Shown here piece by piece: positions 1 through 64,000 of a DNA stretch of 64,000 bases. The notes under the pieces were generated by a model, which had not been told where the DNA came from, ran no database searches, and saw only the letters and a program-made list of their open reading frames with translations. Source of the stretch: Halorientalis salina (GTDB lineage: Archaea > Halobacteriota > Halobacteria > Halobacteriales > Haloarculaceae); contig NZ_SOSC01000002.1 in the NCBI RefSeq assembly GCF_005049285.1, forward strand, positions 310,001-374,000. Direction: 5' to 3'. The position numbers and the translations under genes were made by a program. The first letter of the stretch is position 1; every line of letters begins with the position of its first letter.

Positions 1-34
1 TGGGCAGATCGGCAACTGGTCGATGGAGTGAGAT

Positions 35-1345
35 ATGTTTCCTGACGCCCTCCGTCCCCGACTCCGCCATCTCCGCGTGGCAGTGCTCGCCGTCGTCGTC
101 CTGGCGCTCCTGTCGCTTGGCCACTCGTTTCTGACCTACGAGGGAACTGCTGGCGGGAACGCCGACGCCGTCGCGCCGGGCGAACTCGACTCGACGCTCG
201 TCGCAGTCGTCGACGGAACCGGCGCCGGACAGATCGTCGCCTACGACCCCAACGGGACTGTCGAGTACCGGAACCGGTCGCTGTGGCTCTATCACGACGT
301 CGACCCCGTTCAGGGGAAGGCTCGAACGGTCGAGTACGTCGCCAGCGACCGGACCGACGCCAGTCGGTGTTCGGCCGACGACTGGTGTATGCAGAACGTG
401 GTCGAGCGCGTCAACCTCACGACGGGGGAGGTGCGTCGCGTCCACACCATCGTGAGCGATCACGACGGCTCCTCGCAGATCCACGACGTCGACCGCGTCA
501 ACGAGTCGGTGTTGCTCGTCGGCGACATCCGCTATCCCGACCGCGTGTACATGGTGAACACGACGACGGACGAGCGGATCTGGGAGTGGCGAGTCGCCGA
601 GGCCTTCGACCCCGACTCGGGCGGTTCCTACCCCGGCGACTGGACCCACCTCAACGACGTGGAGTACCTCCACGACGGCCGCGTCATGGTGACCCTCCGC
701 AATCAGGACCAGGTCGTCTTCGTCGAACCCGGGGCAGGCATCCAACCCGACTGGACGCTGGGGGCTGACGGGAACCACTCCCGGCTCTACGAACAGCACA
801 ACGCCGACTACATCCCCGAATCGGAGGGCGGCCCGGCGGTCCTCGTCGCTGACAGCGAGAACAACCGGATCGTGGAGTTCCAGCGCGTCGACGGCTCGTG
901 GCAACGGTCCTGGGTGTGGGCCGACGCGCGCCTCCAGTGGCCCCGGGACGCCGACCGACTGCCCGACGGGGACACGCTCGTCGCCGACTCGCACGGCTCT
1001 CGGCTGCTCAGCGTCAGCCCCAACGGGAGCGTCGACTGGTCGATGCCGTTCCCAGATGGGAGTTACGACCTGGAACTGCTCGGGACCGACGACGAGAGCG
1101 ACGGCCCCAGCGCCGTCGCCGCCGGCCACGAGAACTCGCGGCCCGACGGGGTCGGACACCGAGCGATCTCACTCGTTCCCCCGCTCGTGCTCCACGGCCT
1201 CCTCTACTCGCTTCCCCTCTGGGCGACCGCTGTCGACGCCGTGCTCCTCCTGGGAGCGGGCTGTCTGGTGACCGTCTGGCTGGTCGTCGAGGCCGGCGTC
1301 AGGCTGGGACCACGCCTGGCTCGCCTCCGCAACGCCGACAGCTGA
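35..1345 (+). CDS. Arylsulfotransferase (ASST)-like membrane-anchored beta-propeller protein
   Basis: The 436-residue protein has one hydrophobic segment near the N-terminus (about 13-32) and two near the C-terminus (about 375-420), with a long extracytoplasmic domain between them. That domain has repeated propeller-like blades and a W-T-H-L-N-D-V-E-Y-L block followed by blades ending in L-V-A-D-S, the pattern of proteins annotated as arylsulfotransferase family in haloarchaea. Known ASST enzymes move sulfate between phenolic compounds. I cannot see whether the catalytic His is kept, so enzyme activity is inference and a structural or sensing role is possible. The start is the first ATG after the window edge; 34 nt of upstream sequence gives little promoter information. 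Confidence 0.7.
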   Translation: MFPDALRPRLRHLRVAVLAVVVLALLSLGHSFLTYEGTAGGNADAVAPGELDSTLVAVVDGTGAGQIVAYDPNGTVEYRNRSLWLYHDVDPVQGKARTVEYVASDRTDASRCSADDWCMQNVVERVNLTTGEVRRVHTIVSDHDGSSQIHDVDRVNESVLLVGDIRYPDRVYMVNTTTDERIWEWRVAEAFDPDSGGSYPGDWTHLNDVEYLHDGRVMVTLRNQDQVVFVEPGAGIQPDWTLGADGNHSRLYEQHNADYIPESEGGPAVLVADSENNRIVEFQRVDGSWQRSWVWADARLQWPRDADRLPDGDTLVADSHGSRLLSVSPNGSVDWSMPFPDGSYDLELLGTDDESDGPSAVAAGHENSRPDGVGHRAISLVPPLVLHGLLYSLPLWATAVDAVLLLGAGCLVTVWLVVEAGVRLGPRLARLRNADS

Positions 1346-1404
1346 GTCAGCAGCGGTCCGGCGTGCCGGTACCGTTATCCGAGACGGCCCCGTTTCGGCG
1401 GGAC

Positions 1405-1515
1405 ATGTGTCTCCCCAGTCGGCGAGACTGTAGCGAGGACGGCTGCGACCGGTTCGCGATGCACGGGACGACGGTCTGTTTCGGACACGCGTCCATCGAG
1501 GAGATCGTCGGGTAG
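1405..1515 (+). CDS. 36-residue Cys/His-rich micro-protein
   Basis: A short ORF lies 59 nt after the arylsulfotransferase-like gene on the same strand. It begins M-C-L-P-S-R-R-D and has Cys at 2, 9, 14 and 25 with His at 20 and 28, so a single zinc site is possible. The spacing is compact and the sequence is not low-complexity, which argues for a real gene; haloarchaea are known to encode many small CxxC-type zinc micro-proteins. No family is recognised. A longer reading frame runs through this region from 898, but its upstream part is the antisense/out-of-frame shadow of the preceding gene. Confidence 0.5.
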   Translation: MCLPSRRDCSEDGCDRFAMHGTTVCFGHASIEEIVG

Positions 1516-1574
1516 CCGAACGGCGACAGGAAGCGGTCAAAGTCTGAATCCGTAAGCCAGGCGGCCAGAACCGC

Positions 1575-2477
1575 TCAGCTCCGCGTCTGGACTCGCACGA
1601 GATCGTTTTCCATGACGCTCACTACCTCGTTCAGTCGGTCCTGCCACTTCTCGATGGTCGTTTCGGTGGTTTCCTGTACCGATTCGAGTTCGCGCCGCTG
1701 GTCGGGCGGCAGTTCCGGCAGTTCGTTCCCGCAGGCCTCACAGTAGTCGTCCTCCAGTTTGTCGACGTCCGTCCGGCACTGGAGACACTCCCAGTGGACG
1801 GGCAACTCCCGGCTGCACTCCCCACAGAGTTTCGAGTCCCGGTCGGCGTCGTAGCCACATTTGGGACATTTCACCGTCGTCAGGATGTCCACATAGTCCA
1901 GGAACCGATTCACGACCTCCAGTTCGTATCGCAGCAAAAAGAGCACGCGCTCGGTCAACTTCGCGTACGCCTGCTGTTGGGCCTGCGAGTCCGTGTTCAG
2001 GCGTAGATTCGTGAACATGAGCCGGGACGTCAAGAGGTGTTTTTTCACGTCTCGTGCGTCGATGCGGAACCGCTCCTCGTTGCGCACAATCTCGCCTTCG
2101 TCGATCTCACCCTCGCCCATCACCTGCGAGGCGTATTTGGACGTCAACTGTTCGAGTTTGTCCAGATGTGCGATTGCCCCCCGGAGATCGCCCAGATCGT
2201 CGATCGTCGTCTCGCGCGCCAGTTCGGCCGACCCACCACCGTCGCCACCCCCGGCACCCTCCCCAGTGATCGCTCCTTTGCACGACCGACAGATCGTGAC
2301 GAGGTTCATCGTATCGTGCGTGCCCCCCATTTCCCTCGGCACGAGATGAAAGGCCAGGAGTTCGGCCGCTCCCCGCTCGCCGCCCTTCCGTTCACAGTTT
2401 TGACAGGTAAGCCCGTCTCGCTCGACCACCTCGTTCCTGCGGGCCCGCCAGTCCCGAGGATAATCGCCGTTGACCAT
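1575..2477 (-). CDS. HNH endonuclease-like protein with C-terminal zinc ribbons
   Basis: 300 residues. The N-terminal 70 residues carry the HNH framework: C25-x2-C28, H44 in A-F-H-L-V-P, N58 in M-N-L-V-T and C63-x2-C66. The usual final His after the second CxxC is Lys67, so the metal site may be altered. A helical middle region (about 80-205) leads to two zinc-ribbon units near 205-255 with four CxxC pairs, then a coiled-coil tail. HNH proteins nick or cut DNA; here nuclease activity is uncertain. An AT-rich GATAATTT box sits about 25 nt ahead of the ATG, which suits a leaderless transcript. It stands alone, convergent with the micro-gene at 1405. Confidence 0.75.
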   Translation of the reverse strand: MVNGDYPRDWRARRNEVVERDGLTCQNCERKGGERGAAELLAFHLVPREMGGTHDTMNLVTICRSCKGAITGEGAGGGDGGGSAELARETTIDDLGDLRGAIAHLDKLEQLTSKYASQVMGEGEIDEGEIVRNEERFRIDARDVKKHLLTSRLMFTNLRLNTDSQAQQQAYAKLTERVLFLLRYELEVVNRFLDYVDILTTVKCPKCGYDADRDSKLCGECSRELPVHWECLQCRTDVDKLEDDYCEACGNELPELPPDQRRELESVQETTETTIEKWQDRLNEVVSVMENDLVRVQTRS

Positions 2478-2692
2478 GACTCCACAGTCGAAATTATCTC
2501 GTATGATTTTTTCGGCCGAATATCGGATCTGATACGGCCTCCATTGCCAATCCCCAGTACATTATTTGATAATTTGAGCGATGGCGCGTTCCTCGAACTC
2601 GGAATCGGGGCCGATTCATCCGATCGGTGGGGCAGTGAAAAACGGATACCGCATCGACGTAGTGCTTCCCAGAGAGTGTCGCAAAAACGCAG
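2478..2692. other. Intergenic stretch upstream of the HNH gene
   Basis: The right flank of the HNH gene holds its AT-rich promoter (2490-2510) and then about 150 nt with no convincing coding sequence. Reading frames here are short and lack haloarchaeal codon bias. It ends where the tRNA 3'-end-like copies begin. Confidence 0.5.
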
Positions 2693-2718
2693 CGGGTTGA
2701 GGCGGATTCGAACCTCGC
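2693..2718 (-). repeat. Degenerate copy of the tRNA-Val 3' end
   Basis: The 26 nt here match the tRNA-Val(CAC) acceptor/T-arm copies at 2867 and 3001 with about four mismatches, in the same orientation. Between it and the next copy are two perfect hairpins, a CGAGAGAG/CTCTCTCG pair near 2750 and GAAAGGTG/CACCTTTC near 2774-2794. It looks like the oldest member of the array that ends in the intact tRNA. Confidence 0.55.
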
Positions 2719-2866
2719 CGAGACGTACTCACTCCGTTGTCGTCCGAGAGAGCTTCGCTCTCTCGTGATGACGAAAGGTGCGGAGCACCTTTCGAACCAC
2801 GCGCGACTCGTCTGGTTCAATCCTTCCAAGAACGGATTTGCGTCTCGCGAATCGTTCGGCGCAAAA

Positions 2867-3160
2867 TCAGTGGGTTGGGGCGGAGTTGAACCTCGGTCGC
2901 TTCCGTTCGCTCGCTATTGCTCGCTCACCTCCCGCTCCCTGCTTCAACTCTGCCAAACGCATTGCACACGCGCCGCTCGAAAGTGAGCGGCGCGAGAAAC
3001 TCAGTGGGTTGGGGCGGAGTTGAACCTCGGTCGCTTCCGTTCGCTCGCTATTGCTCGCTCACCTCCCGCTCCCTGCTTCAACTCCGCCAAACGCATCGCA
3101 CACGCGCCGCTCGAAAGTGAGCGGCGCGAGAAACTCAGTGGGTTGGGGCGGAGTTGAACC
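2867..3160 (-). repeat. Two 134-bp tandem units each beginning with a copy of the tRNA-Val 3' end
   Basis: The 26-nt block TCAGTGGGTTGG...GAACC occurs at 2867, 3001 and 3135; the last one is the 3' end of the real tRNA plus 4 nt of flank. The spacing is exactly 134 bp twice, and the two full units differ at only two positions. Inside each unit, GGCGGAGTTGAA (3013-3024 in unit 2) is answered by an inverted TTCAACTCCGCC (3077-3088), so the unit can fold back on its tRNA-derived part. A second hairpin, GCCGCTCG..CGAGCGGC type, lies near its end. No protein is encoded. This could be a mini-element that targets tRNA 3' ends or a local amplification. Confidence 0.85.
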
Positions 3161-3213
3161 GCCGACTTCCTCCGTGTGAAGGAGGTATCATAACCGGACT
3201 AGATCACCAACCC
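3139..3213 (-). tRNA. tRNA-Val (anticodon CAC)
   Basis: Seventy-five nt fold as a full cloverleaf. The acceptor stem pairs GGGTTGG with CCAACCC, discriminator A. The anticodon stem CCTCC/GGAGG encloses the loop TTCACAC, anticodon CAC for GTG codons. The T arm is GGCGG-TTCAACT-CCGCC. No intron is seen and CCA is not encoded. Partial copies of its 3' end lie downstream (2693-3134). Confidence 0.95.
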
Positions 3214-3268
3214 GGCGCCCGGAGCTATCCCTGCACGAGACTTAAGAGTTGCCTTCGAACCGCGCGAG

Positions 3269-3529
3269 TTACGCCTCGCGCTTCCGGTAGCCCGCGAGTT
3301 TCTCCCGAGCCTCCGCGATGGCTTCTTTCGCCTCGCCTTCGGCCGTCGCCTGGATCTCCGCCAGGTCCGACCGTATCTCCGCTAGACGACTCGGCTCCGG
3401 TTCGTCCTCACCGCCGGTCAGCTTCGCGAACCGCTCTTCGACCGGTTCGAGCTCCTCGGCGACACCGCGCTTTGCCTCTTTGCCCGCCCGCTTCAGGTAG
3501 TACTGCGTGTCTTCGAAGTGTTTGTTCAT
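3269..3529 (-). CDS. Small helical DUF7553-like protein
   Basis: 86 residues, mostly amphipathic helix, starting M-N-K-H-F-E-D-T-Q-Y-Y-L and ending in K-L-A-G-Y-R. The start at 3529 is chosen because a TATA-like CCTTATAT lies about 27 nt upstream, fitting a leaderless transcript; the longer frame to 3619 runs through that promoter. The pattern of a short helical pair with an R-x-D-L-A-E-I middle is shared with the two small proteins at 55230 and 55568. Function is unknown. It lies between tRNA-Val and a possible metal-regulated promoter region. Confidence 0.75.
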   Translation of the reverse strand: MNKHFEDTQYYLKRAGKEAKRGVAEELEPVEERFAKLTGGEDEPEPSRLAEIRSDLAEIQATAEGEAKEAIAEAREKLAGYRKREA

Positions 3530-3642
3530 ATCCGTCCTTACGCAGAGGACAGATATAAGGTTTGTGGCGAGACAGGTTTGGAATCGCAGTACGGCGCGAC
3601 GATCAGTTCTGAAGGACACCGAACCAGAAGCTTTTTCACTGG

Positions 3643-3658
3643 TTTAGGCATACCTAAA
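3643..3658. promoter_or_regulatory. DtxR/SirR-like palindromic operator candidate
   Basis: TTTAGGCATACCTAAA has perfect 6-bp arms TTTAGG/CCTAAA around 4 nt. This resembles operators of the iron/manganese regulators of the DtxR family in haloarchaea (established in general; the match here is by eye). It lies 114 nt upstream of the -strand gene at 3529 and 132 nt upstream of the MBL gene at 3791; which one it serves is unclear. Confidence 0.45.
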
Positions 3659-3790
3659 ACTGGCCGGAGGTTCCCGCGTCGGCGGGGTCGGCCACCGTCT
3701 GTCCCACTTGTCCGGGCCGCCGAGGAACTACCGTGGGCACCCCTCAGTGGCCCGCCGATTCCTGCTCACCAGCAGCGGGGCCCAAAGGGT

Positions 3791-4765
3791 ATGTCCCAGC
3801 CCCGGGTAGAGAGGTGCGTGTTCACACGTCTTTCGATTCCCACACCGTTCCAGGTCGGGCCCGTCAACGCCTATCTCGCCGGCCGTACGCTTGTCGATCC
3901 CGGACCCGAGAGCGAGGAAGCGTGGTCGCGCCTGCTCGGAGCGCTCGAAGAGCGGGCGCTAGAACCCGACGACATCGACCGCGTCCTCATCACTCACCCG
4001 CATCCCGACCACTTCGGGCTCGCCCGGCGGTTCAGTGACCTCGGTGCGACAGTCGTCGCCAGCCCCGAGGCCGCCGACATCATGGCCGACTTCGAGGGCC
4101 GATTCGAGTACGAACGGACGTACTTCACCGACTTCTTCGAGCGGTGCGGGATGGCGAGCGAAACCGCCGATACGGTGACCGACCTGCCGGAGACGTACCT
4201 CCGGTACGCCCCGAGCGTCGACACCGACCGCGAGGTCACCACCGACGACGCCGTGGTCGTCCAGAACACGACGCTCTCGGTCCGGAAGACCAGCGGACAC
4301 GCTTCGGGTGAACTGCTGTTTTCCTACGACGGAGACGAGTCCCGGCAGGCCATCGTCGGCGACCACGTCCTGGCCGACATCACACCGAACCCGTTCTTGC
4401 TCCCGCCGCCCGAACCCGGCGCGGACCGTCCGAGCGTCCTCCCGGCGTACAACGAGTCGCTGCGGTCCCTTCGCGACCAGGGATTCGACCGATTCCTCCC
4501 GGGTCACCGCGACCGGATCGAAACCCCGCGAGACCGCATCGACGACGTGCTGGCCGAACACGAGGCTCGGACCGAAAACGTCGCGGATCTCGTCGACGGA
4601 CCGACGACGCCCGTCGAGGTCATGGAGGGATTGTTCGGCGACCTCCCGGTCACGGAGTACTTCGCCGGGATGAGCGAAGCCGTCGGCCACCTCGACGTCC
4701 TCGAATCCCGCGGCGCGGTGTCCGCCCGCGACAAGGGCGGTATCATCGTCTACGAGCCGATCTAA
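3791..4765 (+). CDS. Metallo-beta-lactamase fold hydrolase
   Basis: 324 residues. The H-P-H-P-D-H motif at 69-74 is the HxHxDH metal site of this fold; later metal-site segments G-H-A-S-G-E (about 165), G-D-H-V-L-A-D and P-G-H-R-D are present. The C-terminal 70 residues form a helical, winged-helix-like tail, as in the LACTB2-like/hydroxyacylglutathione hydrolase branch. The substrate cannot be read from sequence. The ATG at 3791 follows a purine-rich stretch; the frame is open upstream but that part is Arg/Pro-rich and unlike protein. A DtxR-like palindrome lies 132 nt upstream. Confidence 0.85.
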   Translation: MSQPRVERCVFTRLSIPTPFQVGPVNAYLAGRTLVDPGPESEEAWSRLLGALEERALEPDDIDRVLITHPHPDHFGLARRFSDLGATVVASPEAADIMADFEGRFEYERTYFTDFFERCGMASETADTVTDLPETYLRYAPSVDTDREVTTDDAVVVQNTTLSVRKTSGHASGELLFSYDGDESRQAIVGDHVLADITPNPFLLPPPEPGADRPSVLPAYNESLRSLRDQGFDRFLPGHRDRIETPRDRIDDVLAEHEARTENVADLVDGPTTPVEVMEGLFGDLPVTEYFAGMSEAVGHLDVLESRGAVSARDKGGIIVYEPI

Positions 4766-4845
4766 CGGCTATCGGACATTATTTCGTGCCAGAGTCGCCT
4801 GACAGATAGTATCGCTTAAACCACTGGCCGATATAGCAAATCGAC

Positions 4846-5742
4846 ATGACGTTCCGGGGGGTGCTCGTCGTGGGGGCGACGGGGACACAGGGCGGTGCCG
4901 TCGCGACGCGGTTGCTCGACGAGGGTACCGTCGACGTATACGCGCTGACCCGCGATCCGGACAGTGGTGCGGCTCGCGAGCTCGAAGACCGGGGTGCGAT
5001 CGTGGTCCAGGGGGACCTCTGGGAGCCGGGGACGCTTCTCGACGCGATGGACCCGGTCGACGCCGTCTTCGCGATGACCGACTACTGGGAGGCGGGCTTG
5101 GACGCCGAGGTGTCACAGGGAGTCAACCTCGCGAACGCGGCGGCCCGGGCCGACATCGACCACGTCGTGTTCAGTTCGGTCGTCGGTGCGACGCGGGACA
5201 CGGACGCGCCGATGCTCGCCTCGAAAGGCAGGATCGAGTCCCACCTGCGGGGAATGGACCTCCCGACGACGGTGCTCCGGCCGAGCTACTTCATGCAGAA
5301 CTTCGAGTTACGCCGTGCGGACGTGACAGACGGGACGCTCGCGTTGCCGCTCGCGCCGGGAACCCGGCTGCCGCTGACCGACGCCGTGGACCTGGGACGG
5401 CTCGTGGCTCGCATCCTCGACGCGCCAGAGCGGTACCGGGGGAAGGCGATCCCGCTCGCCGGCGAGGAACTCACCCTGACGGAGATGGCCGCGGTCTTCG
5501 GCGAAGCGCTAGACCGGGACCTGGAGACGGTTCACGTCCCCATCGACGTGGCGCGCTCACAGGTCGGGGACGACTACGCGGCGCTGTTCGAGTGGTACAA
5601 CGACGACGCGCCGGGGGGGCTCGTCGGGCCACTCCGGCACCGACTCGACTTCGAGCCGACGCCGCTATCGGCGTATCTCGACCGGAACGACTGGGGCCGG
5701 CCCGAACTGCCCGGGGCCTGGGACGCGAAGCCGGTTCAGTAG
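4846..5742 (+). CDS. NmrA/HSCARG-family NAD(P)-binding protein
   Basis: 298 residues with an N-terminal Rossmann motif G-A-T-G-T-Q-G-G (10-17), then V-Q-G-D-L and the F-S-S-V-V-G-A core of atypical short-chain dehydrogenases. It lacks a clear YxxxK pair, as is usual in NmrA-like sensors, so a redox-sensing or isomerase-type role is more likely than a simple dehydrogenase. A GCTTAAACC promoter-like box lies about 35 nt ahead of the ATG. Its 3' end overlaps that of the convergent adenosyltransferase gene by 7 nt. Confidence 0.85.
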   Translation: MTFRGVLVVGATGTQGGAVATRLLDEGTVDVYALTRDPDSGAARELEDRGAIVVQGDLWEPGTLLDAMDPVDAVFAMTDYWEAGLDAEVSQGVNLANAAARADIDHVVFSSVVGATRDTDAPMLASKGRIESHLRGMDLPTTVLRPSYFMQNFELRRADVTDGTLALPLAPGTRLPLTDAVDLGRLVARILDAPERYRGKAIPLAGEELTLTEMAAVFGEALDRDLETVHVPIDVARSQVGDDYAALFEWYNDDAPGGLVGPLRHRLDFEPTPLSAYLDRNDWGRPELPGAWDAKPVQ

Positions 5743-6272
5743 GTCGGACTCTCCTCGCGGACGCCCTCGCGCTTGTTGACGACGCGCGCGATGGTGAACA
5801 GGCAATCCGAGAGCCGGTTCAGGTAGACGATGGCGGCGTCGTTGACGCCGGCTTCCTCGGAGGCAAAGGAGACGGCGCGGCGTTCGGCCCGGCGACAGAC
5901 CGCCCGCGCCTGGTGGAGTTTCGCGCCCGGTTCGCTCCCGCTCGGGAGGATAAACGACTCCAGGGGATCGAGTTCCTCGTCGTAGTCGTCCATCCAGCTT
6001 TCGAGGGTCTCGACGTGCTCGTCGCGGATCTGCGGGTCGTCCTCCTCGGGGTTGGGATTGGCGAAGTCCGCCTGGACGACGTGGAGGTGGTTCTGGACCT
6101 CCCTGAGCTGGTCGTCGATGTCGTCGTGGCCGGTCGGGCGCACGACGCCGACGAGCGCGTTGACCTCGTCGACGGTCCCGTACGCTTCGATCCGGGGGCT
6201 GGCCTTCGAGACGCGGTCCATGTTCCGCAGATCGGTCATTCCCTCGTCACCGCGCCCGGTGTAGATTTTCAT
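5736..6272 (-). CDS. Cob(I)yrinic acid a,c-diamide adenosyltransferase, PduO type
   Basis: 178 residues beginning M-K-I-Y-T-G-R-G-D-E-G-M-T-D, the ATP-binding N-terminal signature of PduO-type enzymes. Later come Y-G-T-V-D-E-V-N-A and the helical-bundle motif R-R-A-E-R-R near 140, with a Y-L-N-R-L-S-D segment near the end. It transfers the adenosyl group of ATP to cob(I)alamin to make the B12 coenzyme. The start at 6272 is preferred over 6284 because it gives the family N-terminus. No other cobalamin genes lie nearby. Confidence 0.92.
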   Translation of the reverse strand: MKIYTGRGDEGMTDLRNMDRVSKASPRIEAYGTVDEVNALVGVVRPTGHDDIDDQLREVQNHLHVVQADFANPNPEEDDPQIRDEHVETLESWMDDYDEELDPLESFILPSGSEPGAKLHQARAVCRRAERRAVSFASEEAGVNDAAIVYLNRLSDCLFTIARVVNKREGVREESPTY

Positions 6273-6378
6273 ATGCCACCGCAAGGGGGCCAGTTCCTTA
6301 TACCCCGTAGTCAGTTTGGAGACAGACGCCAGTGGCGAACCCGAACGTTATGCCGGCAGCCCTCCCAGGACTAGGGAG

Positions 6379-6978
6379 ATGGTCACCGCCCGGAGTCCCA
6401 CCCTCACGACGATCACGCTGTTCGTGGTGGTGTTCGTCTTCGAGAGCGTCGCCAGATTGCTCGGCGTCTTTCCCCTCCTGTTCGTGCTGGCCCCGCCGGT
6501 GACGACCAACCCGTGGACCGTCGTCACCAGCGTCTACGCCCACGCGGGCCCGATCCACCTCCTGGGCAACGCGATCGGACTCCTGTTGCCAGGGTTCGTC
6601 CTCGAACGGCAGACCAGCGCTCTGCGCTATCACGCCTTCTTCCTCACGGCCGGCGCCGCGGCGGGCATCGCGGAGATCACGGTCGGACCGCTGCTGGGCA
6701 ACGCGGCTGGCGTCCTCGGTGCCAGCGGCGCGGTCTTTGCCTTCATCGGCTACCTGCTGTCGGCCAACAGACTCGCAGAAGCGGCCATCGGCGGGGTCGA
6801 ACTGTCGGGACGAGTCCAACTCGTCGCCTTCGCCGTCCTCGCCGTCCTCGTCACCGTCGCGACGGGTCGGCCCGGTGTCGCCCTCGTCGCGCACTTCACC
6901 GGCTTCTTCGTCGGCCTCGTCGCCGGCCGTGTACACCTGCTCCGGCGACCCACGCCCCCGTCATACGGAATGCTGTAA
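6379..6978 (+). CDS. Rhomboid-family intramembrane serine protease
   Basis: 199 residues, with six hydrophobic segments. The catalytic Ser is in G-A-S-G (Ser116) and the partner His is H172 in A-H-F-T-G-F; the conserved H-L-L-G-N lies at 60-64. Rhomboids cut membrane proteins within the bilayer. The start is the ATG at 6379, directly after a GGGAG purine run; upstream in-frame codons do not resemble the family. A strong hairpin follows 14 nt after the stop. Confidence 0.9.
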   Translation: MVTARSPTLTTITLFVVVFVFESVARLLGVFPLLFVLAPPVTTNPWTVVTSVYAHAGPIHLLGNAIGLLLPGFVLERQTSALRYHAFFLTAGAAAGIAEITVGPLLGNAAGVLGASGAVFAFIGYLLSANRLAEAAIGGVELSGRVQLVAFAVLAVLVTVATGRPGVALVAHFTGFFVGLVAGRVHLLRRPTPPSYGML

Positions 6979-6992
6979 GTCATGTCTGCATC

Positions 6993-7014
6993 GACCGCCC
7001 GATGTCGGGCGGTC
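6993..7014. terminator. Perfect 10-bp hairpin between convergent genes
   Basis: Arms GACCGCCCGA (6993-7002) and TCGGGCGGTC (7005-7014) are separated by 2 nt, so in practice an 8-9 bp stem with a small loop. It lies between the 3' ends of the rhomboid gene (+) and the small coiled-coil gene (-). Archaeal termination depends mainly on U-tracts, and none follows here, so its role may be mRNA 3'-end protection rather than termination. Confidence 0.5.
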
Positions 7015-7043
7015 ATCGCGGTACACAGGTACAGCAAACCGTA

Positions 7044-7199
7044 TCAGTCGCCGGCGGCCGGTGACCCGCCGGGCGTCGTCTCCGACTCCAGTATCGTCTC
7101 GGACGCCGAGAGCGTCTCGTCGATCTCGCGCATCGTCTCCTCGAACTGTTCCATCTCGGCCGCGAACTCGTCCATGACCTCGTCGAACTCGGTTGTCAT
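7044..7199 (-). CDS. 51-residue acidic coiled-coil protein
   Basis: The reading frame M-T-T-E-F-D-E-V-M-D-E-F-A-A-E-M-E-Q-F continues with heptad-spaced F/M/I residues for about 40 residues and ends in a Gly/Pro-rich tail. About a third of residues are Asp or Glu, typical of halophile proteins, while the opposite strand gives only a Ser-rich sequence. It is too short for most gene callers. It lies downstream of dabA on the same strand, 104 nt past the dabA stop, so it may be the last gene of that transcript; function unknown. Confidence 0.6.
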   Translation of the reverse strand: MTTEFDEVMDEFAAEMEQFEETMREIDETLSASETILESETTPGGSPAAGD

Positions 7200-7303
7200 A
7201 CACTAATGTAGGGACCTCGAGCGTGTATGAACAGTACCTAACAGAGTTGGCCACAGGACGTCGGAACAGCCACCGACTCGTGTCCGAGACGGATATGGAT
7301 CGG

Positions 7304-9709
7304 TCAGTCGTCCGCGACGGCCGGAGCGTTCGGTATCTCCGGGCGTGGCTCGGACTGTTCGGACGCCGCGGTCCACGCCAGTTCCGCCTCGTAGTGGAAC
7401 GCGCGGTGGTCCTGGGTCGGGTCGACGACGGTCAGCGAGAGCCAGTCGTTGTCCAGCAGTTCGGTGAGCCCTTCGTGATCCGCCAAGACGTCGGTGACGC
7501 GCTCGACCGGCGCGTGAAGGACCGTCGAGAGGCGGAGCGGCTGGTGGTACGGCTCGTCATCGGCGGCCATCAGCGACTGGTGAGGGAGACCGGTCATCAG
7601 GTCGCCGCCGTTGCCCTGGTAGACGCCGACGTTGCCGATGGGGTTGTGGGTTACCTTCGACCCGCTCCCGTAGACGGCGTTGTCGACTGTCGAGAAGTAA
7701 TACTGGCTGTTGATCCACTGGGTAACCACCAACGGCCCCGTGAGGATGGCTTCGAGCGCGTCGCCGTCGGGATCGGTCGACCAGTCGTAGGAGTGGAGGA
7801 AGGCGCGGCCGTCGAGGTCGAGGTCGCTCGTCAGTTCGCGGGGACCGATGACGAAGCCGGCATTGCCAGCCAGACCCCACTCGGGACGTGTTTCGGCCCA
7901 GTCGGCGGCCCGGCGTTCCGTCTCGCTGACGCCCGTCGAGCCGTCGGCGCCCATCGACTCGGCGCGCTCGGCGGTCGCGTTCTCGCGAGCGGCCGCGAGG
8001 TCCGCGCGCAACTGGTTTAGGTCGTCCGCGTGGCTCTCGGGCACGTCGTCGGCGAACAGTTCCACTTCGTCGGTCGTCGTGTTGTGCTGGCCGGCGACGA
8101 ACACCGTGTCCTCGGGGATGTCGAACCCGCGGTCGCGGAGGGCGGCCCTGACGGCCTCGTCGTTACAGATCGCCGCGAGGACGCGGGCACTCGGGCCACC
8201 GGGGTTGCCGGCACAGGCACCGCAGTCCAGACTCGAATCGTAGGGGTTGTTCGCCGTCTCGCTGGCGTGGCCCGTGAAGACGACGAGGCGGCCGAACTGT
8301 TCCCAGCCCATCAGCTCGAAGGCGGACGCAGCGTACTCGACTTTCGCCTCGTGTGTCATCCCCACCGGCAGATCACCGACGTAGGAGTGCTGATGGTGGA
8401 CGGTCTGCGCACAGAACTCGTGGGTGTCGGCCACCGCGTCGTCGGTGGTGTCGAGCAGGTCGTGGACACGGCCGGGAACGAGCGTCCGTGCCGCGAGCGC
8501 CAGCCCGTACCCACTGCCGGCGCTCTCGACGAAGCCGAAGGCGGTGGCGGGGTTCGTTTTCAGCGTCTCGACCACCTCGCTCGCGGCCTCCCGGAGACTC
8601 GACCAGCGGTCGTGACTCGCCTGCGCGTCCCCGTCGGTCGGGACCTCGGAGATGCGGTGCTCTGTATCGAGAATCGGCGGACAGGCGTCGACCGACACCT
8701 CGGAATCGTATCCCTCGTACTCCATGGGGATGCCGAAGAAGCCGGCGTAGCCGTGTGTCTCGTAGTCGCCGGTCGCCTCGATGTGGCGGCGGATGATCTC
8801 GGACCGCGTGTCGATACAGAAGACCAGTTGCGCGTCCGGGCGACCGGCGGGGTCGCTGTCGGCGAGGGTCTCGCTCTCGGCGGCGACGCGCTCGACGACG
8901 TCGCTGCGGTAACTCGCCTCCCACGCGCTCAGGAACGCCTCGGCGAGTTCGTCGGCCGCGTCGGACCCGGTGCGTTCGGGACCGGTCGACGGCTCGATAT
9001 CGACGCCGAAGGCGGAAAGCAGCGCGAGACGAACCGCGAGATACCCCTCGAGCGTGATGGGATACGTGGACTGCCACGCACCGTCGTCGGCAGCGCGCTG
9101 TTTGATGAAGCCGGTCCACCCGGGGAGCGCGGCGAACTGTTCTTCGAAGATGGGGACCCACTGGCCCTGAGGATACGGCTCCAGCACGGACTCGATGGCC
9201 TCGATCGGCGAGTCAGGCAGATCGGTGACGACTCCGTCGTCGGGAACCTGGCCGTCGTGGGCGGCGACCGACCGGAAAGCGCTGTAAAACCCGTCCTCGC
9301 GGTTCGGCATCGGCCACTGCGCCTGCCCTTCGTCGAGGAACGTCGACAGCCACTTGGTCAGCACGTGGTCGACCCGCTCGGCGTCGGTGTCCGGGCGCTC
9401 CGACTCGACGCCGGTGTCCATGCGGTCCAGCAGGGTTTCGAGGTCGCCGTCGTAGCCGCGCTCGACCAGTTCCGATTCGAGGATTTCGGGGTCGATCCGC
9501 CCGTCGTCGAGGGCCGCCCGGAACGTCTCCGGACTCGGATAGCCGCGGCCGCCTAGGAGGGCCGCGGCCTGCGAGACGGCCTCGCTGAACGGCATGTCCT
9601 CGAAGCCCGAGAGCGGGTTCGCCGTCACGAACGAGTGGATCGGCCAGACCGAGCCGACGGTTGTCGCTGCGTTGTCGATGCCGTTTTCGATAGTGCGTTC
9701 AGTACTCAT
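7304..9709 (-). CDS. dabA: DabA, zinc-containing subunit of the DAB inorganic carbon transporter (DUF2309)
   Basis: 801 residues. The beta-carbonic-anhydrase-like zinc site is visible: C298-x-D300 in L-V-F-C-I-D-T-R, H481 in F-T-G-H-A-S, and C496 in L-D-C-G-A-C. In characterised bacterial systems DabA works with a NuoL-like proton channel (DabB) to drive vectorial CO2 hydration to bicarbonate inside the cell. The gene overlaps the end of dabB by 11 nt, so the pair is almost certainly translated together. The length suits the family and all zinc ligands are present, so I expect an active enzyme. Confidence 0.93.
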   Translation of the reverse strand: MSTERTIENGIDNAATTVGSVWPIHSFVTANPLSGFEDMPFSEAVSQAAALLGGRGYPSPETFRAALDDGRIDPEILESELVERGYDGDLETLLDRMDTGVESERPDTDAERVDHVLTKWLSTFLDEGQAQWPMPNREDGFYSAFRSVAAHDGQVPDDGVVTDLPDSPIEAIESVLEPYPQGQWVPIFEEQFAALPGWTGFIKQRAADDGAWQSTYPITLEGYLAVRLALLSAFGVDIEPSTGPERTGSDAADELAEAFLSAWEASYRSDVVERVAAESETLADSDPAGRPDAQLVFCIDTRSEIIRRHIEATGDYETHGYAGFFGIPMEYEGYDSEVSVDACPPILDTEHRISEVPTDGDAQASHDRWSSLREAASEVVETLKTNPATAFGFVESAGSGYGLALAARTLVPGRVHDLLDTTDDAVADTHEFCAQTVHHQHSYVGDLPVGMTHEAKVEYAASAFELMGWEQFGRLVVFTGHASETANNPYDSSLDCGACAGNPGGPSARVLAAICNDEAVRAALRDRGFDIPEDTVFVAGQHNTTTDEVELFADDVPESHADDLNQLRADLAAARENATAERAESMGADGSTGVSETERRAADWAETRPEWGLAGNAGFVIGPRELTSDLDLDGRAFLHSYDWSTDPDGDALEAILTGPLVVTQWINSQYYFSTVDNAVYGSGSKVTHNPIGNVGVYQGNGGDLMTGLPHQSLMAADDEPYHQPLRLSTVLHAPVERVTDVLADHEGLTELLDNDWLSLTVVDPTQDHRAFHYEAELAWTAASEQSEPRPEIPNAPAVADD

Positions 9710-11183
9710 TGTAGTTCTCCCTGGAGGTCAGCACGGTGCTGGAAGCGGGTTGACTCGCGTTCAACAACGCGACGTAGAGGCGCTGGCTGCGCTCGTGGAG
9801 GCCGGTCTCCATCCCGACGTAGACCGCGAGGAAGACGGCGGCGACAACGCCGTGGACGACACTCAGTTCGGTCGGGGCCGAGACGAGCGGCAACCCGGAG
9901 AGGACACCCGAGATCGCCACGTAGACGAGTGCGTAGACGGCGATAGCCGGGATGAAGACCAGCGGGACCGCGCCGTAGCGAGCCGTCGCCGACAGGGCGG
10001 TCTGCTGGACGGCGCTACGGGCTGCGTGCAGCGTCGTGAGCACGACGAAGAACACGAGTAAAAGCCCGCTGTCGACGCTCGTCCCTTTCCCCGTGAGAAG
10101 CGCGAACAACGCACCGCCCGTGAGTCCGGTTGCCAGGACGGCGGCAGCGCCTGCGATACTCGTCCCGGAGGGTTCGCTCTCAGTCGGGCTGGTGTGCTCG
10201 ACCTGCCCGCCCGAACTGAGGAAGTGATACGCCTTGTAGAAGCCGTGCAAGACGAGGTGCGTGATCGCGGCGCCGAAGAAGCCCAGGCCAGCCTGCATGA
10301 TCATAAAGCCCATCTGGCCGACCGTCGAGCAGCCCAGTTCGCTCTTGACGTCCGGCTGGACGGCCTTGAGCAACTTGCCGAGCAAGGCACTCGTCGCGCC
10401 GACGACCACGATACCGAGCATGAGGGTGGCGTCGACAGTCACGACCGGCGCGAACCGGGTCAACAGGATGCCGCCCGCGTTGACGAACCCGGCGTGCATC
10501 AGCGCCGAGGCGGGCGTCGGGGCAGTCATCGAGGAGAGCAGCCAGTTCTGGAAGGGGACGAGCGCGGATTGAATCATCGCCGCGAGGACGAGCGCGGCCG
10601 CGGCGACGAGCCACACCGGCCCGCCGAGGCTTCCGGCGGTCGCGGCGATCCCGGAGACCGTCGTCGCGCCGGTCGTCCACCACAGCGCCGTCAGTGCGAT
10701 GCCGAGGAGCGCGCTGCTGGCGAGGAAGTACTTGCGGGCGACGCTCCCAGCGGCCCGGGCCTGCGTCCACCCGTCGACGGTGCCGACGAGATTCGCCATC
10801 AGCAGGCCCATTCCCAGCCAGAGGAGCCAGAACAGCGCCACGTGGTCGGCGGCGACGAGGGCCATCACCGCGACCGTGAACCCGAACGTCGTGGCGAAAA
10901 ACTTCGTTTTGTGGGCGCTACCAGCCATGTAGCGGCGCGAGTAGCTGTGGACGATGCCGCTGAAGAAGGTGACCACCACCCACATCAGAACGGTCAGCCC
11001 GTCGATGGCGACCACGCCGGAGAACTCCCACGCGCCACCAATTCGGACTCGTGCGACGAGGACGGCGAGACTCGCCGCGAACAGCGACCACACGAGCCAC
11101 GTCAATACAACGGGCACGGACGGCGATTCTTCCGTCGTGTCCGGGAGCGCTCCGATCGTCGGTTTCGAACTGTGTCCTGACAT
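9699..11183 (-). CDS. dabB: DabB, NuoL/MrpA-like proton-conducting membrane subunit
   Basis: 494 residues with about 13-14 hydrophobic segments and the proton-antiporter core (F-W-L-L-W-L-G-M-G, P-F-Q-N-W-L-L-S-S-M and H-L-V-L-H-G-F-Y-K-A). It belongs to the NADH dehydrogenase subunit 5/DabB group and partners DabA, whose gene overlaps its 3' end by 11 nt. It supplies proton flow for CO2 hydration by DabA. The start is 3 nt after the stop of a 21-codon ORF, suggesting translational coupling. Confidence 0.92.
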   Translation of the reverse strand: MSGHSSKPTIGALPDTTEESPSVPVVLTWLVWSLFAASLAVLVARVRIGGAWEFSGVVAIDGLTVLMWVVVTFFSGIVHSYSRRYMAGSAHKTKFFATTFGFTVAVMALVAADHVALFWLLWLGMGLLMANLVGTVDGWTQARAAGSVARKYFLASSALLGIALTALWWTTGATTVSGIAATAGSLGGPVWLVAAAALVLAAMIQSALVPFQNWLLSSMTAPTPASALMHAGFVNAGGILLTRFAPVVTVDATLMLGIVVVGATSALLGKLLKAVQPDVKSELGCSTVGQMGFMIMQAGLGFFGAAITHLVLHGFYKAYHFLSSGGQVEHTSPTESEPSGTSIAGAAAVLATGLTGGALFALLTGKGTSVDSGLLLVFFVVLTTLHAARSAVQQTALSATARYGAVPLVFIPAIAVYALVYVAISGVLSGLPLVSAPTELSVVHGVVAAVFLAVYVGMETGLHERSQRLYVALLNASQPASSTVLTSRENYNEY

Positions 11184-11186
11184 CGT

Positions 11187-11252
11187 TCAGCCTATCGTCG
11201 TACCCATCCCGGCGACCGAGACGAGTATGAGTCCGTATCTGGTCGTCTTCAT
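11187..11252 (-). CDS. Leaderless hydrophobic micro-ORF ahead of dabB (21 codons)
   Basis: An ATG at 11252 opens a frame that begins M-K-T-T-R-Y-G-L-I-L-V-S-V-A-G and ends with TGA at 11187-11189, three nt before the dabB start. The product has two positive residues then a single hydrophobic stretch. A TATA-like box (11274-11281) is centred about 26 nt ahead of this ATG, the standard spacing for a haloarchaeal leaderless mRNA, whereas dabB itself lies about 95 nt from it. So this ORF would be the first translated gene of the dab transcript. It may be a small subunit or a coupling peptide; function unknown. Confidence 0.5.
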   Translation of the reverse strand: MKTTRYGLILVSVAGMGTTIG

Positions 11253-11273
11253 CCACCACTGGGAACAGAATAA

Positions 11274-11281
11274 CTATTAAA
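11274..11281 (-). promoter_or_regulatory. TATA box of the dab operon
   Basis: On the - strand the sequence reads GCTTTAATAGTT, an AT-rich box in GC-rich surroundings. Its distance (about 26 nt) to the ATG at 11252 predicts transcription starting at or next to that ATG. The rest of the gap up to the Lrp/AsnC gene at 11586 (about 300 nt) holds no convincing gene, only moderately AT-rich DNA in which regulator sites could lie. Confidence 0.55.
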
Positions 11282-11585
11282 GCTGTCTATATTCACAAAT
11301 CGTTCGCGGATAGGCCATTATAGAACATTATGGTTTTGGAAAGTCTGCGGGGAGACGAGTCGCTACTGTATCGTCCGAGGCGGCATCGAAGCAGTCGGGA
11401 GCCCTCCTCTAACGTATCTTCGACGAACGAACAGGCCAGCATCAATCGTGCTTCGATGCCTGCTGGGAGCTCCGAATCGGACGCAGTTTACCGATCGTAT
11501 GCGTTTTCGAGGATGGTCAGATCGAACACGTCGAAGAGAGAGAAACGACGAGGACCGACATCATACTGCCGGCACATACACTCGA

Positions 11586-12071
11586 TTAGCGATTGTCCGC
11601 TGTGCGATCCGTGGAATCGAACTTGCCGAACGGTGTGGTCTCGTGGGTTCGCACGAGAACTTCGTCTGCAACGGTGAGTCCCATATCGAGGAGTTCCTGA
11701 GCGACGGGCGTGATGTCGTCGTCACTCTTGCCGACCGCAGTCACGAGGAGATTCTGTTCACCGGTGACCAACTCCTGGACGGATATGACCCCCTCTATGT
11801 CCAGAATGTCGGGGATCATGTCGCCACGTTCGGGTATCGAAGCGGTACAGTAGAGCAACATTCGGAGGGGATAGCCCGATTGCTGATAATCGACGCTAGC
11901 GCGGTATCCCTTGATGATGTCGTCGGATTCGAGCCGCTGGATGCGCTTGCGGACGGTACTGTCCGAGGTACCGGTTCGCTCCGCGATGTCTCCGGACGAC
12001 ATGTTTCGAGCGTCTTCCTGGACGGCATACAGGATCGCTTTGTCCACGTCGTCGATCTCCTCGTCAGCCAT
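11586..12071 (-). CDS. Lrp/AsnC-family transcriptional regulator
   Basis: 161 residues. An N-terminal winged HTH (about 5-60, with D-I-A-E-R-T-G-T-S-D-S-T-V-R-K-R-I as the recognition region) is followed by a C-terminal ligand-binding RAM domain (G-V-I-S-V-Q-E-L-V-T-G-E-Q-N-L-L). The start at 12071 gives the family N-terminus M-A-D-E-E-I-D-D-V-D-K-A-I-L. It lies upstream of the dab operon in the same direction with a 330-nt gap, so control of dabAB is a reasonable guess but not shown. An acidic, Thr-rich tail extends past the RAM domain. Confidence 0.9.
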   Translation of the reverse strand: MADEEIDDVDKAILYAVQEDARNMSSGDIAERTGTSDSTVRKRIQRLESDDIIKGYRASVDYQQSGYPLRMLLYCTASIPERGDMIPDILDIEGVISVQELVTGEQNLLVTAVGKSDDDITPVAQELLDMGLTVADEVLVRTHETTPFGKFDSTDRTADNR

Positions 12072-12449
12072 ACCAGAGTATCCGGGACAGAGGCACTTTA
12101 CCTTTTGATGTTGCTCGGGTACGACGTCGAGTTCGGTGCACGCGCTGCTAACAGGGACGATCGTACGTGACCGGCACAGTGAGAATACCGGTCGCACCGT
12201 CGGTTGAGCGGATTCGATATAGCGGGTTGTCGTTTATCACCGGTCCAGCGGGGTGCGTTCCGGACCGGCAAATCCCAGCCGCTCAGTACCCCTAACTCGC
12301 GAAATACGGTTCGAGAGCGCAGTAGTAGTACGGTTCGAGCCGAGGGTACTGGGTACCGGTAGACACCGGCCGGCAGGACGACACCGGTCGGTCCCGGCAA
12401 CGAGGGTCGAAACCGGGACGTTCAATTAGCAGGCGGTCGATGCCCGAGT

Positions 12450-12617
12450 ATGAGCATGGATCGCGAGCAGTACTGTCCGCACTGCGAGGCCGAGCAGACG
12501 TTCTATCGGGCTGCGAGTACGACCCTGCACCTCGGCGAGAAGGTCAAGTGGCACTGCCCGGACTGTGACTACGGGTACGTCACCATCAACGGAATCGACA
12601 CCAGCGCATCCGCCTGA
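12450..12617 (+). CDS. 55-residue zinc beta-ribbon protein
   Basis: The short ORF reads M-S-M-D-R-E-Q-Y-C-P-H-C-E and later W-H-C-P-D-C-D-Y-G-Y-V, so two CPxC knuckles about 26 residues apart form one zinc ribbon. Small zinc proteins of this layout are frequent and conserved in haloarchaea; their targets are mostly unknown. An AATTAG box about 26-30 nt upstream supports the ATG at 12450. It is divergent from the Lrp/AsnC gene; the 378-nt space between them holds promoters and a run of ACCGGT-type short palindromes (12355-12395) but no other gene. Confidence 0.75.
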   Translation: MSMDREQYCPHCEAEQTFYRAASTTLHLGEKVKWHCPDCDYGYVTINGIDTSASA

Positions 12618-13250
12618 TCCTGTTTTCACCGCACTGTTTTCCCGTTCGGCACCCCGACGAGAGAGATCTACAGGATACCCGCACGCCGGACTGCACGCAG
12701 AGTTTACAGGGCGTTCGGGACGTTCCGTCCGACGCCCCATCGAACCGATTTCTCTGAGAGGTGGATCAACGCGCTCCATCCGTCGATCCAGGCGGCCAGC
12801 TGGCCGACGTTGCAATCGTAGAGTTGAATCGAGGACGCCCGACCACCGGAGACAACGGCCCAGACCGGGAGGCGCCCGTCTCCGATCGCTCTCACAGCCA
12901 CCAGACCAGGGGTTCGACCGGGAGTTTCACCACCCGCGCCACTGCCGAGTTCACGTCCCGCCCCACTGGCCACATACCGACGCCGGGGAACCCACGTCGA
13001 TTCGGTGAACTTTCCGCCTCTCGGAACACTCTCCGTTTCGTTCGGCTCCGGCACTGCAGACCGTTCTTTCACTGTCCTTTCGCCGAGTCTGTACCAGCCA
13101 CGTTACGGGAACCCCGGTCGAATTACCAACCCATAAACCAGTAACCGCTATATCAAATTCGAGATAGCGTGACAGTCCAGACGGGACAGGAAGACACCGT
13201 ACAAACCGTCTCGAACAAATGGAGGCCCGGTTCCGGTCGACAACGGGCGA
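12618..13250. other. Long intergenic region, no supported gene
   Basis: About 630 nt between the zinc-ribbon gene and the large kinase (tail end). Several open frames of 60-150 codons exist on both strands, but they are Arg/Ser/Pro-rich, lack acidic bias and have no recognisable motif. Third-position GC is not elevated in any frame. I regard it as non-coding or decayed DNA. AT content rises near 13120-13165, where a promoter for an unseen short transcript could lie. Confidence 0.5.
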
Positions 13251-16200
13251 TCAGGCGGTGGGCTCGGCTTTTCGGAGTGTGAGCGAGACCGCCGTTCCAC
13301 CGTCCCGAGCGGTCTCGAAGGACAGGTCACCGCCACAGGAGTCGACGATCCACCGGACCAGCCAGAGGCCGAGACCGCTGGCGTGGTTGAGTTGCGTAAT
13401 CGGCTCGTCGCCAGCGATCACCGTCCGCTCGTTCTCGGGAATGCCAGGTCCGTTGTCCACGACGCGGACCTCGACGGCGTCCGGGTCCGCCTCGGCAGCC
13501 CCGGCGGCGACACGGACGCTCGGAGCGGGGGCGTCGTTGTGCTCGACCGCGTTTTCGACGAGGTTTTGTACGGCAGTCCGGAGCTGTTCGTCCGCGCGCA
13601 CGTGGAGCCCGTCGGGCACGTCCACGGTGAAGTCGGCATCGGGGTACGCAGACCGGCAGTCCTGGACGGCCGCCGTGACGGTTTCGGCCAGGTCCTGACG
13701 CTGGTCGTCGACAGTGCGTCCGATAGTCTGCTCGATGTCACGGACCTTCTCGCTCATCGTAACGATGTCCTCGGCTTTCGACTGGAGCGTCTCGACCAGT
13801 GCCAAGTAGTCCGGGTCGTCGAGTTCGTGGGCGAGTTGGTCGGCGTGGCCCAGCACGACGGTCAGATCGTTGCGGATGTTGTGCCGGAGGACGCGGTTGA
13901 GGACCTCCAGTTGTCGCTGGCGGTGTTTCTGCTCGGTAATGTCCGTGTAGATGCCGAACGCACGGGTGGCGTCACCGCTGATCTGGTAGGGGATTCCACG
14001 GAACAGGAAGTGGCGGACACCGTCGGCCGTTCGCCTGCGAACTTCGGTCTGTTCGACCGTGCCACACGACACCTGTTCTTCGAACGGTGTCCCGCCGGCG
14101 TCACCCTCCTCGGGCAACACGTAGTCGTCGATGGGGTTTCCGAGTATCTCTTCGTCCTCGTATCCGAACACGTCCGCGAAGGCCGGGTTGGTCGACGTGA
14201 CGACCGGGTCGCCGTCGGCCAGTTGCGTGTCGACGACGGCGTCCGGGATGTTGTCGAACAGGTAGCTAAAGCGGTCGCGTTCGTCGCGCAACTGCTCGCG
14301 CGTCTGTTCCAGTTCCGTCAGTTCCTGCACGACACCGACGGTCCCAGTGAACCGCTGGCCGGGGAGCACGGACAGTTCGACCGCGGCCGGGAACCGGTCG
14401 TCGTCGGTGCAGACCTCCGTTTCGATGGTCTCGGCCATCCGATCGGCGTCCCCGGTGAGGTTCGAGATGGCATCGTCGAACCGCGACCGCTCGTCCACGG
14501 GGACGAAATCAGCGGCCCGTCGCCCCAGCAACTCCGATCGGTCGTACCCGAGCCGATCGGCGAACGGCCCGGTAACCATCGTGAACCGACCGTCCTCGTC
14601 CAGCACGTAGACCATGTGCTGGACGGTCTCCATGACGGTCTCGTAGCGCGTCAGTTCCTCCTCGCGCTCGGCGCGGTCGAACGCCGCCCGGGCGTTCGTG
14701 GCGAGGATCCCGGCGACCTGCTCGTCGATCTCGTCGAAGGCGTTGTCGGCGGTCGACCCGATCGAGAGGACGCCGTGGTCACCGAGCGGGAGGTACAGGC
14801 TCGACTCGATGCGCCCTCGGTCGTCGTCGATATCGAGATCCCGGAAGTACGCGCGTTCACCGCGCTCGAAGACCGTCCCCGGCCCGCCCTCGCCGGGTCG
14901 GTACACCGGACGGTCGCCCATCACTGTGCGTGTCGCCTCTGTCATAGCGACCGGTTCGAGTGTCCCCGTCTCCCGGTCGTACAGTCGGACGGTGTTCAGA
15001 TCGAATCCCAGTACGTCCGCCGTCGCATCGGCCACGAGGTCCGCCACCGCTTCCTTCGTCGGAGCCTGCATCAACTTCCGCGTCGTCTCCAGCAGCGAGG
15101 TCAGCATCGTCTCGCGTCGCTTGTGCTTGCTGATGTCCCTGAACACGCCCGCGGTCCCGGCGAACTCGCCGTTCTCGAACGGGAGGAGCGTCATCCGGTC
15201 CTCGAAGGGTATCGTCCGCCCGTCGGCGTGTTCGAGGTCGAACTCGAAGGTCGTCTGCTGGATGCCGTCCGAGAGCATCCGGCCAAGCACCTCCTCGCCG
15301 AGTTTGACCGTCTGGTCGCCCTTGATGATCGAGACGTGTTGGCCCAGCAAGTCGGGCACGGAGTGACCGGTCAGCGACGCGAGCGCCTCGTTGGCGAAGG
15401 TGAATCGGCCTTCATCGTCGAGGGCGTACACGCCGTCGTCGATCGTCTCCATGATCGTCTCGTATCGTTCGAGTTCCTGCTCGCGTTCCCGGCGTTCCAG
15501 TTCGAAACTGAGCCACTCGACGACGAGTTCGACGAACGTGGTTTCGGCCTCGGAGAACTCCCGATCGCGGGCGCGTTCGTCGGCAAAGCAGAGCGTCCCG
15601 TACAATTCGCCATCGACCTCGACGCGACCGCCCAGGTAACAGCTGAGTCCGTACACGTTCGTCGGCGTCGAGTCGGCCCACTCGCCGGTCGTGGCGTCGC
15701 GGATCTCGACCAGTTCGTCGCTATCGACGGTCCGGCGACAGTACGCGTTCGAGAGGTCGGTCTCGTGACCCGCGAGCGACTCGTCACCGACCGCCCGGAC
15801 GATTTCGAGCCGATCGCCGGTGACGGCCGTGAGATAGCCCAACTCCAGGTCGAGTCGCTCACGGCCGAGTCCGAGCAACTGGTCGAGTTTCTCCTCGAAG
15901 AGCAGGTCCTTGCTCGACGTGATTTCGTAGAGTTCCTGGAGCGCGCGCTGGCTCTCGCGCAACCGCTCGGCCATCGACCGCCGTTCGGTCACGTCACGCG
16001 TGACGCCGGTCAGCCGGTCGACGGACCCGTCAGGCCCCCTGACGACTTCGGCCTGGGTGGCCAGCCAGCGCCGTCCCTCGTCGGCGACGTCGACCCGATA
16101 CTCCACCTCGAAGCCCGACCCGCCATCGAGGGCGTCGGCGGCGGCCGCCGCCACCTGGTCGCGGTCGTCCGGGTGAACGCGCTCGATGAACGCGTCACCG

Positions 16201-16811
16201 TCGACGGTTCGGCGCCGGGGTTCGAGCCCGAACAGCGTCGACGTCCACTCGTCCCAGCGCACCTCGTCGGTCGCGGCGTCCCAGACGAAGACGCCAGCGT
16301 CCATGCTTTCCAGCGCTAGATCCAGGCGACCGTTCAGGCGTTCGAGCTCCCGCTCGCGTGGGCTGGCTCCGACAGTGTCGACGGTGGGATCACCGGGCAT
16401 CCCGCCGGCGTCGCACGTGCCCGGATTGCCGTCGGCCACTGGCTCGTTCCCGTCGCGGTCGAGATAGGCGCGCACCCTGTCGAAGAGTTCGACGTGGCTA
16501 TCGCCGCCGTGGGGGACGTACTCGGTGACGCCCAATCGCGTCGCCGTGCTCGCGACGTCCCCGTCCGGGTCGCTCGTACAGAGGACGAACGGCAGATTCG
16601 GGTTCGTCTTGCGGACGCGAGCCAACACGTCCAGCCCGGTCTCCCGTCCCCCAAGTTCGTACTCGCAGACGACGACGCTTGGGTCGGCCTCCAGAAGAAG
16701 CGCGGTCAGTTCCGCCGGGGAGTCGACCGCGTCGACGCGTCCCGGTAACGCATGCAGTTCCGTCTCGACCGCGTCCGGACGGACGTAGATGACGTGTGTC
16801 CCATCGCTCAT
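13251..16811 (-). CDS. Large hybrid sensor histidine kinase: pseudo-receiver, multiple PAS and GAF domains
   Basis: 1186 residues. Order: receiver-like domain (1-125), PAS (about 155-280), GAF (about 295-450), PAS (about 450-570), GAF (about 575-735), two further PAS domains (about 735-965), HisKA with H977 in L-R-H-N-I-R-N-D, then HATPase with N-A-V-E-H-N-D, D-N-G-P-G-I-P and G-L-G-L-W-L-V. No membrane segment, so it senses inside the cell. In the receiver domain the phospho-accepting Asp is replaced by Glu50 (V-V-V-C-E-Y-E-L-G) and the switch Lys is absent. The start at 16811 gives M-S-D-G-T-H-V-I-Y-V, matching the strand-1 start of receiver domains. Its output partner is not encoded next to it. 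Confidence 0.9.
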   Translation of the reverse strand: MSDGTHVIYVRPDAVETELHALPGRVDAVDSPAELTALLLEADPSVVVCEYELGGRETGLDVLARVRKTNPNLPFVLCTSDPDGDVASTATRLGVTEYVPHGGDSHVELFDRVRAYLDRDGNEPVADGNPGTCDAGGMPGDPTVDTVGASPRERELERLNGRLDLALESMDAGVFVWDAATDEVRWDEWTSTLFGLEPRRRTVDGDAFIERVHPDDRDQVAAAAADALDGGSGFEVEYRVDVADEGRRWLATQAEVVRGPDGSVDRLTGVTRDVTERRSMAERLRESQRALQELYEITSSKDLLFEEKLDQLLGLGRERLDLELGYLTAVTGDRLEIVRAVGDESLAGHETDLSNAYCRRTVDSDELVEIRDATTGEWADSTPTNVYGLSCYLGGRVEVDGELYGTLCFADERARDREFSEAETTFVELVVEWLSFELERREREQELERYETIMETIDDGVYALDDEGRFTFANEALASLTGHSVPDLLGQHVSIIKGDQTVKLGEEVLGRMLSDGIQQTTFEFDLEHADGRTIPFEDRMTLLPFENGEFAGTAGVFRDISKHKRRETMLTSLLETTRKLMQAPTKEAVADLVADATADVLGFDLNTVRLYDRETGTLEPVAMTEATRTVMGDRPVYRPGEGGPGTVFERGERAYFRDLDIDDDRGRIESSLYLPLGDHGVLSIGSTADNAFDEIDEQVAGILATNARAAFDRAEREEELTRYETVMETVQHMVYVLDEDGRFTMVTGPFADRLGYDRSELLGRRAADFVPVDERSRFDDAISNLTGDADRMAETIETEVCTDDDRFPAAVELSVLPGQRFTGTVGVVQELTELEQTREQLRDERDRFSYLFDNIPDAVVDTQLADGDPVVTSTNPAFADVFGYEDEEILGNPIDDYVLPEEGDAGGTPFEEQVSCGTVEQTEVRRRTADGVRHFLFRGIPYQISGDATRAFGIYTDITEQKHRQRQLEVLNRVLRHNIRNDLTVVLGHADQLAHELDDPDYLALVETLQSKAEDIVTMSEKVRDIEQTIGRTVDDQRQDLAETVTAAVQDCRSAYPDADFTVDVPDGLHVRADEQLRTAVQNLVENAVEHNDAPAPSVRVAAGAAEADPDAVEVRVVDNGPGIPENERTVIAGDEPITQLNHASGLGLWLVRWIVDSCGGDLSFETARDGGTAVSLTLRKAEPTA

Positions 16812-16878
16812 TAGCCGAACGAACGGACTACACCCCGTTAAGCCCGCAACCAAACTGGTTATGCTCCGGCGACGACGC

Positions 16879-18501
16879 TCAGCGTTCCGCGTCGAGCGCC
16901 TGCCAGGAGAGTCGCGGGGTCCGGGCCGCGGCGACCTGATCGATGCGTCGGGCCGCCGTCCGCTGGGGGGCGCCGTCGAGCGTTTCGTCGTCCTCCGCGG
17001 CGACGGCGTTGAACGCGGCGGCCAGTTGATCGAGGGTGCGCTTGTTCTCGATCTCGGTCGGCTCGGTCATCAGCGCCTCGTCGACGATCTCGGGCCACTT
17101 CGTCGTCGGCGGGTGGACGCCGTAATCCAGCATCCGTTTGGCCACGTCCGCGGCGTCCTGCTCGCCCGCACTCGCGACGAACTCGTGGTGGAACGGGCCG
17201 AAGGGCACCTCGTAGTCGACCTGCTCGGCCAGGTAGTTCGCGTTCAGCACCGCTTTGGCGCTGGCGTCGGCGAGCCCCGGGTCGCCCAGCCGCGCAATGT
17301 AGGCATAGGTCTTGAGAAGCACCAGCCAGTTGCCCTGGAACTCGTGGACCTTGCCGATGGAGTGGTCGGGCTCGAACAACTCGAAATCGCCAGCACGGGT
17401 CTCGCGAACCCGCGGACTCGGCAGGAAGGGTGCGAGTCGCTCGGTGACGCCGACCGGCCCAGCGCCCGGGCCGCCGCCGCCGTGGGGCGTCGCGAACGTC
17501 TTGTGGACGTTGTAGTGCATGATGTCGAAGCCCATGTCGCCCGGCCGAGCGCGACCGAGCAGGGCGTTGAGGTTCGCCCCGTCGTAGTAGAGCAGGCCGC
17601 CAGCGTCGTGGACGATGGTGGCGATCTCCTCGATGTCGCGCTCGAAACAGCCGAGCGTGTTCGGGTTCGTCAGCATCAGCGCCGCGGTGTCGTCGTCGAC
17701 GGCCGCCTCCAGGGCCTCGATGTCGACGCGGCCGTCCTCGCCGCTCGGGAGTTCGAGCACGTCGTAGCCGGCCAGCGCCGCGGTCGCGAAGTTCGTCCCG
17801 TGGGCGCTATCGGGGACGATGACCGTCGACCGGTCGTCGTCGTTGGCCTCGTGGTAGGCCTTCGCGACGAGGACACCCGTGTACTCGCCGGCCGCGCCCG
17901 CGGGTGGCTGGAGCGTCACCGCGTCCATCCCGCCGATGCGACCGAGGTAGTCCTGGAGCCGGTACATGAGTCCCAGCGTCCCCTGGACGGTCTCGGCCGG
18001 CCGGTCGGGGTGGACCGCGGCGTCGGGCAGGGCGGCCACGTCCTCCGTGAACTTCGGGTTGTACTTCATCGTACACGACCCGAGCGGGAACGGGCCGCTC
18101 TCGACGCCGTAGTTCATCTGGGAGAGGCGCGTGTAGTGTCGGGCCAGTTCCGGCTCCGAGAGTCCGGGGAGTTCCAGGGAGTCCCGCGTCAGATCGTCGG
18201 GCAGCGGCGACTCCTCGCCGCCGACCGCGACTTCGGTGGTGTCCTTCTCCGAGAGCAGCGGTTCGTACTGCACGTCCGACTCGGTCCAGCGCGCCTGGTC
18301 GTAGAAGGTCCGCCGGTCGTCGGGGCCGTGGTCGCTGCTTACGGTTTCACCGCCTTCTCGCGGGCTTCGCCCGCTCGAATGGTCCGCGGAGCTTCGCTCC
18401 GCGCTACTCGCTCCTTCCGAGGACTCGCTGTCTCGCGGCTGCGCCGCTCGACTATTCGCGGACTCACTACGTTCGTCCGCGTCCCGCTCGTCCTCGCTCA
18501 T
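16879..18501 (-). CDS. gcvPB: Glycine dehydrogenase (decarboxylating) subunit 2, with unusual N-terminal extension
   Basis: 540 residues. The PLP lysine lies in [14 protein letters not shown]. With GcvPA it forms the P-protein, which decarboxylates glycine and passes the aminomethyl group to lipoyl-GcvH. The start overlaps the gcvPA stop by 4 nt (ATGA). Residues about 5-55 are Ser/Arg/Glu-rich and derive from a run of stem-loop sequences (18360-18481); the recognisable family N-terminus begins near R-T-F-Y-D-Q-A-R. The insert keeps frame and the rest of the gene looks intact, so the enzyme is probably active with a disordered leader. Confidence 0.95.
18360..18481. repeat. Cluster of four stem-loops inside the 5' end of gcvPB
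   Basis: Four inverted repeats occur within 122 bp: GCGGGC-TTC-GCCCGC (18360-18374), CGCGGAGC-TTC-GCTCCGCG (18385-18403), GCGGC-TGC-GCCGC (18435-18447) and CGCGGAC..GTCCGCG (18457-18481). The same arm-TTCG-arm style is seen in non-coding DNA elsewhere in the window (2750, 27398, 37603, 55930). Here the cluster is translated, giving the Ser-rich N-terminal extension of GcvPB. Confidence 0.85.
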
Positions 18502-19835
18502 GGCGCCACCTCCGCCATCGCGTCGACGAAGCGGTCCGTCGTGTCGGCGGTCGTGTCGGTAACACAGACCTGCAACAGGTGTTCACCGACGACGTGGACG
18601 GCAAAGCCCTCCGCGCGGAGGTCGTCGGCGATGGCGTCGGCCGGCTGATCGGTCCGGGCACAGAATTCCCGGAAGTGGTGGCGGTCGTGGACCGGTGCCG
18701 TGACGCCGTTGATCTCGTTCAGGCGAGCGGCGAGGTCACGCGGGAGCGTCACGCAGTCCTCGGCCAGTTCGACGAGGCTGTCGGGGCCGAGCCAGGCGGC
18801 GTGGATGGCCGTCCGCAGCGCGACCCAGGCCTGGTTGGTGCAGATGTTCGAGGTCGCCCGCTCACGGCGGATGTGCTGTTCGCGCGTCTGGAGCGTCAGC
18901 GTGTAGGCCCTGTGGCCGGTGTCGTCCTCGCCGACGCCGACGAGTCGTCCCGGCACCTGCCGGAGGTAGTCCTCGCGAGTGGCGAACAGTCCCGTTCCCA
19001 TCCCGTAGGCGGTGCCCAGACCCAGTGTGCTGGCGTCGCCGACCACCACGTCCGCGCCGACGCTCGCCGGTTCCTCCAGGAGCGCGAGCGCAACCGGGTC
19101 CGAGCCGAGACAGAACAGTGCATCATGCGCGTCCGCGAGGTCGCCAATGGCCGCCAATGACTCCTCGATGGTGCCACGAACGGTCGGGTTCTCGGCGTAC
19201 ACCATCGCCACGTCCTCGTCGAGCATCGCTTCGAGAGCGTCCAGGTCGACGTTGGCGTCGACCATGGGGTATGACTCGACGGTGACGTCGGCACCCGCGG
19301 CGTAGTTCTCCAGGACCGCGCGTCGTCCCTCGGGCATGATCTCGGGGACCAGCGCCCGGTCGCCGGAGACCGAGCGAACGCGCTGTGAGAGGGTGGCAGC
19401 CTCGCCCAGCGCCGTCGCGGCGTCGTACATCGAGCAGTTGGCCACGTCCAGCCCGGTGAGTTCGACGAGCATCGACTGGTACTCGAACAGTACCTGGAGG
19501 AAGCCCTGGGCGACCTCTGGCTGGTACTGGGTGTAGGAGGTGAGAAACTCCGAGCGGTCGGCCAGGTGGTCGACCAGCGAGGGAACGTAGTGGTCGTAGT
19601 GGCCCCGCCCCAGCAGTTCCGTCAGGTCGTCGTTGCGGCCGAGCAGGCGACCGATTTCGGTTCGGACGGCCTGTTCGCTCCGCGCGTCGATGTCGAAGTC
19701 GCCGTCGAATCTGACGGCGTCCGGAATGTCGAACAGTGCTTCGACGCTGTCGACGCCGATCGCGTCGAGCATCGTCGCCGTCTCCGCGTCGGTGTGGGGT
19801 GCGTACGGGCTCCCGCGTGTATCGTTTTCGGTCAT
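18498..19835 (-). CDS. gcvPA: Glycine dehydrogenase (decarboxylating) subunit 1
   Basis: 445 residues, the usual length for the first half of the split P-protein. Recognisable blocks are [12 protein letters not shown] near 100 and E-N-P-T-V-R-G, followed by D-A-S-T-L-G-L-G. It pairs with GcvPB, whose start overlaps its stop by 4 nt. It is separated from gcvH by 169 nt, which carry a hairpin (19915-19927) and a CTTATGG TATA-like box about 70 nt before the ATG, so the P-protein pair may have its own promoter as well as read-through from gcvTH. Confidence 0.95.
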
Positions 19836-19914
19836 GAGTGCGCTAGGTGAAACGAACCGTCGTCCCGCGAACGGCAGTGATGGGTGAGTGTTACGCGCCG
19901 GCCCATAAGATTGT

Positions 19915-19927
19915 CCCGGTTACCGGG
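19915..19927. terminator. CCCGGT-T-ACCGGG hairpin between gcvH and gcvPA
   Basis: A perfect 6-bp inverted repeat around one base lies 78 nt after the gcvH stop and just upstream of the likely gcvPA TATA box. It could mark the 3' end of the gcvTH message or serve as an operator. No U-tract follows. Confidence 0.35.
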
Positions 19928-20004
19928 GACGAGCGGGGTGCTCGCGTCGGCGCGTGGCGTCTCTCGAACGGGCCGAAAACCGCGAGAACGAGACGGACTG
20001 AGAG

Positions 20005-20388
20005 TCAGGCGATCTGGTCGCCGTACTCCTCGGGCGAGAGCAAGGCGTCGAGTTCGCTCTCGTCGTCGATGTCGACTTCGAGCATCCAGCCGTCGCCGTA
20101 GGGGTCGTCGTTGACGAGTTCCGGCGCGTCGACGAGGTCGTCGTTGATCGCCGTCACGGTGCCCGAAATCGGGGCGTAGAGGTCCGACACGGCCTTGATG
20201 CTCTCGACGACGCCGAAGTCGTCGCCTTTCGTGATCTCCTCGCCCTCGCTCGGGAGTTCGACGAACACGACGTCGCCGAGTTCGTCCTGGGCGAAGTCGC
20301 TGATACCGACGCGCACCGTGCCGTCCTCGCTGCGGGCCCACTCGTGAGAGTCCAGATACCGGCAGTCCTCGGGAACTTCGAAGCTCAT
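20005..20388 (-). CDS. gcvH: Glycine cleavage system H protein
   Basis: 127 residues with the lipoyl-lysine motif [14 protein letters not shown] near 60-73. GcvH carries the aminomethyl intermediate between the P- and T-proteins. Its start overlaps the gcvT stop by 4 nt (ATGA), so gcvT and gcvH are translationally coupled. The length and motif are standard for the family. Confidence 0.96.
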
Positions 20389-21494
20389 CTATCGAGGAAT
20401 GGCAACGCCTGGGTTTGTGCCTTTTTCGACTCGCCGCGGACGGTGACGTAGACGTTGACGCCCGGACTCCGATACTCCACGGGGAGATACGCCAATCCGA
20501 TCGGCATGTCGAGCGTCGGACTCATCGTCCCACTGGTGACCTCGCCGATCCGGTCGCCGTCGATGTCGGTCACTTCGTAGCCGTGGCGTGGGACTCCGCG
20601 GTCGACCAGCCGGAAGCCACAGAGTTTCTGCTCGACGCCTTCGGCGTCGGCCCGTTCGAGGGCGTCCCGGCCGACGAACTCCGTGTCGAGTTTGACCGTG
20701 AAGGCGACGCCGGCCTCGTAGGGATTGCGGGGATTGTCCTCGGAGTGGAAGTCCTGCCCGGAGAGAAGAAAGCCCATCTCGATGCGGAGGGTGTCCCGTG
20801 CGCCGAGGCCGCAGGGCTGGCAGTCGAACGCTTCCCAGACCGCCTCGGCCTCGTCCCACGGCACGACGAGTTCGAAACCGTCCTCGCCGGTGTAGCCGGT
20901 GCGGGCGATGAGAGAGTCGACGCCCGCCACGCTGACCGCCTCGGCCTGGAACCGCGAGCAGTCACAGACGGTGGTTCGCTTGTCGTCGGCGACCGCATCG
21001 AGCAGCAGCGCCTCGGCCTCTGGTCCCTGGACGGCGAACATGGCGTACTCGTCGGTGACGTTCTCGACGGTCGCGTCCAGCCCCCACTCGTCGCGGTGGG
21101 AAACCCAGCGGTCGTACATCTGCTCGTCGTGGCCCGCGTTCGGGACGAACAGGTACTCGGCGTCGTGAGTGCTCCCGTCGGGGAGCTGGTAGACCACGGT
21201 GTCGTCTAAGATGATCCCGTCCTCGTCGGTGATCATCGCGTACTGGGCCTGACCCGGGGAGAGCGCGCCCACGTCGTTGGTCGTGAGTCGCTGCATGAGG
21301 CGTTCGGCGTCGGGACCGCTCACCTCGATCTCGCCCATGTGCGAGACGTCGAAGATGCCGGCGTCCTCGCGGACGGCCTCGTGTTCGGTCCTGATGGAGT
21401 CGAACTCCACTGGCATGTCCCACCCGCCGAACTCGGTGAACGTCGCCCCTCGGGCCTCGTGTACCCCGTGCAGTGGCGGTGTCCGTTCGGTCAT
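20385..21494 (-). CDS. gcvT: Aminomethyltransferase (glycine cleavage T protein)
   Basis: 369 residues. Recognisable blocks: [10 protein letters not shown] at about 22-31, D-V-S-H-M-G-E-I near 49, and the folate-binding [14 protein letters not shown] near 195. It releases ammonia and passes a methylene group to the folate-type cofactor. It is the first gene of the gcvT-gcvH-gcvPA-gcvPB block on the - strand; the 150-nt gap to adk holds divergent promoters. Gene order is the common haloarchaeal one. Confidence 0.96.
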
Positions 21495-21644
21495 ACCGGT
21501 ATCGGCCCCGCCCAGCGACCTAACTCTTTGCCCTCGGGCAGCCTACAGCATCCCCGAACCCATCCCGCACGAACGTCGATCGCATCCAGCAGGATATGGG
21601 CCAGTTCCAACAGGTAGAAGTTCCGGGGTGGTGAAGCGGCGAGT

Positions 21645-22292
21645 ATGGCGAATCCCCACTTGCTGATCCTTGGGCCGCCGGGCGCAGGCAAAGGCACACA
21701 GAGCAGCCGCATCGCCGAGGAGTACGGCGTCGAGCACGTGACGACGGGCGACGCGCTCCGGGCGAACAAGGACATGGACATCAGCGACATGGACACCGAG
21801 TACGACACGCCGCGTGCGTACATGGAGGCCGGTGACCTGGTCCCGGACGAGGTCGTCAACGCCATCGTCGACGAGGCACTCAACAGTGCAGACGGGTTCG
21901 TCCTCGACGGCTATCCGCGCAACCTCGACCAGGCCGAGGAACTCGAAGACATGACCGACCTGGACGTCGTCCTCTCGCTCGACGTGAGCCGCGAGGAACT
22001 GGTCGACCGCCTGACCGGTCGCCGCGTCTGTGACGACTGCGGCGAGAACTACCACGTCGAGTTCAACCAGCCCGAAGAAGCGGGCGTCTGTGACGAGTGC
22101 GGTGGCGAGCTCATCCAGCGCGACGACGACAACGAGGAGTCGGTGAAAAACCGGCTGGACGTGTTCGAGGAGAACACGGTGCCGGTCATCGAACACTACG
22201 AGGACCACGACGGCTTCGTCGCCATCGACGGCGAGCAGACGCCCGACGAGGTGTGGGCCGATATCGAGGCTGCGGTCGACGAGCGGGCCTGA
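21645..22292 (+). CDS. adk: Adenylate kinase with zinc-binding LID
   Basis: 215 residues with the P-loop G-P-P-G-A-G-K-G-T (10-18), the L-D-G-Y-P-R motif near 87-92, and a LID domain holding four Cys (129, 132, 149, 152) that bind zinc. It interconverts AMP, ADP and ATP. It begins the conserved archaeal string adk-DUF106-cmk-truB, which normally follows secY at the end of the ribosomal spc cluster; secY is not adjacent here. A CGGCGATATCGCCG palindrome follows the stop. Confidence 0.96.
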
Positions 22293-22369
22293 TCGCGGCG
22301 ATATCGCCGACTCGGTTTCTGCGGGCCAGAGTAAAAGGTTGATTAGCGGTGCTTTCCTACGGGCGGGTA

Positions 22370-23257
22370 ATGGCACGCACAGCGGAGAAAGTGGAGTCGC
22401 TCGCCAGGGAGGACGGCGAGTTGCTCGATGCGCTCGACGTCGTCCTGGACGTGGCCGAATCGGAGGGCACCGTCGAATGGGCCGACGTCAGCGACGAGAT
22501 GACGAGCGGGCAGTGGGGCCGACTCATCGAGACCGGCCTCCTGATCGACGCCGACGGCAACGGGTTCGCCGTCGACGACCCCGACGGGATCCGGGACGCG
22601 CTCGCCGACGACGAGGTCGAGGGCGCGGCGTCGGTCGACGACGAGGAATCCTCGTGGTCCCAGTACGACAAACTCGCGGCTGTCGGCGCACTGGGGATGA
22701 TGGCGGGCTACTCGCTGCCGTCGGTCCGCAACACCATCGGCGGCGGTCTGGACCTGCTCTTCGGCCCGCTCGAAGCGATCCTGCCCTTCTACGTCGTCGT
22801 GATGGTGCTCGCGATGTTGACCGGGCTCTACTCGACGCTCCTGCAGGCGAATCTCATGGACATGGACAAGATGGGCGAGTACCAGGCCCAGATGAAGGAG
22901 ATCCAGGAGAAACGCAAGGACGCCAAAGAGCGCGGCGACGAGGAGGCTCTGGACCGCATCCAGCAAGAGCAGATGGAGGCCATGGGCGACCAGATGGGGA
23001 TGTTCAAAGAGCAGTTCAGGCCGATGGTCTGGATCATGCTGCTCACCATCCCCGTCTTCCTGTGGATGTACTGGATGATCCTCGGTGACCAGACGCTCCA
23101 TCCCCAGACCATCACGATGCCGCTGCTGGGCTCCGTTAGCTGGCAGGAGGGCGTCCTCGGGCCGCTCCAGGCGTGGATCCTCTGGTATTTCCTCTGCTCG
23201 ATGGGCTTCACCCAGATCATCCGGAAGTCGCTGAACATCCAGACGACGCCGACGTAG
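22370..23257 (+). CDS. DUF106 membrane insertase-like protein (Oxa1/EMC3/YidC superfamily)
   Basis: 295 residues. An N-terminal HTH-like acidic domain (1-95) precedes a DUF106 core with three membrane segments (about 105-150, 215-235, 268-288) separated by a charged coiled coil rich in Met and Glu (155-205). Structures of archaeal relatives place DUF106 in the Oxa1 family, so a role in membrane protein insertion is likely. The start at 22370 is taken because it follows a short leader after adk and gives M-A-R-T-A-E-K-V. Neighbours adk and cmk are the usual ones. Confidence 0.9.
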   Translation: MARTAEKVESLAREDGELLDALDVVLDVAESEGTVEWADVSDEMTSGQWGRLIETGLLIDADGNGFAVDDPDGIRDALADDEVEGAASVDDEESSWSQYDKLAAVGALGMMAGYSLPSVRNTIGGGLDLLFGPLEAILPFYVVVMVLAMLTGLYSTLLQANLMDMDKMGEYQAQMKEIQEKRKDAKERGDEEALDRIQQEQMEAMGDQMGMFKEQFRPMVWIMLLTIPVFLWMYWMILGDQTLHPQTITMPLLGSVSWQEGVLGPLQAWILWYFLCSMGFTQIIRKSLNIQTTPT

Positions 23258-23303
23258 ACCGCTCGATTTCCGCTTTTCCCGCTCGTTTCGGACTCGACAC
23301 CAG

Positions 23304-24359
23304 TCAGTCCTGGTCGACCTGTACCTGTCGTCCTTGCACCAGGTTCGGCAGAATGTTCCGCAGGAAGTGGATGAACAGTACGAGAACGATCGGTCCCAGG
23401 AAGATGCCGTACCAGCCGAACGCGATGGAGCCGAGCACGTACGCGAACAGGACGAGCCCCATGTGCAGGTCGCCTTTCGACACGTACGAGCGGATGAAGA
23501 AATCGGGAATCGCGTCGATGACGATCAGCGTCACGACGAAAAAGAGCACGGGGTACCACAGGGGCACGACCTCGCCCCGGACGGCTCGAAACGCCAGGTA
23601 CGCCGTGTACGGGAAGTAGATGAGTTTAATCCCCACGACCGGAATGATAGTGAACACGCCGGTCAGCAGGCCGAGCAGCAGGGGGAACGCGACGCCCGTA
23701 CCCTCGGGCGCGACGAGGTCGAGTCCGTAGTACGTCAGGGCGGCGATCACTCCCGTGATGCCGATGATAACGAGGTTCCCCGTGTAGATGGTCGTCAGAT
23801 CGCTATCGACGCCGTTCATGAAGCCGACGAGGCCGGGCGTCCCCTCGAACGTGGACCGGAACCAGGCGGCGATACGCTCGTCGTCCTTGAGCAGGTAGTA
23901 AGCGACGACGACGATGACGAACAGTCTGAGCAGCCAGGTGAACACCACACTCGCGTAGCCGAGGAGTCGGCCAGCGTTCGACCGAAGCATCGTCGCCAGT
24001 CGCTCCGTCTCGGTGAGTTGCGCGAGGTCGAGATAGGGCTGGAGGGAGGCCCGGAGCTGCTGGATCCCCGTCTGTCTGAACAGTTGATCCAGTTCCCTGA
24101 CGGCGACGAGACCGCTGTATCCCAGAACCAGTAGTATCGGGATGCCCACGACGAGGAGCGTGGCCGTCGCGTTGAGACTGGGATGGTCAGTGCGCTGATC
24201 GAGCCACCGATCGACCGGTCGAATGGCGTAGTAGAGGAAGACGCCGACGACGATCGCGCCGATGAACGTGTAGAGGACAAAGGCGACGACGAGCGTCAAG
24301 ACCAGGCCCGCGAGGGTCCAGGCGACCTGGCTACGGGTCAGATCCCATGTCTCGCCCAT
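23304..24359 (-). CDS. AI-2E/PerM-family transporter
   Basis: 351 residues with about eight hydrophobic segments. The family pattern is clear: paired N-terminal helices ending in Y-Y-A-I-R-P-V-D-R-W, a soluble region (85-140), and the C-terminal G-S-I-A-F-G-W-Y-G-I-F-L-G-P block. These proteins are thought to export small molecules or act as Na+/H+ antiporters; the AI-2 label is historical. The gene sits on the opposite strand between DUF106 and cmk, breaking a gene string that is usually contiguous in archaea. Confidence 0.88.
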   Translation of the reverse strand: MGETWDLTRSQVAWTLAGLVLTLVVAFVLYTFIGAIVVGVFLYYAIRPVDRWLDQRTDHPSLNATATLLVVGIPILLVLGYSGLVAVRELDQLFRQTGIQQLRASLQPYLDLAQLTETERLATMLRSNAGRLLGYASVVFTWLLRLFVIVVVAYYLLKDDERIAAWFRSTFEGTPGLVGFMNGVDSDLTTIYTGNLVIIGITGVIAALTYYGLDLVAPEGTGVAFPLLLGLLTGVFTIIPVVGIKLIYFPYTAYLAFRAVRGEVVPLWYPVLFFVVTLIVIDAIPDFFIRSYVSKGDLHMGLVLFAYVLGSIAFGWYGIFLGPIVLVLFIHFLRNILPNLVQGRQVQVDQD

Positions 24360-24464
24360 GCAGGGAGATGTGCGAGGAGAGCCAAAAGCAGATTGTCGGG
24401 TCCGTTGTCACTGGTGACGGAGCGAAGACACAATCTCTTTTAGCGACAGTGACCGAGGGTCGGT

Positions 24465-25043
24465 ATGTTGATTACCGTTTCCGGTCCGGCGGGCAGCGGG
24501 AAGAGCACGCTCGCTGCCGGCCTGGCCGACGCGCTCGCCTACGAGCACGTCAGTGGTGGGGACATCTTCCGGTCGCTGGCCGACGAACGCGGCTACTCGC
24601 TGGTCGAGTTCAACAAACTCGCCGAGGAGGACGACCAGATCGACCGCGACCTGGACCGCCGGCTCCGAACGACGGCCGAGGAACGCGACGACCTCGTCCT
24701 CGAATCGCGTCTGGCCGGCTGGATGGCGGGCGAGCACGCGGACCTGCGCGTCTGGCTCGACGCCCCCTTCGAGGCCCGCGTCGAACGCATCGCCGACCGC
24801 GAGGACGAACCCGTCGACCAGCTCCGGGAGAGCGAGCGCACCCGGGCCGAAAGCGAAGCCCAGCGCTACCAGGAGTACTACGACATCGACATCGAGGACC
24901 GCTCGATCTACGACCTCGTCGTCAACACCGCTCGCTGGGACGCCGAGACGACGATGGAACTGGTGCTGGCGGCCGCCGAGTCCTACGACGCTGCCGGCGA
25001 CGAAGGGCAGTTCCCGATCGACGGCATCCGCTACGAGTTTTGA
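24465..25043 (+). CDS. cmk: Cytidylate kinase, archaeal type
   Basis: 192 residues with the P-loop G-P-A-G-S-G-K-S-T (7-15), then V-S-G-G-D-I-F-R, and E-S-R-L-A-G-W near 75-81. It phosphorylates CMP/dCMP. It belongs to the adk-DUF106-cmk-truB string, separated here from DUF106 by the AI-2E gene and from truB by a LEA-like gene, both on the opposite strand. A TTTAGCG promoter-like box about 27 nt upstream shows it has its own promoter. Confidence 0.93.
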
Positions 25044-25065
25044 GCAGTCAACCGGCGAACAGCGG

Positions 25066-26157
25066 TCAGCGCGGCCCGCCGACGGGCCCACTACACGTCG
25101 TTTTCGTCTCCTGATCGAGGAGGATCCCGGTCTGGACATCGCAGGTGACCGTCGGAACGCTGTCGGGTGGAATCGTGAACGCGGCGTCGAACAGCATCGG
25201 CCGGTAGACGAGCCGAACGCTCGCCGTCAGGTCGGTTCGCTCGCCGTTCCGAACGTGACTTCGGAACCAGGCGTCGACTTTCCCGTTGTCCATGCGGACG
25301 GGGTACTCCACGCGACGGCTCTCGCCGGGTGCCAGCGGCGGTTCCGACGTGGCGTCGAGCAGCGTCGCCCCCGTCGTGCTGGCCGTAAAGAGCGCGATAT
25401 CGTTCATCTCCAGAGTCACGTCGAGGGCTTCCGGCACGCTCGGCATCGGCACGTCCCCGCGGTTCGTGACCTCGAAGTGAAACAGAACGGTGGTCTCCTC
25501 GGCCGAGACCTCGCCCCACGTGGCCCAGCCCCGGTCGATCTCGTAGCCGACGGCCGGGCTGGCGCTGCCGAGTCGGAGCAGTCCGTCCGTGAGCTGGCTG
25601 ACGATCGAGCCCGTATCAAGGGAGTAGTCGTCCGCGAGTCCGTCGGCGGCACTGGAGAGGGCGTCGACGACCGGCGTCTCGCCGTCGAGGACGTGCTCTT
25701 CGACTGAGGGCATCGCGACGGTCAGAACGCCCCACGGCCCGAACGTGAGTTCCCCACCGGTCGTGACCGTGATCGATTCGTCGCTCTCGACGAAGGTCGC
25801 CCACAGCGCGGGGACGTTCTCGTGTTCGATCGACGATCGGAGTTGGAGCAACTGGTCGCCGGCCTCGAGTTCGAGCCCCTCCCGCTGCCCGGTCGCGAGC
25901 CGCACGCCGTTCAGTTCGATGTAGTATTCGACCCGCAACCGGTCGCTCACGGCAGCGAGCAGGGGCGAGACGCCCGTCACCCGAACGGTAGTGAGGACGT
26001 CGATACGCCGGTCGGCCAGTGGGTGCCAGGTACCGACGTCGTCGATCTCGACCGACGGCCGCTGGAACGCCGTCGACAGCAGCGTCGCAACGAGGCCGAC
26101 GCTTCCCGCGCCGACACCGACGAGCGCGAGGGTCGTCACCAGTCCAGCGGCGTCCAT
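25066..26157 (-). CDS. LEA type 2 / WHy-domain membrane-anchored protein
   Basis: 363 residues with one N-terminal membrane segment (about 4-28) and two repeated immunoglobulin-like WHy domains (about 40-140 and 225-340). The second has F-E-V-T-N-R-G-D-V-P-M-P, then L-A-P-G-E-S-R-R-V-E-Y-P, the spacing typical of LEA14-like proteins. Plant relatives protect against desiccation; in haloarchaea the role is unproven. The start at 26157 is chosen because it gives a Met followed at once by the membrane segment. It separates cmk from truB. Confidence 0.75.
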   Translation of the reverse strand: MDAAGLVTTLALVGVGAGSVGLVATLLSTAFQRPSVEIDDVGTWHPLADRRIDVLTTVRVTGVSPLLAAVSDRLRVEYYIELNGVRLATGQREGLELEAGDQLLQLRSSIEHENVPALWATFVESDESITVTTGGELTFGPWGVLTVAMPSVEEHVLDGETPVVDALSSAADGLADDYSLDTGSIVSQLTDGLLRLGSASPAVGYEIDRGWATWGEVSAEETTVLFHFEVTNRGDVPMPSVPEALDVTLEMNDIALFTASTTGATLLDATSEPPLAPGESRRVEYPVRMDNGKVDAWFRSHVRNGERTDLTASVRLVYRPMLFDAAFTIPPDSVPTVTCDVQTGILLDQETKTTCSGPVGGPR

Positions 26158-26269
26158 TCGACCGGTTCTTCGAGGACCGCCGACATAAAGAGCAGGACAG
26201 ACGGTCGGTCGGGTCGACCGCGCAGTCCCAATCGAACAACGTAAGCCGGGGCGGGTCGACGGCCATGAC

Positions 26270-27151
26270 ATGTTACGGGGTCCGCCGGCCGAGCGTTCGC
26301 CCGCCGAATTGCTCGAGTTCGGCGTCGTCAATCTCGACAAGCCACCGGGTCCCTCCGCCCACCAGGTCGCCGCGTGGGTCCGCGACATGGTCGACGCCGA
26401 CCGCATCGCCCACGCCGGCACGCTCGACCCGAAGGTGACCGGTTGTCTCCCCCTCCTGCTCGACGACGCCGCCCGCATGGCACAGGTGTTCGACGACGCC
26501 GACAAGGAGTACGTCGCCGTCCTCGAACTCCACGGCCCCGCCCCGAACGACCTCCACGACGTGGTCTCGACGTTCGAGGGCCGGATCTACCAGAAACCAC
26601 CCCGGAAGAGCGCCGTCCGACGGCAGCTCCGCGTCCGCGAGATGTACGACATCGACGTGCTGGAAGTGCAGGATCGGCAGGCGCTGCTCCGGGTGCGCTG
26701 TGAGAGCGGCACCTACGTCCGGAAGCTCTGCCACGACATCGGCCTGGCGCTGGGAACCGGCGCGCACATGGGCCACCTCCGCCGGACGGCGACGGGGACG
26801 TTCGACGACACCTCGCTGGAGACCTTAGAGGACCTCGCGGACGGGCTCGGCTGGTGGGAGGACGACGACGACGCCACGGCGTTGCGCGAGGTCGTCCAGC
26901 CCGCCGAGCGCGCGCTCGTCGGCCTGCCGAGCCTGACCATCGCTCCGAGCGCCGCCCGAGAGGTCGCCGAGGGCGCGCCAGTGTACGCACCCGGCGTCAT
27001 CGACGCCAATCTCGGCGACGCAGACGTCGATAAGCGGCCGCTCGTGGCCTGCTACACGCCTAACGAGGCCGCCGTGTGTCTCGGCCGGTTAGTCGGTGAT
27101 CCCGACGCAGAGCAGGGGACCGTCGTGGAATTAGCGCGGGTCCTGGTGTAA
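26270..27151 (+). CDS. truB: tRNA/rRNA pseudouridine synthase Cbf5 (TruB family)
   Basis: 293 residues. The catalytic Asp is D53 in H-A-G-T-L-D-P-K-V-T-G; V-N-L-D-K-P-P-G and the G-T-Y-V-R-K-L-C-H-D-I-G motif are present, and a PUA domain fills the C-terminal 75 residues. Archaeal Cbf5 makes pseudouridine in rRNA with H/ACA guide RNPs and at tRNA position 55. It closes the adk-DUF106-cmk-truB block and is followed 47 nt later by tRNA-Pro, one of its possible substrates. Confidence 0.95.
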   Translation: MLRGPPAERSPAELLEFGVVNLDKPPGPSAHQVAAWVRDMVDADRIAHAGTLDPKVTGCLPLLLDDAARMAQVFDDADKEYVAVLELHGPAPNDLHDVVSTFEGRIYQKPPRKSAVRRQLRVREMYDIDVLEVQDRQALLRVRCESGTYVRKLCHDIGLALGTGAHMGHLRRTATGTFDDTSLETLEDLADGLGWWEDDDDATALREVVQPAERALVGLPSLTIAPSAAREVAEGAPVYAPGVIDANLGDADVDKRPLVACYTPNEAAVCLGRLVGDPDAEQGTVVELARVLV

Positions 27152-27198
27152 TCGCAAAACGAAGCGTTTAATCGGGGGACCCTCGTCTTCCCGAGTGC

Positions 27199-27269
27199 GG
27201 GACCGTGGGGTAGCGGTATCCTCGGCGCATGGGGTGCGTCGGACCTGAGTTCGAATCTCGGCGGTCCCA
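27199..27269 (+). tRNA. tRNA-Pro (anticodon GGG)
   Basis: 71 nt fold as a cloverleaf: acceptor GGGACCG/CGGTCCC with discriminator A, anticodon stem GGCGC/GCGTC, loop ATGGGGT with U33 and anticodon GGG, T arm CTGAG-TTCGAAT-CTCGG. No intron, CCA not encoded. An imperfect copy of its 3' end lies 106 nt downstream at the start of a palindromic element. Confidence 0.95.
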
Positions 27270-27363
27270 CTCAACTTTCTGTCGCGACCAATCCGGGAGC
27301 GACGGTATTGTGATGGGACATCGGAAGTCGCAGCCGTCGAACGGACGTGAGACGGACCGTCTT

Positions 27364-27475
27364 CCGGCAGTCCCACTCCACCTTTTTACTTCGTCGGGTC
27401 GCCTTCGGCGACCACTCCTCGCAAAAATCTGGACCAAAAAGAGCCGCTCGCTCACTCCGTTCGCTCGCGGGTGCC
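27364..27475 (+). repeat. Palindromic mini-element with tRNA-Pro 3'-end-like start
   Basis: It begins with CCGGCAGTCCCACTCCA, which resembles the tRNA-Pro end (CGGCGGTCCCACTCAA). There follow CACCTTTTT, TCGTCGGGTCGCC, the hairpin GTCGCC-TTC-GGCGAC, then GCAAAAATCTGGACCAAAAAG and a CTCGCTCACTCCGTTCGC tail. The same order of blocks with about 80% identity is found at 37590-37680 next to ilvD. No protein is encoded. Confidence 0.7.
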
Positions 27476-27787
27476 GTGCTTGTGACCGCAACAGCGCTCA
27501 ATGCGACAGCATCACCAATTGGAAGCCGAAAGTTCGTGAATCCGTCCGCTGGTGTTCCCTCAACTCAGCGCGAGCAGCGAGCGAGTCCGCGATCCCCAAT
27601 GACCTCACCCGGCATCGATGGGACGACCTGGACGCCGCGATAGACCGACCGCTGTCCGAGGTCGAAAGCCCATAACTACCATTTAATTATCAAAAACGGG
27701 GTGGCCGATATAGAGGGTAGAGGGGGCGAATAAAAGTCACATATTGCGAAGTGAGGTCCGTTATTTGACACCCTCGCAGAGTCGCAA
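27476..27787. other. Intergenic region, possible gene remnant
   Basis: About 310 nt with no supported gene. One frame ends R-H-R-W-D-D-L-D-A-A-I-D-R-P before a stop at 27675, which looks protein-like but has no intact start, so a decayed gene is possible. From 27680 the DNA is AT-rich (CATTTAATTATCAAAAACG), likely promoter sequence for the DUF389 gene. Confidence 0.4.
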
Positions 27788-27820
27788 TTGTTTCAACCGA
27801 TACGCTCGTATTCTGTCGAT

Positions 27821-28456
27821 GTGTGTCCCCGGGTCTCACTCATCGAAAAGTGCGATACCAAGAACGAAGAGGTCGCCCTTGATACCTCGTATCTCGTTTT
27901 GATGACGATGTCCGGAGTGCTTGCTGGCGTGGCTCTTCTCACCAACTCGATTCCGATCCTCATCGGCGCGATGGTCGTTGCTCCGGCATTGACGCCTCTG
28001 GAACTCGTTTCCGCTGGCCTCGCTGCCAACCGGTTGGATCGAGCCGGATACGGGGCCATGGTCTCGTTGGTCGGTCTGTTGGCTGCGACTGCTGGGGCTA
28101 TCGTAACGACGGTGGTACTGAACATGACAGGAGTTCTCCCACCTGCGGAGAACCTCATCGACAAGCCACTCCTCGAGGAACGCATTACAGCCGGCTGGTA
28201 CAGCGTCATTGCTGCTGCCGCGGCGGGGATCGCGAGCGACGAAGACCGGACAGACACGCTAGTCGGCGTCGTCGCTGCCCTCGCACTCGTCCCGGCCGCA
28301 GCTGCCGGGGGAATAACATTACTGTCACGAGCGCCTGCCAAGGCCAGTGGCGGCCTCCTCTTACTCGTCGTAAATGCAGGCGTCGTCGTGATAACGGGGA
28401 CGGTGACACTCTGGCTCGACGCTCGTGGCGATAGGAAAGCGCACACAGGCCAATAG
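27821..28456 (+). CDS. DUF389-family membrane protein, short form
   Basis: About 211 residues with five or six hydrophobic segments. The I-P-I-L-I-G-A-M-V-V-A-P-A-L-T-P-L motif is the DUF389 signature. Many haloarchaeal relatives carry a soluble N-terminal domain of more than 100 residues, which is missing here. No ATG lies ahead of the first membrane helix; GTG at 27821 is used (TTG at 27788 is the alternative), so an N-terminal truncation is possible. GC content is lower than in neighbouring genes, which hints at transfer. Confidence 0.65.
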   Translation: MCPRVSLIEKCDTKNEEVALDTSYLVLMTMSGVLAGVALLTNSIPILIGAMVVAPALTPLELVSAGLAANRLDRAGYGAMVSLVGLLAATAGAIVTTVVLNMTGVLPPAENLIDKPLLEERITAGWYSVIAAAAAGIASDEDRTDTLVGVVAALALVPAAAAGGITLLSRAPAKASGGLLLLVVNAGVVVITGTVTLWLDARGDRKAHTGQ

Positions 28457-28767
28457 GCATGCAACGTACCGATCGCCTGTTTCGATCGTCCATGCCGAAT
28501 CGAACGGACGCCTCTGGTGAACACAGCCTCTGAGTTCAGTAACGAGTATCAGACCGGAGTTTGGTAGCTGGTCGAATACGCTGCTTAGTACCGTCCGTAC
28601 ACTGAGCACTGCGACCGAGTTCGCTCACACTCGGTGCGGGCGCTGACTATGCAGATTCAGTGACCGTTCGACGAGTGAGTCCCCGATACGTCGTCGACGA
28701 CTGAGAACCCGCGAGGGAGATCACTACGGTGTAAGCTGTACGAAAAAATGGCGTTGCGATCGGGAAC
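28457..28767. other. Intergenic region between convergent genes
   Basis: About 310 nt between the DUF389 and UspA stops. No frame on either strand has halophile-like composition. It contains GTTCGCTCACACTCGGTG-type sequence (28620-28637), similar in style to the palindromic elements elsewhere, but no clear hairpin or gene copy. Confidence 0.45.
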
Positions 28768-29196
28768 TCAGACGGTCGGTACGGACACTACGGGAACCCC
28801 TGCCTTCCGGACGAGGCTGTCGGTGACGCTGCCGACGCGTTCGCGTTCGTTGACGGTCTTGCCGGTCGATCCCACGGTGACGATGTCGATGTCGGCGTCG
28901 TCGATGTAGTTCAGAATCTCGGTGTCGGGGTTCCCCTGGCGGATCTCGGTCGTCGTTTCGAGGCCGGCGTCCTCGATCTGGTCTTCGAGGTCGGCGATCG
29001 CCCGCTCGCCTTCGGCTTTCAGTTTCTCCCTGACGTGGCCCATGGCCAGGCCGGGCGCGGCGTTGGCGACGCTCTCGTCGATCACGTACAGGAGGTGAAC
29101 GGTGGCCTCGTGGCGCGCGGCGGCGTCGATCGCGTGATCGACGGCACTAGCGGCCGTCTCGCTTCCGTCCGTCGGGAGCAGGACTCGGTCGTACAT
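28768..29196 (-). CDS. UspA-family universal stress protein
   Basis: 142 residues. The ATP-binding form is suggested by V-L-L-P-T-D-G-S at 4-11 and the C-terminal V-G-S-T-G-K-T-V-N-E-R-E-R-V-G-S-V-T block (G-2x-G-9x-G-S/T). Such proteins are induced under stress and bind nucleotides. Single-domain length is standard. It is likely monocistronic, with an AT-rich promoter (TATTTAAAAT near 29219-29228) close to the ATG. Confidence 0.93.
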   Translation of the reverse strand: MYDRVLLPTDGSETAASAVDHAIDAAARHEATVHLLYVIDESVANAAPGLAMGHVREKLKAEGERAIADLEDQIEDAGLETTTEIRQGNPDTEILNYIDDADIDIVTVGSTGKTVNERERVGSVTDSLVRKAGVPVVSVPTV

Positions 29197-29338
29197 CGTC
29201 GGAAAATATCTACGCGGTCCTATTTAAAATCAAGACTGTGTTCTCGGAAGATGAAACGAGGATCGAACGACGACCGGAGCAGTCACGGGTGTGAACACGG
29301 CGGACTGCCGTGCGGTGGTCGGGCTGGACCGCCGTCGG

Positions 29339-29590
29339 TCAGAGGTACCCTTCGTCTTCGAGACCGTCCATGATGTCGTCTACGAGCGAGTCGACGTCGT
29401 CGTAGGGGAAGTCGCCACCGCCCCCTTTCTGGTTGAGTTCCATCGCGGTGAAGCTGACGTCGCCCGACTCGAACGTGGTGCCCGGTCCGTTCGGGAGCGC
29501 CGGGACGAGATCCATCGGACTCGATACCGGGTAGTCCGCGCCTTCGAACGCCTCGACGATCTGGTCTCTGAGTTCGTCTTTGTCTGCCAT
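29339..29590 (-). CDS. MTH865-like family protein
   Basis: 83 residues beginning M-A-D-K-D-E-L-R-D-Q-I-V-E-A-F and containing D-Y-P-V-S-S-P-M-D-L-V-P-A-L-P-N-G-P-G-T-T-F, the core of the MTH865 family (EF-hand-like helical fold, function unknown). The start at 29590 fits the family; the upstream part of the frame is Arg/Ser-rich and unrelated. It stands alone between UspA and the coiled-coil gene. Confidence 0.85.
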   Translation of the reverse strand: MADKDELRDQIVEAFEGADYPVSSPMDLVPALPNGPGTTFESGDVSFTAMELNQKGGGGDFPYDDVDSLVDDIMDGLEDEGYL

Positions 29591-29806
29591 CCCATCACGA
29601 GATACCGCCGCAGCATGGCTGAAATTGCTGCCTCGCATGAGAGGGAGTTGTTTTCCAGTCGCACAGACACGTCGTTCCGGTGTGGATCGCTGTCGCGTCG
29701 ATAGCGGGGTCGATCGTCTCAATCAGCTGATCGAAATCCCGATCACGACGCCGTGCATCGCCCGAAGCATTGATAGCTGGGGGAGCAGTTTTTTCGGCAA
29801 TACGAT

Positions 29807-30583
29807 ATGGCAGCGGGAAACCTGGAGCCGATCTCGCTCGACGACACCGACGTCGAGTACGACGAATACGTCGGCGTTCTCGAGGGCGGGATCGCCGGCC
29901 GAAGCGAGCAGATGCTGGACGCTTACGCGGAACTCGAAACCCGCTACGGAGAGCGGTTCGAGGCGGAAGCCGACGAGGCCCCGGACCGGTTCCTCGGGAG
30001 CGCCGAGGACGCCGAGAACTTCCGGGCGGCGTTGGCCGAGACGTACGACGAGGAGTTGTATCCGGTCCTGGGCGAGGCGGGCGAAGCGGACATCGGCGGG
30101 TATGCGGAGTTCCAGGACACGGTTCGCGCGTTGGCGGAGTTAAACCACGTGCGATTTCTCGACCACCTCGATACCGCCCGGAGCGCAGTCGCCAAGGTGC
30201 GGAATCACAGCTCGAACGCCCAGTCGCTGCTCAATCAGGTCGGCGAGATCCTGACCGAGAAGGGGTACACCCACGAGACGAAAGAGCCGATCAAAGAGCG
30301 ATTCAGTCGGGCCAAACGGCAGCTCACGCAGGCAGCGCGTCTCAGGAAGGAAACCAGTGCCGTCGTGAAACGCTGCTTTCTGTACTACTTCACCGCCGAC
30401 CTCGTCCGCGAGAAGTACGACGTCGAGCGGGCGGCGTTCCGGTACGTCGATCTCGACGAACCAGCCGACCAGCGCCTGGAACGGGTTCGCGAGGAGTTCG
30501 TCCGTCAGGAGCGACAGATCAGACGCGGCCGTCGGTCGCTCAAGCACAAGATCGAGTACATCGAGAAGAACTACGACGTCTGA
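29807..30583 (+). CDS. Helical protein of unknown function
   Basis: 258 residues, predicted almost wholly helical, with acidic N-terminal half and a strongly basic, Arg/Lys/Gln-rich second half (about 160-258) that looks like a coiled coil. No catalytic motif is seen. A Cys in K-R-C-F-L-Y-Y-F near 190 is the only notable residue. An AATACGATATGG box close to the ATG may be the TATA element. Its stop overlaps the end of the small membrane-protein gene by 13 nt on the opposite strand. Confidence 0.7.
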   Translation: MAAGNLEPISLDDTDVEYDEYVGVLEGGIAGRSEQMLDAYAELETRYGERFEAEADEAPDRFLGSAEDAENFRAALAETYDEELYPVLGEAGEADIGGYAEFQDTVRALAELNHVRFLDHLDTARSAVAKVRNHSSNAQSLLNQVGEILTEKGYTHETKEPIKERFSRAKRQLTQAARLRKETSAVVKRCFLYYFTADLVREKYDVERAAFRYVDLDEPADQRLERVREEFVRQERQIRRGRRSLKHKIEYIEKNYDV

Positions 30584-30792
30584 GCGGCGTCTTCGTCTGC
30601 CAGGCGCGCCTCCACGAGTTCGGTTACGTTGTACAGCAGGATGCCGACGGAGACCAGCGTGGTGAGCAGGTAGACGATGAATCCGGGCGGGCCGCCGAGG
30701 GTCGTGCCGACGACGCCGCCGACGATGCCGGCCATCGTGAGTTCGAGCCACGTGACCAGTACCCGGGAGAGCAACAGGGAGTTGCTCGCCAT
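30571..30792 (-). CDS. Small two-helix membrane protein of the cyd operon
   Basis: 73 residues with two hydrophobic segments (about 8-33 and 37-58) and an acidic tail. Its ATG overlaps the cydB stop by one nt (TGATG), so it is co-translated with cytochrome bd. Bacterial bd oxidases carry a small single-helix subunit (CydX/CydS); this one is longer, with two helices and no visible homology, so a third subunit or an assembly factor is an inference from position. Confidence 0.7.
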   Translation of the reverse strand: MASNSLLLSRVLVTWLELTMAGIVGGVVGTTLGGPPGFIVYLLTTLVSVGILLYNVTELVEARLADEDAAQTS

Positions 30793-31793
30793 CAGTACGA
30801 CTCCCCGGCCTCGATCGGGCCGCTGAACGCCGAGTAGAGCACGACGAAGTAGAGGAAGACCAGCGGCAGCAGAACGGCTGCACCGATGGACATCAGGTTC
30901 AGGGGAAGCGTGGAGACGATGCCCTCACGCACGGTCACGCCGGCCACCCGGTCGACGTAGGGATAGGTCAACCGAGCGACGACGCCGACGAGCGCGAACA
31001 CCAGTCCGGCAGCCGCAGCGAACGCCAGGTAGTGGCGGTCGGTCCTGATCGCCAGCACGTAGCCGCCAGCCAGGCAAACGGTCGCCGCGACGAGTGCGAG
31101 CGCTTCCGCCGAGAGGAGGGCCGACCGGACGGCGGGCGTGGTCGCGTAGATCGTCGCGAGCGCGAGCACGACCAGCAGGAGGTACGCGACCACCGCCCGC
31201 TGGGCGGCCCCGCGGAGGTCGGCCTGTAGCCCGCCGCGGGTCTTGAGCCGGAGGAACGCCGCGCCGTCGACCACCGTCAGGGCGACGACGGCGAGGCCGA
31301 CCACGACGCCGGGAACCGTCAGCGTCCGACTCGCGCCGAGTGCCCAGTTGGCCGTGAACAGCCCGAGAAAGAACGGTGCGGTGACGCTCCCGACGACGAA
31401 CGCCCGACCCCACCAGCGCTGCCACTGATCGTCCTCGCGTTGCTCGTACATTTCGGGGGCGAGGCCGCGGACGATGAGCGCGCCGAGGATGGCGAACATG
31501 AGCAGGTAGTGACGGCTGAACAGCGCGGCGTAGACGACCGGGAACGCGGCGAACAGCATCCCACCGAAGACGACCAGCCACACCTCGTTGCCGTCCCAGA
31601 AGGGGCCGATGGCCGCGATGAGTTGCTCGCGTTCGTCGTGGTCATCGCGGGTGGCAAACAGCGCGCCCACGCCGAAGTCGAAGCCGTCGAGGAAGAGGAA
31701 GGTACCGAGGACGAAAAACAGGAGGCCGAACCACAGCTCGGCCAGCGGCAACCCGAACAGCGGCTCGGCGGAAAGCGAGAGCGGCTCAGTCAT
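30792..31793 (-). CDS. cydB: Cytochrome bd ubiquinol/menaquinol oxidase subunit II
   Basis: 333 residues with about nine hydrophobic segments. Family blocks D-G-F-D-F-G-V-G-A-L near 38 and P-F-W-D-G-N-E-V-W-L-V near 66 are intact. With CydA it forms the high-affinity oxygen reductase of the membrane. It overlaps the cydA stop by 8 nt and is followed by the small membrane protein gene. Confidence 0.94.
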   Translation of the reverse strand: MTEPLSLSAEPLFGLPLAELWFGLLFFVLGTFLFLDGFDFGVGALFATRDDHDEREQLIAAIGPFWDGNEVWLVVFGGMLFAAFPVVYAALFSRHYLLMFAILGALIVRGLAPEMYEQREDDQWQRWWGRAFVVGSVTAPFFLGLFTANWALGASRTLTVPGVVVGLAVVALTVVDGAAFLRLKTRGGLQADLRGAAQRAVVAYLLLVVLALATIYATTPAVRSALLSAEALALVAATVCLAGGYVLAIRTDRHYLAFAAAAGLVFALVGVVARLTYPYVDRVAGVTVREGIVSTLPLNLMSIGAAVLLPLVFLYFVVLYSAFSGPIEAGESY

Positions 31794-33207
31794 CGACGGT
31801 CACTCCTGCGGGCGTGGCTTCCTCGCGCTCGACGACGCGGAGGTCGTCGCCGGTCGGCGGCCCGGCGCGGACGATGCGGACGACGACGTAGGTGTACAGG
31901 GTCAGCAGACCGAGATAGACAAGTGCGAACCCAGCGAGCGTCAGGGTCGCTTCGGCACCTGTGAGGCCGGGCGAGACGCCGTCGCTGGTCTTCAGCACGT
32001 CCTGGATGACCCACGGCTGGCGGCCGACCTCGGTGACGACCCAGCCGAGTTCGACGGCGACGATTCCCAGGAGCGACGAGAGCATCAGCGACTTATGCAG
32101 CAGGTCGTCCTCGTAGAGTTCGCCGCGCCACCAGCGGTAGACGCCCCAGAAGCCCAGGAGGATGAACCAGAAGCCCAGCGCGACCATGATGCGGAACGAC
32201 CAGAACACGACGGCGACGGGCGGGGCCTCGCCGTACTCGTTCAGGCCGACAATTGTCGCCTGTGGGTCACCCCCGCTGGCCAGCCAGGACGCCCCACCGG
32301 GAATGCCGATACCGAAGATTTCCTTGGCCTTCGGGTCGGTCAGGTCCGCCAGACTCGTCGGGAACGCGACGATGTACTCGGGGACGTACGAGTCGGTCTC
32401 CCAGACCGCCTCCATCGCGGCGAACTTCTGGGGCTGGGTCTCGTAGACGTGACGCGCGTAGAGGTCACCGTGGACGGCCTGCAGCGGCGCGGTAATCACC
32501 AGCGCGACGAGTGCGATCTTCAGTGTCGTCTCCCAGAACCCGACGTTCTCGATAGGATACCCCCAGACGTGGTGACGGAACACGTAGTACGCCCCGAGGC
32601 CGGCCATGAACAGCGCGACCGACAGTACCGCCGCGTTCTGCATGTGGACGAACATGAACGGGAAGCGCGGGTTGAGATACGCCGCCATCGGGTCGGTCAG
32701 CGTGACGATTTCCCGGCCGCCTTTCTCGACGAGTTCGAACCCGCGTGGCGTCTGCATCCAGGAGTTCGCGATGAGGATCCAGACAGCCGACAGCCAGGTT
32801 CCAAGCCCGACGGCGACGGCAGAGACCATGTAGAGCTTGTCACCGACGCGTTCGCGACCGAAGACGAACACGCCGAGGAAGGTCGCCTCCAGCATGAACG
32901 CCATCATCCCTTCGAGCGCCAGCGGCCCGCCGAACAGCTCGCCCGCGACCGTCGAGAACGCCGCAAAGTTCGTCCCGAACTCGAACTCCAGGACGATGCC
33001 CGTGACGGTACCGACGACGAACGAGACGGCGAAGATCTTCGTCCAGAACCGGCGCAGTTGCTCGTATATCGGCTTTCGACTGCGTATCTCCTTCCACGTG
33101 AAGTAGACGAGAAAGGGCGCGAGCCCCATGCTCATCACGGGAAAGATGATGTGGACGATGGTCGTGAGTGCGAACTGGAGTCGGCTTGCGATGACGGGGT
33201 CGAGCAT
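31786..33207 (-). CDS. cydA: Cytochrome bd oxidase subunit I
   Basis: 473 residues. Haem ligand H19 (T-I-V-H-I-I-F-P), the acidic proton path in G-M-M-A-F-M-L-E-A-T-F, the second His in F-V-H-M-Q-N-A, and the E-V-G-R-Q-P-W motif are all present. The Q-loop is short. It catalyses quinol oxidation with reduction of O2 to water, usually under low oxygen. It is the first gene of a three-gene operon; an ACTGTA/TACAGT inverted repeat lies about 52-70 nt upstream. Confidence 0.95.
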   Translation of the reverse strand: MLDPVIASRLQFALTTIVHIIFPVMSMGLAPFLVYFTWKEIRSRKPIYEQLRRFWTKIFAVSFVVGTVTGIVLEFEFGTNFAAFSTVAGELFGGPLALEGMMAFMLEATFLGVFVFGRERVGDKLYMVSAVAVGLGTWLSAVWILIANSWMQTPRGFELVEKGGREIVTLTDPMAAYLNPRFPFMFVHMQNAAVLSVALFMAGLGAYYVFRHHVWGYPIENVGFWETTLKIALVALVITAPLQAVHGDLYARHVYETQPQKFAAMEAVWETDSYVPEYIVAFPTSLADLTDPKAKEIFGIGIPGGASWLASGGDPQATIVGLNEYGEAPPVAVVFWSFRIMVALGFWFILLGFWGVYRWWRGELYEDDLLHKSLMLSSLLGIVAVELGWVVTEVGRQPWVIQDVLKTSDGVSPGLTGAEATLTLAGFALVYLGLLTLYTYVVVRIVRAGPPTGDDLRVVEREEATPAGVTVDD

Positions 33208-33258
33208 TGATTGCGAGTTGGGAGCGTTCGCGTCTGGATACTACGGCAGGTCGGCCGA

Positions 33259-33277
33259 ACTGTACACTTACTACAGT
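33259..33277 (-). promoter_or_regulatory. Inverted repeat upstream of cydA
   Basis: ACTGTA (33259-33264) and TACAGT (33272-33277) form perfect 6-bp arms around 7 nt. The site is 52-70 nt upstream of the cydA ATG, ahead of a TAGTATC box at about -37, so it lies where an activator of a haloarchaeal promoter would bind. The regulator is unknown; oxygen- or redox-responsive control would fit the operon. Confidence 0.4.
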
Positions 33278-33481
33278 CTGGGAACTGCGCGGACCTATGT
33301 CGCTCCCCGATTCTCAGGCCGTCGAAACCACCGAACATGTTTTTTCCTCGGCGCCCCTAGCTATCTGGGTCGGCTACGGGGCGGCCAACTGGGAACGGCC
33401 GACCGGCGCGGCCGAAGCTAAGCCGCGCTTATCCTGACCTACGGTGTTTCTAACTAATTCGCTGGCTCCCAAGCCACCGGC

Positions 33482-34705
33482 ATGGCAGAACGGGTCCCAG
33501 GGCCGGGCACGATAGCGATAGCTGCACTCGGTGCCGGCCTCCTCGTCGGACTGACGGCCGGCACGACAGCCGCCGCGACGCAGACGGTGACGGAGTGTAC
33601 GACCATCACCGAGTCGGGAGCGTACGAACTCTCGGGGAACGTGAGCGCGCCGGGGGACGACCCCTGTATCCGTATCGAGGCCAGTGACGTCACGCTCGAC
33701 GGGAACGGCGCGACGGTCACGACCAACGCGACCGGGAACGCGACCGGAACTGGCGTGCTCGTCGAACCGGCAGCCGACGGCGACCCGGTCGAGAACGTCA
33801 CGGTCCGGAACCTCAGCGTGTCGAACTGGGGGACCGGCGTCGCGTACCGCGACGTGACCGCATCGACCATCAGTACCGTCACGGCGACGGGGAACACGAA
33901 CGGGTTCGTGTTGACCGAGAGCGCCCGAATCGCCGTCCGGGACGTGGTCGCAGTCGATAACGAGAACGGACTCCTCACGCGTGACGTCACGGACTCGACG
34001 TTTCGGAACGTCACCGCGCGGAACAACGACGAGGACGGACTGTACACGAGCAACGACTTCGACGGGAACCGGCTGGTAAACACGACGGCACAGGAGAACG
34101 GGGACGAGGGGCTCCGGGTCGGTCCGGCCTGGAACAGCGTCTTCGTGAACACGACTGTCCGTGCCAACGGCGGGGACGGCATCGCGATGTTGGACACCGG
34201 TCGCGTCGAGATGACCGGACTGACGGCCTCCGACAACGACGGCGCGGGGCTCCGGCTCACGGCCGTCGCCGGAACGCGGTTCGAGAACGTGACCGCCCGT
34301 AACAACACCGGTGCGATCTACACCGCGGTCGAGTCGCGCAACGTCACGGTCCAGGGACTCGCGATCGGTCCCGATGGAACGCTCTCGCTTACGGCCGGGT
34401 CGGCGACTATCAGGGACGTGCCGTCGCACCCGGCGCTGCCCGACGGCACCGAACTCGTCGGTCCCGCAGTCAACGTCTCGCAGGCCGAAGACGGACCGAG
34501 CAGACCGGTCGTCACAGTGACCATGACGGAGCGAATCGAACGGACGCCCGCACTCTTGCAGTACGAGAACGGGAGCTGGCGGGAACTCCAGGACGTGCAG
34601 TTCGACTCGGGCGAGGGGAGCCTCACCGCCACGGTCGGCAACGGGATCGTCGCGCCGCTGGCACCGACGACCGAGCAGGACGCGGCATCGAACGGAACGG
34701 CGTAA
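33482..34705 (+). CDS. Secreted right-handed beta-helix (NosD-like) protein
   Basis: 407 residues with a Sec-type signal (about 10-33) followed by roughly ten parallel beta-helix coils (40-300), each with N-x-T/S and N-G/N-D turns, as in NosD/CASH-domain proteins. The last 80 residues form a separate beta domain with E-R-I-E-R-T-P-A-L-L-Q-Y. Many N-x-S/T sites could be glycosylated. NosD itself delivers copper to N2O reductase, but no nos genes are here, so a cell-surface carbohydrate or scaffold role is equally possible. Confidence 0.8.
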   Translation: MAERVPGPGTIAIAALGAGLLVGLTAGTTAAATQTVTECTTITESGAYELSGNVSAPGDDPCIRIEASDVTLDGNGATVTTNATGNATGTGVLVEPAADGDPVENVTVRNLSVSNWGTGVAYRDVTASTISTVTATGNTNGFVLTESARIAVRDVVAVDNENGLLTRDVTDSTFRNVTARNNDEDGLYTSNDFDGNRLVNTTAQENGDEGLRVGPAWNSVFVNTTVRANGGDGIAMLDTGRVEMTGLTASDNDGAGLRLTAVAGTRFENVTARNNTGAIYTAVESRNVTVQGLAIGPDGTLSLTAGSATIRDVPSHPALPDGTELVGPAVNVSQAEDGPSRPVVTVTMTERIERTPALLQYENGSWRELQDVQFDSGEGSLTATVGNGIVAPLAPTTEQDAASNGTA

Positions 34706-34733
34706 CGCTGCCGGACCCAGCGAGACCGAGGCC

Positions 34734-35498
34734 TCAGGCGGAGCCGATCGGGTGGGCCTCGGCGTCTTCGGGTGCGCCCAACATGTATCGCGTGTACCGA
34801 CCGGCGAGCCACGCCAGGCCGTTGAGGAGGTTGAGTGCCAGGACGAGCAGGACGGTGCCGAACGCCGACATGACGAGCGCCTCACCGAGCGTGTCGATGC
34901 GCCAGGACGAGAGCGTGACGACCGCATCGACGCCGACGAGCAGCAGTTCGTGCGCGAACTGGAGGTCGGGCGTCACCGTCAACGGTTCCGACAGGAAGAC
35001 GCCGACACGGGTGTGCTCGTAGAACAGCGGCGTCACCAGCATCAGGATGGCGACGAAGGGGCCTACCATGATGAGGGCGAACGAGGCGACGCCGAGGAGG
35101 AGTTTGCTCGCGAGAAAGACGATGCCCTTCCAGACGCCGAGGTCGGTCACCAGCGCTTCCGACCGGTCGACGATGCCCTCCCGCTGCATGAACGGATGGT
35201 CCGGCGGCCGGATGTCGACGCCGAGCAGGGAGACAGTCACGCGGCGCTCGAACCACGTCAGTCCCACCGAAACCGCGAGGACGGCCACCAGGAGCGGCAC
35301 GCCGACGAGAACGAACGAGAACCCGATCCCGATCGAGATCCCCAGCGTCACGAACAGGTAGTACGCCATGCCGAGCGGGAACGACAGGGCGAGATACAGC
35401 AGGTTGCGATACGTCTGGAGGCGGAAGGGCACGCCGACGGCCGACCGGAGCGACGGCCGCGGCAGTTCCGAGCGGAGCTTCTGGGCAGTTTCTGACAT
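34734..35498 (-). CDS. Membrane protein with putative sensor domain
   Basis: 254 residues with four to six hydrophobic segments and the F-R-L-Q-T-Y-R-N-L-L-Y-L-A-L-S-F-P-L-G block typical of the 'putative sensor' domain found at the N-terminus of some actinobacterial histidine kinases and as stand-alone haloarchaeal proteins. No kinase follows. The ATG at 35498 is preferred; a CTTATA-like promoter sits just ahead. Convergent with the beta-helix gene. Confidence 0.75.
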   Translation of the reverse strand: MSETAQKLRSELPRPSLRSAVGVPFRLQTYRNLLYLALSFPLGMAYYLFVTLGISIGIGFSFVLVGVPLLVAVLAVSVGLTWFERRVTVSLLGVDIRPPDHPFMQREGIVDRSEALVTDLGVWKGIVFLASKLLLGVASFALIMVGPFVAILMLVTPLFYEHTRVGVFLSEPLTVTPDLQFAHELLLVGVDAVVTLSSWRIDTLGEALVMSAFGTVLLVLALNLLNGLAWLAGRYTRYMLGAPEDAEAHPIGSA

Positions 35499-35625
35499 CC
35501 TCGTGTAAACCGTTCGGCTACGAATCACTTATACGCCAAAGCACAGTTTCAGGCCCAGTAGCTGGCGCGTGGTTTTAAATGTGGATCGTCACCAGCGCCA
35601 GTTCGAAGGAGCGTGTGCAGCAGAC

Positions 35626-35700
35626 CTAGCGGTCGACCTCGCCCATGATCGTATCGAGGCTCCCGAGCGTCGCGACCAGGTCGGCGAGTACGACCGGGGA
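35626..35700 (-). pseudogene. C-terminal fragment of NADH-quinone oxidoreductase subunit D
   Basis: Read on the - strand, 24 codons give S-P-V-V-L-A-D-L-V-A-T-L-G-S-L-D followed by T-I-M-G-E-V-D-R and TAG. The ending L-G-S-x-D-x-x-x-G-E-V-D-R-stop is the invariant C-terminus of NuoD/NdhH-type subunits of complex I. A stop codon lies directly upstream at 35701, so only the tail is present. The intact complex I genes are not in this window; this is a displaced relic. Confidence 0.7.
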
Positions 35701-35901
35701 CTACAGCTCTCAGAGTCGCTCCTGACAGACCGCCAGCAGGAAGCGGTGCGAGCGGCCATCGACCACGGCTACTACGAGGTCCCACGATCGGGGTCGGTCG
35801 AGGACGTGGCGGCGGCCCTCGACTGTGCGCCGAGTACCGCATCGAACCATCTCCGGAAAGCCGAAGCGAGACTCGCCGAGGCAGTCGCTTCTGTGGAGTG
35901 A
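35701..35901 (+). pseudogene. Fragment of an HTH_10 (bacterio-opsin activator type) regulator
   Basis: The last 65 codons of an open frame (which starts at 35569) contain L-L-T-D-R-Q-Q-E-A-V and V-E-D-V-A-A-A-L-D-C-A-P-S-T-A-S-N-H-L, the HTH_10 DNA-binding domain. The first 44 codons of that frame are antisense to the nuoD tail and not protein-like. Full-length regulators have 150 or more residues ahead of this domain, so I call it a 3' fragment, though a short DNA-binding protein could still be made. Confidence 0.65.
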
Positions 35902-35969
35902 CGCCAGTGACGGACGTTCCGTGAGTACGGAGACACATATTTATCAGGATCTGGCAAGAACCGAGAACG

Positions 35970-36620
35970 ATGACGGACACGAAACGCGCGTTGGCGGTCT
36001 TCGGCTATATCGCACCCGCCGTATCGATCTCGTTTCTGGTGGTGTCGACCCTGGTCGACCCGCTGTTCTCCTGGCAGACCCGGTCGCTGTCGAGTATCGG
36101 GGAGGCCACCGGCACCGCCGTGTTCGCGTTGTCGAGCGCGGATCAGATCGCGTTCAATCTCTTCAACGCCGGCCTGTTCCTCACCGGCTTGCTCGGTCTG
36201 CCCTTCGTCGTCGCACTCTGGATGGACGCGGGGTCGCGTCCCGAGCGAATCGGCGTCGGGTCGTTAGTCGTCACGCTGCTCGGGGTAATGGGGGTCGGCG
36301 TCACCTATCTCGACGGCCCGTTCGTCGCCTTCCACTTCCCCGCCGCGGCGACCTTCTTTTTCGGGGTCGCACTCACGCTCTGGATACACAGCACGGGAAC
36401 GATCCGGCGGACCGACGGCCAACGGGGACTCGGGTTCGTCTGGCTGGCGAACGCCTACGTGCTCCAGTGGGTGCTCTGGATCGTCCTCGAAGCACAGGCG
36501 TTCGGCGAGGACGAGGTCTGGACGTGGTTCGCCGTCCCGGAGTTCGTCGCCGCCCTCGTGCTCGCCGGGTGGATCGTCACGCAGGCGCGACGACTCCGAA
36601 CACAGTCTCGGGTCGGATAA
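35970..36620 (+). CDS. DUF998-family membrane protein
   Basis: 216 residues with six hydrophobic segments. The L-S-S-I-G-E-A-T-G region after helix 1 and the G-V-G-V-T-Y-L-D-G-P-F-V-A-F-H segment match DUF998, a family of unknown function widespread in halophilic archaea and actinobacteria. A TATTTATCAG box about 27-30 nt ahead of the ATG supports the start. Monocistronic by position. Confidence 0.85.
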   Translation: MTDTKRALAVFGYIAPAVSISFLVVSTLVDPLFSWQTRSLSSIGEATGTAVFALSSADQIAFNLFNAGLFLTGLLGLPFVVALWMDAGSRPERIGVGSLVVTLLGVMGVGVTYLDGPFVAFHFPAAATFFFGVALTLWIHSTGTIRRTDGQRGLGFVWLANAYVLQWVLWIVLEAQAFGEDEVWTWFAVPEFVAALVLAGWIVTQARRLRTQSRVG

Positions 36621-36700
36621 TAAACGATCAGTTCGCGAACGGGAGACACAACGCTGTCCGTTCGTAGACGCCAAAAAAATTCGCGGTTAGTGGAACGACG

Positions 36701-37381
36701 TTACGCGTACTCGTACGTGCCGTCGTTGTTCGGGTCGAACTGAACTTCCAGACCGAGGTCCGGCAGCGTGATCTCGTTGGTCGCGAGGTAGGTCGCGCGG
36801 ATGTTCGCGTCCTGGAGAACGAGACCGGGGTTCCCGTCACCGCCGTCGAGGGTGACCTGGCGCGGACCGCCCGCGATGTCACCGTCGGGACCCGTCGTCG
36901 GGGTCTCGGGTGCGCGCAGCGTGATCATCTGCTTGATCCCCTGCTCGGTATTGTTCGCTTTGGTCTCGTCGATCGTCAGGCCGCTGAACGTGGCCGATGA
37001 GGCTTCCAGCTCGGGCGTCTTCAGGAGCAGCTGCCCGGACGTGACGTCGGTGTTCGCCCCGGCGGTAATGACGAGGCGTGCGTTGCCCGTCATCCCGTAC
37101 TGATCGAGGTTGAAGCGCTTGATCAGCGTCAGGTCCGTGATCGTCACCTGATTCAGCTCGACGATACCCTGCGGGTACTTCGAGTGGTTCTCCGCGTCAC
37201 CGTTCCCCGGATACAGGATGAGGTCGTTCCCCTGAATCTCTTCAGCCTGAATCTTGAAACCGCCGATACCTGAAATCGGTGCGGCGAACGCCGTGCCGGT
37301 GCTCAAAAAGAGCATGCCGACGACAGCGACGACACCGAGCGATGCGCCTGTACTCTTTGCAAGTATGCTTCTATCGTACAC
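36701..37381 (-). CDS. DUF6230-family secreted protein
   Basis: 226 residues from a GTG start: V-Y-D-R-S-I-L-A-K-S-T-G, then one hydrophobic segment ending A-F-A-A-P, a likely signal or anchor. The exported part has G-G-F-K-I-Q-A-E-E-I-Q-G and L-V-I-T-A-G-A-N-T-D-V, resembling DUF6230 proteins known mainly from actinobacteria, where a DUF6114 gene is often adjacent; none is seen here. No ATG gives the signal segment without an implausible leader. Function unknown. Confidence 0.65.
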   Translation of the reverse strand: MYDRSILAKSTGASLGVVAVVGMLFLSTGTAFAAPISGIGGFKIQAEEIQGNDLILYPGNGDAENHSKYPQGIVELNQVTITDLTLIKRFNLDQYGMTGNARLVITAGANTDVTSGQLLLKTPELEASSATFSGLTIDETKANNTEQGIKQMITLRAPETPTTGPDGDIAGGPRQVTLDGGDGNPGLVLQDANIRATYLATNEITLPDLGLEVQFDPNNDGTYEYA

Positions 37382-37552
37382 TACGTACCCCCCTAGGGCA
37401 TTCCTTTGTTCCAGTGCTACTACCCTTATACTTACCCCATGCATCAACGGCCCTTTATACGCATCTGGAAGGTAACGCCCGTCGCTCGGCGAAATCACAG
37501 ATCGAAAACGGAGGTATCTCGAACGCGGAATCGGGCCGGTTAGGAAGTTCCT

Positions 37553-37730
37553 ACTCCCGTTTCGCGCCGGGGTTCGTCACCGCGCCGTTCCACCTTTTTC
37601 CGCGTCGGGTCGCCTGCGGCGACCACTCGCGCAAAAACGTGGGCGAAAAAGCTGCTCGCTCACGCCGTTCGCGAGCAGTACAGCCCGCTCGTCACTCCCG
37701 TTTCGCGCCGGGGTTCGTCACCGCGCCGTT
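37553..37730 (-). repeat. Palindromic mini-element flanked by 37-bp copies of the ilvD 3' end
   Basis: The last 37 nt of ilvD (37694-37730, part of its coding sequence up to the stop) are repeated without a mismatch at 37553-37589. Between them lie 104 nt: CACCTTTTT, CGTCGGGTCGCC, hairpin GTCGCC-TGC-GGCGAC, GCAAAAACG, GAAAAAG and a CTCGCTCACGCCGTTCGCGAG hairpin-like tail. Block order matches the element at 27364. The layout is gene end, element, gene-end copy. It encodes nothing. The remaining gap (37382-37552) holds the AT-rich upstream region of the DUF6230 gene. Confidence 0.85.
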
Positions 37731-39431
37731 GGCCGCGGAGCCGAAGTCGCGGTGGTACTTCGCCAGCACGCCGTTGTCGTAGGTCGGTTCGGGGTCGTCG
37801 CGCGCGTCGAGTCGCTGCTCCATCTCCTCGTCGGAGACGTCGACGGAGAGTTCCAGGTCGTCGATGTCGATGGTGACGACATCGCCGTCTTCGAGCGCGG
37901 CGATGGGACCGCCGACGAACGCCTCGGGAGCGACGTGTCCGATCGAGAACCCGCGAGTCGCGCCCGAGAAGCGGCCGTCAGTGAACAGCGCCACGTCCTC
38001 GGCGTGGCCCTGGCCGGCGACTGCCGAGGTGACCCCGAGCATCTCGCGCATGCCGGGGCCGCCGCGTGGCCCTTCGTTGCGGATGCCGATGACGTCACCG
38101 GACTCGACCTTGCCCTCCTGGACGTACGCCATCGCGTCCTCTTCGGCGTCGAATATCCGGACCGGACCCTCGTGATGGAGGTGGTCCTCACCGGTGATCT
38201 TGATGACGGCACCGTCGGGCGCGAGGTTCCCGGTGAGGATGCGAATGGCACCGCGCTCGTGGATCGGGTCCGCGACCGTGTGCAGGAAGTCCGCGTCGAG
38301 GTCGGCGATCGCGGGCGGATCGTAGCGCTCCAGTGCCTCGCCGATCGTCTCGCCCGTCACCGTGAGTGCGTCGCCGTGGAGCAGATCGGCCTCGTACAGG
38401 GCGTTCAACACGACCGGCACGCCACCGACCTCGTGGAGGTCGTTCATCACTCGCTCGCCGCCGGGCTGGAGGTTCGCGATCTTCGGCGTGCGCTCGCTGA
38501 TGCGGTTGAAATCGGCGATGTCGAGGTCGATGCCCGCCTCGGCAGCCATCGCCAGGAGGTGGAGCACGGCGTTAGTCGACCCACCGATGGCCACCTGGAG
38601 CGCGATGGCGTTCTCGAAGGACTCCTTCGAGAGGAAATCGGAGGGTTTGCGCCGTTCCCGAACCACCTCTGCGGCGAGTTCGCCGGCCTCGCGGGCGACC
38701 TCGTAACGGGACTCGTCTTCGGCGGGCGGCGACGCCGACCCGAGCGGCGCGAACCCGAGCGCCTCGGAGATAGAGGCCATCGTGTTCGCCGTGAACATTC
38801 CGCCACACGACCCTGCGCCGGGGCAGGCGTTGCGTTCGAGGTCGTCGAGTTCGTCCTCGGTCATGTCGCCGTCCGCGACCGCGCCGACGCCCTCGAAGAC
38901 GTTCTGGATGGTGACCTCCCGGCCGTCGTGTTCGCCGGGCATGATCGACCCGCCGTAGAGGAACACGGACGGGAGGTCGGTCCGGATGGAGGCCATCATC
39001 ATGCCGGGCATGTTCTTGTCACAGCCGCCGATCGTCACGAGGCCGTCCATACGCTCGCCGAAGGCGACCAGTTCGACGGAGTCGGCGATGACCTCCCGCG
39101 AGATCAGCGAGGCCTTCATCCCCTCGGTCCCCATCGAGATGGCGTCGGAGATGGTGATAGTCCCGAACTCGATGGGCATCCCCGCTCCATCGTCGATACC
39201 TTCGTAGGCAGCGTCTGCCACGTCGTCGAGATGGACGTTACAGGGCGTGATGTCGGCGGCTGGGTTGGCGACGCCGACCATCGGCGAGGAGAGATCCTCG
39301 TCGTCGTATCCCATCGCCCGGAACATCGCCCGGTGGGGGGCCTTGTCGGTTCCCTCCGTCACCTCGTTGCTCGGCAGGTCGTCCGGCTTCCCGGCATCGG
39401 ACTCACTGCGTCGCTCGGATTCTTGACTCAT
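37692..39431 (-). CDS. ilvD: Dihydroxy-acid dehydratase
   Basis: 579 residues. Iron-sulfur cluster cysteines are seen in [10 protein letters not shown] and [15 protein letters not shown]; the C-terminal G-R-F-S-G-A-T-R-G motif is intact. It dehydrates 2,3-dihydroxy acids in isoleucine, valine and CoA-precursor synthesis. The gene is isolated from other ilv genes. Its last 37 nt are duplicated downstream across a palindromic element, leaving the coding sequence itself intact. Confidence 0.96.
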
Positions 39432-39580
39432 ACTCGTTGTCAGTCACCGTGGCGGCTTTAATTGCCCGGATGCGACGAATGGCCCCTTGAACCGGGACCC
39501 GAACCGGTTCGGCGCGTCCGGACGGACCGGGATTGGCACATCGCCAACACTGATAGGTGCGGAGCGGATACCGGTCGGCA

Positions 39581-40546
39581 ATGACCGCTCGCGTCGCCGC
39601 CGGTGCCCGCCTCCACTTCGGCTTCCAGAACCTCTCGCTCGCCCGCGAGCGCCTCTACGGCGGCGTCGGCGTCGCCTTGGAGGAACCCCAGGTCGTCGTC
39701 GAAGCCGATCCCGCCGAGGGCATCCACTGCGAGGACGACCTGGCCGCCGAATACGCCTGGACGGCCGTCGATCTGCTGGGCGTCAACGGGGCCGCCATCG
39801 AGGTCAGGGATCGGCTCCCCCGCCACGTGGGCCTGGGCAGCGGCACGCAGTTCGCGCTGGCGACCCTGACCGCCATCGCGGGCGCGTACGACATGGAACC
39901 CGCCGTCCGCAAGCACGCTCCCGCGCTCGGCCGAGGGGGTCGCAGCGGCGTCGGCGTCGCCGCCTTCGAGACCGGCGGGTTCCTCGTCGACGGCGGCCAC
40001 CCGACCGAACTGTTCACCGCCGCGCCCCCGGCCGACGGCCAGTGGACCGTGCCCCCCGTCACCGCCCGCCACGAACTCCCCGAGACCTGGCGGTTCGTCG
40101 TCGTGTTGCCCGAGTCCAGTACTGGTCGCTCCGGCCAGCGCGAGGACGAAAGCATGCGGGCGGTCGTCGAGCGGGCCGACACCGGCATCGCCGACGAGGT
40201 GGGCGGATTGCTCCTCCGGCGGGTGCTCCCCGCCGCAGCGGAGGGCGACCGCGAGGCGTTCGGGGCCGGCGTGGCCAAACTCGGCCGACTCAACGGGGCC
40301 TGGTACGCCGACGAACAGGGCGGCGTCTACCGCCCGCCGGCGGGCCGTATCGTGGACGCGCTCTCTGACTGCCCCGCGATCGCCGGAGCCGGCCAGTCCT
40401 CGTGGGGACCGGCCGTCTACGGCGTGACACACCGCCACGGCGTCGACGAGGCGCGTGAAGCTGCGCGTGACGCGCTGGGGGAAGCTGGTGTGGAGGGGCG
40501 CGTTCTCGTTACGGCTCCGCGGAATCGTGGGGTTCGCGTCGAATAG
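39581..40546 (+). CDS. Beta-ribofuranosylaminobenzene 5'-phosphate synthase (GHMP family)
   Basis: 321 residues. A-R-L-H-F-G-F at 8-14 and the GHMP motif L-P-R-H-V-G-L-G-S-G-T-Q near 82 identify the family. The enzyme joins 4-hydroxy- or 4-aminobenzoate to PRPP in methanopterin synthesis. Non-methanogenic halophiles carry it, presumably for a modified C1 carrier, which is of interest beside a complete glycine cleavage system. The ATG at 39581 is preferred over 39557 because the family begins close to A-R-L-H-F-G. Confidence 0.88.
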   Translation: MTARVAAGARLHFGFQNLSLARERLYGGVGVALEEPQVVVEADPAEGIHCEDDLAAEYAWTAVDLLGVNGAAIEVRDRLPRHVGLGSGTQFALATLTAIAGAYDMEPAVRKHAPALGRGGRSGVGVAAFETGGFLVDGGHPTELFTAAPPADGQWTVPPVTARHELPETWRFVVVLPESSTGRSGQREDESMRAVVERADTGIADEVGGLLLRRVLPAAAEGDREAFGAGVAKLGRLNGAWYADEQGGVYRPPAGRIVDALSDCPAIAGAGQSSWGPAVYGVTHRHGVDEAREAARDALGEAGVEGRVLVTAPRNRGVRVE

Positions 40547-40599
40547 TGAGGAAGTGACGGATTTCGAGCGCCCCCGGAAGGCACGACCAGTCGACCGTC

Positions 40600-40995
40600 T
40601 CACGAATCCCAAAGGTTAGTAACGGTCATCAGGTCTTCGAGGGGCATCGTTTGAAAATCGGCGTCAGCGACGACGAGTTCGTCACCGGTCGACCGGGCGG
40701 TCGCGGCGACGAACAGGTCACGAGCGGGCATGGTATCACCACTTCGCTGCAACTCTTGTTGTAGCTGCACCGCCTCCAATGCGATGGACTCGTTGAATTC
40801 CAGCGACGCCACTCGGCCAAAATCTTCCCGAGTCCCGTTGATGTCGGTTGATCCTGAGCTGAAGACTTCACCGATAAGTACCTCATAGACGCAGATCGAG
40901 GAGGTGAGCAGGGTCGGCTGGTCGTCGACGAACTCCACGACGTGCTCCACGTTGTCGAGGTAGTCGATAATGACCGACGAATCGAGGAACGTCAT
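40600..40995 (-). CDS. vapC: VapC-type PIN-domain toxin
   Basis: 131 residues. The PIN acidic residues are visible: D5 in F-L-D-S-S-V-I-I-D, E in V-Y-E-V-L-I-G-E, D in P-A-R-D-L-F-V-A-A and D in V-A-D-A-D-F. Such proteins cut RNA and are held inactive by a partner antitoxin. The start overlaps the antitoxin stop by 4 nt (ATGA), the usual arrangement. Confidence 0.92.
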   Translation of the reverse strand: MTFLDSSVIIDYLDNVEHVVEFVDDQPTLLTSSICVYEVLIGEVFSSGSTDINGTREDFGRVASLEFNESIALEAVQLQQELQRSGDTMPARDLFVAATARSTGDELVVADADFQTMPLEDLMTVTNLWDS

Positions 40996-41192
40996 CGGCC
41001 AAATGATTCTCGCGACCGCTTGACGGCCTCGCGGGCTTTTTTCGCCTTGTCTGTCCCCTCCCACGCGCCCGGATTCATCGACCGGTTGTCAGTGGCGAGT
41101 CGGTCAAGTAGCTCGTCCCAGGTTTCATCCTCTCGTTTCAGGTGGCGGAGTTTGTCTTTCGTGTCGTCAGACACGCGAATCGTTGAACTCAT
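40992..41192 (-). CDS. vapB: VapB-type antitoxin
   Basis: 66 residues starting M-S-S-T-I-R-V-S-D-D-T-K-D-K-L, a ribbon-helix-helix-like DNA-binding start typical of haloarchaeal antitoxins (DUF7557 style), followed by D-E-L-L-D-R-L and a basic tail that would wrap the toxin. It lies directly before vapC. Upstream GTATACATCGAGTATAC has GTATAC arms around 5 nt (41196-41212), a likely operator for self-repression. Confidence 0.88.
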   Translation of the reverse strand: MSSTIRVSDDTKDKLRHLKREDETWDELLDRLATDNRSMNPGAWEGTDKAKKAREAVKRSRESFGR

Positions 41193-41195
41193 TGT

Positions 41196-41212
41196 GTATA
41201 CATCGAGTATAC
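41196..41212 (-). promoter_or_regulatory. GTATAC/GTATAC inverted repeat upstream of vapBC
   Basis: GTATAC at 41196-41201 and again at 41207-41212 (each self-complementary) flank 5 nt, only 4 nt ahead of the vapB ATG. Toxin-antitoxin operons are usually repressed by their own antitoxin at such palindromes, so this is a plausible operator, which would overlap the transcription start. Confidence 0.5.
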
Positions 41213-41359
41213 AGACAAGTAGCTGTTTCGCCGTTACCGCCACTCGACTTGTTTACACTATCGTACCTGCGCTGACGAGCATAGCTTTGGCTATGGGGAG
41301 AAAACTCCATCACTCAAAATCCCCGTAACAACTACGGCACGGGGTCCGTATGGCAGGGT

Positions 41360-42196
41360 ATGGACCGCATCCCCTTCGGCATCAGACAACTCGATACGAT
41401 TATCGACGGGGGCGCACCGCCGGGGAGCGTCGTCTTGCTGTCGGGGGAGTCCGGTGCCGGCTCCCGGGAGTTCATGTACACCAGCGCCGTCGTCAACGGC
41501 CTGGGCCACACCAACGAGGACCTCCACGACCTATACTACGGGGACCTGGCGTCAGGGGCCGCTCTCCCCGAGGAAATCCACTACGTCTCCTTTACCGCCG
41601 ACGACGACCAGCTCTTCCGGGAGATGGACCGCGTCATGGACGAGGAAGTCGTCGAGTCCGGCTTCGACCCCGTCGAGTTCGTCGACATGGCGGAGGTGTA
41701 CTTCCACACCAGCAGCGTCCCCCGGCCGTGGTACGCCGAGGAGACGGCCCACATCCGGGACATGGCGGGTCGCCACGACCGCGAGGGACTGTTCGCCGCG
41801 CTCGGCGACTACCTGAACGCGAACGCCCAGGGGAACCTCGTCATCCTCGACTCGCTGTCGGACCTCATCAGCGCCATCGGCGACGAACACGACTGGTCCG
41901 ACATCGTCTACCTCGTCAAGGGCCTCCAGAAGGCCGCCCACTCCTGGAACGGCCTGATCCTGGCCCACGTCAACCACGAGACGGTCACGGACGTGGAACA
42001 CGGCCAGTTAGTCGACGCGGCCGACGGGACGATGATCTTCGAGTGGGAACAGGGCGGGAGCGAGCGCGCCCGGACGCTCGTGTTCAAGAAGTTCCGTGGC
42101 GTCCTCTCCCAGATCGAAGACGAGGACATCATCCGCTTCGAGACCGAGATCGGCGACGCCGGCTTCGACATCAGCGACGTTCGGAAGATTCGCTGA
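41360..42196 (+). CDS. KaiC/RecA-superfamily ATPase-like ('HTR-like') protein with degenerate P-loop
   Basis: 278 residues. The start M-D-R-I-P-F-G-I-R-Q-L-D-T-I-I-D-G-G and the G-E-S-G-A-G-S-R-E-F segment (29-38) align with KaiC-type P-loops, but the Walker A Lys and Thr are replaced by Ser and Arg. A Walker B-like N-L-V-I-L-D-S-L-S-D-L follows near 160. It may bind a nucleotide poorly or act as a scaffold. It is the first of three consecutive + strand genes (41360, 42320, 43393) followed by a convergent HalX response regulator, which suggests a signalling role. Confidence 0.8.
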   Translation: MDRIPFGIRQLDTIIDGGAPPGSVVLLSGESGAGSREFMYTSAVVNGLGHTNEDLHDLYYGDLASGAALPEEIHYVSFTADDDQLFREMDRVMDEEVVESGFDPVEFVDMAEVYFHTSSVPRPWYAEETAHIRDMAGRHDREGLFAALGDYLNANAQGNLVILDSLSDLISAIGDEHDWSDIVYLVKGLQKAAHSWNGLILAHVNHETVTDVEHGQLVDAADGTMIFEWEQGGSERARTLVFKKFRGVLSQIEDEDIIRFETEIGDAGFDISDVRKIR

Positions 42197-42319
42197 CAGT
42201 TCTCCGCGGTATCGGCCGAAACGCCGGCTGAACTGCCGCCAGTTCCCGAGGCCGATTGTTTTACGAATTGATAAGCTGTGGCAAACGCTTAACTACCGGA
42301 GTTGCCAAAGGGCCGATAG

Positions 42320-43396
42320 ATGGCCAGCGAGCCGTCCGACGATCCGGTCTCGATCTCACTGCCGCCGGAGCTTGCGGAGTGGGTCGACCAGCAAGCCGCC
42401 GACCGCGACACCGACCGGGAGACGGTTCTGGTCCAGTTGCTCGCGGCCCACCAGGCCACCGAGGAACTGGAGGACGGAGCCGACTTCGACGCGGACGTGC
42501 TCGCACGAACGACCGACCTCGAAGACGAGGTTCGGAACATCATCGCCGACCGCCTCTCCGACATCGCCGGCGCCGTCACCGACCGCATCGACATCGAACA
42601 ACAGGTCGGGACGGCGCTCGACGAACGACTCGACGACCGGATCGCGGCGGCGGTCGACGAGGAACTGCCCGAGGCGCTGGAGGAGGACCTCCCCGAAGCG
42701 ATCGACAAACACCTCGCAGCGGAACTCGACGAGCGGCTGGCCGACGCGATCGAGGACCAACTCGGTGCGTTGCTCGAGGACAGACTGGCTGAGGTCTCCC
42801 AGTCGGCGGCCGAGCAGGCGAGCCGACAGATCGCAGGCGAGATCGAGTCGGTCGAATCCGAGTTCACGGGCAAAGTCGAGGACGTTCGCGACCGGGTGAT
42901 TCAGGTCAAAAAGGAGACCGACCGGAAGGCACCGGCCGATCACGAACACCCGGACGTCGTCGATCGAATCGAGGACGTAGAGACCGATATCGAGGGGCTC
43001 GTCGGTGAGATCGAGGACGTCGAAGCGGACCTCGACGGGCGACTCGACGCGGAAGCGGACCGGCTCGACGACGTAGAGGAGACCGTCGCGGACGTCCAGG
43101 AGAAGCTCCGGACGGTCGCGTACGTCGTCAAGGAACTGCGCGAGAACTCCGAGGTGAACAACAAGCGAGCCACCTCGATCGAGGCGATCAAACGAGCCGC
43201 CGCCGAACACGACGTCGACCGCGCCCAGTGTGAGGCCTGCGGGCAGGGCGTCTCCGTCGCGCTGATGACCGACCCCGAGTGTCCACACTGCAAGGCGACG
43301 GTGACGGACGTCGAACCGAGTGACGGCTTCTTCGGGAAACCACAGCTGGTCAAGGCACAGGGAATCGAAGCGGCGGGCGACGAGGAGGAGGGATGA
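42320..43396 (+). CDS. Ribbon-helix-helix, long coiled-coil and zinc-knuckle protein
   Basis: 358 residues. Residues 8-45 (V-S-I-S-L-P-P-E-L-A-E-W-V) look like a ribbon-helix-helix DNA-binding or dimerisation domain. Residues 50-290 are a very acidic heptad coiled coil with repeated D-D-R/D-E-R-L units. The C-terminus has C-E-A-C and C-P-H-C, one zinc site, then F-F-G-K-P. It overlaps the next gene by 4 nt. Overall shape suggests a rod linking DNA or a partner to a zinc-bound target. No named family. Confidence 0.7.
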   Translation: MASEPSDDPVSISLPPELAEWVDQQAADRDTDRETVLVQLLAAHQATEELEDGADFDADVLARTTDLEDEVRNIIADRLSDIAGAVTDRIDIEQQVGTALDERLDDRIAAAVDEELPEALEEDLPEAIDKHLAAELDERLADAIEDQLGALLEDRLAEVSQSAAEQASRQIAGEIESVESEFTGKVEDVRDRVIQVKKETDRKAPADHEHPDVVDRIEDVETDIEGLVGEIEDVEADLDGRLDAEADRLDDVEETVADVQEKLRTVAYVVKELRENSEVNNKRATSIEAIKRAAAEHDVDRAQCEACGQGVSVALMTDPECPHCKATVTDVEPSDGFFGKPQLVKAQGIEAAGDEEEG

Positions 43397-44058
43397 CCGA
43401 GGACTCCGAGGACAGCGACGACCCCTTCGAGGGGTTCGACGCACCCGACGACGTGGACCCCTTCGAGGACCTCGAGGGACCGACCGAGCCGGACGAGGAC
43501 ACCACCGAGGACCGGGGCGAATCGACCCACGGTTCGGTCCCGGACGGGGACGATCGGACACAGCCAGAAGGGATGGCCGAGAACCCCTTCGGGGAGTCCG
43601 ACGGGGGACGCGAGGGGGCCGGCGGGCCGTTCGGTAGCGGTGAGCCACACGAGGACCCAGCGAGTGGGGCGGCGACCGACGACGCGGATCCCACGGACGA
43701 CCCCTTCGCCTCGTTCTCGGGAGCCGGTGGCCGGACCGGCACGGACGAGGACCCGTTCGGCTCCTTCGAGTCGGCCGGCGTCGACGAGATCGACCCGGAC
43801 GTGGTCTGGGAGGCGCTCTCGGCGGCCGAGGAGGAGGGAATGCCGGAGTTCGACGAGAAGGTCTACTACGAGGTCTCGAAACACTCGTTTTGCGAACGCT
43901 GTGAGTACTTCTCCAGCCCGCCGGAGTGTACCTGTACGTACGACGGGGCGGCCATCGTCGAGTTCCTCGACATGGAGACGGTGCGACTGTTGAACTGTCC
44001 CGTCGTCGCCGAACAGCGCGAACTCGAGGAGAGCGTCGGGAAGATCGGGTCGGACTAG
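43393..44058 (+). CDS. Acidic DPF-repeat protein with C-terminal Cys-rich domain
   Basis: 221 residues. The first 135 are disordered and acidic with six P-F motifs (D-P-F-E-G-F, D-P-F-E-D-L, N-P-F-G-E-S, G-P-F-G-S-G, D-P-F-A-S-F, D-P-F-G-S-F), spaced irregularly like short linear binding motifs. The C-terminal 85 residues have Cys in F-C-E-R-C-E-Y-F, P-E-C-T-C-T-Y and L-N-C-P-V-V, five in all. Its ATG overlaps the stop of the coiled-coil gene by 4 nt. Function unknown; likely a partner of the two upstream proteins. Confidence 0.7.
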   Translation: MTEDSEDSDDPFEGFDAPDDVDPFEDLEGPTEPDEDTTEDRGESTHGSVPDGDDRTQPEGMAENPFGESDGGREGAGGPFGSGEPHEDPASGAATDDADPTDDPFASFSGAGGRTGTDEDPFGSFESAGVDEIDPDVVWEALSAAEEEGMPEFDEKVYYEVSKHSFCERCEYFSSPPECTCTYDGAAIVEFLDMETVRLLNCPVVAEQRELEESVGKIGSD

Positions 44059-44636
44059 AGAGAGGTGCCGGAGCCGCGTTCGAGCGAGCGGTAGGTCTCG
44101 ACGACTTCCTCGAAATCGTCCATCGACTGCCGGAGTTCGTTGCTGAGTTCGACCGCGCGGCGCTTGAGACGTTTGAACTCCTCGTCGTCTTCGAGTTCGC
44201 TCGGCGTGCGTTCGGCTTCGAGCACGGAGAGTTTCGAGAGGAGTTGGAAGAACTCCTCCAGACGCGGATCCGAGCCCGGCGCGTCGATGTGCTGGTCGAG
44301 CGTCGAGAGCAGCGTCTCCTTGTCGACCGGTTTACAGAGGTAGTCGTCGAAGTCCATCTCCAGGATGTTGAGGTCCGGGTCGACCGCCGTCACCATGATG
44401 ATCGGGAAGTCGTAGCCGCGCTCTCGGAGTTCGACCAGCACGTCGTCGCCGTGGACGTCCGGCATCCGGCGGTCGAGCAGGACGGCAGTGACGTGATCGC
44501 CGGCCTTCTCGAGGGCCTGCTCGCCCCCGTAGGCGAGTTCGATCTCGTACCGGTCGCGGAGCTTCAGGGCGTAGGCTTCGGCGACGTCTTCCTCGTCGTC
44601 GACGACGAGTATCGTCTGGGTGAACTCACCGGACAC
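44055..44636 (-). CDS. HalX-type response regulator
   Basis: 193 residues. The receiver domain (about 8-120) has D13-D14 acidic pair, phosphorylation Asp D55 in L-L-D-R-R-M-P-D and switch Lys in Y-L-C-K-P. The rest is the helical HalX domain (S-K-L-S-V-L-E-A-E-R-T). A GTG start at 44636 is taken, as no ATG lies close and further upstream codons are Arg-rich. It is convergent with and overlaps the DPF gene by 4 nt and is divergent from the kinase at 44888, a plausible cognate. Confidence 0.88.
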   Translation of the reverse strand: MSGEFTQTILVVDDEEDVAEAYALKLRDRYEIELAYGGEQALEKAGDHVTAVLLDRRMPDVHGDDVLVELRERGYDFPIIMVTAVDPDLNILEMDFDDYLCKPVDKETLLSTLDQHIDAPGSDPRLEEFFQLLSKLSVLEAERTPSELEDDEEFKRLKRRAVELSNELRQSMDDFEEVVETYRSLERGSGTSL

Positions 44637-44887
44637 GGTCCTGTCCCACTCGTCCGGGATACGTGGTGAAATACTTTTGCGCGGTTTCGGCCGGTCGGAC
44701 CGCCGCCGTGGCTCATCCTGTCGGACAGCAGTCCGTGAACACTGGATCGACGGTCGGGCCGGCACACCGTAAAGAACTGCCCGCTCGACAAACGACGGGT
44801 GCGAAAATTCCTGTCCGGCAGTATCAGTTCCCGGGACGGTACGTACACTTATTAACTGCGGTCGGCAACCCCGAGAGGAGTCGAGTC

Positions 44888-45925
44888 ATGGCGGAATCGG
44901 AGTTCCTGACGGTCCACCCGGACCCGGTCATTCACTACGGGCGGTCGGCCGACGGTATCGTCATCGAGGCGATCAATTCCGCCTTCGAGACGACCTTCGG
45001 TGCGAGCACGACCGAGGACGGCGGTGTGTCGCTCCAGGCCACGCTCACGTCCGACGGAACGGTGTCGGACGTCGCCGCGGCGATCGAGGCCGGCGACCCC
45101 GTCGATCGGCGCGTCACCTGTCCGGTAGCCGGGGAAACGCGGCCGTTCCGCCTCCGGCACATTCCCGGAGACGGAGGTGGCTATCTCGTCTACACCGACG
45201 AGAGCGAACAGGTGTCCCGCGAACGGGACCTCGAAGCGCGCAACGAACGACTGGAGACGTTCGCGAGCGTCGTCTCCCACGACCTGCGAAACCCCATCGA
45301 CGTGGCCGAGACGTACCTCGAAGCCGCCCGCGAGGACGGTGATCCCGAGCACTTCGACCGCGTCGCGGACGCCCTCGGACGGATGCGGACGCTCATCGAC
45401 GACGTGCTCGCGCTCGCCCGCGATGGCAAGGTCGTCGACGACACGGAACGGGTCACCCTCGCGGCGATCGCCGAGGCCGCCTGGGAGAGCGTCGATACCG
45501 GCGAGGCGACGCTAACCCTGGTCGACGAGACCGCCACGCTCCAGGCCGACCCCGACCGCCTCCAGCAACTCGTCGAGAACCTCGTCCGCAATTCGCTCGA
45601 ACACGGCGGCCCGAGCGTCACCGTCGGCACCATCGACGGGGAGCGCACCGGCTGGTATCTCGAAGACGACGGACCCGGCATCCCGCCCGAAGACCGGGAC
45701 GAGGTCTTCGAGCCCGGCGTCACCAGTTCCACCGAGGGCACCGGCCTGGGGCTGGCTATCGTCGAGCGAATCGCCGACGCCCACGGCTGGACGGTCGCGG
45801 TAACGGAGAGCGACACCGGTGGTGTCCCTGCGAGTGACGCGAGGGGGGAGTCGGCCGACGAGCGGCGCGAGTCCGGCGGTGCGCGATTCGAGTTTGCCGA
45901 AATCGAGTCGCTGCAGCCGTTCTAG
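44888..45925 (+). CDS. PAS-like sensor histidine kinase
   Basis: 345 residues. A PAS-like region (1-105) leads to HisKA with H131 in V-V-S-H-D-L-R-N-P, then HATPase with N-L-V-R-N-S-L-E-H-G, D-D-G-P-G-I-P and G-T-G-L-G-L-A-I-V. No membrane segment. It faces away from the HalX regulator across 250 nt of shared upstream DNA, which suggests the two form one system. The start at 44888 gives a short leader after a TTATTAAC promoter box near 44850. Confidence 0.9.
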   Translation: MAESEFLTVHPDPVIHYGRSADGIVIEAINSAFETTFGASTTEDGGVSLQATLTSDGTVSDVAAAIEAGDPVDRRVTCPVAGETRPFRLRHIPGDGGGYLVYTDESEQVSRERDLEARNERLETFASVVSHDLRNPIDVAETYLEAAREDGDPEHFDRVADALGRMRTLIDDVLALARDGKVVDDTERVTLAAIAEAAWESVDTGEATLTLVDETATLQADPDRLQQLVENLVRNSLEHGGPSVTVGTIDGERTGWYLEDDGPGIPPEDRDEVFEPGVTSSTEGTGLGLAIVERIADAHGWTVAVTESDTGGVPASDARGESADERRESGGARFEFAEIESLQPF

Positions 45926-46012
45926 CGGCGAGTCAGCGACAGTGGCGGGATGGCACAAACAGGAGTTTGAGCCTCACCCACGTTTTTCCACGCTGCCCGT
46001 CTGCCCTGGGAC

Positions 46013-46645
46013 ATGGACTCTCGAACGGACCGCGGACGGTATCAGTTTCCCGTGCGACGGCGGGAACTCGTCGCCGCGCTCGGGGCGGCCGGGACGGGCA
46101 CTGTCGCCGGGTGTGGTGAGATTCAGTCCGAGACGACGCTCTCCGATCCGACCGAAAAATCCGACGGGAGCGGGCGGCGGAGCCTCCATTTCTCCTCGGA
46201 CGGCGAGGAGATCGGTCACTTCGGCGTCGACGGGACCGTCGCGTCCGATCTGATCGAGTTGCGGACCGAGATCTGGCACCGGGATGGGACCCGCGTGCAA
46301 TCGATCGAACTCAGGGTGTGGATGCCCGAAACGGCGAGGGACACCCCTGCCGAGGTCGCCGTCGTCTCGCCCGTGGAGGGCGATAGCTCGCCACCGCCGA
46401 ACGTGCGACTCTCTTCGCCCGACCGGGACCTCGGCACGGTGATCGAGATCGACGATCTGGACGATCTGGCCGACGAGACGATCAGCACGCTAGAGCTGCT
46501 CGTCAGACCCGCGTCCGAGACGGCCACGGAGCTCACCATCGACAGCACGATCGAACTGACGAGCAGCGGGCTCCTCGGTTCCGATTACACGCTCGACGGC
46601 CGGCTCGAACTTGAATACCCAAAACTCGCTACCCGGTCGGACTGA
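46013..46645 (+). CDS. Tat-exported lipoprotein of unknown function
   Basis: 210 residues. The N-terminus has R-R-R-E-L-V-A-A-L-G-A-A-G-T-G-T-V-A-G-C-G, a twin-arginine signal with a lipobox ending at Cys34 (V-A-G-C). The exported part is beta-rich with no catalytic motif. The family is unrecognised. A TTTTTCC tract about 25-30 nt upstream may belong to its promoter. Confidence 0.75.
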   Translation: MDSRTDRGRYQFPVRRRELVAALGAAGTGTVAGCGEIQSETTLSDPTEKSDGSGRRSLHFSSDGEEIGHFGVDGTVASDLIELRTEIWHRDGTRVQSIELRVWMPETARDTPAEVAVVSPVEGDSSPPPNVRLSSPDRDLGTVIEIDDLDDLADETISTLELLVRPASETATELTIDSTIELTSSGLLGSDYTLDGRLELEYPKLATRSD

Positions 46646-46720
46646 AACGCGACGAGAGCACGCGTCGAGGGAGTCGAAAGAGGGAATGGGGTACAGGTTC
46701 GTAGTCGGAGTACCGTCACT

Positions 46721-47044
46721 ATGCAATTTTGCGACGAATGCGGTTCGATGATGCACGCGGACGGCGACGAGATGGTCTGTTCGTCCTGTGGCGCTCGGGT
46801 CGCAAAGGACACCGAAAAGGCCGACCAGTTCGTCAGTACCGAGGAACAGAGCGGCGACGAACTCATCGAAACCGAAGAAGGCGCGAACTTCGAGGGGAAA
46901 CCGACTGCCGACGACGTGACCTGTGAGAAGTGCGGCCACGGCAAGGCCTGGTACACGATCAAACAGACCGGGTCGGCCGACGAACCGCCGACGCGCTTTT
47001 TCAAGTGCCAGGAGTGTGGCAACCGCTGGCGTGAGTACAACTAG
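46721..47044 (+). CDS. tfs: Transcription factor S (TFIIS-like)
   Basis: 107 residues. The N-terminal zinc ribbon has C-D-E-C and C-S-S-C (4-23); the C-terminal ribbon has C-E-K-C and C-Q-E-C with the acidic cleavage hairpin G-S-A-D-E-P-P-T-R between them. It stimulates transcript cleavage by RNA polymerase. Its stop overlaps the end of the convergent FMN-binding gene by 4 nt. Haloarchaea often carry more than one TFS; which paralogue this is cannot be told. Confidence 0.9.
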   Translation: MQFCDECGSMMHADGDEMVCSSCGARVAKDTEKADQFVSTEEQSGDELIETEEGANFEGKPTADDVTCEKCGHGKAWYTIKQTGSADEPPTRFFKCQECGNRWREYN

Positions 47045-47499
47045 CTCTCTTTGACTTCGAGGCCACGCACCTCGTCGACGTCCAGCCGCCAGCCGTGCAT
47101 CGCTTCGAGGGAGTCGGCGCGCTCGAAGTCGCTGGAGAACCAGGCGTTGTCGTCCAGCGTGTCCATGAGGTGCGTCCAGTCGTCGGTGTCGTGGTCGATG
47201 CGCCGTGCGTTGCCGGTAACCGCGATGGACTGCCAGTCGAACCGACCGCCGATGTCGGTCACGAGCAGGCGGACGGACGCTCCCTCGTCGATGAATTCGA
47301 ACTTCCGGCCGTCGGGGCTGTCTTCGAGGAAGACGAAGTAGACGTCCTCGCTGTCGTACCCGAAGGAGATCGGGATGCTGTACGGCTCGTCGTCGCGGGC
47401 CAGCGAGAGAACAGCCCAGCCGTGCGCTTCGAGCAGGTCGTCGACGGTTCGCGCGTCCATGGGCGTCCCCATCCACTGACCGGTCGTATCCATCGTCAT
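47041..47499 (-). CDS. Pyridoxamine 5'-phosphate oxidase-like FMN-binding protein
   Basis: 152 residues with the split-barrel pattern: W-A-V-L-S-L-A-R-D-D-E-P-Y-S-I-P-I-S-F-G-Y, then V-Y-F-V-F-L-E and V-R-L-L-V-T-D-I. Members bind flavin and reduce small substrates or sense redox; the true PNPOx motifs are not all present. The ATG at 47499 is taken; two further in-frame ATGs (residues 3 and 10) would also work. Monocistronic, convergent with tfs. Confidence 0.85.
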   Translation of the reverse strand: MTMDTTGQWMGTPMDARTVDDLLEAHGWAVLSLARDDEPYSIPISFGYDSEDVYFVFLEDSPDGRKFEFIDEGASVRLLVTDIGGRFDWQSIAVTGNARRIDHDTDDWTHLMDTLDDNAWFSSDFERADSLEAMHGWRLDVDEVRGLEVKES

Positions 47500-47611
47500 A
47501 GGGCTAGTTGGACAGCTAAGGTATTGAAACCACGCACAGGGGGCCGTTTCACCGAGTCGTCGTCACCGCGGACCCCACGGGCTTTTGCCCACAGGTGCGA
47601 AACGGCCAGCC

Positions 47612-48121
47612 GTGTCAGCCGACTCGCGCCGCGTCGAAGTTCACCCCGGCAAGGAGGCCGTCGTGGAGTTCGACCCCTCGCTGACCTTCGAGTGCGTCGA
47701 CGACTGCACGTGGTGCTGTCACCACGGCGTCCTGCTGTACGAACCGGACCTGCTGGAACTCGCCGACTGTGCCAACCTCGCGGAGACGACGACGTCGTTT
47801 CGTGGCGAGGACTTCGTCCGGCAGGAGCACAAAGACCGCGAGGACCACGTCGACGAGAACGGCCAGGCCTGCTTTTTCCTCCGGGACGACGGGCTCTGTT
47901 CGCTCCACGCCGAGTCGGACTGGAAACCCACCCGGTGTTCGGTGTTTCCCCTGGCCGTCACGGTCGAGGACGGCGACATCCACGTGGACGTTCGCGAGTC
48001 AGCCCACGAGCACTGCGAGGGACTGGACGTCTCGGAGCGGCGCGTGGTCGAGCACCTCGACGCGTTCCTGCCCGCCGTGCTCTGGGACCTCGACGACCCG
48101 GAGACGCGGCGAGAACTGTGA
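47612..48121 (+). CDS. YkgJ-family cysteine cluster protein
   Basis: 169 residues. Cys positions follow the CxxxCxxCC cluster style: F-E-C-V-D-D-C-T-W-C-C-H-H-G, then A-C-F-F-L, L-C-S-L-H, and P-T-R-C-S-V-F-P-L-A, which mark the zinc/iron-chelating YkgJ family. Function is unknown. The start is GTG at 47612; TTG at 47585 is an alternative and no ATG is available. Confidence 0.85.
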   Translation: MSADSRRVEVHPGKEAVVEFDPSLTFECVDDCTWCCHHGVLLYEPDLLELADCANLAETTTSFRGEDFVRQEHKDREDHVDENGQACFFLRDDGLCSLHAESDWKPTRCSVFPLAVTVEDGDIHVDVRESAHEHCEGLDVSERRVVEHLDAFLPAVLWDLDDPETRREL

Positions 48122-48148
48122 GCTCGGCGGGCCTCGACCCGGTCCCCG

Positions 48149-48424
48149 CTAGTACGGACCGGCCCAGCCGCAGTCGACGCAGCTGAACAGTCCCTGCCCG
48201 TTGACCGTCGGACCCGCACAGCTGGGACAGGAGAACGTCGCCGTCCCGCCGTCGGTGACGACGACGCTGTCGGTCTCTGATTCCGTCTCGGTACTGATCG
48301 CGTCCGGAAGCTCCGGGTGGCAGGTGCCACAGACCCACTCGATCTTCCGGTGGGCTTCGCTTCCGAACGCGCGGTGCCGCCATACGTGAGTGACCTCGCA
48401 CCCACACTTGTCACATTCTGCCAT
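48149..48424 (-). CDS. Small double zinc-ribbon protein
   Basis: 91 residues with C-D-K-C-G-C, C-G-T-C-H, C-P-S-C-A and C-V-D-C-G-W: one zinc ribbon at each end joined by an acidic Thr/Ser-rich linker. No family name. The gene is convergent with the YkgJ gene. The 166-nt stretch between it and the ZIP gene end (48425-48590) contains its AT-rich promoter and no other gene. Confidence 0.75.
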   Translation of the reverse strand: MAECDKCGCEVTHVWRHRAFGSEAHRKIEWVCGTCHPELPDAISTETESETDSVVVTDGGTATFSCPSCAGPTVNGQGLFSCVDCGWAGPY

Positions 48425-48590
48425 CGCTTACCCTAACGAACGTGCGACTACAGTAAAAATCTTACCCTGTATGTACACTAATCGTCCCTCGATAGATATA
48501 TTGTCCTTATATTCGTCGCAATATCTGGTCGTTCGTCGAGAGACGGGACCCAATAGTGGACGATACGACGGAAGAGTCGGAAAACGGGAT

Positions 48591-49442
48591 TCAGGCTCCG
48601 ACCGCGAGCCAGGCGACGAAGACGGCGAGACCACCCAGAGACGTGCTGATGACGGCGTGGACGCGGAGTCGGTCGAGGAGGTGGTGGGCGTTGTCGGAGA
48701 GTTCGGCGACCTCGCCCACTTCACCGCCGACCTCGCACTGCGGGAGGAAATCCATCGCGATGTGGAGGAAGATACCGGCGGCGAAGCCGAAGACGGCGGC
48801 TCGTCCGAGGCTCCCGATGGGGAGGTCGAGCAGCGCCGAGGGGATACCAGCGATGCCGACACCGGCCGCGGGCAACAGGATGACCGACGCCGACCGGTCC
48901 GAACTGGCCAGGCGGCGCGCAGCGGCGTAGCCGGCGGGCCCCTTGTGCGAGACGATGGCGAGACCGAGCAGCAGGCCGAGTTCGGGCATCGAGCCGTAGA
49001 CGAGGCCGATGATAACCCCGGCCGAGAGTGCGTGTGCCGACAGCTGGACGGCAGTGTCGTCGAACGTGGCGTTGACGTGGGCGAGTCGATGGCCGATGAT
49101 ATGCGAGGCGAACCCGACGAGGATGCCGGCGGCGACGCCGAACCCGCCGACGCGGGGGTCGAAGCCGATGGCCTGCGGGAGCAAGAAGACGGCCGCACTC
49201 GTGATCATCGCGCCGCTGGCCAGCCCGTATCCCCAGACCAGTCGCGTCGCGTTCGGCGAGCGGGCCGCCCTGACGCCCAGCGGGATCGAACCGGCCATCG
49301 CCCCGAAGGCGACCCACGAGATGACGAGCATCTTCCAGAGTTCCCCCATCACTGCGACGCCGGACAGCACGACCAGCGCCGCCACGCCCGCCACCCCGAC
49401 CAGCGACAGGCCAGGGCGCGAGTTAATAACTCCGTGACTCAT
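48591..49442 (-). CDS. ZIP-family metal transporter
   Basis: 283 residues with eight hydrophobic segments. Metal-site helices are recognisable: H-A-L-S-A-G-V-I-I-G-L (helix 4), H-K-G-P-A-G-Y (helix 5) and H-I-A-M-D-F-L-P-Q-C-E near 228. ZIP proteins import zinc or other divalent metals. The His-rich loop common in others is short here. The start codon abuts a nested inverted repeat (49442-49484), so metal- or regulator-dependent control is likely. Confidence 0.88.
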   Translation of the reverse strand: MSHGVINSRPGLSLVGVAGVAALVVLSGVAVMGELWKMLVISWVAFGAMAGSIPLGVRAARSPNATRLVWGYGLASGAMITSAAVFLLPQAIGFDPRVGGFGVAAGILVGFASHIIGHRLAHVNATFDDTAVQLSAHALSAGVIIGLVYGSMPELGLLLGLAIVSHKGPAGYAAARRLASSDRSASVILLPAAGVGIAGIPSALLDLPIGSLGRAAVFGFAAGIFLHIAMDFLPQCEVGGEVGEVAELSDNAHHLLDRLRVHAVISTSLGGLAVFVAWLAVGA

Positions 49443-49484
49443 ATTATTAGTTATCTGGATAAACCAGGCCGGTTTGTAATAATA
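49442..49484 (-). promoter_or_regulatory. Nested inverted repeats at the ZIP transporter promoter
   Basis: TATTATTA (49442-49449) pairs with TAATAATA (49477-49484), and inside it AAACC (49461-49465) pairs with GGTTT (49471-49475). The outer right arm overlaps the likely TATA box (TTATTATTA on the - strand, about 36-42 nt from the ATG). Binding here would block the promoter, so it is a good operator candidate. Confidence 0.5.
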
Positions 49485-49545
49485 AACCCATCGGTCGGGT
49501 CTCGGAGCCAGCAGCGAAATGGGGGTCAGCGGGACGGAGCCACCG

Positions 49546-50238
49546 TCATCGCGTCGCGCGTTTCCAGGTTTTCAGATCGACGATCGCGCCGTCGATATCC
49601 CCCGCGGGGGCCTCGGTCGCCGCCCAGCGGAACATCGGAGCGATATCCTCGGGATCACGACCCGTCGATCCCGAGAGGTCGGTCGCGACCTGACCGGGGT
49701 CGACGATCGCGACTGCCTGGTCGAGTTCGGCGGCGAACCCGCGAGCGAGCGCCTCGGCGGTCGCCTTCGAGACGGCGTAGGTCCCGTATCCGGGTTCGGC
49801 CTCCCGGGCGATACGGCCCGACGGAACGAGGATTCGCGCGTCGTCGGCGAGGTGCGGGAGCGATTCGCGGACGGTCGTGAACACGCCTCGACCGTTGGTC
49901 CGGAGATGATCGTCGAAGGCGGCGTAGGACTCGTCGGTGAGCGGGGTCTCTCCCGGCGAGCCGTGATAGACGCCGGCGTTCGCGACGACGGCGTCGATAG
50001 CATTCCCTTCGCGTGCGGCCGTCTCCATCAGGCGCTCGACGTCGAACTCGTCGCGGACGTCCGCGCGCATGGTCGTCACGCTCCCCCTGGAGTCGCGGAT
50101 GTCGTCGGCAGTCGACGCCAATCCGTCGGCGTCCCGCGCACAGCAGACGACGTGTGCGCCCTCGACCCCGAACAGCCGGGCGACGGCCGCCCCGATGCCA
50201 CGACTCGCACCCGTGACGACCACGGTGTCTCCGTCCAT
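49546..50238 (-). CDS. Short-chain dehydrogenase/reductase
   Basis: 230 residues. The cofactor motif T-G-A-S-R-G-I-G (9-16), N-A-G near 90, and Y-G-T-Y-A-V-S-K (YxxxK) near 152-159 are all present, so it is an active classical SDR. The basic/acidic residue after strand 2 (C-A-R-D) suggests NADP(H). Substrate unknown. It lies divergent from the crtD gene with 123 nt between, so shared control with carotenoid genes is possible. Confidence 0.92.
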   Translation of the reverse strand: MDGDTVVVTGASRGIGAAVARLFGVEGAHVVCCARDADGLASTADDIRDSRGSVTTMRADVRDEFDVERLMETAAREGNAIDAVVANAGVYHGSPGETPLTDESYAAFDDHLRTNGRGVFTTVRESLPHLADDARILVPSGRIAREAEPGYGTYAVSKATAEALARGFAAELDQAVAIVDPGQVATDLSGSTGRDPEDIAPMFRWAATEAPAGDIDGAIVDLKTWKRATR

Positions 50239-50361
50239 CGGGTCACTGTAGCACCGTGAGAACCATGGACGTTCCGCTCTTGACCGACCCCGTGTGAACT
50301 ACCAGCAAACCATACAGGTGAGGTTCCGGTTTTATACGGGTTCGTCGCACATTGATATTTA

Positions 50362-51873
50362 ATGAGTTCGCTAGCGGGGACATCCATCGACGTCGTCGGC
50401 GGTGGCTTCGGGGGGCTATCGACCGCCTGCTATCTCGCCGACGCCGACGCCGACGTTCGAGTACTGGAGAAGAACGGACAGCTCGGGGGCCGAGCCGCCA
50501 GGTTCTCCGAGGACGGCTTCCGGTTCGACATGGGCCCGTCGTGGTACCTGATGCCCGACGTGTTCGAGCGTTTCTTCGGCCACTTCGGGAAGGCTCCCGA
50601 GGACTACTACCGCCTCGAACGGCTGGACCCACACTATCGCATCTTCTTCAAGGACGGGGACGAGGTGGACGTGCCGGCCGACCGCGACGCCGTCCGCGAG
50701 ATATTCGAGTCCTACGAGGACGGAGCCGGCGAGGCCTTCGACGAGTACCTCGCCGAGAGCGAATCGAACTACGAACTGGCGATGGAGAACTTCGTCTACG
50801 AGGACCGTCCGAGACTCAGGGACTGGGTCGACCTGGACGTGATCAAGGCGGCCCCGGTCGGGCTGAAACTGCTGGGGAACATGCAGGGCCACGTCGAGGA
50901 CTACTTCGAGAACCCCAAGCTCCAGCAGATCATGCAGTACACCCTCGTCTTCCTCGGGGGCGCGCCCCACAACACGCCCGCACTCTACAACATGATGAGC
51001 CACGTCGACTTCAACCTCGGCGTCCACTACCCCGTCAGCAACGGCGAGGGCGACCAGATCGGCGGCTTCGGCGCGGTCGTCGACGCGATGGTCGACCTCG
51101 GGGAGGAACTCGGCGTCGAGTACGTCACCGACGCGCCCGTCGCGGAGATAACGCGGCGGAAAGAGGGGTTCCTCGTCGCGACCGAGGACGGCACGGAGTA
51201 CAACCCGGACCTCGTGGTCAGCGACGCCGACTACGCTCACACCGAGCGGGACCTGCTGCCCGAACACGAGCGCCAGCACGACGACGACTACTGGGACTCG
51301 AAGACCTACGCCCCCTCCGCGTTCCTGCTGTATCTCGGCGTCGAGGGCGACGTGGACGAGTTGGCCCATCACACGCTCGTCCTCCCCGACGACTGGGACC
51401 CACACTTCGAGCAGATCTTCGACGACCCGCAGTGGCCCGACGACCCCGCCTACTACGTCTGTGTCCCCTCCGAAACCGACGAGACGGTCGTGCCCGACGG
51501 CGACCACAGTAACCTGTTCGTGCTCGTCCCCATCGCGCCGGACTTAGAGGACGGCCCCGAGGTCCGAAAGCAGTACCGCGACGAGGTGCTGGCCGACATG
51601 GCCGAACACACCGGCGTCGACGTCCGGGACCGCATCGCCTACGAAAAGCAGTTCTCGGTGTCGGAGTTCGCCGACCGGTACAACTCCATCCAGGGGACGG
51701 CGCTGGGACTGGCCCACACGCTCCGCCAGACCGCGCTCCTGCGGCCGCCCCATCGCTCCGACGCCGTCGATGGCCTCTACTACACGGGCTCGTTCACGAC
51801 GCCCGGCATCGGCGTCCCGATGTGTCTGATCAGCGGCCAACACACTGCCGACGCCATCCTGGCCGATACCTGA
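50362..51873 (+). CDS. crtD: Carotenoid 3,4-desaturase (phytoene desaturase family)
   Basis: 503 residues. The FAD motif V-G-G-G-F-G-G-L-S-T-A at 12-22, F-D-M-G-P-S-W-Y and the C-terminal G-S-F-T-T-P-G-I-G-V-P-M identify the CrtI/CrtD family. Together with the next two genes the order crtD-lyeJ-cruF is that of the bacterioruberin pathway shown in Haloarcula japonica, where this enzyme introduces the 3,4 double bonds. It is 6 nt from lyeJ. A TATTTAATG sequence runs into the start codon. Function assigned from order plus family. Confidence 0.88.
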   Translation: MSSLAGTSIDVVGGGFGGLSTACYLADADADVRVLEKNGQLGGRAARFSEDGFRFDMGPSWYLMPDVFERFFGHFGKAPEDYYRLERLDPHYRIFFKDGDEVDVPADRDAVREIFESYEDGAGEAFDEYLAESESNYELAMENFVYEDRPRLRDWVDLDVIKAAPVGLKLLGNMQGHVEDYFENPKLQQIMQYTLVFLGGAPHNTPALYNMMSHVDFNLGVHYPVSNGEGDQIGGFGAVVDAMVDLGEELGVEYVTDAPVAEITRRKEGFLVATEDGTEYNPDLVVSDADYAHTERDLLPEHERQHDDDYWDSKTYAPSAFLLYLGVEGDVDELAHHTLVLPDDWDPHFEQIFDDPQWPDDPAYYVCVPSETDETVVPDGDHSNLFVLVPIAPDLEDGPEVRKQYRDEVLADMAEHTGVDVRDRIAYEKQFSVSEFADRYNSIQGTALGLAHTLRQTALLRPPHRSDAVDGLYYTGSFTTPGIGVPMCLISGQHTADAILADT

Positions 51874-51879
51874 CGAGCG

Positions 51880-52788
51880 ATGACCGACGGCGCACTCGAC
51901 GTTCGGACGCGGCTCGAAGCGGTCGCCGAGTACCTACCCTCCGAGGAGACGCCGCTTGGCTACCTGTTCTGGCTCTCCCGACCTCGCTTCTGGCTGTATC
52001 TGGGCGGCCCGGTCATCGTCGGCGCGACCTACGCGGCCGACAGCGTGCCGGAACTGTTCGGCCCGGTTCCCGTCCTCCTGCTCGCCTTCTTTACGGTCCC
52101 CGCCAACGTCTTCCTCTACGGCGTCAACGACGTCTTCGACGCGGACATCGACGCAGTCAACCCGAAAAAGGAGGACAAGGAGGTCCGCTATCGGGGGAGC
52201 CGGTGGGTCGTCGCCGTCGTCGTCGCCTGCGGCCTGCTGGGACTCGCCTTCGTACCCGTCGTCCCACGGACGGCCGCCGCGATGCTCGGCCTCTGGTACT
52301 TCCTCTCGGTCGAGTACAGCGCCCCGCCGCTGCGGTTCAAGACCACGCCGCTGCTGGACTCGATCTCGAACGGCCTCTACATCCTGCCGGCCGTCGTCGC
52401 GTTCACGGCCGTCGCGGGCGAACTCCCGCCGACGACGGCCATCGTCGCCGGCTGGCTCTGGACGATGGGGATGCACACCTTCTCGGCCATCCCGGACATC
52501 GAACCCGACCGCGAGGCCGGCATCAGGACGACCGCGACGGTGCTGGGAAAGAAGCGGACCTACGGCTACTGTGCGCTGTGCTGGCTGGCCGCCGCCGTCA
52601 TCTTCTGGCAGGTCCACCCCTTCTTCGGCGGCCTCCTGGTGGTCTACCCGGCGCTCGTCTTCGGCATCGCGCGATCGAACATCGACGTGAACGACGCCTA
52701 CTGGTGGTACCCCGCCATCAACACCCTCACCGGGATGACGATGACGCTGGCGGGCCTGTGGGTGCTCCTCTTTGGCTATGGCGGTTGA
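51880..52788 (+). CDS. lyeJ: Lycopene elongase/hydratase (UbiA family)
   Basis: 302 residues with eight or nine hydrophobic segments. The prenyl-diphosphate motif N-D-V-F-D-A-D-I-D (about 85-93) and the second, D-I-E-P-D-R-E-A-G near 206, are both intact. It adds C5 units to lycopene on the route to the C50 carotenoid bacterioruberin. It lies 6 nt after crtD and overlaps cruF by 17 nt, so the three genes form one transcript. Confidence 0.9.
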   Translation: MTDGALDVRTRLEAVAEYLPSEETPLGYLFWLSRPRFWLYLGGPVIVGATYAADSVPELFGPVPVLLLAFFTVPANVFLYGVNDVFDADIDAVNPKKEDKEVRYRGSRWVVAVVVACGLLGLAFVPVVPRTAAAMLGLWYFLSVEYSAPPLRFKTTPLLDSISNGLYILPAVVAFTAVAGELPPTTAIVAGWLWTMGMHTFSAIPDIEPDREAGIRTTATVLGKKRTYGYCALCWLAAAVIFWQVHPFFGGLLVVYPALVFGIARSNIDVNDAYWWYPAINTLTGMTMTLAGLWVLLFGYGG

Positions 52789-53632
52789 ATCCGTCACCCG
52801 TGAGCGAGTGGAAGCCCGCCTCGACGACCTCGTCCAGGAGAACCGATTTCTCGTCGCCGTGGTCTTCCCCGCGATGGGCGCGATCTTGCTCGTCGCGAGC
52901 GCCGAGTCCCTGCTTCCCGGCCCCCTCAATTTCAACCCCTACCTCATCCTCTTCGGGACGCTCGTGATGCGATTGCCCCTCGTGGCGGGCGTCGCGCCCC
53001 TCGTCGATCGGCGAGCGATGCTGGCGATGATCGCGCTCACCGTCTACTCCTACGCCATCGAGTACGTCGGGACGACGACCGGGTGGCCCTACGGACACTT
53101 CGCCTACGGCATCGACCTCGGGCCGATGCTCCTGGGGAAAGTCCCCCTGGGACTGCCCGTGTTTTTCTTCCCGCTCGTGTTGAACAGCTACCTGCTCTGC
53201 CTGTTGCTCCTCGGGGGCCGGGCGACGCGGTGGCTCGTCCGCCTGCCCGTCGTCATCGCTGCCGTACTGGCGGTCGACCTCGTGCTCGACCCCGGCGCAG
53301 TCGGCCTCGGCTTCTGGGCGTACGACGCCGGCGGGGCCTACTACGACGTCCCGTGGTCGAACTACGCCGGATGGGTCCTCTCGGCGACCGTCGCCGTGGG
53401 GCTGTTCGACGTCGCCTTCGACCGGGCGGCGCTCGTCACACGGGTTCAGTCCTGTCCGTTCATGCTCGACGACCTGGTGAGCTTCGTCATCCTCTGGGGG
53501 TCGATCAACGCCTACTTCTTCAACTGGATTCCCGTCGCTGTCGCCGGACTCTTTTTCCTGGGCCTGGTGCAGATCGACCGCTTCGATTTCGCGGTGGTTC
53601 GGACGATGCCGATCGTCGGCGAGAAGTTCTGA
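52772..53632 (+). CDS. cruF: Bisanhydrobacterioruberin hydratase (CruF)
   Basis: 286 residues with seven or eight hydrophobic segments, containing Y-A-I-E-Y-V-G-T-T-T-G-W-P-Y-G-H-F-A-Y and D-P-G-A-V-G-L-G-F-W, the conserved blocks of the CruF carotenoid hydratase family. It adds water to the last double bonds to give bacterioruberin. The ATG at 52772 is inside lyeJ by 17 nt. Confidence 0.9.
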   Translation: MAMAVESVTRERVEARLDDLVQENRFLVAVVFPAMGAILLVASAESLLPGPLNFNPYLILFGTLVMRLPLVAGVAPLVDRRAMLAMIALTVYSYAIEYVGTTTGWPYGHFAYGIDLGPMLLGKVPLGLPVFFFPLVLNSYLLCLLLLGGRATRWLVRLPVVIAAVLAVDLVLDPGAVGLGFWAYDAGGAYYDVPWSNYAGWVLSATVAVGLFDVAFDRAALVTRVQSCPFMLDDLVSFVILWGSINAYFFNWIPVAVAGLFFLGLVQIDRFDFAVVRTMPIVGEKF

Positions 53633-53643
53633 GAGCGAAGCGG

Positions 53644-53871
53644 TCAGTTCTCTTCACGGTGCCGTGCGAGACGCTGCTGGGCATCGGCGATGGCTTCGAT
53701 CGCGACGAGGAACCGCCACCCGACGTACAGCAAACCGGCCAACACAGCGGGGAACAGGACGAGCAGTGGCGTCTGAACGACGAGCAGTGAATACCCGAAC
53801 AACAGTGCGAAGACGAGACCGATACCGGCGAGCCATGATCGAGGTATCGAGGGCGGGGAGTAGCCAGGCAT
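53644..53871 (-). CDS. Small two-helix membrane protein
   Basis: 75 residues, M-P-G-Y-S-P-P-S-I-P then two hydrophobic helices (about 14-32 and 36-58) and a short basic tail. The frame extends further upstream to 54303, but that part is antisense to nothing useful and is Arg/Ser-rich. It lies between the cruF and crtB stops on the crtB strand, 85 nt downstream of crtB, so it may be transcribed with crtB. Function unknown. Confidence 0.65.
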   Translation of the reverse strand: MPGYSPPSIPRSWLAGIGLVFALLFGYSLLVVQTPLLVLFPAVLAGLLYVGWRFLVAIEAIADAQQRLARHREEN

Positions 53872-53956
53872 CGGCGTCGTGTTACCTGTCAATGGAGAAG
53901 TAAGCGTCGGTCGTGTAAGAGGGGAAACAGACCGGCGGCTCCGATCGACAGCGAAA

Positions 53957-54913
53957 CTACTGCGTGGGAACGGACTCGGGCGGCTCGAATCCGGGCGAGT
54001 GCGCCGGGCGCTCACCGATCGTCGAGACCCGCTCGAAGACGGCTTCGGGGTCCTTGTTCCAGATCCAGTGCCAGCGCGTCTTGGCGACGAGCCAGGCCTT
54101 CCGGGCCGTCGAGAGTTGCGGGGTCGCCGAGAGCACGTCGAAGTCCCGCTCGCGGATGAGCCGGTGGTGGTCGGCGTACAGCACAGCGGCCAGCAACACG
54201 GCGAACTGGCAGTCCTCGGGGAGGTACTTGATGCCCGCGACCCCCTCGCGATAGAGTCCTTCGGCCCGGTGGAGTTCGTGACGCATCGCCGACCGGAACC
54301 CATCGGAGAGTTCGAGGTTCAGGATCTGTGACTCGGTCACGCCGTACTGCTCGTAGGTTTCGGCTGGGAGGTAGATACGCCCGAGTTCGACCGCGTCCTC
54401 GCGAACGTCCCGCAGGAAGTTCGTCAACTGGAAGGCCTCGCCGAGGGCACCGGCGTGCGGGCGGGCCACCTCGGACTCGTCGGTGTCCATGATGGCGGTC
54501 ATCATGTAGCCGACGGCCGAGGCCGAGCCGCGCATGTACGCTTCGAGTTCGTCGTAGGTCTCGTAGCGGTCTTTGTCGATGTCGGTCACCATCGCGTCGA
54601 CGAACAACTCGACGTCTTCCTCGGTGATGTCGGTCTCCCGGCGGACCTCGTCGAACGCTTTGAGTACGGGGTCGTCGGTCTCCCGCCGGCCGAGCGCTGC
54701 CTCGCGAATGCGGCGGAGTTCGGCCGCCTGCTCGGCAGGCGTGTAGTCGTTGTCCTCGTCGTCGACGACCTCGTCGGCGATCCGAAAGAAGGCATACAGA
54801 ACGTACGTCTTGTGGCGAACGCGTTCCGGGAGGAGCCGCGTCGCGTAGTAGAAAGTCTTGCCAGTGCGCCTGTGAATCGCTTTGCTCTGTTCGAGGGAAT
54901 CGTTCCGTACCAT
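53957..54913 (-). CDS. crtB: Phytoene synthase
   Basis: 318 residues. Two aspartate-rich motifs are present: D-E-V-V-D-D-E-D-N-D (near 48) and R-D-V-R-E-D-A-V-E-L-G-R-I-Y-L-P (near 170). It joins two geranylgeranyl diphosphates, the first committed step of carotenoid synthesis, supplying the neighbouring crtD-lyeJ-cruF products. The ATG at 54913 gives M-V-R-N-D-S-L-E-Q-S-K-A-I-H, the family start. A near-perfect inverted repeat lies about 106-131 nt upstream. Confidence 0.95.
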   Translation of the reverse strand: MVRNDSLEQSKAIHRRTGKTFYYATRLLPERVRHKTYVLYAFFRIADEVVDDEDNDYTPAEQAAELRRIREAALGRRETDDPVLKAFDEVRRETDITEEDVELFVDAMVTDIDKDRYETYDELEAYMRGSASAVGYMMTAIMDTDESEVARPHAGALGEAFQLTNFLRDVREDAVELGRIYLPAETYEQYGVTESQILNLELSDGFRSAMRHELHRAEGLYREGVAGIKYLPEDCQFAVLLAAVLYADHHRLIRERDFDVLSATPQLSTARKAWLVAKTRWHWIWNKDPEAVFERVSTIGERPAHSPGFEPPESVPTQ

Positions 54914-55018
54914 TACGTGTCCGAAGTCACCGAGTCGTTGCGGTCTCGACACGCCCGCCGAGGGCGACGTCGACTATCCACTGCCGTGTGTTCACTTGTT
55001 CGTCCGGAAGGTTCACAC

Positions 55019-55044
55019 ACCAATAAGGAGCATACCTTACTGGT
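55019..55044. promoter_or_regulatory. Inverted repeat between crtB and the small-gene pair
   Basis: ACCAATAAGG (55019-55028) and CCTTACTGGT (55035-55044) pair at nine of ten positions around AGCATA. It lies 106 nt upstream of crtB and 186 nt upstream of the gene at 55230. The 316-nt region around it (54914-55229) has no coding sequence, so control of crtB transcription is the likely use. Confidence 0.45.
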
Positions 55045-55229
55045 TGGTATCCGTTGGAGTCGTATCCGGTCGTGAATCGAGAGTTCGAGAGCGCCATTAT
55101 ACCCTCGTCTCGTATCGATCACAGATACGGGCCGCAGACCCCTGAATATGCGCCCCAGATGCCCGTCAGATACGTGCCACGTGCGAACGAGCATAAGGGC
55201 TTTTGTGACCGCTTCGCGTACGGCCGCAC

Positions 55230-55499
55230 ATGGTCCGCGAACAACTCCAGACGGCAGCACAGCACCTCGAAACAGCGACCGATTCGGTCGACGGTGACGC
55301 GGCCGAGCGGCTGACGGAACTGGCCGAGAAACTCGACTCGCTGGCGACGGCCGACCGCGGGCCCGACCACGGCAGCATGGCGCGCATCCAGAACGCGCTC
55401 AACGACCTCAAGGACGACGTCGGCTCCGACGCCGTCGCAGCCATCGACGACGCCAAAGACGCGATCAGCGACTACCGCTCGACCGTCGAAGGCGTCTAA
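55230..55499 (+). CDS. Small helical DUF7553-like protein, paralogue 2
   Basis: 89 residues: M-V-R-E-Q-L-Q-T-A-A-Q-H-L-E-T-A, then L-T-E-L-A-E-K-L-D-S-L, M-A-R-I-Q-N-A-L-N-D-L and a final I-S-D-Y-R. Three helices with regular Leu spacing. The pattern recurs in the next gene (55568) and at 3269. Function unknown; an ATAAGGGC promoter box lies about 35-40 nt upstream. Confidence 0.75.
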   Translation: MVREQLQTAAQHLETATDSVDGDAAERLTELAEKLDSLATADRGPDHGSMARIQNALNDLKDDVGSDAVAAIDDAKDAISDYRSTVEGV

Positions 55500-55567
55500 T
55501 CGAACGCTGTGGTACTGCGTCTCATTATCCAAACATTTTAGATGATCGCGGGAGAGCCATCGAGACG

Positions 55568-55855
55568 ATGAGGGGTGGACAGCAGACCCAGCAACGGGGG
55601 TTGCAGAAGGCGAACAGACAGTTGTTGCTCGCGTCGGAACTCACGCTCGAAGAGGACGTGGCCGAGCAGTTGGCGGAGCTGGCCCATCGAGTCGGGGAAC
55701 TCGCGACGGCCGTCGAGATCGACCCAGAGTCCGTCGAGGAGATCGAAACCCGGCTCCGAAAGCTCCGCGACGAGGCCCACACGGACGTCCGAGACGCCAT
55801 CGTCCGCACACAGGAGTTACTGTTGCCGTACTCTGAATCGGCGACGACGGCCTGA
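55568..55855 (+). CDS. Small helical DUF7553-like protein, paralogue 3
   Basis: 95 residues. It shares with the preceding gene the order: helix ending in L-L-x-A-S-E, V-A-E-Q-L-A-E-L-A-H-R-V-G-E-L-A, then I-E-T-R-L-R-K-L-R-D-E-A and a final helix. The pair is in tandem with 68 nt between, consistent with a duplication followed by divergence. An ATTTTAGATG box about 30 nt ahead of the ATG suggests its own promoter. Confidence 0.72.
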   Translation: MRGGQQTQQRGLQKANRQLLLASELTLEEDVAEQLAELAHRVGELATAVEIDPESVEEIETRLRKLRDEAHTDVRDAIVRTQELLLPYSESATTA

Positions 55856-55869
55856 ACGGACAGTACGGA

Positions 55870-55995
55870 AGCGGTTTTTAATTCGTACGTCGCAACTCGG
55901 CCAAAAATCTGTTCCCGCGAGCTTGCGAGCGGGAGCTCGTCAGAGCTCGCTCTGACGGTGGACCAAAAAACCGCTCGCTCCTCCAAGTCGCTCGC
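55870..55995. repeat. Palindromic element C after the DUF7553-like pair
   Basis: GCGGTTTTT (55871-55879) is answered by AAAAAACCGC about 85 nt later. Between them are GCCAAAAATCTG, a CCCGC..GCGGG hairpin and a perfect CGTCAGAG-CTCG-CTCTGACG hairpin; then a CCGCTCGCTCCTCCAAGTCGC tail. Motifs CCAAAAATCTG, GGACCAAAAA and CGCTCGCTC recur in the element at 27364. No copy of the adjacent gene end is visible. Confidence 0.6.
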
Positions 55996-56004
55996 GGGAC
56001 TGCA

Positions 56005-57240
56005 CTACTCGTCGAGGATGTTCTCAGCCAGCATCGGCACGAACGTCCCGATGTCGGTGACCATCCCGACGGCCTGTGCGCTCCCGCGGTCGAGGAGTTG
56101 CGTGACCGTCGCGGGGTTGATGTCGACGCAGACGGTCCGGGTGGTCGAGGGGAGACAGTTCCCGACCGCGACCGAGTGCAGGAGTGTCGCGAGCATCAAC
56201 ACCATGTCGGCCTCGTGCGCCTGCTCGCGGATGGCGTTCTGGGCCTCGAGGGAGTCGGTGATCGTGTCGGGGAGCGGGCCGTCGTCACGGATCGAACCGG
56301 CAAGCACGAACGGGCGGTCGTTCTCGACACACTCGTACATGACACCGGACTCGATGACGCCCTGCTCGACGGCGTCCTCGATACCGCCGGCGCGGATGAT
56401 CTCGCTGATCGTGTAGATGTGGTGTTTGTGGCCTTTCCGGGGGTGATCGAGCGACTCGGTGTCCATCCCGAGCGAGGTGCCGTAGATGTCCCGTTCGAGG
56501 TCGTGGACGGCGAAGCCGTTGCCCGCCGAGATCATGTCGATGTACCCCTCGCGGACGAGGCGGGCGAGGTCTTCGCGCGCCCCGGAGTGGATGAGTGCCG
56601 GGCCGCAGACGGCCAGGATCTTCCCGCCCTCGGCTTTGGTCTCCTCGATAGCCTCGGCGATGTTGGAGATGGTCGTCTCGGAGGGGCGCTCAGATGAGAC
56701 GCCGCCCTGCATGAACCCGAACGCGCCCTCCTTGCCGCGGGGGCGCTCGGGCGGGCTGACGCGGATGCCGGTCTCGCCGGTGACGACGAGTTCGTCGGCC
56801 TCGACAGCACTGAGAACCTTCGTGTAAGCGCGGGGCTGGCCGTCCTCGCCCTCCGGGTCGAAGATGACTGCACAGTCCATCTCGATGTTCTCGACTTCGA
56901 TCCACTCGCCCTCGTAGCGGATCTCCGTGGGGTGGTTGGTCGTCGAGTAAAAGCCCTTGGGGACGACCTGGTCCTCGGGAGCGGGTTCGAGGGTTGCGTC
57001 CTTCGGGTCCGAGGGGTTGGCACCGTTCTGGTGGAGTTCGTGGATGATCGACTGGAGCGTCTCCTCGTCGTCGGCGGTGACGAGCAACCGGGCGTAGGAC
57101 TCGGCCTCCTTGTGGCGACCGATCTCGAACTCCTCGACCTCGAAGGCACCACCCATGTCCATGATGATGCCGAAACTGGTCTGCATCATCCCCGAATCGA
57201 TGATGTGGCCCGCTAACTCGACTTCGCGCGAGACTGTCAT
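56005..57240 (-). CDS. TIGR00300/LOR-SDH-domain protein, archaeal ornithine cyclodeaminase type
   Basis: 411 residues. M-T-V-S-R-E-V-E-L-A-G-H-I-I-D-S-G opens the N-terminal LOR/SDH-like domain; the C-terminal half has the nucleotide-binding G-K-I-L-A-V-C-G-P-A and G-N-G-F-A-V-H-D-L-E blocks. An archaeal member of this family has been shown to be an ornithine cyclodeaminase making proline; that function is transferred by family only. The ATG at 57240 gives the family start, although the frame is open 38 codons further. Confidence 0.82.
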   Translation of the reverse strand: MTVSREVELAGHIIDSGMMQTSFGIIMDMGGAFEVEEFEIGRHKEAESYARLLVTADDEETLQSIIHELHQNGANPSDPKDATLEPAPEDQVVPKGFYSTTNHPTEIRYEGEWIEVENIEMDCAVIFDPEGEDGQPRAYTKVLSAVEADELVVTGETGIRVSPPERPRGKEGAFGFMQGGVSSERPSETTISNIAEAIEETKAEGGKILAVCGPALIHSGAREDLARLVREGYIDMISAGNGFAVHDLERDIYGTSLGMDTESLDHPRKGHKHHIYTISEIIRAGGIEDAVEQGVIESGVMYECVENDRPFVLAGSIRDDGPLPDTITDSLEAQNAIREQAHEADMVLMLATLLHSVAVGNCLPSTTRTVCVDINPATVTQLLDRGSAQAVGMVTDIGTFVPMLAENILDE

Positions 57241-57428
57241 GCCCGAGAAATAGACGGACGGCGATAAGTGGGTTTTGGGTCGGGGGACGGGAAGCGACGC
57301 TGGCGTTTTCGTCCGTGCGAACCGGACACAACATTCATTATGGCAGTCGTACACGTCAGGATAACGCGGCCGTACGTTTCAGACGGCCGAAATGATCGAC
57401 GTGTCGCCCGTCGGCCGAGGTCAGACGG

Positions 57429-59129
57429 ATGGAACTGGCATACACGAACTACGTCCTCCCGTACGTCGTCGCGATACTGGTCAGTCTGGCGATGGTCGCC
57501 AGGCTCTGGAACTACCGCGACCGCCGCGCGGCCCGGAGTTTTTTGTTCGACGTTAGCGGCATCGTCCTGCTCTCGATCTGTAACGTGTTGCAGTTGCTGT
57601 CGACGGACGTGGGGACGAAGCTCTTCTGGTGGAACTGGCGGTTCGTCCCGATCACGTTCATGGGCCTTGGCTACATGTTCACCGCCATCGAGTACACCGA
57701 CCGCGAGCACTGGCTCACCTACAGAACGGGCGCGGCGCTCGCGGTGATCCCCGTGCTCTCGCAGGTACTCGTCTGGACCAACGGGACCCACGGGCTGTTC
57801 TACGGGTACAGCTACGACGCGGCAGCGAACATGCTCGTTCCCCAGTTCGGACCGTTCTACTGGCTGTTCGCCGGATTCATCGTCGCCTGTCTCGGCGTGG
57901 GCATCTACCTCCTGTTGGACCTGGCCCGGACCCAGGCGGCCTTCACCAAGCAGGCGACGATCCTGCTGGGGTCGATCCTGCTGGTCCTCGTCGGCGAGAT
58001 CCTCTGGTGGCTCCACGTCGTCCCCATCGACCCGGCACCGCTGACCAGCACCGTCAAGGTCGCGGGCTTCCTGTTCGGCGTCGCTCGCTTCGAGTTACTC
58101 GACATCGTCCCCGTCGCCCGGAAGACGGTCATCGAGAACATGCGCGACGCGGTGTTCGTCGTCGACCGGACGAACCGCATCGTCGACGCCAACGACGCCG
58201 GCAAGCGACTGGTCGACGACGACGCGGTCGTTCGCAAACAGATCGACGAGGTGTTCGACGCCGAAACGCTCGCGGGCCACGAGGACGCACGCGACGCGCG
58301 GACGGACATCGCGCTGTCCGTCGACGGCGAGGTGCGACACTTCGATTTCCAGATCTCGCCGCTGGCCGAACGGGGGACCGCCCACGGCGGTCGGCTGTTC
58401 GTCTTCCGGGACATCACCGAGCTGAAACGGCGGGAAGACGAGCTCTCGATCCTCAACCGCATCGTCAGACACGACATCAGAAACGACATGTCCGTCATCG
58501 ACGGCCGGGGCGAACTGCTCGCCGACCACGTCGACGAGAACGGTGCCGAACACCTCCGGAAGATCCGCGAGAGCAGCCGGCACGTCGTCGATTTGACGGA
58601 CAACGTCGGGCATCTCATGGAATCGATCACGAGCGATGAATCGATGGAGGTCGAGTCGGTCGACCTGTCGGCGGTCCTGCGGACCCAACTCGATCGGGCA
58701 CGGATGCGATACGACGCGGCCACCTTCGCTGTCGACGGCAGTCTTCCCGACAGCTGTCACGTCCGGGCGAACGAAATGCTCTCGTCGGTGTTCACCAACC
58801 TGTTCAACAACGCCGTCAACCACCACGACGGCGAATCGTGTCGCGTTACGGTCTCGGTCGAGGTAACGGGTTCGACGGCTCGCGTCGAAGTCGCCGACGA
58901 CGGGCCGGGAATTCCCGACGACCGGAAAGCGCGGATCTTCGGCCGCGGTGAGATGGGACTGGACAGTTCCGGGACCGGCATCGGACTCTACCTCGTCGAC
59001 ACGCTGGTCGACCGGTACGGCGGGACGATCACCGTCCGCGACAACGACCCGCGGGGCAGCGTCTTCACGGTCGAACTCCCGCTCGCGACCGCCGACCGGA
59101 TCCGGGCGCAACCGTCGAGCGACCGGTAG
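57429..59129 (+). CDS. Membrane sensor histidine kinase with N-terminal 7TM domain and PAS
   Basis: 566 residues. Seven hydrophobic segments occupy 1-225 with R-F-V-P-I-T-F-M-G-L and W-W-L-H-V-V-P, the histidine kinase N-terminal 7TM domain. A PAS domain (about 230-335) follows, then HisKA with H348 in I-V-R-H-D-I-R-N-D and HATPase with N-A-V-N-H-H, D-D-G-P-G-I-P and G-T-G-I-G-L-Y-L-V. No receiver is attached and no regulator lies next to it. Divergent from the TIGR00300 gene across about 190 nt. Confidence 0.93.
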   Translation: MELAYTNYVLPYVVAILVSLAMVARLWNYRDRRAARSFLFDVSGIVLLSICNVLQLLSTDVGTKLFWWNWRFVPITFMGLGYMFTAIEYTDREHWLTYRTGAALAVIPVLSQVLVWTNGTHGLFYGYSYDAAANMLVPQFGPFYWLFAGFIVACLGVGIYLLLDLARTQAAFTKQATILLGSILLVLVGEILWWLHVVPIDPAPLTSTVKVAGFLFGVARFELLDIVPVARKTVIENMRDAVFVVDRTNRIVDANDAGKRLVDDDAVVRKQIDEVFDAETLAGHEDARDARTDIALSVDGEVRHFDFQISPLAERGTAHGGRLFVFRDITELKRREDELSILNRIVRHDIRNDMSVIDGRGELLADHVDENGAEHLRKIRESSRHVVDLTDNVGHLMESITSDESMEVESVDLSAVLRTQLDRARMRYDAATFAVDGSLPDSCHVRANEMLSSVFTNLFNNAVNHHDGESCRVTVSVEVTGSTARVEVADDGPGIPDDRKARIFGRGEMGLDSSGTGIGLYLVDTLVDRYGGTITVRDNDPRGSVFTVELPLATADRIRAQPSSDR

Positions 59130-59132
59130 CCG

Positions 59133-59528
59133 TTACTCCACGTGACAGTCGACCTGCCAGGTCAGCTCGGACTCGACGGCTCGCAACCGCTCGAACAGAC
59201 CGCGCAGGCCGGCCGACTCGGTCGCCGGCAGGACGTGAAACCGGACGGTGCCGTCCCGAACGCTGACGCGGAACACGTCGCCGGTCAGTTCGTCGTTGAC
59301 GAGATACAGCGGCATCGGCAGGTCGAACCAGTCGCCGAAGGTGTACCGGTCCGCCGAGAGCGCGCGCTCGACGAGCGATTGTAAGGACTCGGTGGACCGA
59401 TCGGGCGTCGGCACGAGCGTAAAGACCGTCTCGCCGTCGTACTCGACGCCGCCGCTGTGAGGATAGCGTCGCTGCGGGCGTCGCGGGATGGCGAATCGGT
59501 CCTCGGTCCCGTCGTCTGCGTCCGACAC
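59133..59528 (-). CDS. Haloarchaeal protein of unknown function
   Basis: 131 residues, acidic, with a mixed alpha/beta pattern and the segment F-D-L-P-M-P-L-Y-L-V-N-D-E-L-T-G-D-V-F in the middle. No metal-site or catalytic motif is visible. Its stop is 3 nt from the stop of the 7TM kinase (convergent). It is followed on the same strand, upstream, by another orphan gene at 59576. Confidence 0.72.
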   Translation of the reverse strand: MSDADDGTEDRFAIPRRPQRRYPHSGGVEYDGETVFTLVPTPDRSTESLQSLVERALSADRYTFGDWFDLPMPLYLVNDELTGDVFRVSVRDGTVRFHVLPATESAGLRGLFERLRAVESELTWQVDCHVE

Positions 59529-59575
59529 GGTTCGTACCGCTAGCTACGGCGCCATCCCATTTAAGTAGCGGGCCG

Positions 59576-59899
59576 CTACGGCCGGTGAAAGGTGTATTCG
59601 AGGCGTTCGCCCTCGACGTTGGCCGTGACTGTGAGTTCACCGCGTTCGTGATCGACCAGGAGCGTCTCGACGCCCTCGCGCTCGAAGGTGTGCAGCGGCA
59701 TCCCGGTTTCGACGGTCCCGTCGCGACTGACGGCGAGCCGCGCGTTCGGGAACTCACAGACGACGCGGTCGTCCGCCGCAGAGCACTCCCCGCCCAGACA
59801 GAAGTCGTCGAGGTGGTCGACGACGGTCCCCCAGTCTTCGAGACGTACGCGCTCGGCCCCCCCGTCCGGCAGACGGGAATTGTGTGCCGGATTGTCCAT
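59576..59899 (-). CDS. Small unknown protein
   Basis: 107 residues from the ATG at 59899 (M-D-N-P-A-H-N-S-R-L-P-D-G-G-A). It contains W-G-T-V-V-D-H-L-D-D-F-C-L-G-G-E-C, and then strands with the V-D-H-E-R-G-E-L-T-V-T-A-N-V-E-G-E-R pattern; a beta-rich small domain. It lies upstream of the 59133 gene on the same strand, separated by 47 nt, so the two may form an operon between two histidine kinases. Confidence 0.68.
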   Translation of the reverse strand: MDNPAHNSRLPDGGAERVRLEDWGTVVDHLDDFCLGGECSAADDRVVCEFPNARLAVSRDGTVETGMPLHTFEREGVETLLVDHERGELTVTANVEGERLEYTFHRP

Positions 59900-59964
59900 A
59901 CATCTACCAGGAACCGGCACTGTATATGCGTGACGGCACCGCGGAGGTCGGTGCCGAGGGGCCG

Positions 59965-61737
59965 CTACTCGGCTCGGGTATCCATCTCTGAGGCATCCCG
60001 TGGCTCCGGGTCGGCGCGGTCGAGAACGAGGCGAACGTCGCCCCCGTCCTCGAAGACGACGTCGCCTTCGGAGTCGCGGGTGATCCAGGCGACGAGCCAG
60101 AGCCCGAGGCCGCTGGCGTGGTCCAGCGGCGTCTCGCTGCCCTGGCCGACGATGCGGCGCTCCTTCGCGGGGATGCCCGGGCCGTCGTCCGTGACGGTCA
60201 CGCTGACGGTGTCCGGGCCCACGTCGACGCCGACCTCGACGTGCTGGTCGTCGGTGTGTTCGAGACTGTTCTCGATGAGGTTCTCGACGGCGACGTCGAC
60301 GAGTTCGATCGCCTGGACCCAGGCGTGATCCGGGAGATCCGCCTCGATGGTCGCGTCGGGATACTGTTCGCGGAACCGGGCGATCTGGTCGGTAAGCAAC
60401 ACCGCGAGGTCGAGCCGTTTGCGCGGCAGCGCCCGTTCGCCGATGGTCTGTTCGATCTCCCGGGCCTTCTCGCTGAGCCCGGTGATCTTCTCGGCCCGAC
60501 GCCGGACGGTCCGGAGCTTCGAGGTGAGATCCGGATCGGAGACGGCCCGCTCGACGAGTTCGGCGTTAGCCAGGATGACGTGCATGCTGTTTCGCAGATC
60601 GTGCCTGAGCGCCCGGTTGAGCACGGTCAGCCGACGTTCCCGTCGCTTCCTGTCGCTGATGTTCCGGAGGACGCCGACCGAGCCGCGGAACGATCCGTCC
60701 GCACCGGTCATGAGTGCGATGTGATTCTCGACGGGGATCGGGTCGCCGGTCGCGGTGTGGAACTCCATCTCGAAGATGGCCTTCTCGCGGTCGTCGTCGG
60801 TCAGCAACTCGCGGATGTGGGCTCGCCCACGCTGGAGGTCGGCCTCGCTCATGCCGAGTGAGATGTGGCTTCCCAGAACGTCCTCCTGCGTCAGATCTGT
60901 CTCGGTCTCGAACGTGTCGTTGAGTGCGACGATCTCTCCGGAGTCATCGAGGGCGTACACCATGTCCGGGACGGCGTTGAGCATCGTCTCGTACAGTTCC
61001 AGTTCGCGCTGACGCTCCTTGCGGTCGGTGATGTCCCGTGAACTGACGACGACACCACCGATATCCGGGTCGTCGACGAAGTTCCGTGCTCTCGCTTCCA
61101 CCCAACTGATCGAGCCGTCCGGCTGTTGGACGCGGAACTCGCGGGCGATCGTCTCCCCCGAGGTACCGAGACACTGCTCGAAGGCGTCGCGTACCTGTTC
61201 CACGTCCTCGGGATGAATGTACTCGAATACGTCTTCGCCCACGAGGGCCGCGTGGGAATACCCGGTCATCCCCTCGATGGCTGGACTGATGTACTGGAAG
61301 GTGCCGTCCGGGTCGACGACGCTGATTACGTCCGTCGTCTGCTCGACCAGTTTCCGGTACCGGGATCGCTCGGTATCGCCCGAGTCCAGCACTCGGGCGA
61401 TCACGTCCCGCAACTCCGCCGGGTCTGAGATGGTTCCAGCGGGCAGGTACTCGTCGATGCCCAGCGCGACGGCCTCCCGCGCCAGGTCGTCGTCACCCGT
61501 CGCCGGCACCAGGACGAGCGGGCAATCCGGGTTCCGTTCGCGAACCCGCCGGCAGAACTCGATGCCCGTCCCGTCCGGGAGTCGCTGCTCGACGACCAGA
61601 CAGTCAGCGTCGGCGACCCGTTCGTACGCCCGTCCCACCGTCTCCGCGTGGTCGACGTCCCAGTCTGAAGCGCTTCTCAACGCGGACACGCGGTCACTAT
61701 CGTCGCCGACGTACAACACCACCCGACCACCAGTCAT
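59965..61737 (-). CDS. Cytoplasmic hybrid histidine kinase: pseudo-receiver, two PAS, HisKA, HATPase
   Basis: 590 residues. Receiver-like domain at 1-118 (V-V-L-Y-V-G-D-D), in which the phosphorylated Asp is replaced by E50 (L-V-V-E-Q-R-L-P-D-G); PAS domains near 125-240 and 245-365; HisKA with H379 in A-L-R-H-D-L-R-N-S; HATPase with N-L-I-E-N-S-L-E-H, D-D-G-P-G-I-P and G-L-G-L-W-L-V. No membrane segment. The domain plan echoes that of the 1186-residue kinase at 13251, including the Glu at the same position. Output partner unknown. Confidence 0.92.
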   Translation of the reverse strand: MTGGRVVLYVGDDSDRVSALRSASDWDVDHAETVGRAYERVADADCLVVEQRLPDGTGIEFCRRVRERNPDCPLVLVPATGDDDLAREAVALGIDEYLPAGTISDPAELRDVIARVLDSGDTERSRYRKLVEQTTDVISVVDPDGTFQYISPAIEGMTGYSHAALVGEDVFEYIHPEDVEQVRDAFEQCLGTSGETIAREFRVQQPDGSISWVEARARNFVDDPDIGGVVVSSRDITDRKERQRELELYETMLNAVPDMVYALDDSGEIVALNDTFETETDLTQEDVLGSHISLGMSEADLQRGRAHIRELLTDDDREKAIFEMEFHTATGDPIPVENHIALMTGADGSFRGSVGVLRNISDRKRRERRLTVLNRALRHDLRNSMHVILANAELVERAVSDPDLTSKLRTVRRRAEKITGLSEKAREIEQTIGERALPRKRLDLAVLLTDQIARFREQYPDATIEADLPDHAWVQAIELVDVAVENLIENSLEHTDDQHVEVGVDVGPDTVSVTVTDDGPGIPAKERRIVGQGSETPLDHASGLGLWLVAWITRDSEGDVVFEDGGDVRLVLDRADPEPRDASEMDTRAE

Positions 61738-61839
61738 GTGAGTTAGTCACGTATATCTGGCTAACGTACAAAAGCTTATGGACAGTTCCCCACAGAGAGC
61801 GGGGAACGGGTGCCGGCGGGGACACCGTCGAGAGCGGTG

Positions 61840-62355
61840 TCACTCGAAGAGGTCGTCGTGGCGCTGGGCGAGGTTCGTGTAGTCGCCGGAGTGATACGCC
61901 TCGAAGACGGCCTCGGGGTCGATGTTCGTCTCCTCGAGGGGCGTGACCGACGCCGGCATGCCGCGGACGAACGACTCGGCTGGGACCTCGTAGCCCTCCG
62001 GGACGACCGTCCCCATGGCGATGATCGAGTGCTCGCCGATGGTCGAATCGGTCAGCGTCGAGTTGAACCCGATCAGACAGCCGTCTTCGACGGTCGTGTC
62101 GTTGAGGACGGCCCCGTGGCCCACCATGACGTTGTCGCCGACCGAGGAGGCGTGCAGGACCGCGTTGTCGCCCACGTGCGATTCGTGCCCGACGCGGACC
62201 GGTGCCACGTCCCCGCGCAACACCACGCCCGGCCAGACGCTGGCGTTCGGTTCGACGGTTACGTCACCGACGACCGTTGCCTCCCGACTGACGTGTGCGT
62301 AGCCGTGGATGTCCGGCATCGTGCCCTCGAACCCGTACTCGCGGCTGTCCACCAT
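61840..62355 (-). CDS. Gamma-carbonic-anhydrase-like hexapeptide protein
   Basis: 171 residues made of left-handed beta-helix hexapeptides (V-V-G-D-V-T-V-E, V-R-V-G, V-G-D-N-A-V-L-H). L-R-G-D and two zinc-site His are present: H68 in V-L-H-A-S and H80 in M-V-G-H-G. The third His found in active gamma-CA (about five residues later) is N85 here, so catalysis is uncertain. A link to the DabAB carbon system is tempting but they lie 50 kb apart. The ATG at 62355 is used; M13 is an alternative. Confidence 0.82.
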   Translation of the reverse strand: MVDSREYGFEGTMPDIHGYAHVSREATVVGDVTVEPNASVWPGVVLRGDVAPVRVGHESHVGDNAVLHASSVGDNVMVGHGAVLNDTTVEDGCLIGFNSTLTDSTIGEHSIIAMGTVVPEGYEVPAESFVRGMPASVTPLEETNIDPEAVFEAYHSGDYTNLAQRHDDLFE

Positions 62356-62576
62356 ACGACTGCCCAGGCAGTTGGTAGCTTAAAGGGTTGGCTCGGTGGT
62401 AACCACGTGGCCCCGGACCGGCGCGGGAGATTACGGGATATTGACGCACAACGCGACCGTCTGGGACGGAACCCAGGGGCAGTTGTGACCGACGAGAACC
62501 CGAACACCGACTCGGGAGCAGAGAGCGCGCCCCGATATCGGGAGAGGTAAACCACAGGGGTGGGAAGCCACGCGCG

Positions 62577-63287
62577 ATGAAACTCGCACGTGCGGACACA
62601 CCTGATGGCGTCGTCGAGGGCGAATACGTCGACGGCACCCTCGAAACCGACGAGGCAACGTACACGATCGGCGAGGACGCGACCCTGCTCGCGCCCTGTG
62701 ACCCCGACGCGCTGTTCTGCGTCGGGCGCAACTTCGGCGAGAAGGTCGACCAGATGGATTACGACATCCCGGACGTGCCCGACTGGTTCATCAAACCGCC
62801 ACACAGCCTCCACCCGCCCGAGCAGCCCATTCCCTACCCCGAGTGGACCGAGGAACTGACCTACGCCGGGGAACTCGCCGTCGTCATCGACGAGGCGTGC
62901 CACGACATCGAGGAAGACGAGGTCGACGACGTGGTCCGGGGCTACACCATTTTGAACGACATGGACGCCCTGGACCAGGAACGTCGCACCGCCCGCAAGG
63001 CCTTCGACAGCTCCGGGCCGCTGGGCCCCTGGATCGAGACCGACTACGAACCGGTCGGCAAGGAGATGGAGACCACGATTAACGGCGAGCGTCGCCAGCA
63101 CGACAACACCGAGAACATGTTCAACAAGCCCCGCGAGACCATCGCCTTCCTCTCGGAGCGATACACCTTCCGCCCGGGCGACGTGATCTCCTTCGGCAGC
63201 CCGGCCAATCCCGGCCTGGTCGAACCCGGCGACGAGATCGAGATCCGCTACGAGGGCATCGGGACGCTGCGAAACACCGTCGAGTAG
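62577..63287 (+). CDS. Fumarylacetoacetate hydrolase-family protein
   Basis: 236 residues. The family core is clear: F-C-V-G-R-N-F at 47-53, E-L-T-Y-A-G-E-L-A-V-V-I near 92, G-Y-T-I-L-N-D and the final F-G-S-P-A-N-P-G-L-V-E-P-G-D. These enzymes cleave or hydrate acylpyruvates and related diacids; the exact substrate cannot be told. The ATG at 62577 follows an AGGTAAACC stretch 30 nt upstream. Divergent from the gamma-CA-like gene across about 220 nt, which holds both promoters and no other gene. Confidence 0.9.
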   Translation: MKLARADTPDGVVEGEYVDGTLETDEATYTIGEDATLLAPCDPDALFCVGRNFGEKVDQMDYDIPDVPDWFIKPPHSLHPPEQPIPYPEWTEELTYAGELAVVIDEACHDIEEDEVDDVVRGYTILNDMDALDQERRTARKAFDSSGPLGPWIETDYEPVGKEMETTINGERRQHDNTENMFNKPRETIAFLSERYTFRPGDVISFGSPANPGLVEPGDEIEIRYEGIGTLRNTVE

Positions 63288-63366
63288 TCGACCGGTCGAA
63301 CGGGTCGGCCGCCCGGCGCTCGCGAAGTATTTAACATCCGACAGCCACTGTAGCCGATACCGATTG

Positions 63367-64000
63367 ATGAGTCATGGTTCTGATACCGGGAACGAACAGG
63401 GAGACCGCGGACGAGACGCGGGAACGGCCCCGTTCGCGGAGGTGCTAGCCGACCACGGCACGGCCAGTCGTGCGGACTTGAATTCGAATGGGGAACTTCC
63501 CGTCCGGGATCACCCGACGGTCAGGGCCGTCCTCGGCGACGTTGTGGCGTCCTTTCAGACCGAATCCGAGGACGAGTCGTTCGTCCCGACCCCATCGGCG
63601 TCGTACGTCGCCGAGCAGTTCTTCGATTTCGGGTATCTCGACCGGTACGAGGAGGTCGACCGGACCTGGGTCGACAGGCCGTACGCCTACACGTCGATTC
63701 TCTACGACGAGACGGACAACGAGTACGTCTATCACGTGAGCGAACCGGTCCTCGACGAGTTCGAGCAGTACGTCCGCGAGGACCTCGTCGAGTTGTTGCG
63801 GGACAACCTGCTGTATCACTCCTTCGAGGACGAGGCGGAGCGGGAAACGGTGTTCAGGCGGGAGGCAGAGCGTCTCATCACCGACCACGCGGCGACCGTC
63901 GACTCGGGGTCCCTGCACAAGTTGCTGTACTACCTGCTCCGGGGGTTCATCCACTACGGCCCGATCGACCCGCTGATGCGGGACCCGGCTATCGAGGACA
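63367..64000 (+). CDS. Type II/IV secretion ATPase (PilB/GspE-like), 5' part
   Basis: The frame opens at ATG 63367 and runs to the window edge (211 codons). After an acidic, low-complexity leader (1-60), F-D-F-G-Y-L-D-R-Y, Y-V-Y-H-V-S-E-P, then L-L-Y-Y-L-L-R-G-F and Y-G-P-I-D-P-L-M-R-D-P match the N-terminal domain of archaeal PilB/FlaI-type secretion ATPases. The Walker motifs lie beyond the window. It probably drives assembly of type IV pili together with a PilC-type membrane gene beyond the edge. Confidence 0.82.
   Translation, partial: MSHGSDTGNEQGDRGRDAGTAPFAEVLADHGTASRADLNSNGELPVRDHPTVRAVLGDVVASFQTESEDESFVPTPSASYVAEQFFDFGYLDRYEEVDRTWVDRPYAYTSILYDETDNEYVYHVSEPVLDEFEQYVREDLVELLRDNLLYHSFEDEAERETVFRREAERLITDHAATVDSGSLHKLLYYLLRGFIHYGPIDPLMRDPAIED

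Follow-up and report, generated by a model that had tools for sequence, protein, structure and literature searches.

Our analysis suggests that the repeat array downstream of tRNA-Val(CAC) in Halorientalis salina is probably one case of an order-wide family of small (~80–180 bp), non-autonomous cassettes at haloarchaeal tRNA 3′ ends. Each cassette sits exactly between tRNA position 73 and the old flanking sequence, so the tRNA is left intact; near-identical hairpins, here termed h1 and M, occur at different tRNA genes, and cassette copy number varies between sister species.

The array lies in a 64,000-nt stretch of the Halorientalis salina genome (hereafter, the window) and runs downstream of the tRNA gene, i.e., toward falling coordinates (Table 1). 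The initial annotation, made from this single locus, had described three further copies of the tRNA-Val end at coordinates that proved correct to within a few bases; two are exact and the third carries four mismatches. The two full units, described as nearly identical, span 2863–2996 and 2997–3130, with 134 bp each and a measured identity of 98%. The inverted T-arm core that every unit was said to carry (TTCAACTCCGCC/GGCGGAGTTGAA) is exact in unit 1 and has one mismatch in unit 2, whereas it has diverged in unit 3. The transcript strand of the array folds 5 SD better than dinucleotide shuffles, and the predicted fold displays a normal tRNA, then a strong h1 and then the inverse paired with the next copy. 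Identical anatomy was found at further tRNA genes of the same genome and, taken together with the folding score, this recurrence argues against a chance repeat. Rfam returned no family besides tRNA for the units, yielding just the tRNA itself and sub-threshold overlaps with it, and the proteins adjoining the array are ordinary (HNH/zinc-ribbon, DUF7553, metallo-beta-lactamase, NmrA-like and arylsulfotransferase-like).

Table 1. Features of the array at tRNA-Val(CAC), in window coordinates.
Feature	Position	Strand	Remarks
tRNA-Val(CAC), intact host gene	3138–3213	-	ARAGORN; Rfam RF00005, E 6.6e-12
Source block, tRNA positions 52–73 (last 22 nt), GGTTCAACTCCGCCCCAACCCA	3139–3160	-	
Unit 1 insert: trailer start, h1 hairpin, anti-arm and M	3027–3138	-	
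Unit 1 h1 hairpin, CGCGCCGCTCACTTTCGAGCGGCGCG	3103–3128	-	
Unit 1 anti-T, GGCGGAGTTGAA, inverse of T-loop and T-stem 3′ strand	3077–3088	-	
Unit 1 M hairpin, CAGGGAG...CGACCGAG family	3027–3076	-	
Copy 1 of tRNA-Val 3′ end, exact, GGTTCAACTCCGCCCCAACCCA	3005–3026	-	
Unit 2 insert, tandem duplicate of unit 1; anti-T at 2943–2954	2893–3004	-	
Copy 2 of tRNA-Val 3′ end, exact, GGTTCAACTCCGCCCCAACCCA	2871–2892	-	
Unit 3 insert, older, other M family; anti-T GGATTGAACC at 2814–2823	2715–2870	-	
Double-hairpin repeat, separate, nested in unit 3 loop	2739–2800	-	Non-tRNA sites in genus too
Copy 3 of tRNA-Val 3′ end, 4 mismatches, GGTTCGAATCCGCCTCAACCCG	2693–2714	-	

Two side observations concern the window itself. 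The 62-bp double-hairpin repeat in the loop of the third unit (GTGGTTCGAAAGG..CCTTTCGTCATCACGAGAGAGC..GCTCTCTCG) recurs at seven more sites with no ARAGORN tRNA close by, both here and in relatives from the genus (L002, L013, L014, L021, L025, L026 and L029), where its stems show compensating changes. Besides, ARAGORN called a tmRNA at 26843–27270, around tRNA-Pro(GGG), which is almost surely spurious in an archaeon.

To place the array in a broader context, we scanned the genome of Halorientalis salina, with its 43 tRNA genes as called by Rfam, for the last 13 nt of each tRNA (at most 2 mismatches) at a distance of 20–600 nt downstream. A copy of the tRNA's own 3′ end was found downstream of 19 of the 43 genes and upstream of none, with the ends of other tRNAs occurring downstream in 17 of 1642 pairs (1.0%). 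In two sister genomes belonging to a different family of the order, own-end copies occurred at 20/42 and 22/42 tRNA genes—again, none upstream—and ends of other tRNAs in 18/1480 and 26/1494 pairs. A search of the genus with this stretch recovered similarly organized units behind other tRNAs, each bearing the end of its own tRNA. Across the host's order, a T-loop word facing its inverse 20–50 nt away (pattern GGANTYGAAN{20,50}TTCRANTCC) was present in 261 of 293 genomes, with up to 23 occurrences per genome, and the reversed pattern, used as a control, in 3 genomes; in the other orders of the phylum (124 genomes), this hairpin was at background (12 genomes versus 11 for the control). What had been noted at one locus is an order-wide feature. 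Its distribution is patchy: at tRNA-Val(CAC), only ~16 of 48 species carry a downstream copy, including members of Halorhabdus, Haloarcula, Natronomonas, Natribaculum, Natrarchaeobius, Natronoglomus and Natronolimnohabitans, and more than half of the tRNA genes in the genomes surveyed have no cassette. A comparison of unit number revealed differences at 17 of 41 loci between two sister genomes. T-richness after tRNAs did not differ between tRNAs with and without units.

Along the direction of the tRNA, the cassette is composed of a pyrimidine-rich trailer start, h1, an anti-arm, M and the 22-nt copy, with the trailer start (CTT/TTT) recurring after tRNAs and after copies. The copied block begins sharply at position 52 and stops just as sharply at the discriminator base 73 across 124 copies from 74 tRNAs, a count for which positions 61–73 served detection and positions 52–60 and 74 onward did not; identity of the block (positions 52–73) thus reaches the tRNA 3′ end, as an att scar would. 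The anti-T word is present in 124 of 167 units, and the reversed word in none. Pairing of anti-arm and copy through the acceptor in one rigid register gave no signal, and a gapped version revealed a two-part complement instead: the anti-arm complements its own tRNA at positions 54–65 and 69–73, with a gap at 66–68. This fit exceeds permuted pairings by 12 SD for positions 62–73 and by 6.4 SD for positions 66–73, with 63–65 and 69–73 above background and 66–68 not. The M hairpins sort into recurrent families, mismatches inside stems are conserved, and inspection of the consensus internal loops by eye disclosed no 3-4-3 bulge-helix-bulge (BHB) motif of the kind expected for an archaeal tRNA intron. 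As separate observations, an extra T-loop base occurs in 19 of 167 copies, mostly TTCACAATCC for TTCAAATCC, at ten different tRNAs and with the anti-T unchanged (e.g., L038, L045, L055, L060, L126, L140 and L141), and a second hairpin family (TAGCGAGGGACGAACG..GAGTCCCTCGAAGGCGAGC) immediately follows tRNA ends or copies but brings along no further tRNA copy (L186, L230 and L261).

Several properties of the inserts bear on the level at which their structure is maintained. The tRNA-sense strand of the inserts forms more stable folds than the antisense strand (means of −36.5 versus −32.7 kcal/mol, p = 7e-10), and this bias is not significant in flanking control DNA. In one M family, covariation reached 0.260 for the named structure versus 0.112 ± 0.011 for shuffled alignments, with slid versions of the structure failing; some sequences in this set had been picked by a pattern that forces the outer stem, the inner stems being unforced. 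Departures from the anti-T word keep G-U in 34 cases versus A-C in 6, whereas in the M stems the two kinds of departure are about equally frequent, and the counts in inner stems did not distinguish RNA from DNA. The hairpin loops within M are of the C-GNA-G type, and such loops are very stable in single-stranded DNA as well. A structural constraint at the RNA level thus appears likely rather than certain, because departures in M are equal and its loops would also be stable as DNA.

We also examined how strictly the cassettes are confined to tRNA ends. When M cores devoid of tRNA letters were used as queries, 39 loci were retrieved in many genera, 35 of which have a same-strand tRNA upstream, and 30 run directly into a copy of that tRNA's own end. 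Among the 4 loci without an upstream tRNA call, two are contig starts and one follows a long-intron tRNA missed by ARAGORN and found by Rfam. Insertion is clean, and the target duplication equals the 22-nt gene end, as MITE-like elements require. At tRNA-Val, the flank after the last copy is the one found directly after the tRNA in array-free species; at tRNA-Glu, one sister genome is empty and the other contains an 80-nt insert plus a 22-nt copy followed by the same flank, which is 92% identical over 400 bp between the two species. Since deletion between 22-nt repeats also yields an empty site, such comparisons leave gain unproved at any one locus. The arms follow the host tRNA, and no fixed terminal inverted repeats related to a transposon were found; the inserts of the counted units (40–180 bp) are too short for a gene, leaving no place for an integrase or other mobile-element cargo between copies, and no transposase, recombinase or RNA intermediate was identified.

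In a search of mobile DNA, the only near-full plasmid match was located inside a tRNA gene of a tRNA cluster; two further plasmid matches (H2 and H3) were discarded as 23-nt pieces with no tRNA nearby. A generic scan of viral contigs for T-loop palindromes retrieved unrelated sequences only, including a palindrome in high-GC phage contigs. In contigs of a viral collection (GC ~0.6; L168–L170, L174, L175, L178 and L180), a near-perfect palindrome of the type GGATTTGAACCATGTTCC..GGAACATGGTTCAAATCCATG was observed, with tRNA-like 3′ ends of both orientations on its flanks. On the Haloarcula halophila plasmid NZ_CP119561.1 (L265:1927–2069), a Cys-like tRNA gene has its T-arm interrupted by an M hairpin, and position 52 is once more the junction; this gene belongs to a cluster of ~20 tRNAs adjoining a TROVE/Ro60 gene. 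Another tRNA of the plasmid cluster bears a 55-bp hairpin insert that is absent from the related cluster of Haloarcula amylolytica (L102:3650–5224), a dense group of tRNA genes directly downstream of tRNA-Val(CAC).

The strangest fact of the analysis is that the sequence moves and both arms follow the new host. Units at different tRNAs form 386 similar pairs (at least 45 nt at ≥82% identity), a count of non-independent pairs, as many units are mutually related. On the right, similarity mostly ends 11–12 nt into the copy, which is the end of the universal GGTTCAAATCC; past this point, the host-specific acceptor begins. The Leu(TAG), Val(CAC) and Val(GAC) units share an almost identical h1 of ~70 nt, whereas the anti-acceptor, located between h1 and M, varies among them and matches the respective host. 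Among 27 pairs whose h1 is similar, identity came to 0.89 for h1, 0.66 for M and 0.46 for the anti-acceptor. A unit's own complementarity exceeded the swapped one in 23 of these 27 pairs, which are non-independent; by this crude score, the Leu/Val pair itself does not favour its own complement. The initial annotation had offered two interpretations, a mini-element that reproduces a gene end with each copy or an array yielding tRNA-like 3′ fragments, and the mini-element half fits the evidence well: empty sites are precise, the 22-nt block is fixed, hairpin cores are shared at many tRNAs and units are common to different tRNA loci.

On this basis, we propose that the cassettes could spread via the universal T-loop word GGTTCRAATCC, either by recombination or by template switching—a route we favour because copying onward from the host T-loop would supply the host acceptor free. 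Arrays may grow by unequal exchange between 22-nt repeats, which would also account for the two 134-bp units. The cassette would be transcribed as a pre-tRNA trailer in which the anti-arm pairs with the copy and the tRNA's own 3′ arm stays free, with the copy possibly acting as an additional 3′ end for tRNase Z. Anti-arms with mismatches might be re-fitted to the host either by selection on the fold or by hairpin-templated correction. Tentatively, and with more reserve than for the family as such, the cassettes could represent an undescribed class of self-retargeting elements that move between tRNA genes and have both arms rewritten to the new host by templating, with the tRNA 3′ end and T-loop as a universal docking site.

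Other explanations were weighed against this reading. The cassettes could be an RNA device serving the host, i.e., a structured pre-tRNA trailer that aids termination, 3′ processing (by mimicking a substrate of tRNase Z) or the regulation of tRNA supply and has an anti-arm able to pair with the tRNA 3′ arm or with the copy. The better folding of the sense strand next to the non-significant control flank, the excess of G-U over A-C in the anti-T word, the stem covariation, a tRNA-specific anti-arm that extends to the acceptor end and the recurrence of the trailer start after tRNAs and copies would all suit such a role, and a device of this kind would produce the same structural signal, a point that counts against the preferred reading. 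Against a host device stand the patchy occurrence at tRNA-Val(CAC), the unequal unit numbers at sister loci and the large share of tRNA genes that lack a cassette, and we consider it rather unlikely. A purely mutational origin—slippage producing tandem duplications and template switching correcting quasi-palindromes, with neither element nor function—accommodates the 98% identity of the two 134-bp units as well as the direct-inverted-direct layout, which template switching would generate. Slippage, raised in the initial annotation, does account for the doubling of the 134-bp unit at this locus, but not for the family: identical M and h1 families are shared by distinct tRNAs and extend across families of the order, correction would erase the conserved stem mismatches, and the units are strictly confined to tRNA 3′ ends and to one order. 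The sharing of M cores already disfavours this origin, and we regard it as improbable.

Much the same low probability is assigned to scars of tRNA-targeting integrases, whereby serial integration and deletion of proviruses or plasmids would have left att copies behind. At 22 nt, the block is as long as the tRNA duplication that marks a Haloquadratum provirus in tRNA-Ala (PMC3119063), yet the fixed order of h1, anti-arm and M between copies does not resemble a random provirus remnant. Moreover, the M core was found in neither viral contigs nor phage records, the window unit has no match in phages or plasmids, and no integrase is encoded among the five neighbouring proteins checked at the window array. 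A tRNA-primed retro-copy, in which the host tRNA would bind the anti-arm as a primer and itself be the source of the copy, would explain why the anti-arm is complementary to the tRNA 3′ end, like retroviral primer-binding sites. A copy of a mature tRNA should bear CCA, though, and none of the 167 inserts starts with CCA after position 73; because of this missing CCA, the explanation is largely refuted and was dropped as exceedingly improbable, and no reverse transcriptase occurs among the neighbouring proteins of the window array either.

The family appears to be undescribed: a limited literature search, with little coverage of subscription journals, returned no description of tRNA-end-copying cassettes. 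If the preferred reading is true, nearly one in two tRNA genes of a typical haloarchaeal genome terminates in a structured cassette that changes fast and copies both the gene's own end and the mirror image of that end, with implications for the ending and trimming of pre-tRNAs in archaea, for how a short non-coding element adapts to dozens of target genes and for why inserts favour tRNA ends. The family is easily searched for.

Among known systems, the repeats downstream of E. coli tyrT and the rtT RNA, reportedly described by Egan and Landy and by Boesl and Kersten, resemble the cassettes in forming tandem units after a tRNA gene, each with the 3′ end of that tRNA. The tyrT repeats are transcribed together with the tRNA. 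They represent one locus, whereas the cassettes occupy about half of the tRNA genes in the genomes surveyed, order-wide, and contain conserved hairpins common to different tRNAs; to our knowledge, the tyrT repeats have no tRNA-matched anti-arm. The t-elements and tRNA-like elements processed by tRNase Z are known from Haloferax. As in t-elements, a copy of the tRNA 3′ arm plus a trailer start constitutes a candidate processing site in the cassettes, judging by sequence, but the partner strand is an anti-arm gapped at 66–68 instead of the tRNA acceptor/T helix. Simple tandem repeats differ in that M and h1 are common to separate tRNA loci, so local slippage alone does not produce them.

The attL/attR sites of tRNA-targeting integrases (archaeal tyrosine recombinases, PMC8371274) likewise duplicate the tRNA 3′ end downstream (~22 nt), whereas the cassettes have no cargo, no integrase found, a fixed hairpin anatomy of 80–180 bp and an inverted tRNA-specific arm. 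Neither attachment-site duplications nor tyrT repeats are known to have a host-fitted inverted arm or genome-wide spread. Finally, the cassettes share with REP/BIME and with the MITE, PATE and SMR elements of Haloquadratum (PMC3119063) a short, palindromic, non-coding and patchy character, together with presumed mobilisation in trans; unlike those elements, the cassettes invariably target a tRNA 3′ end, fit the host gene with both of their arms and copy the tRNA end itself.
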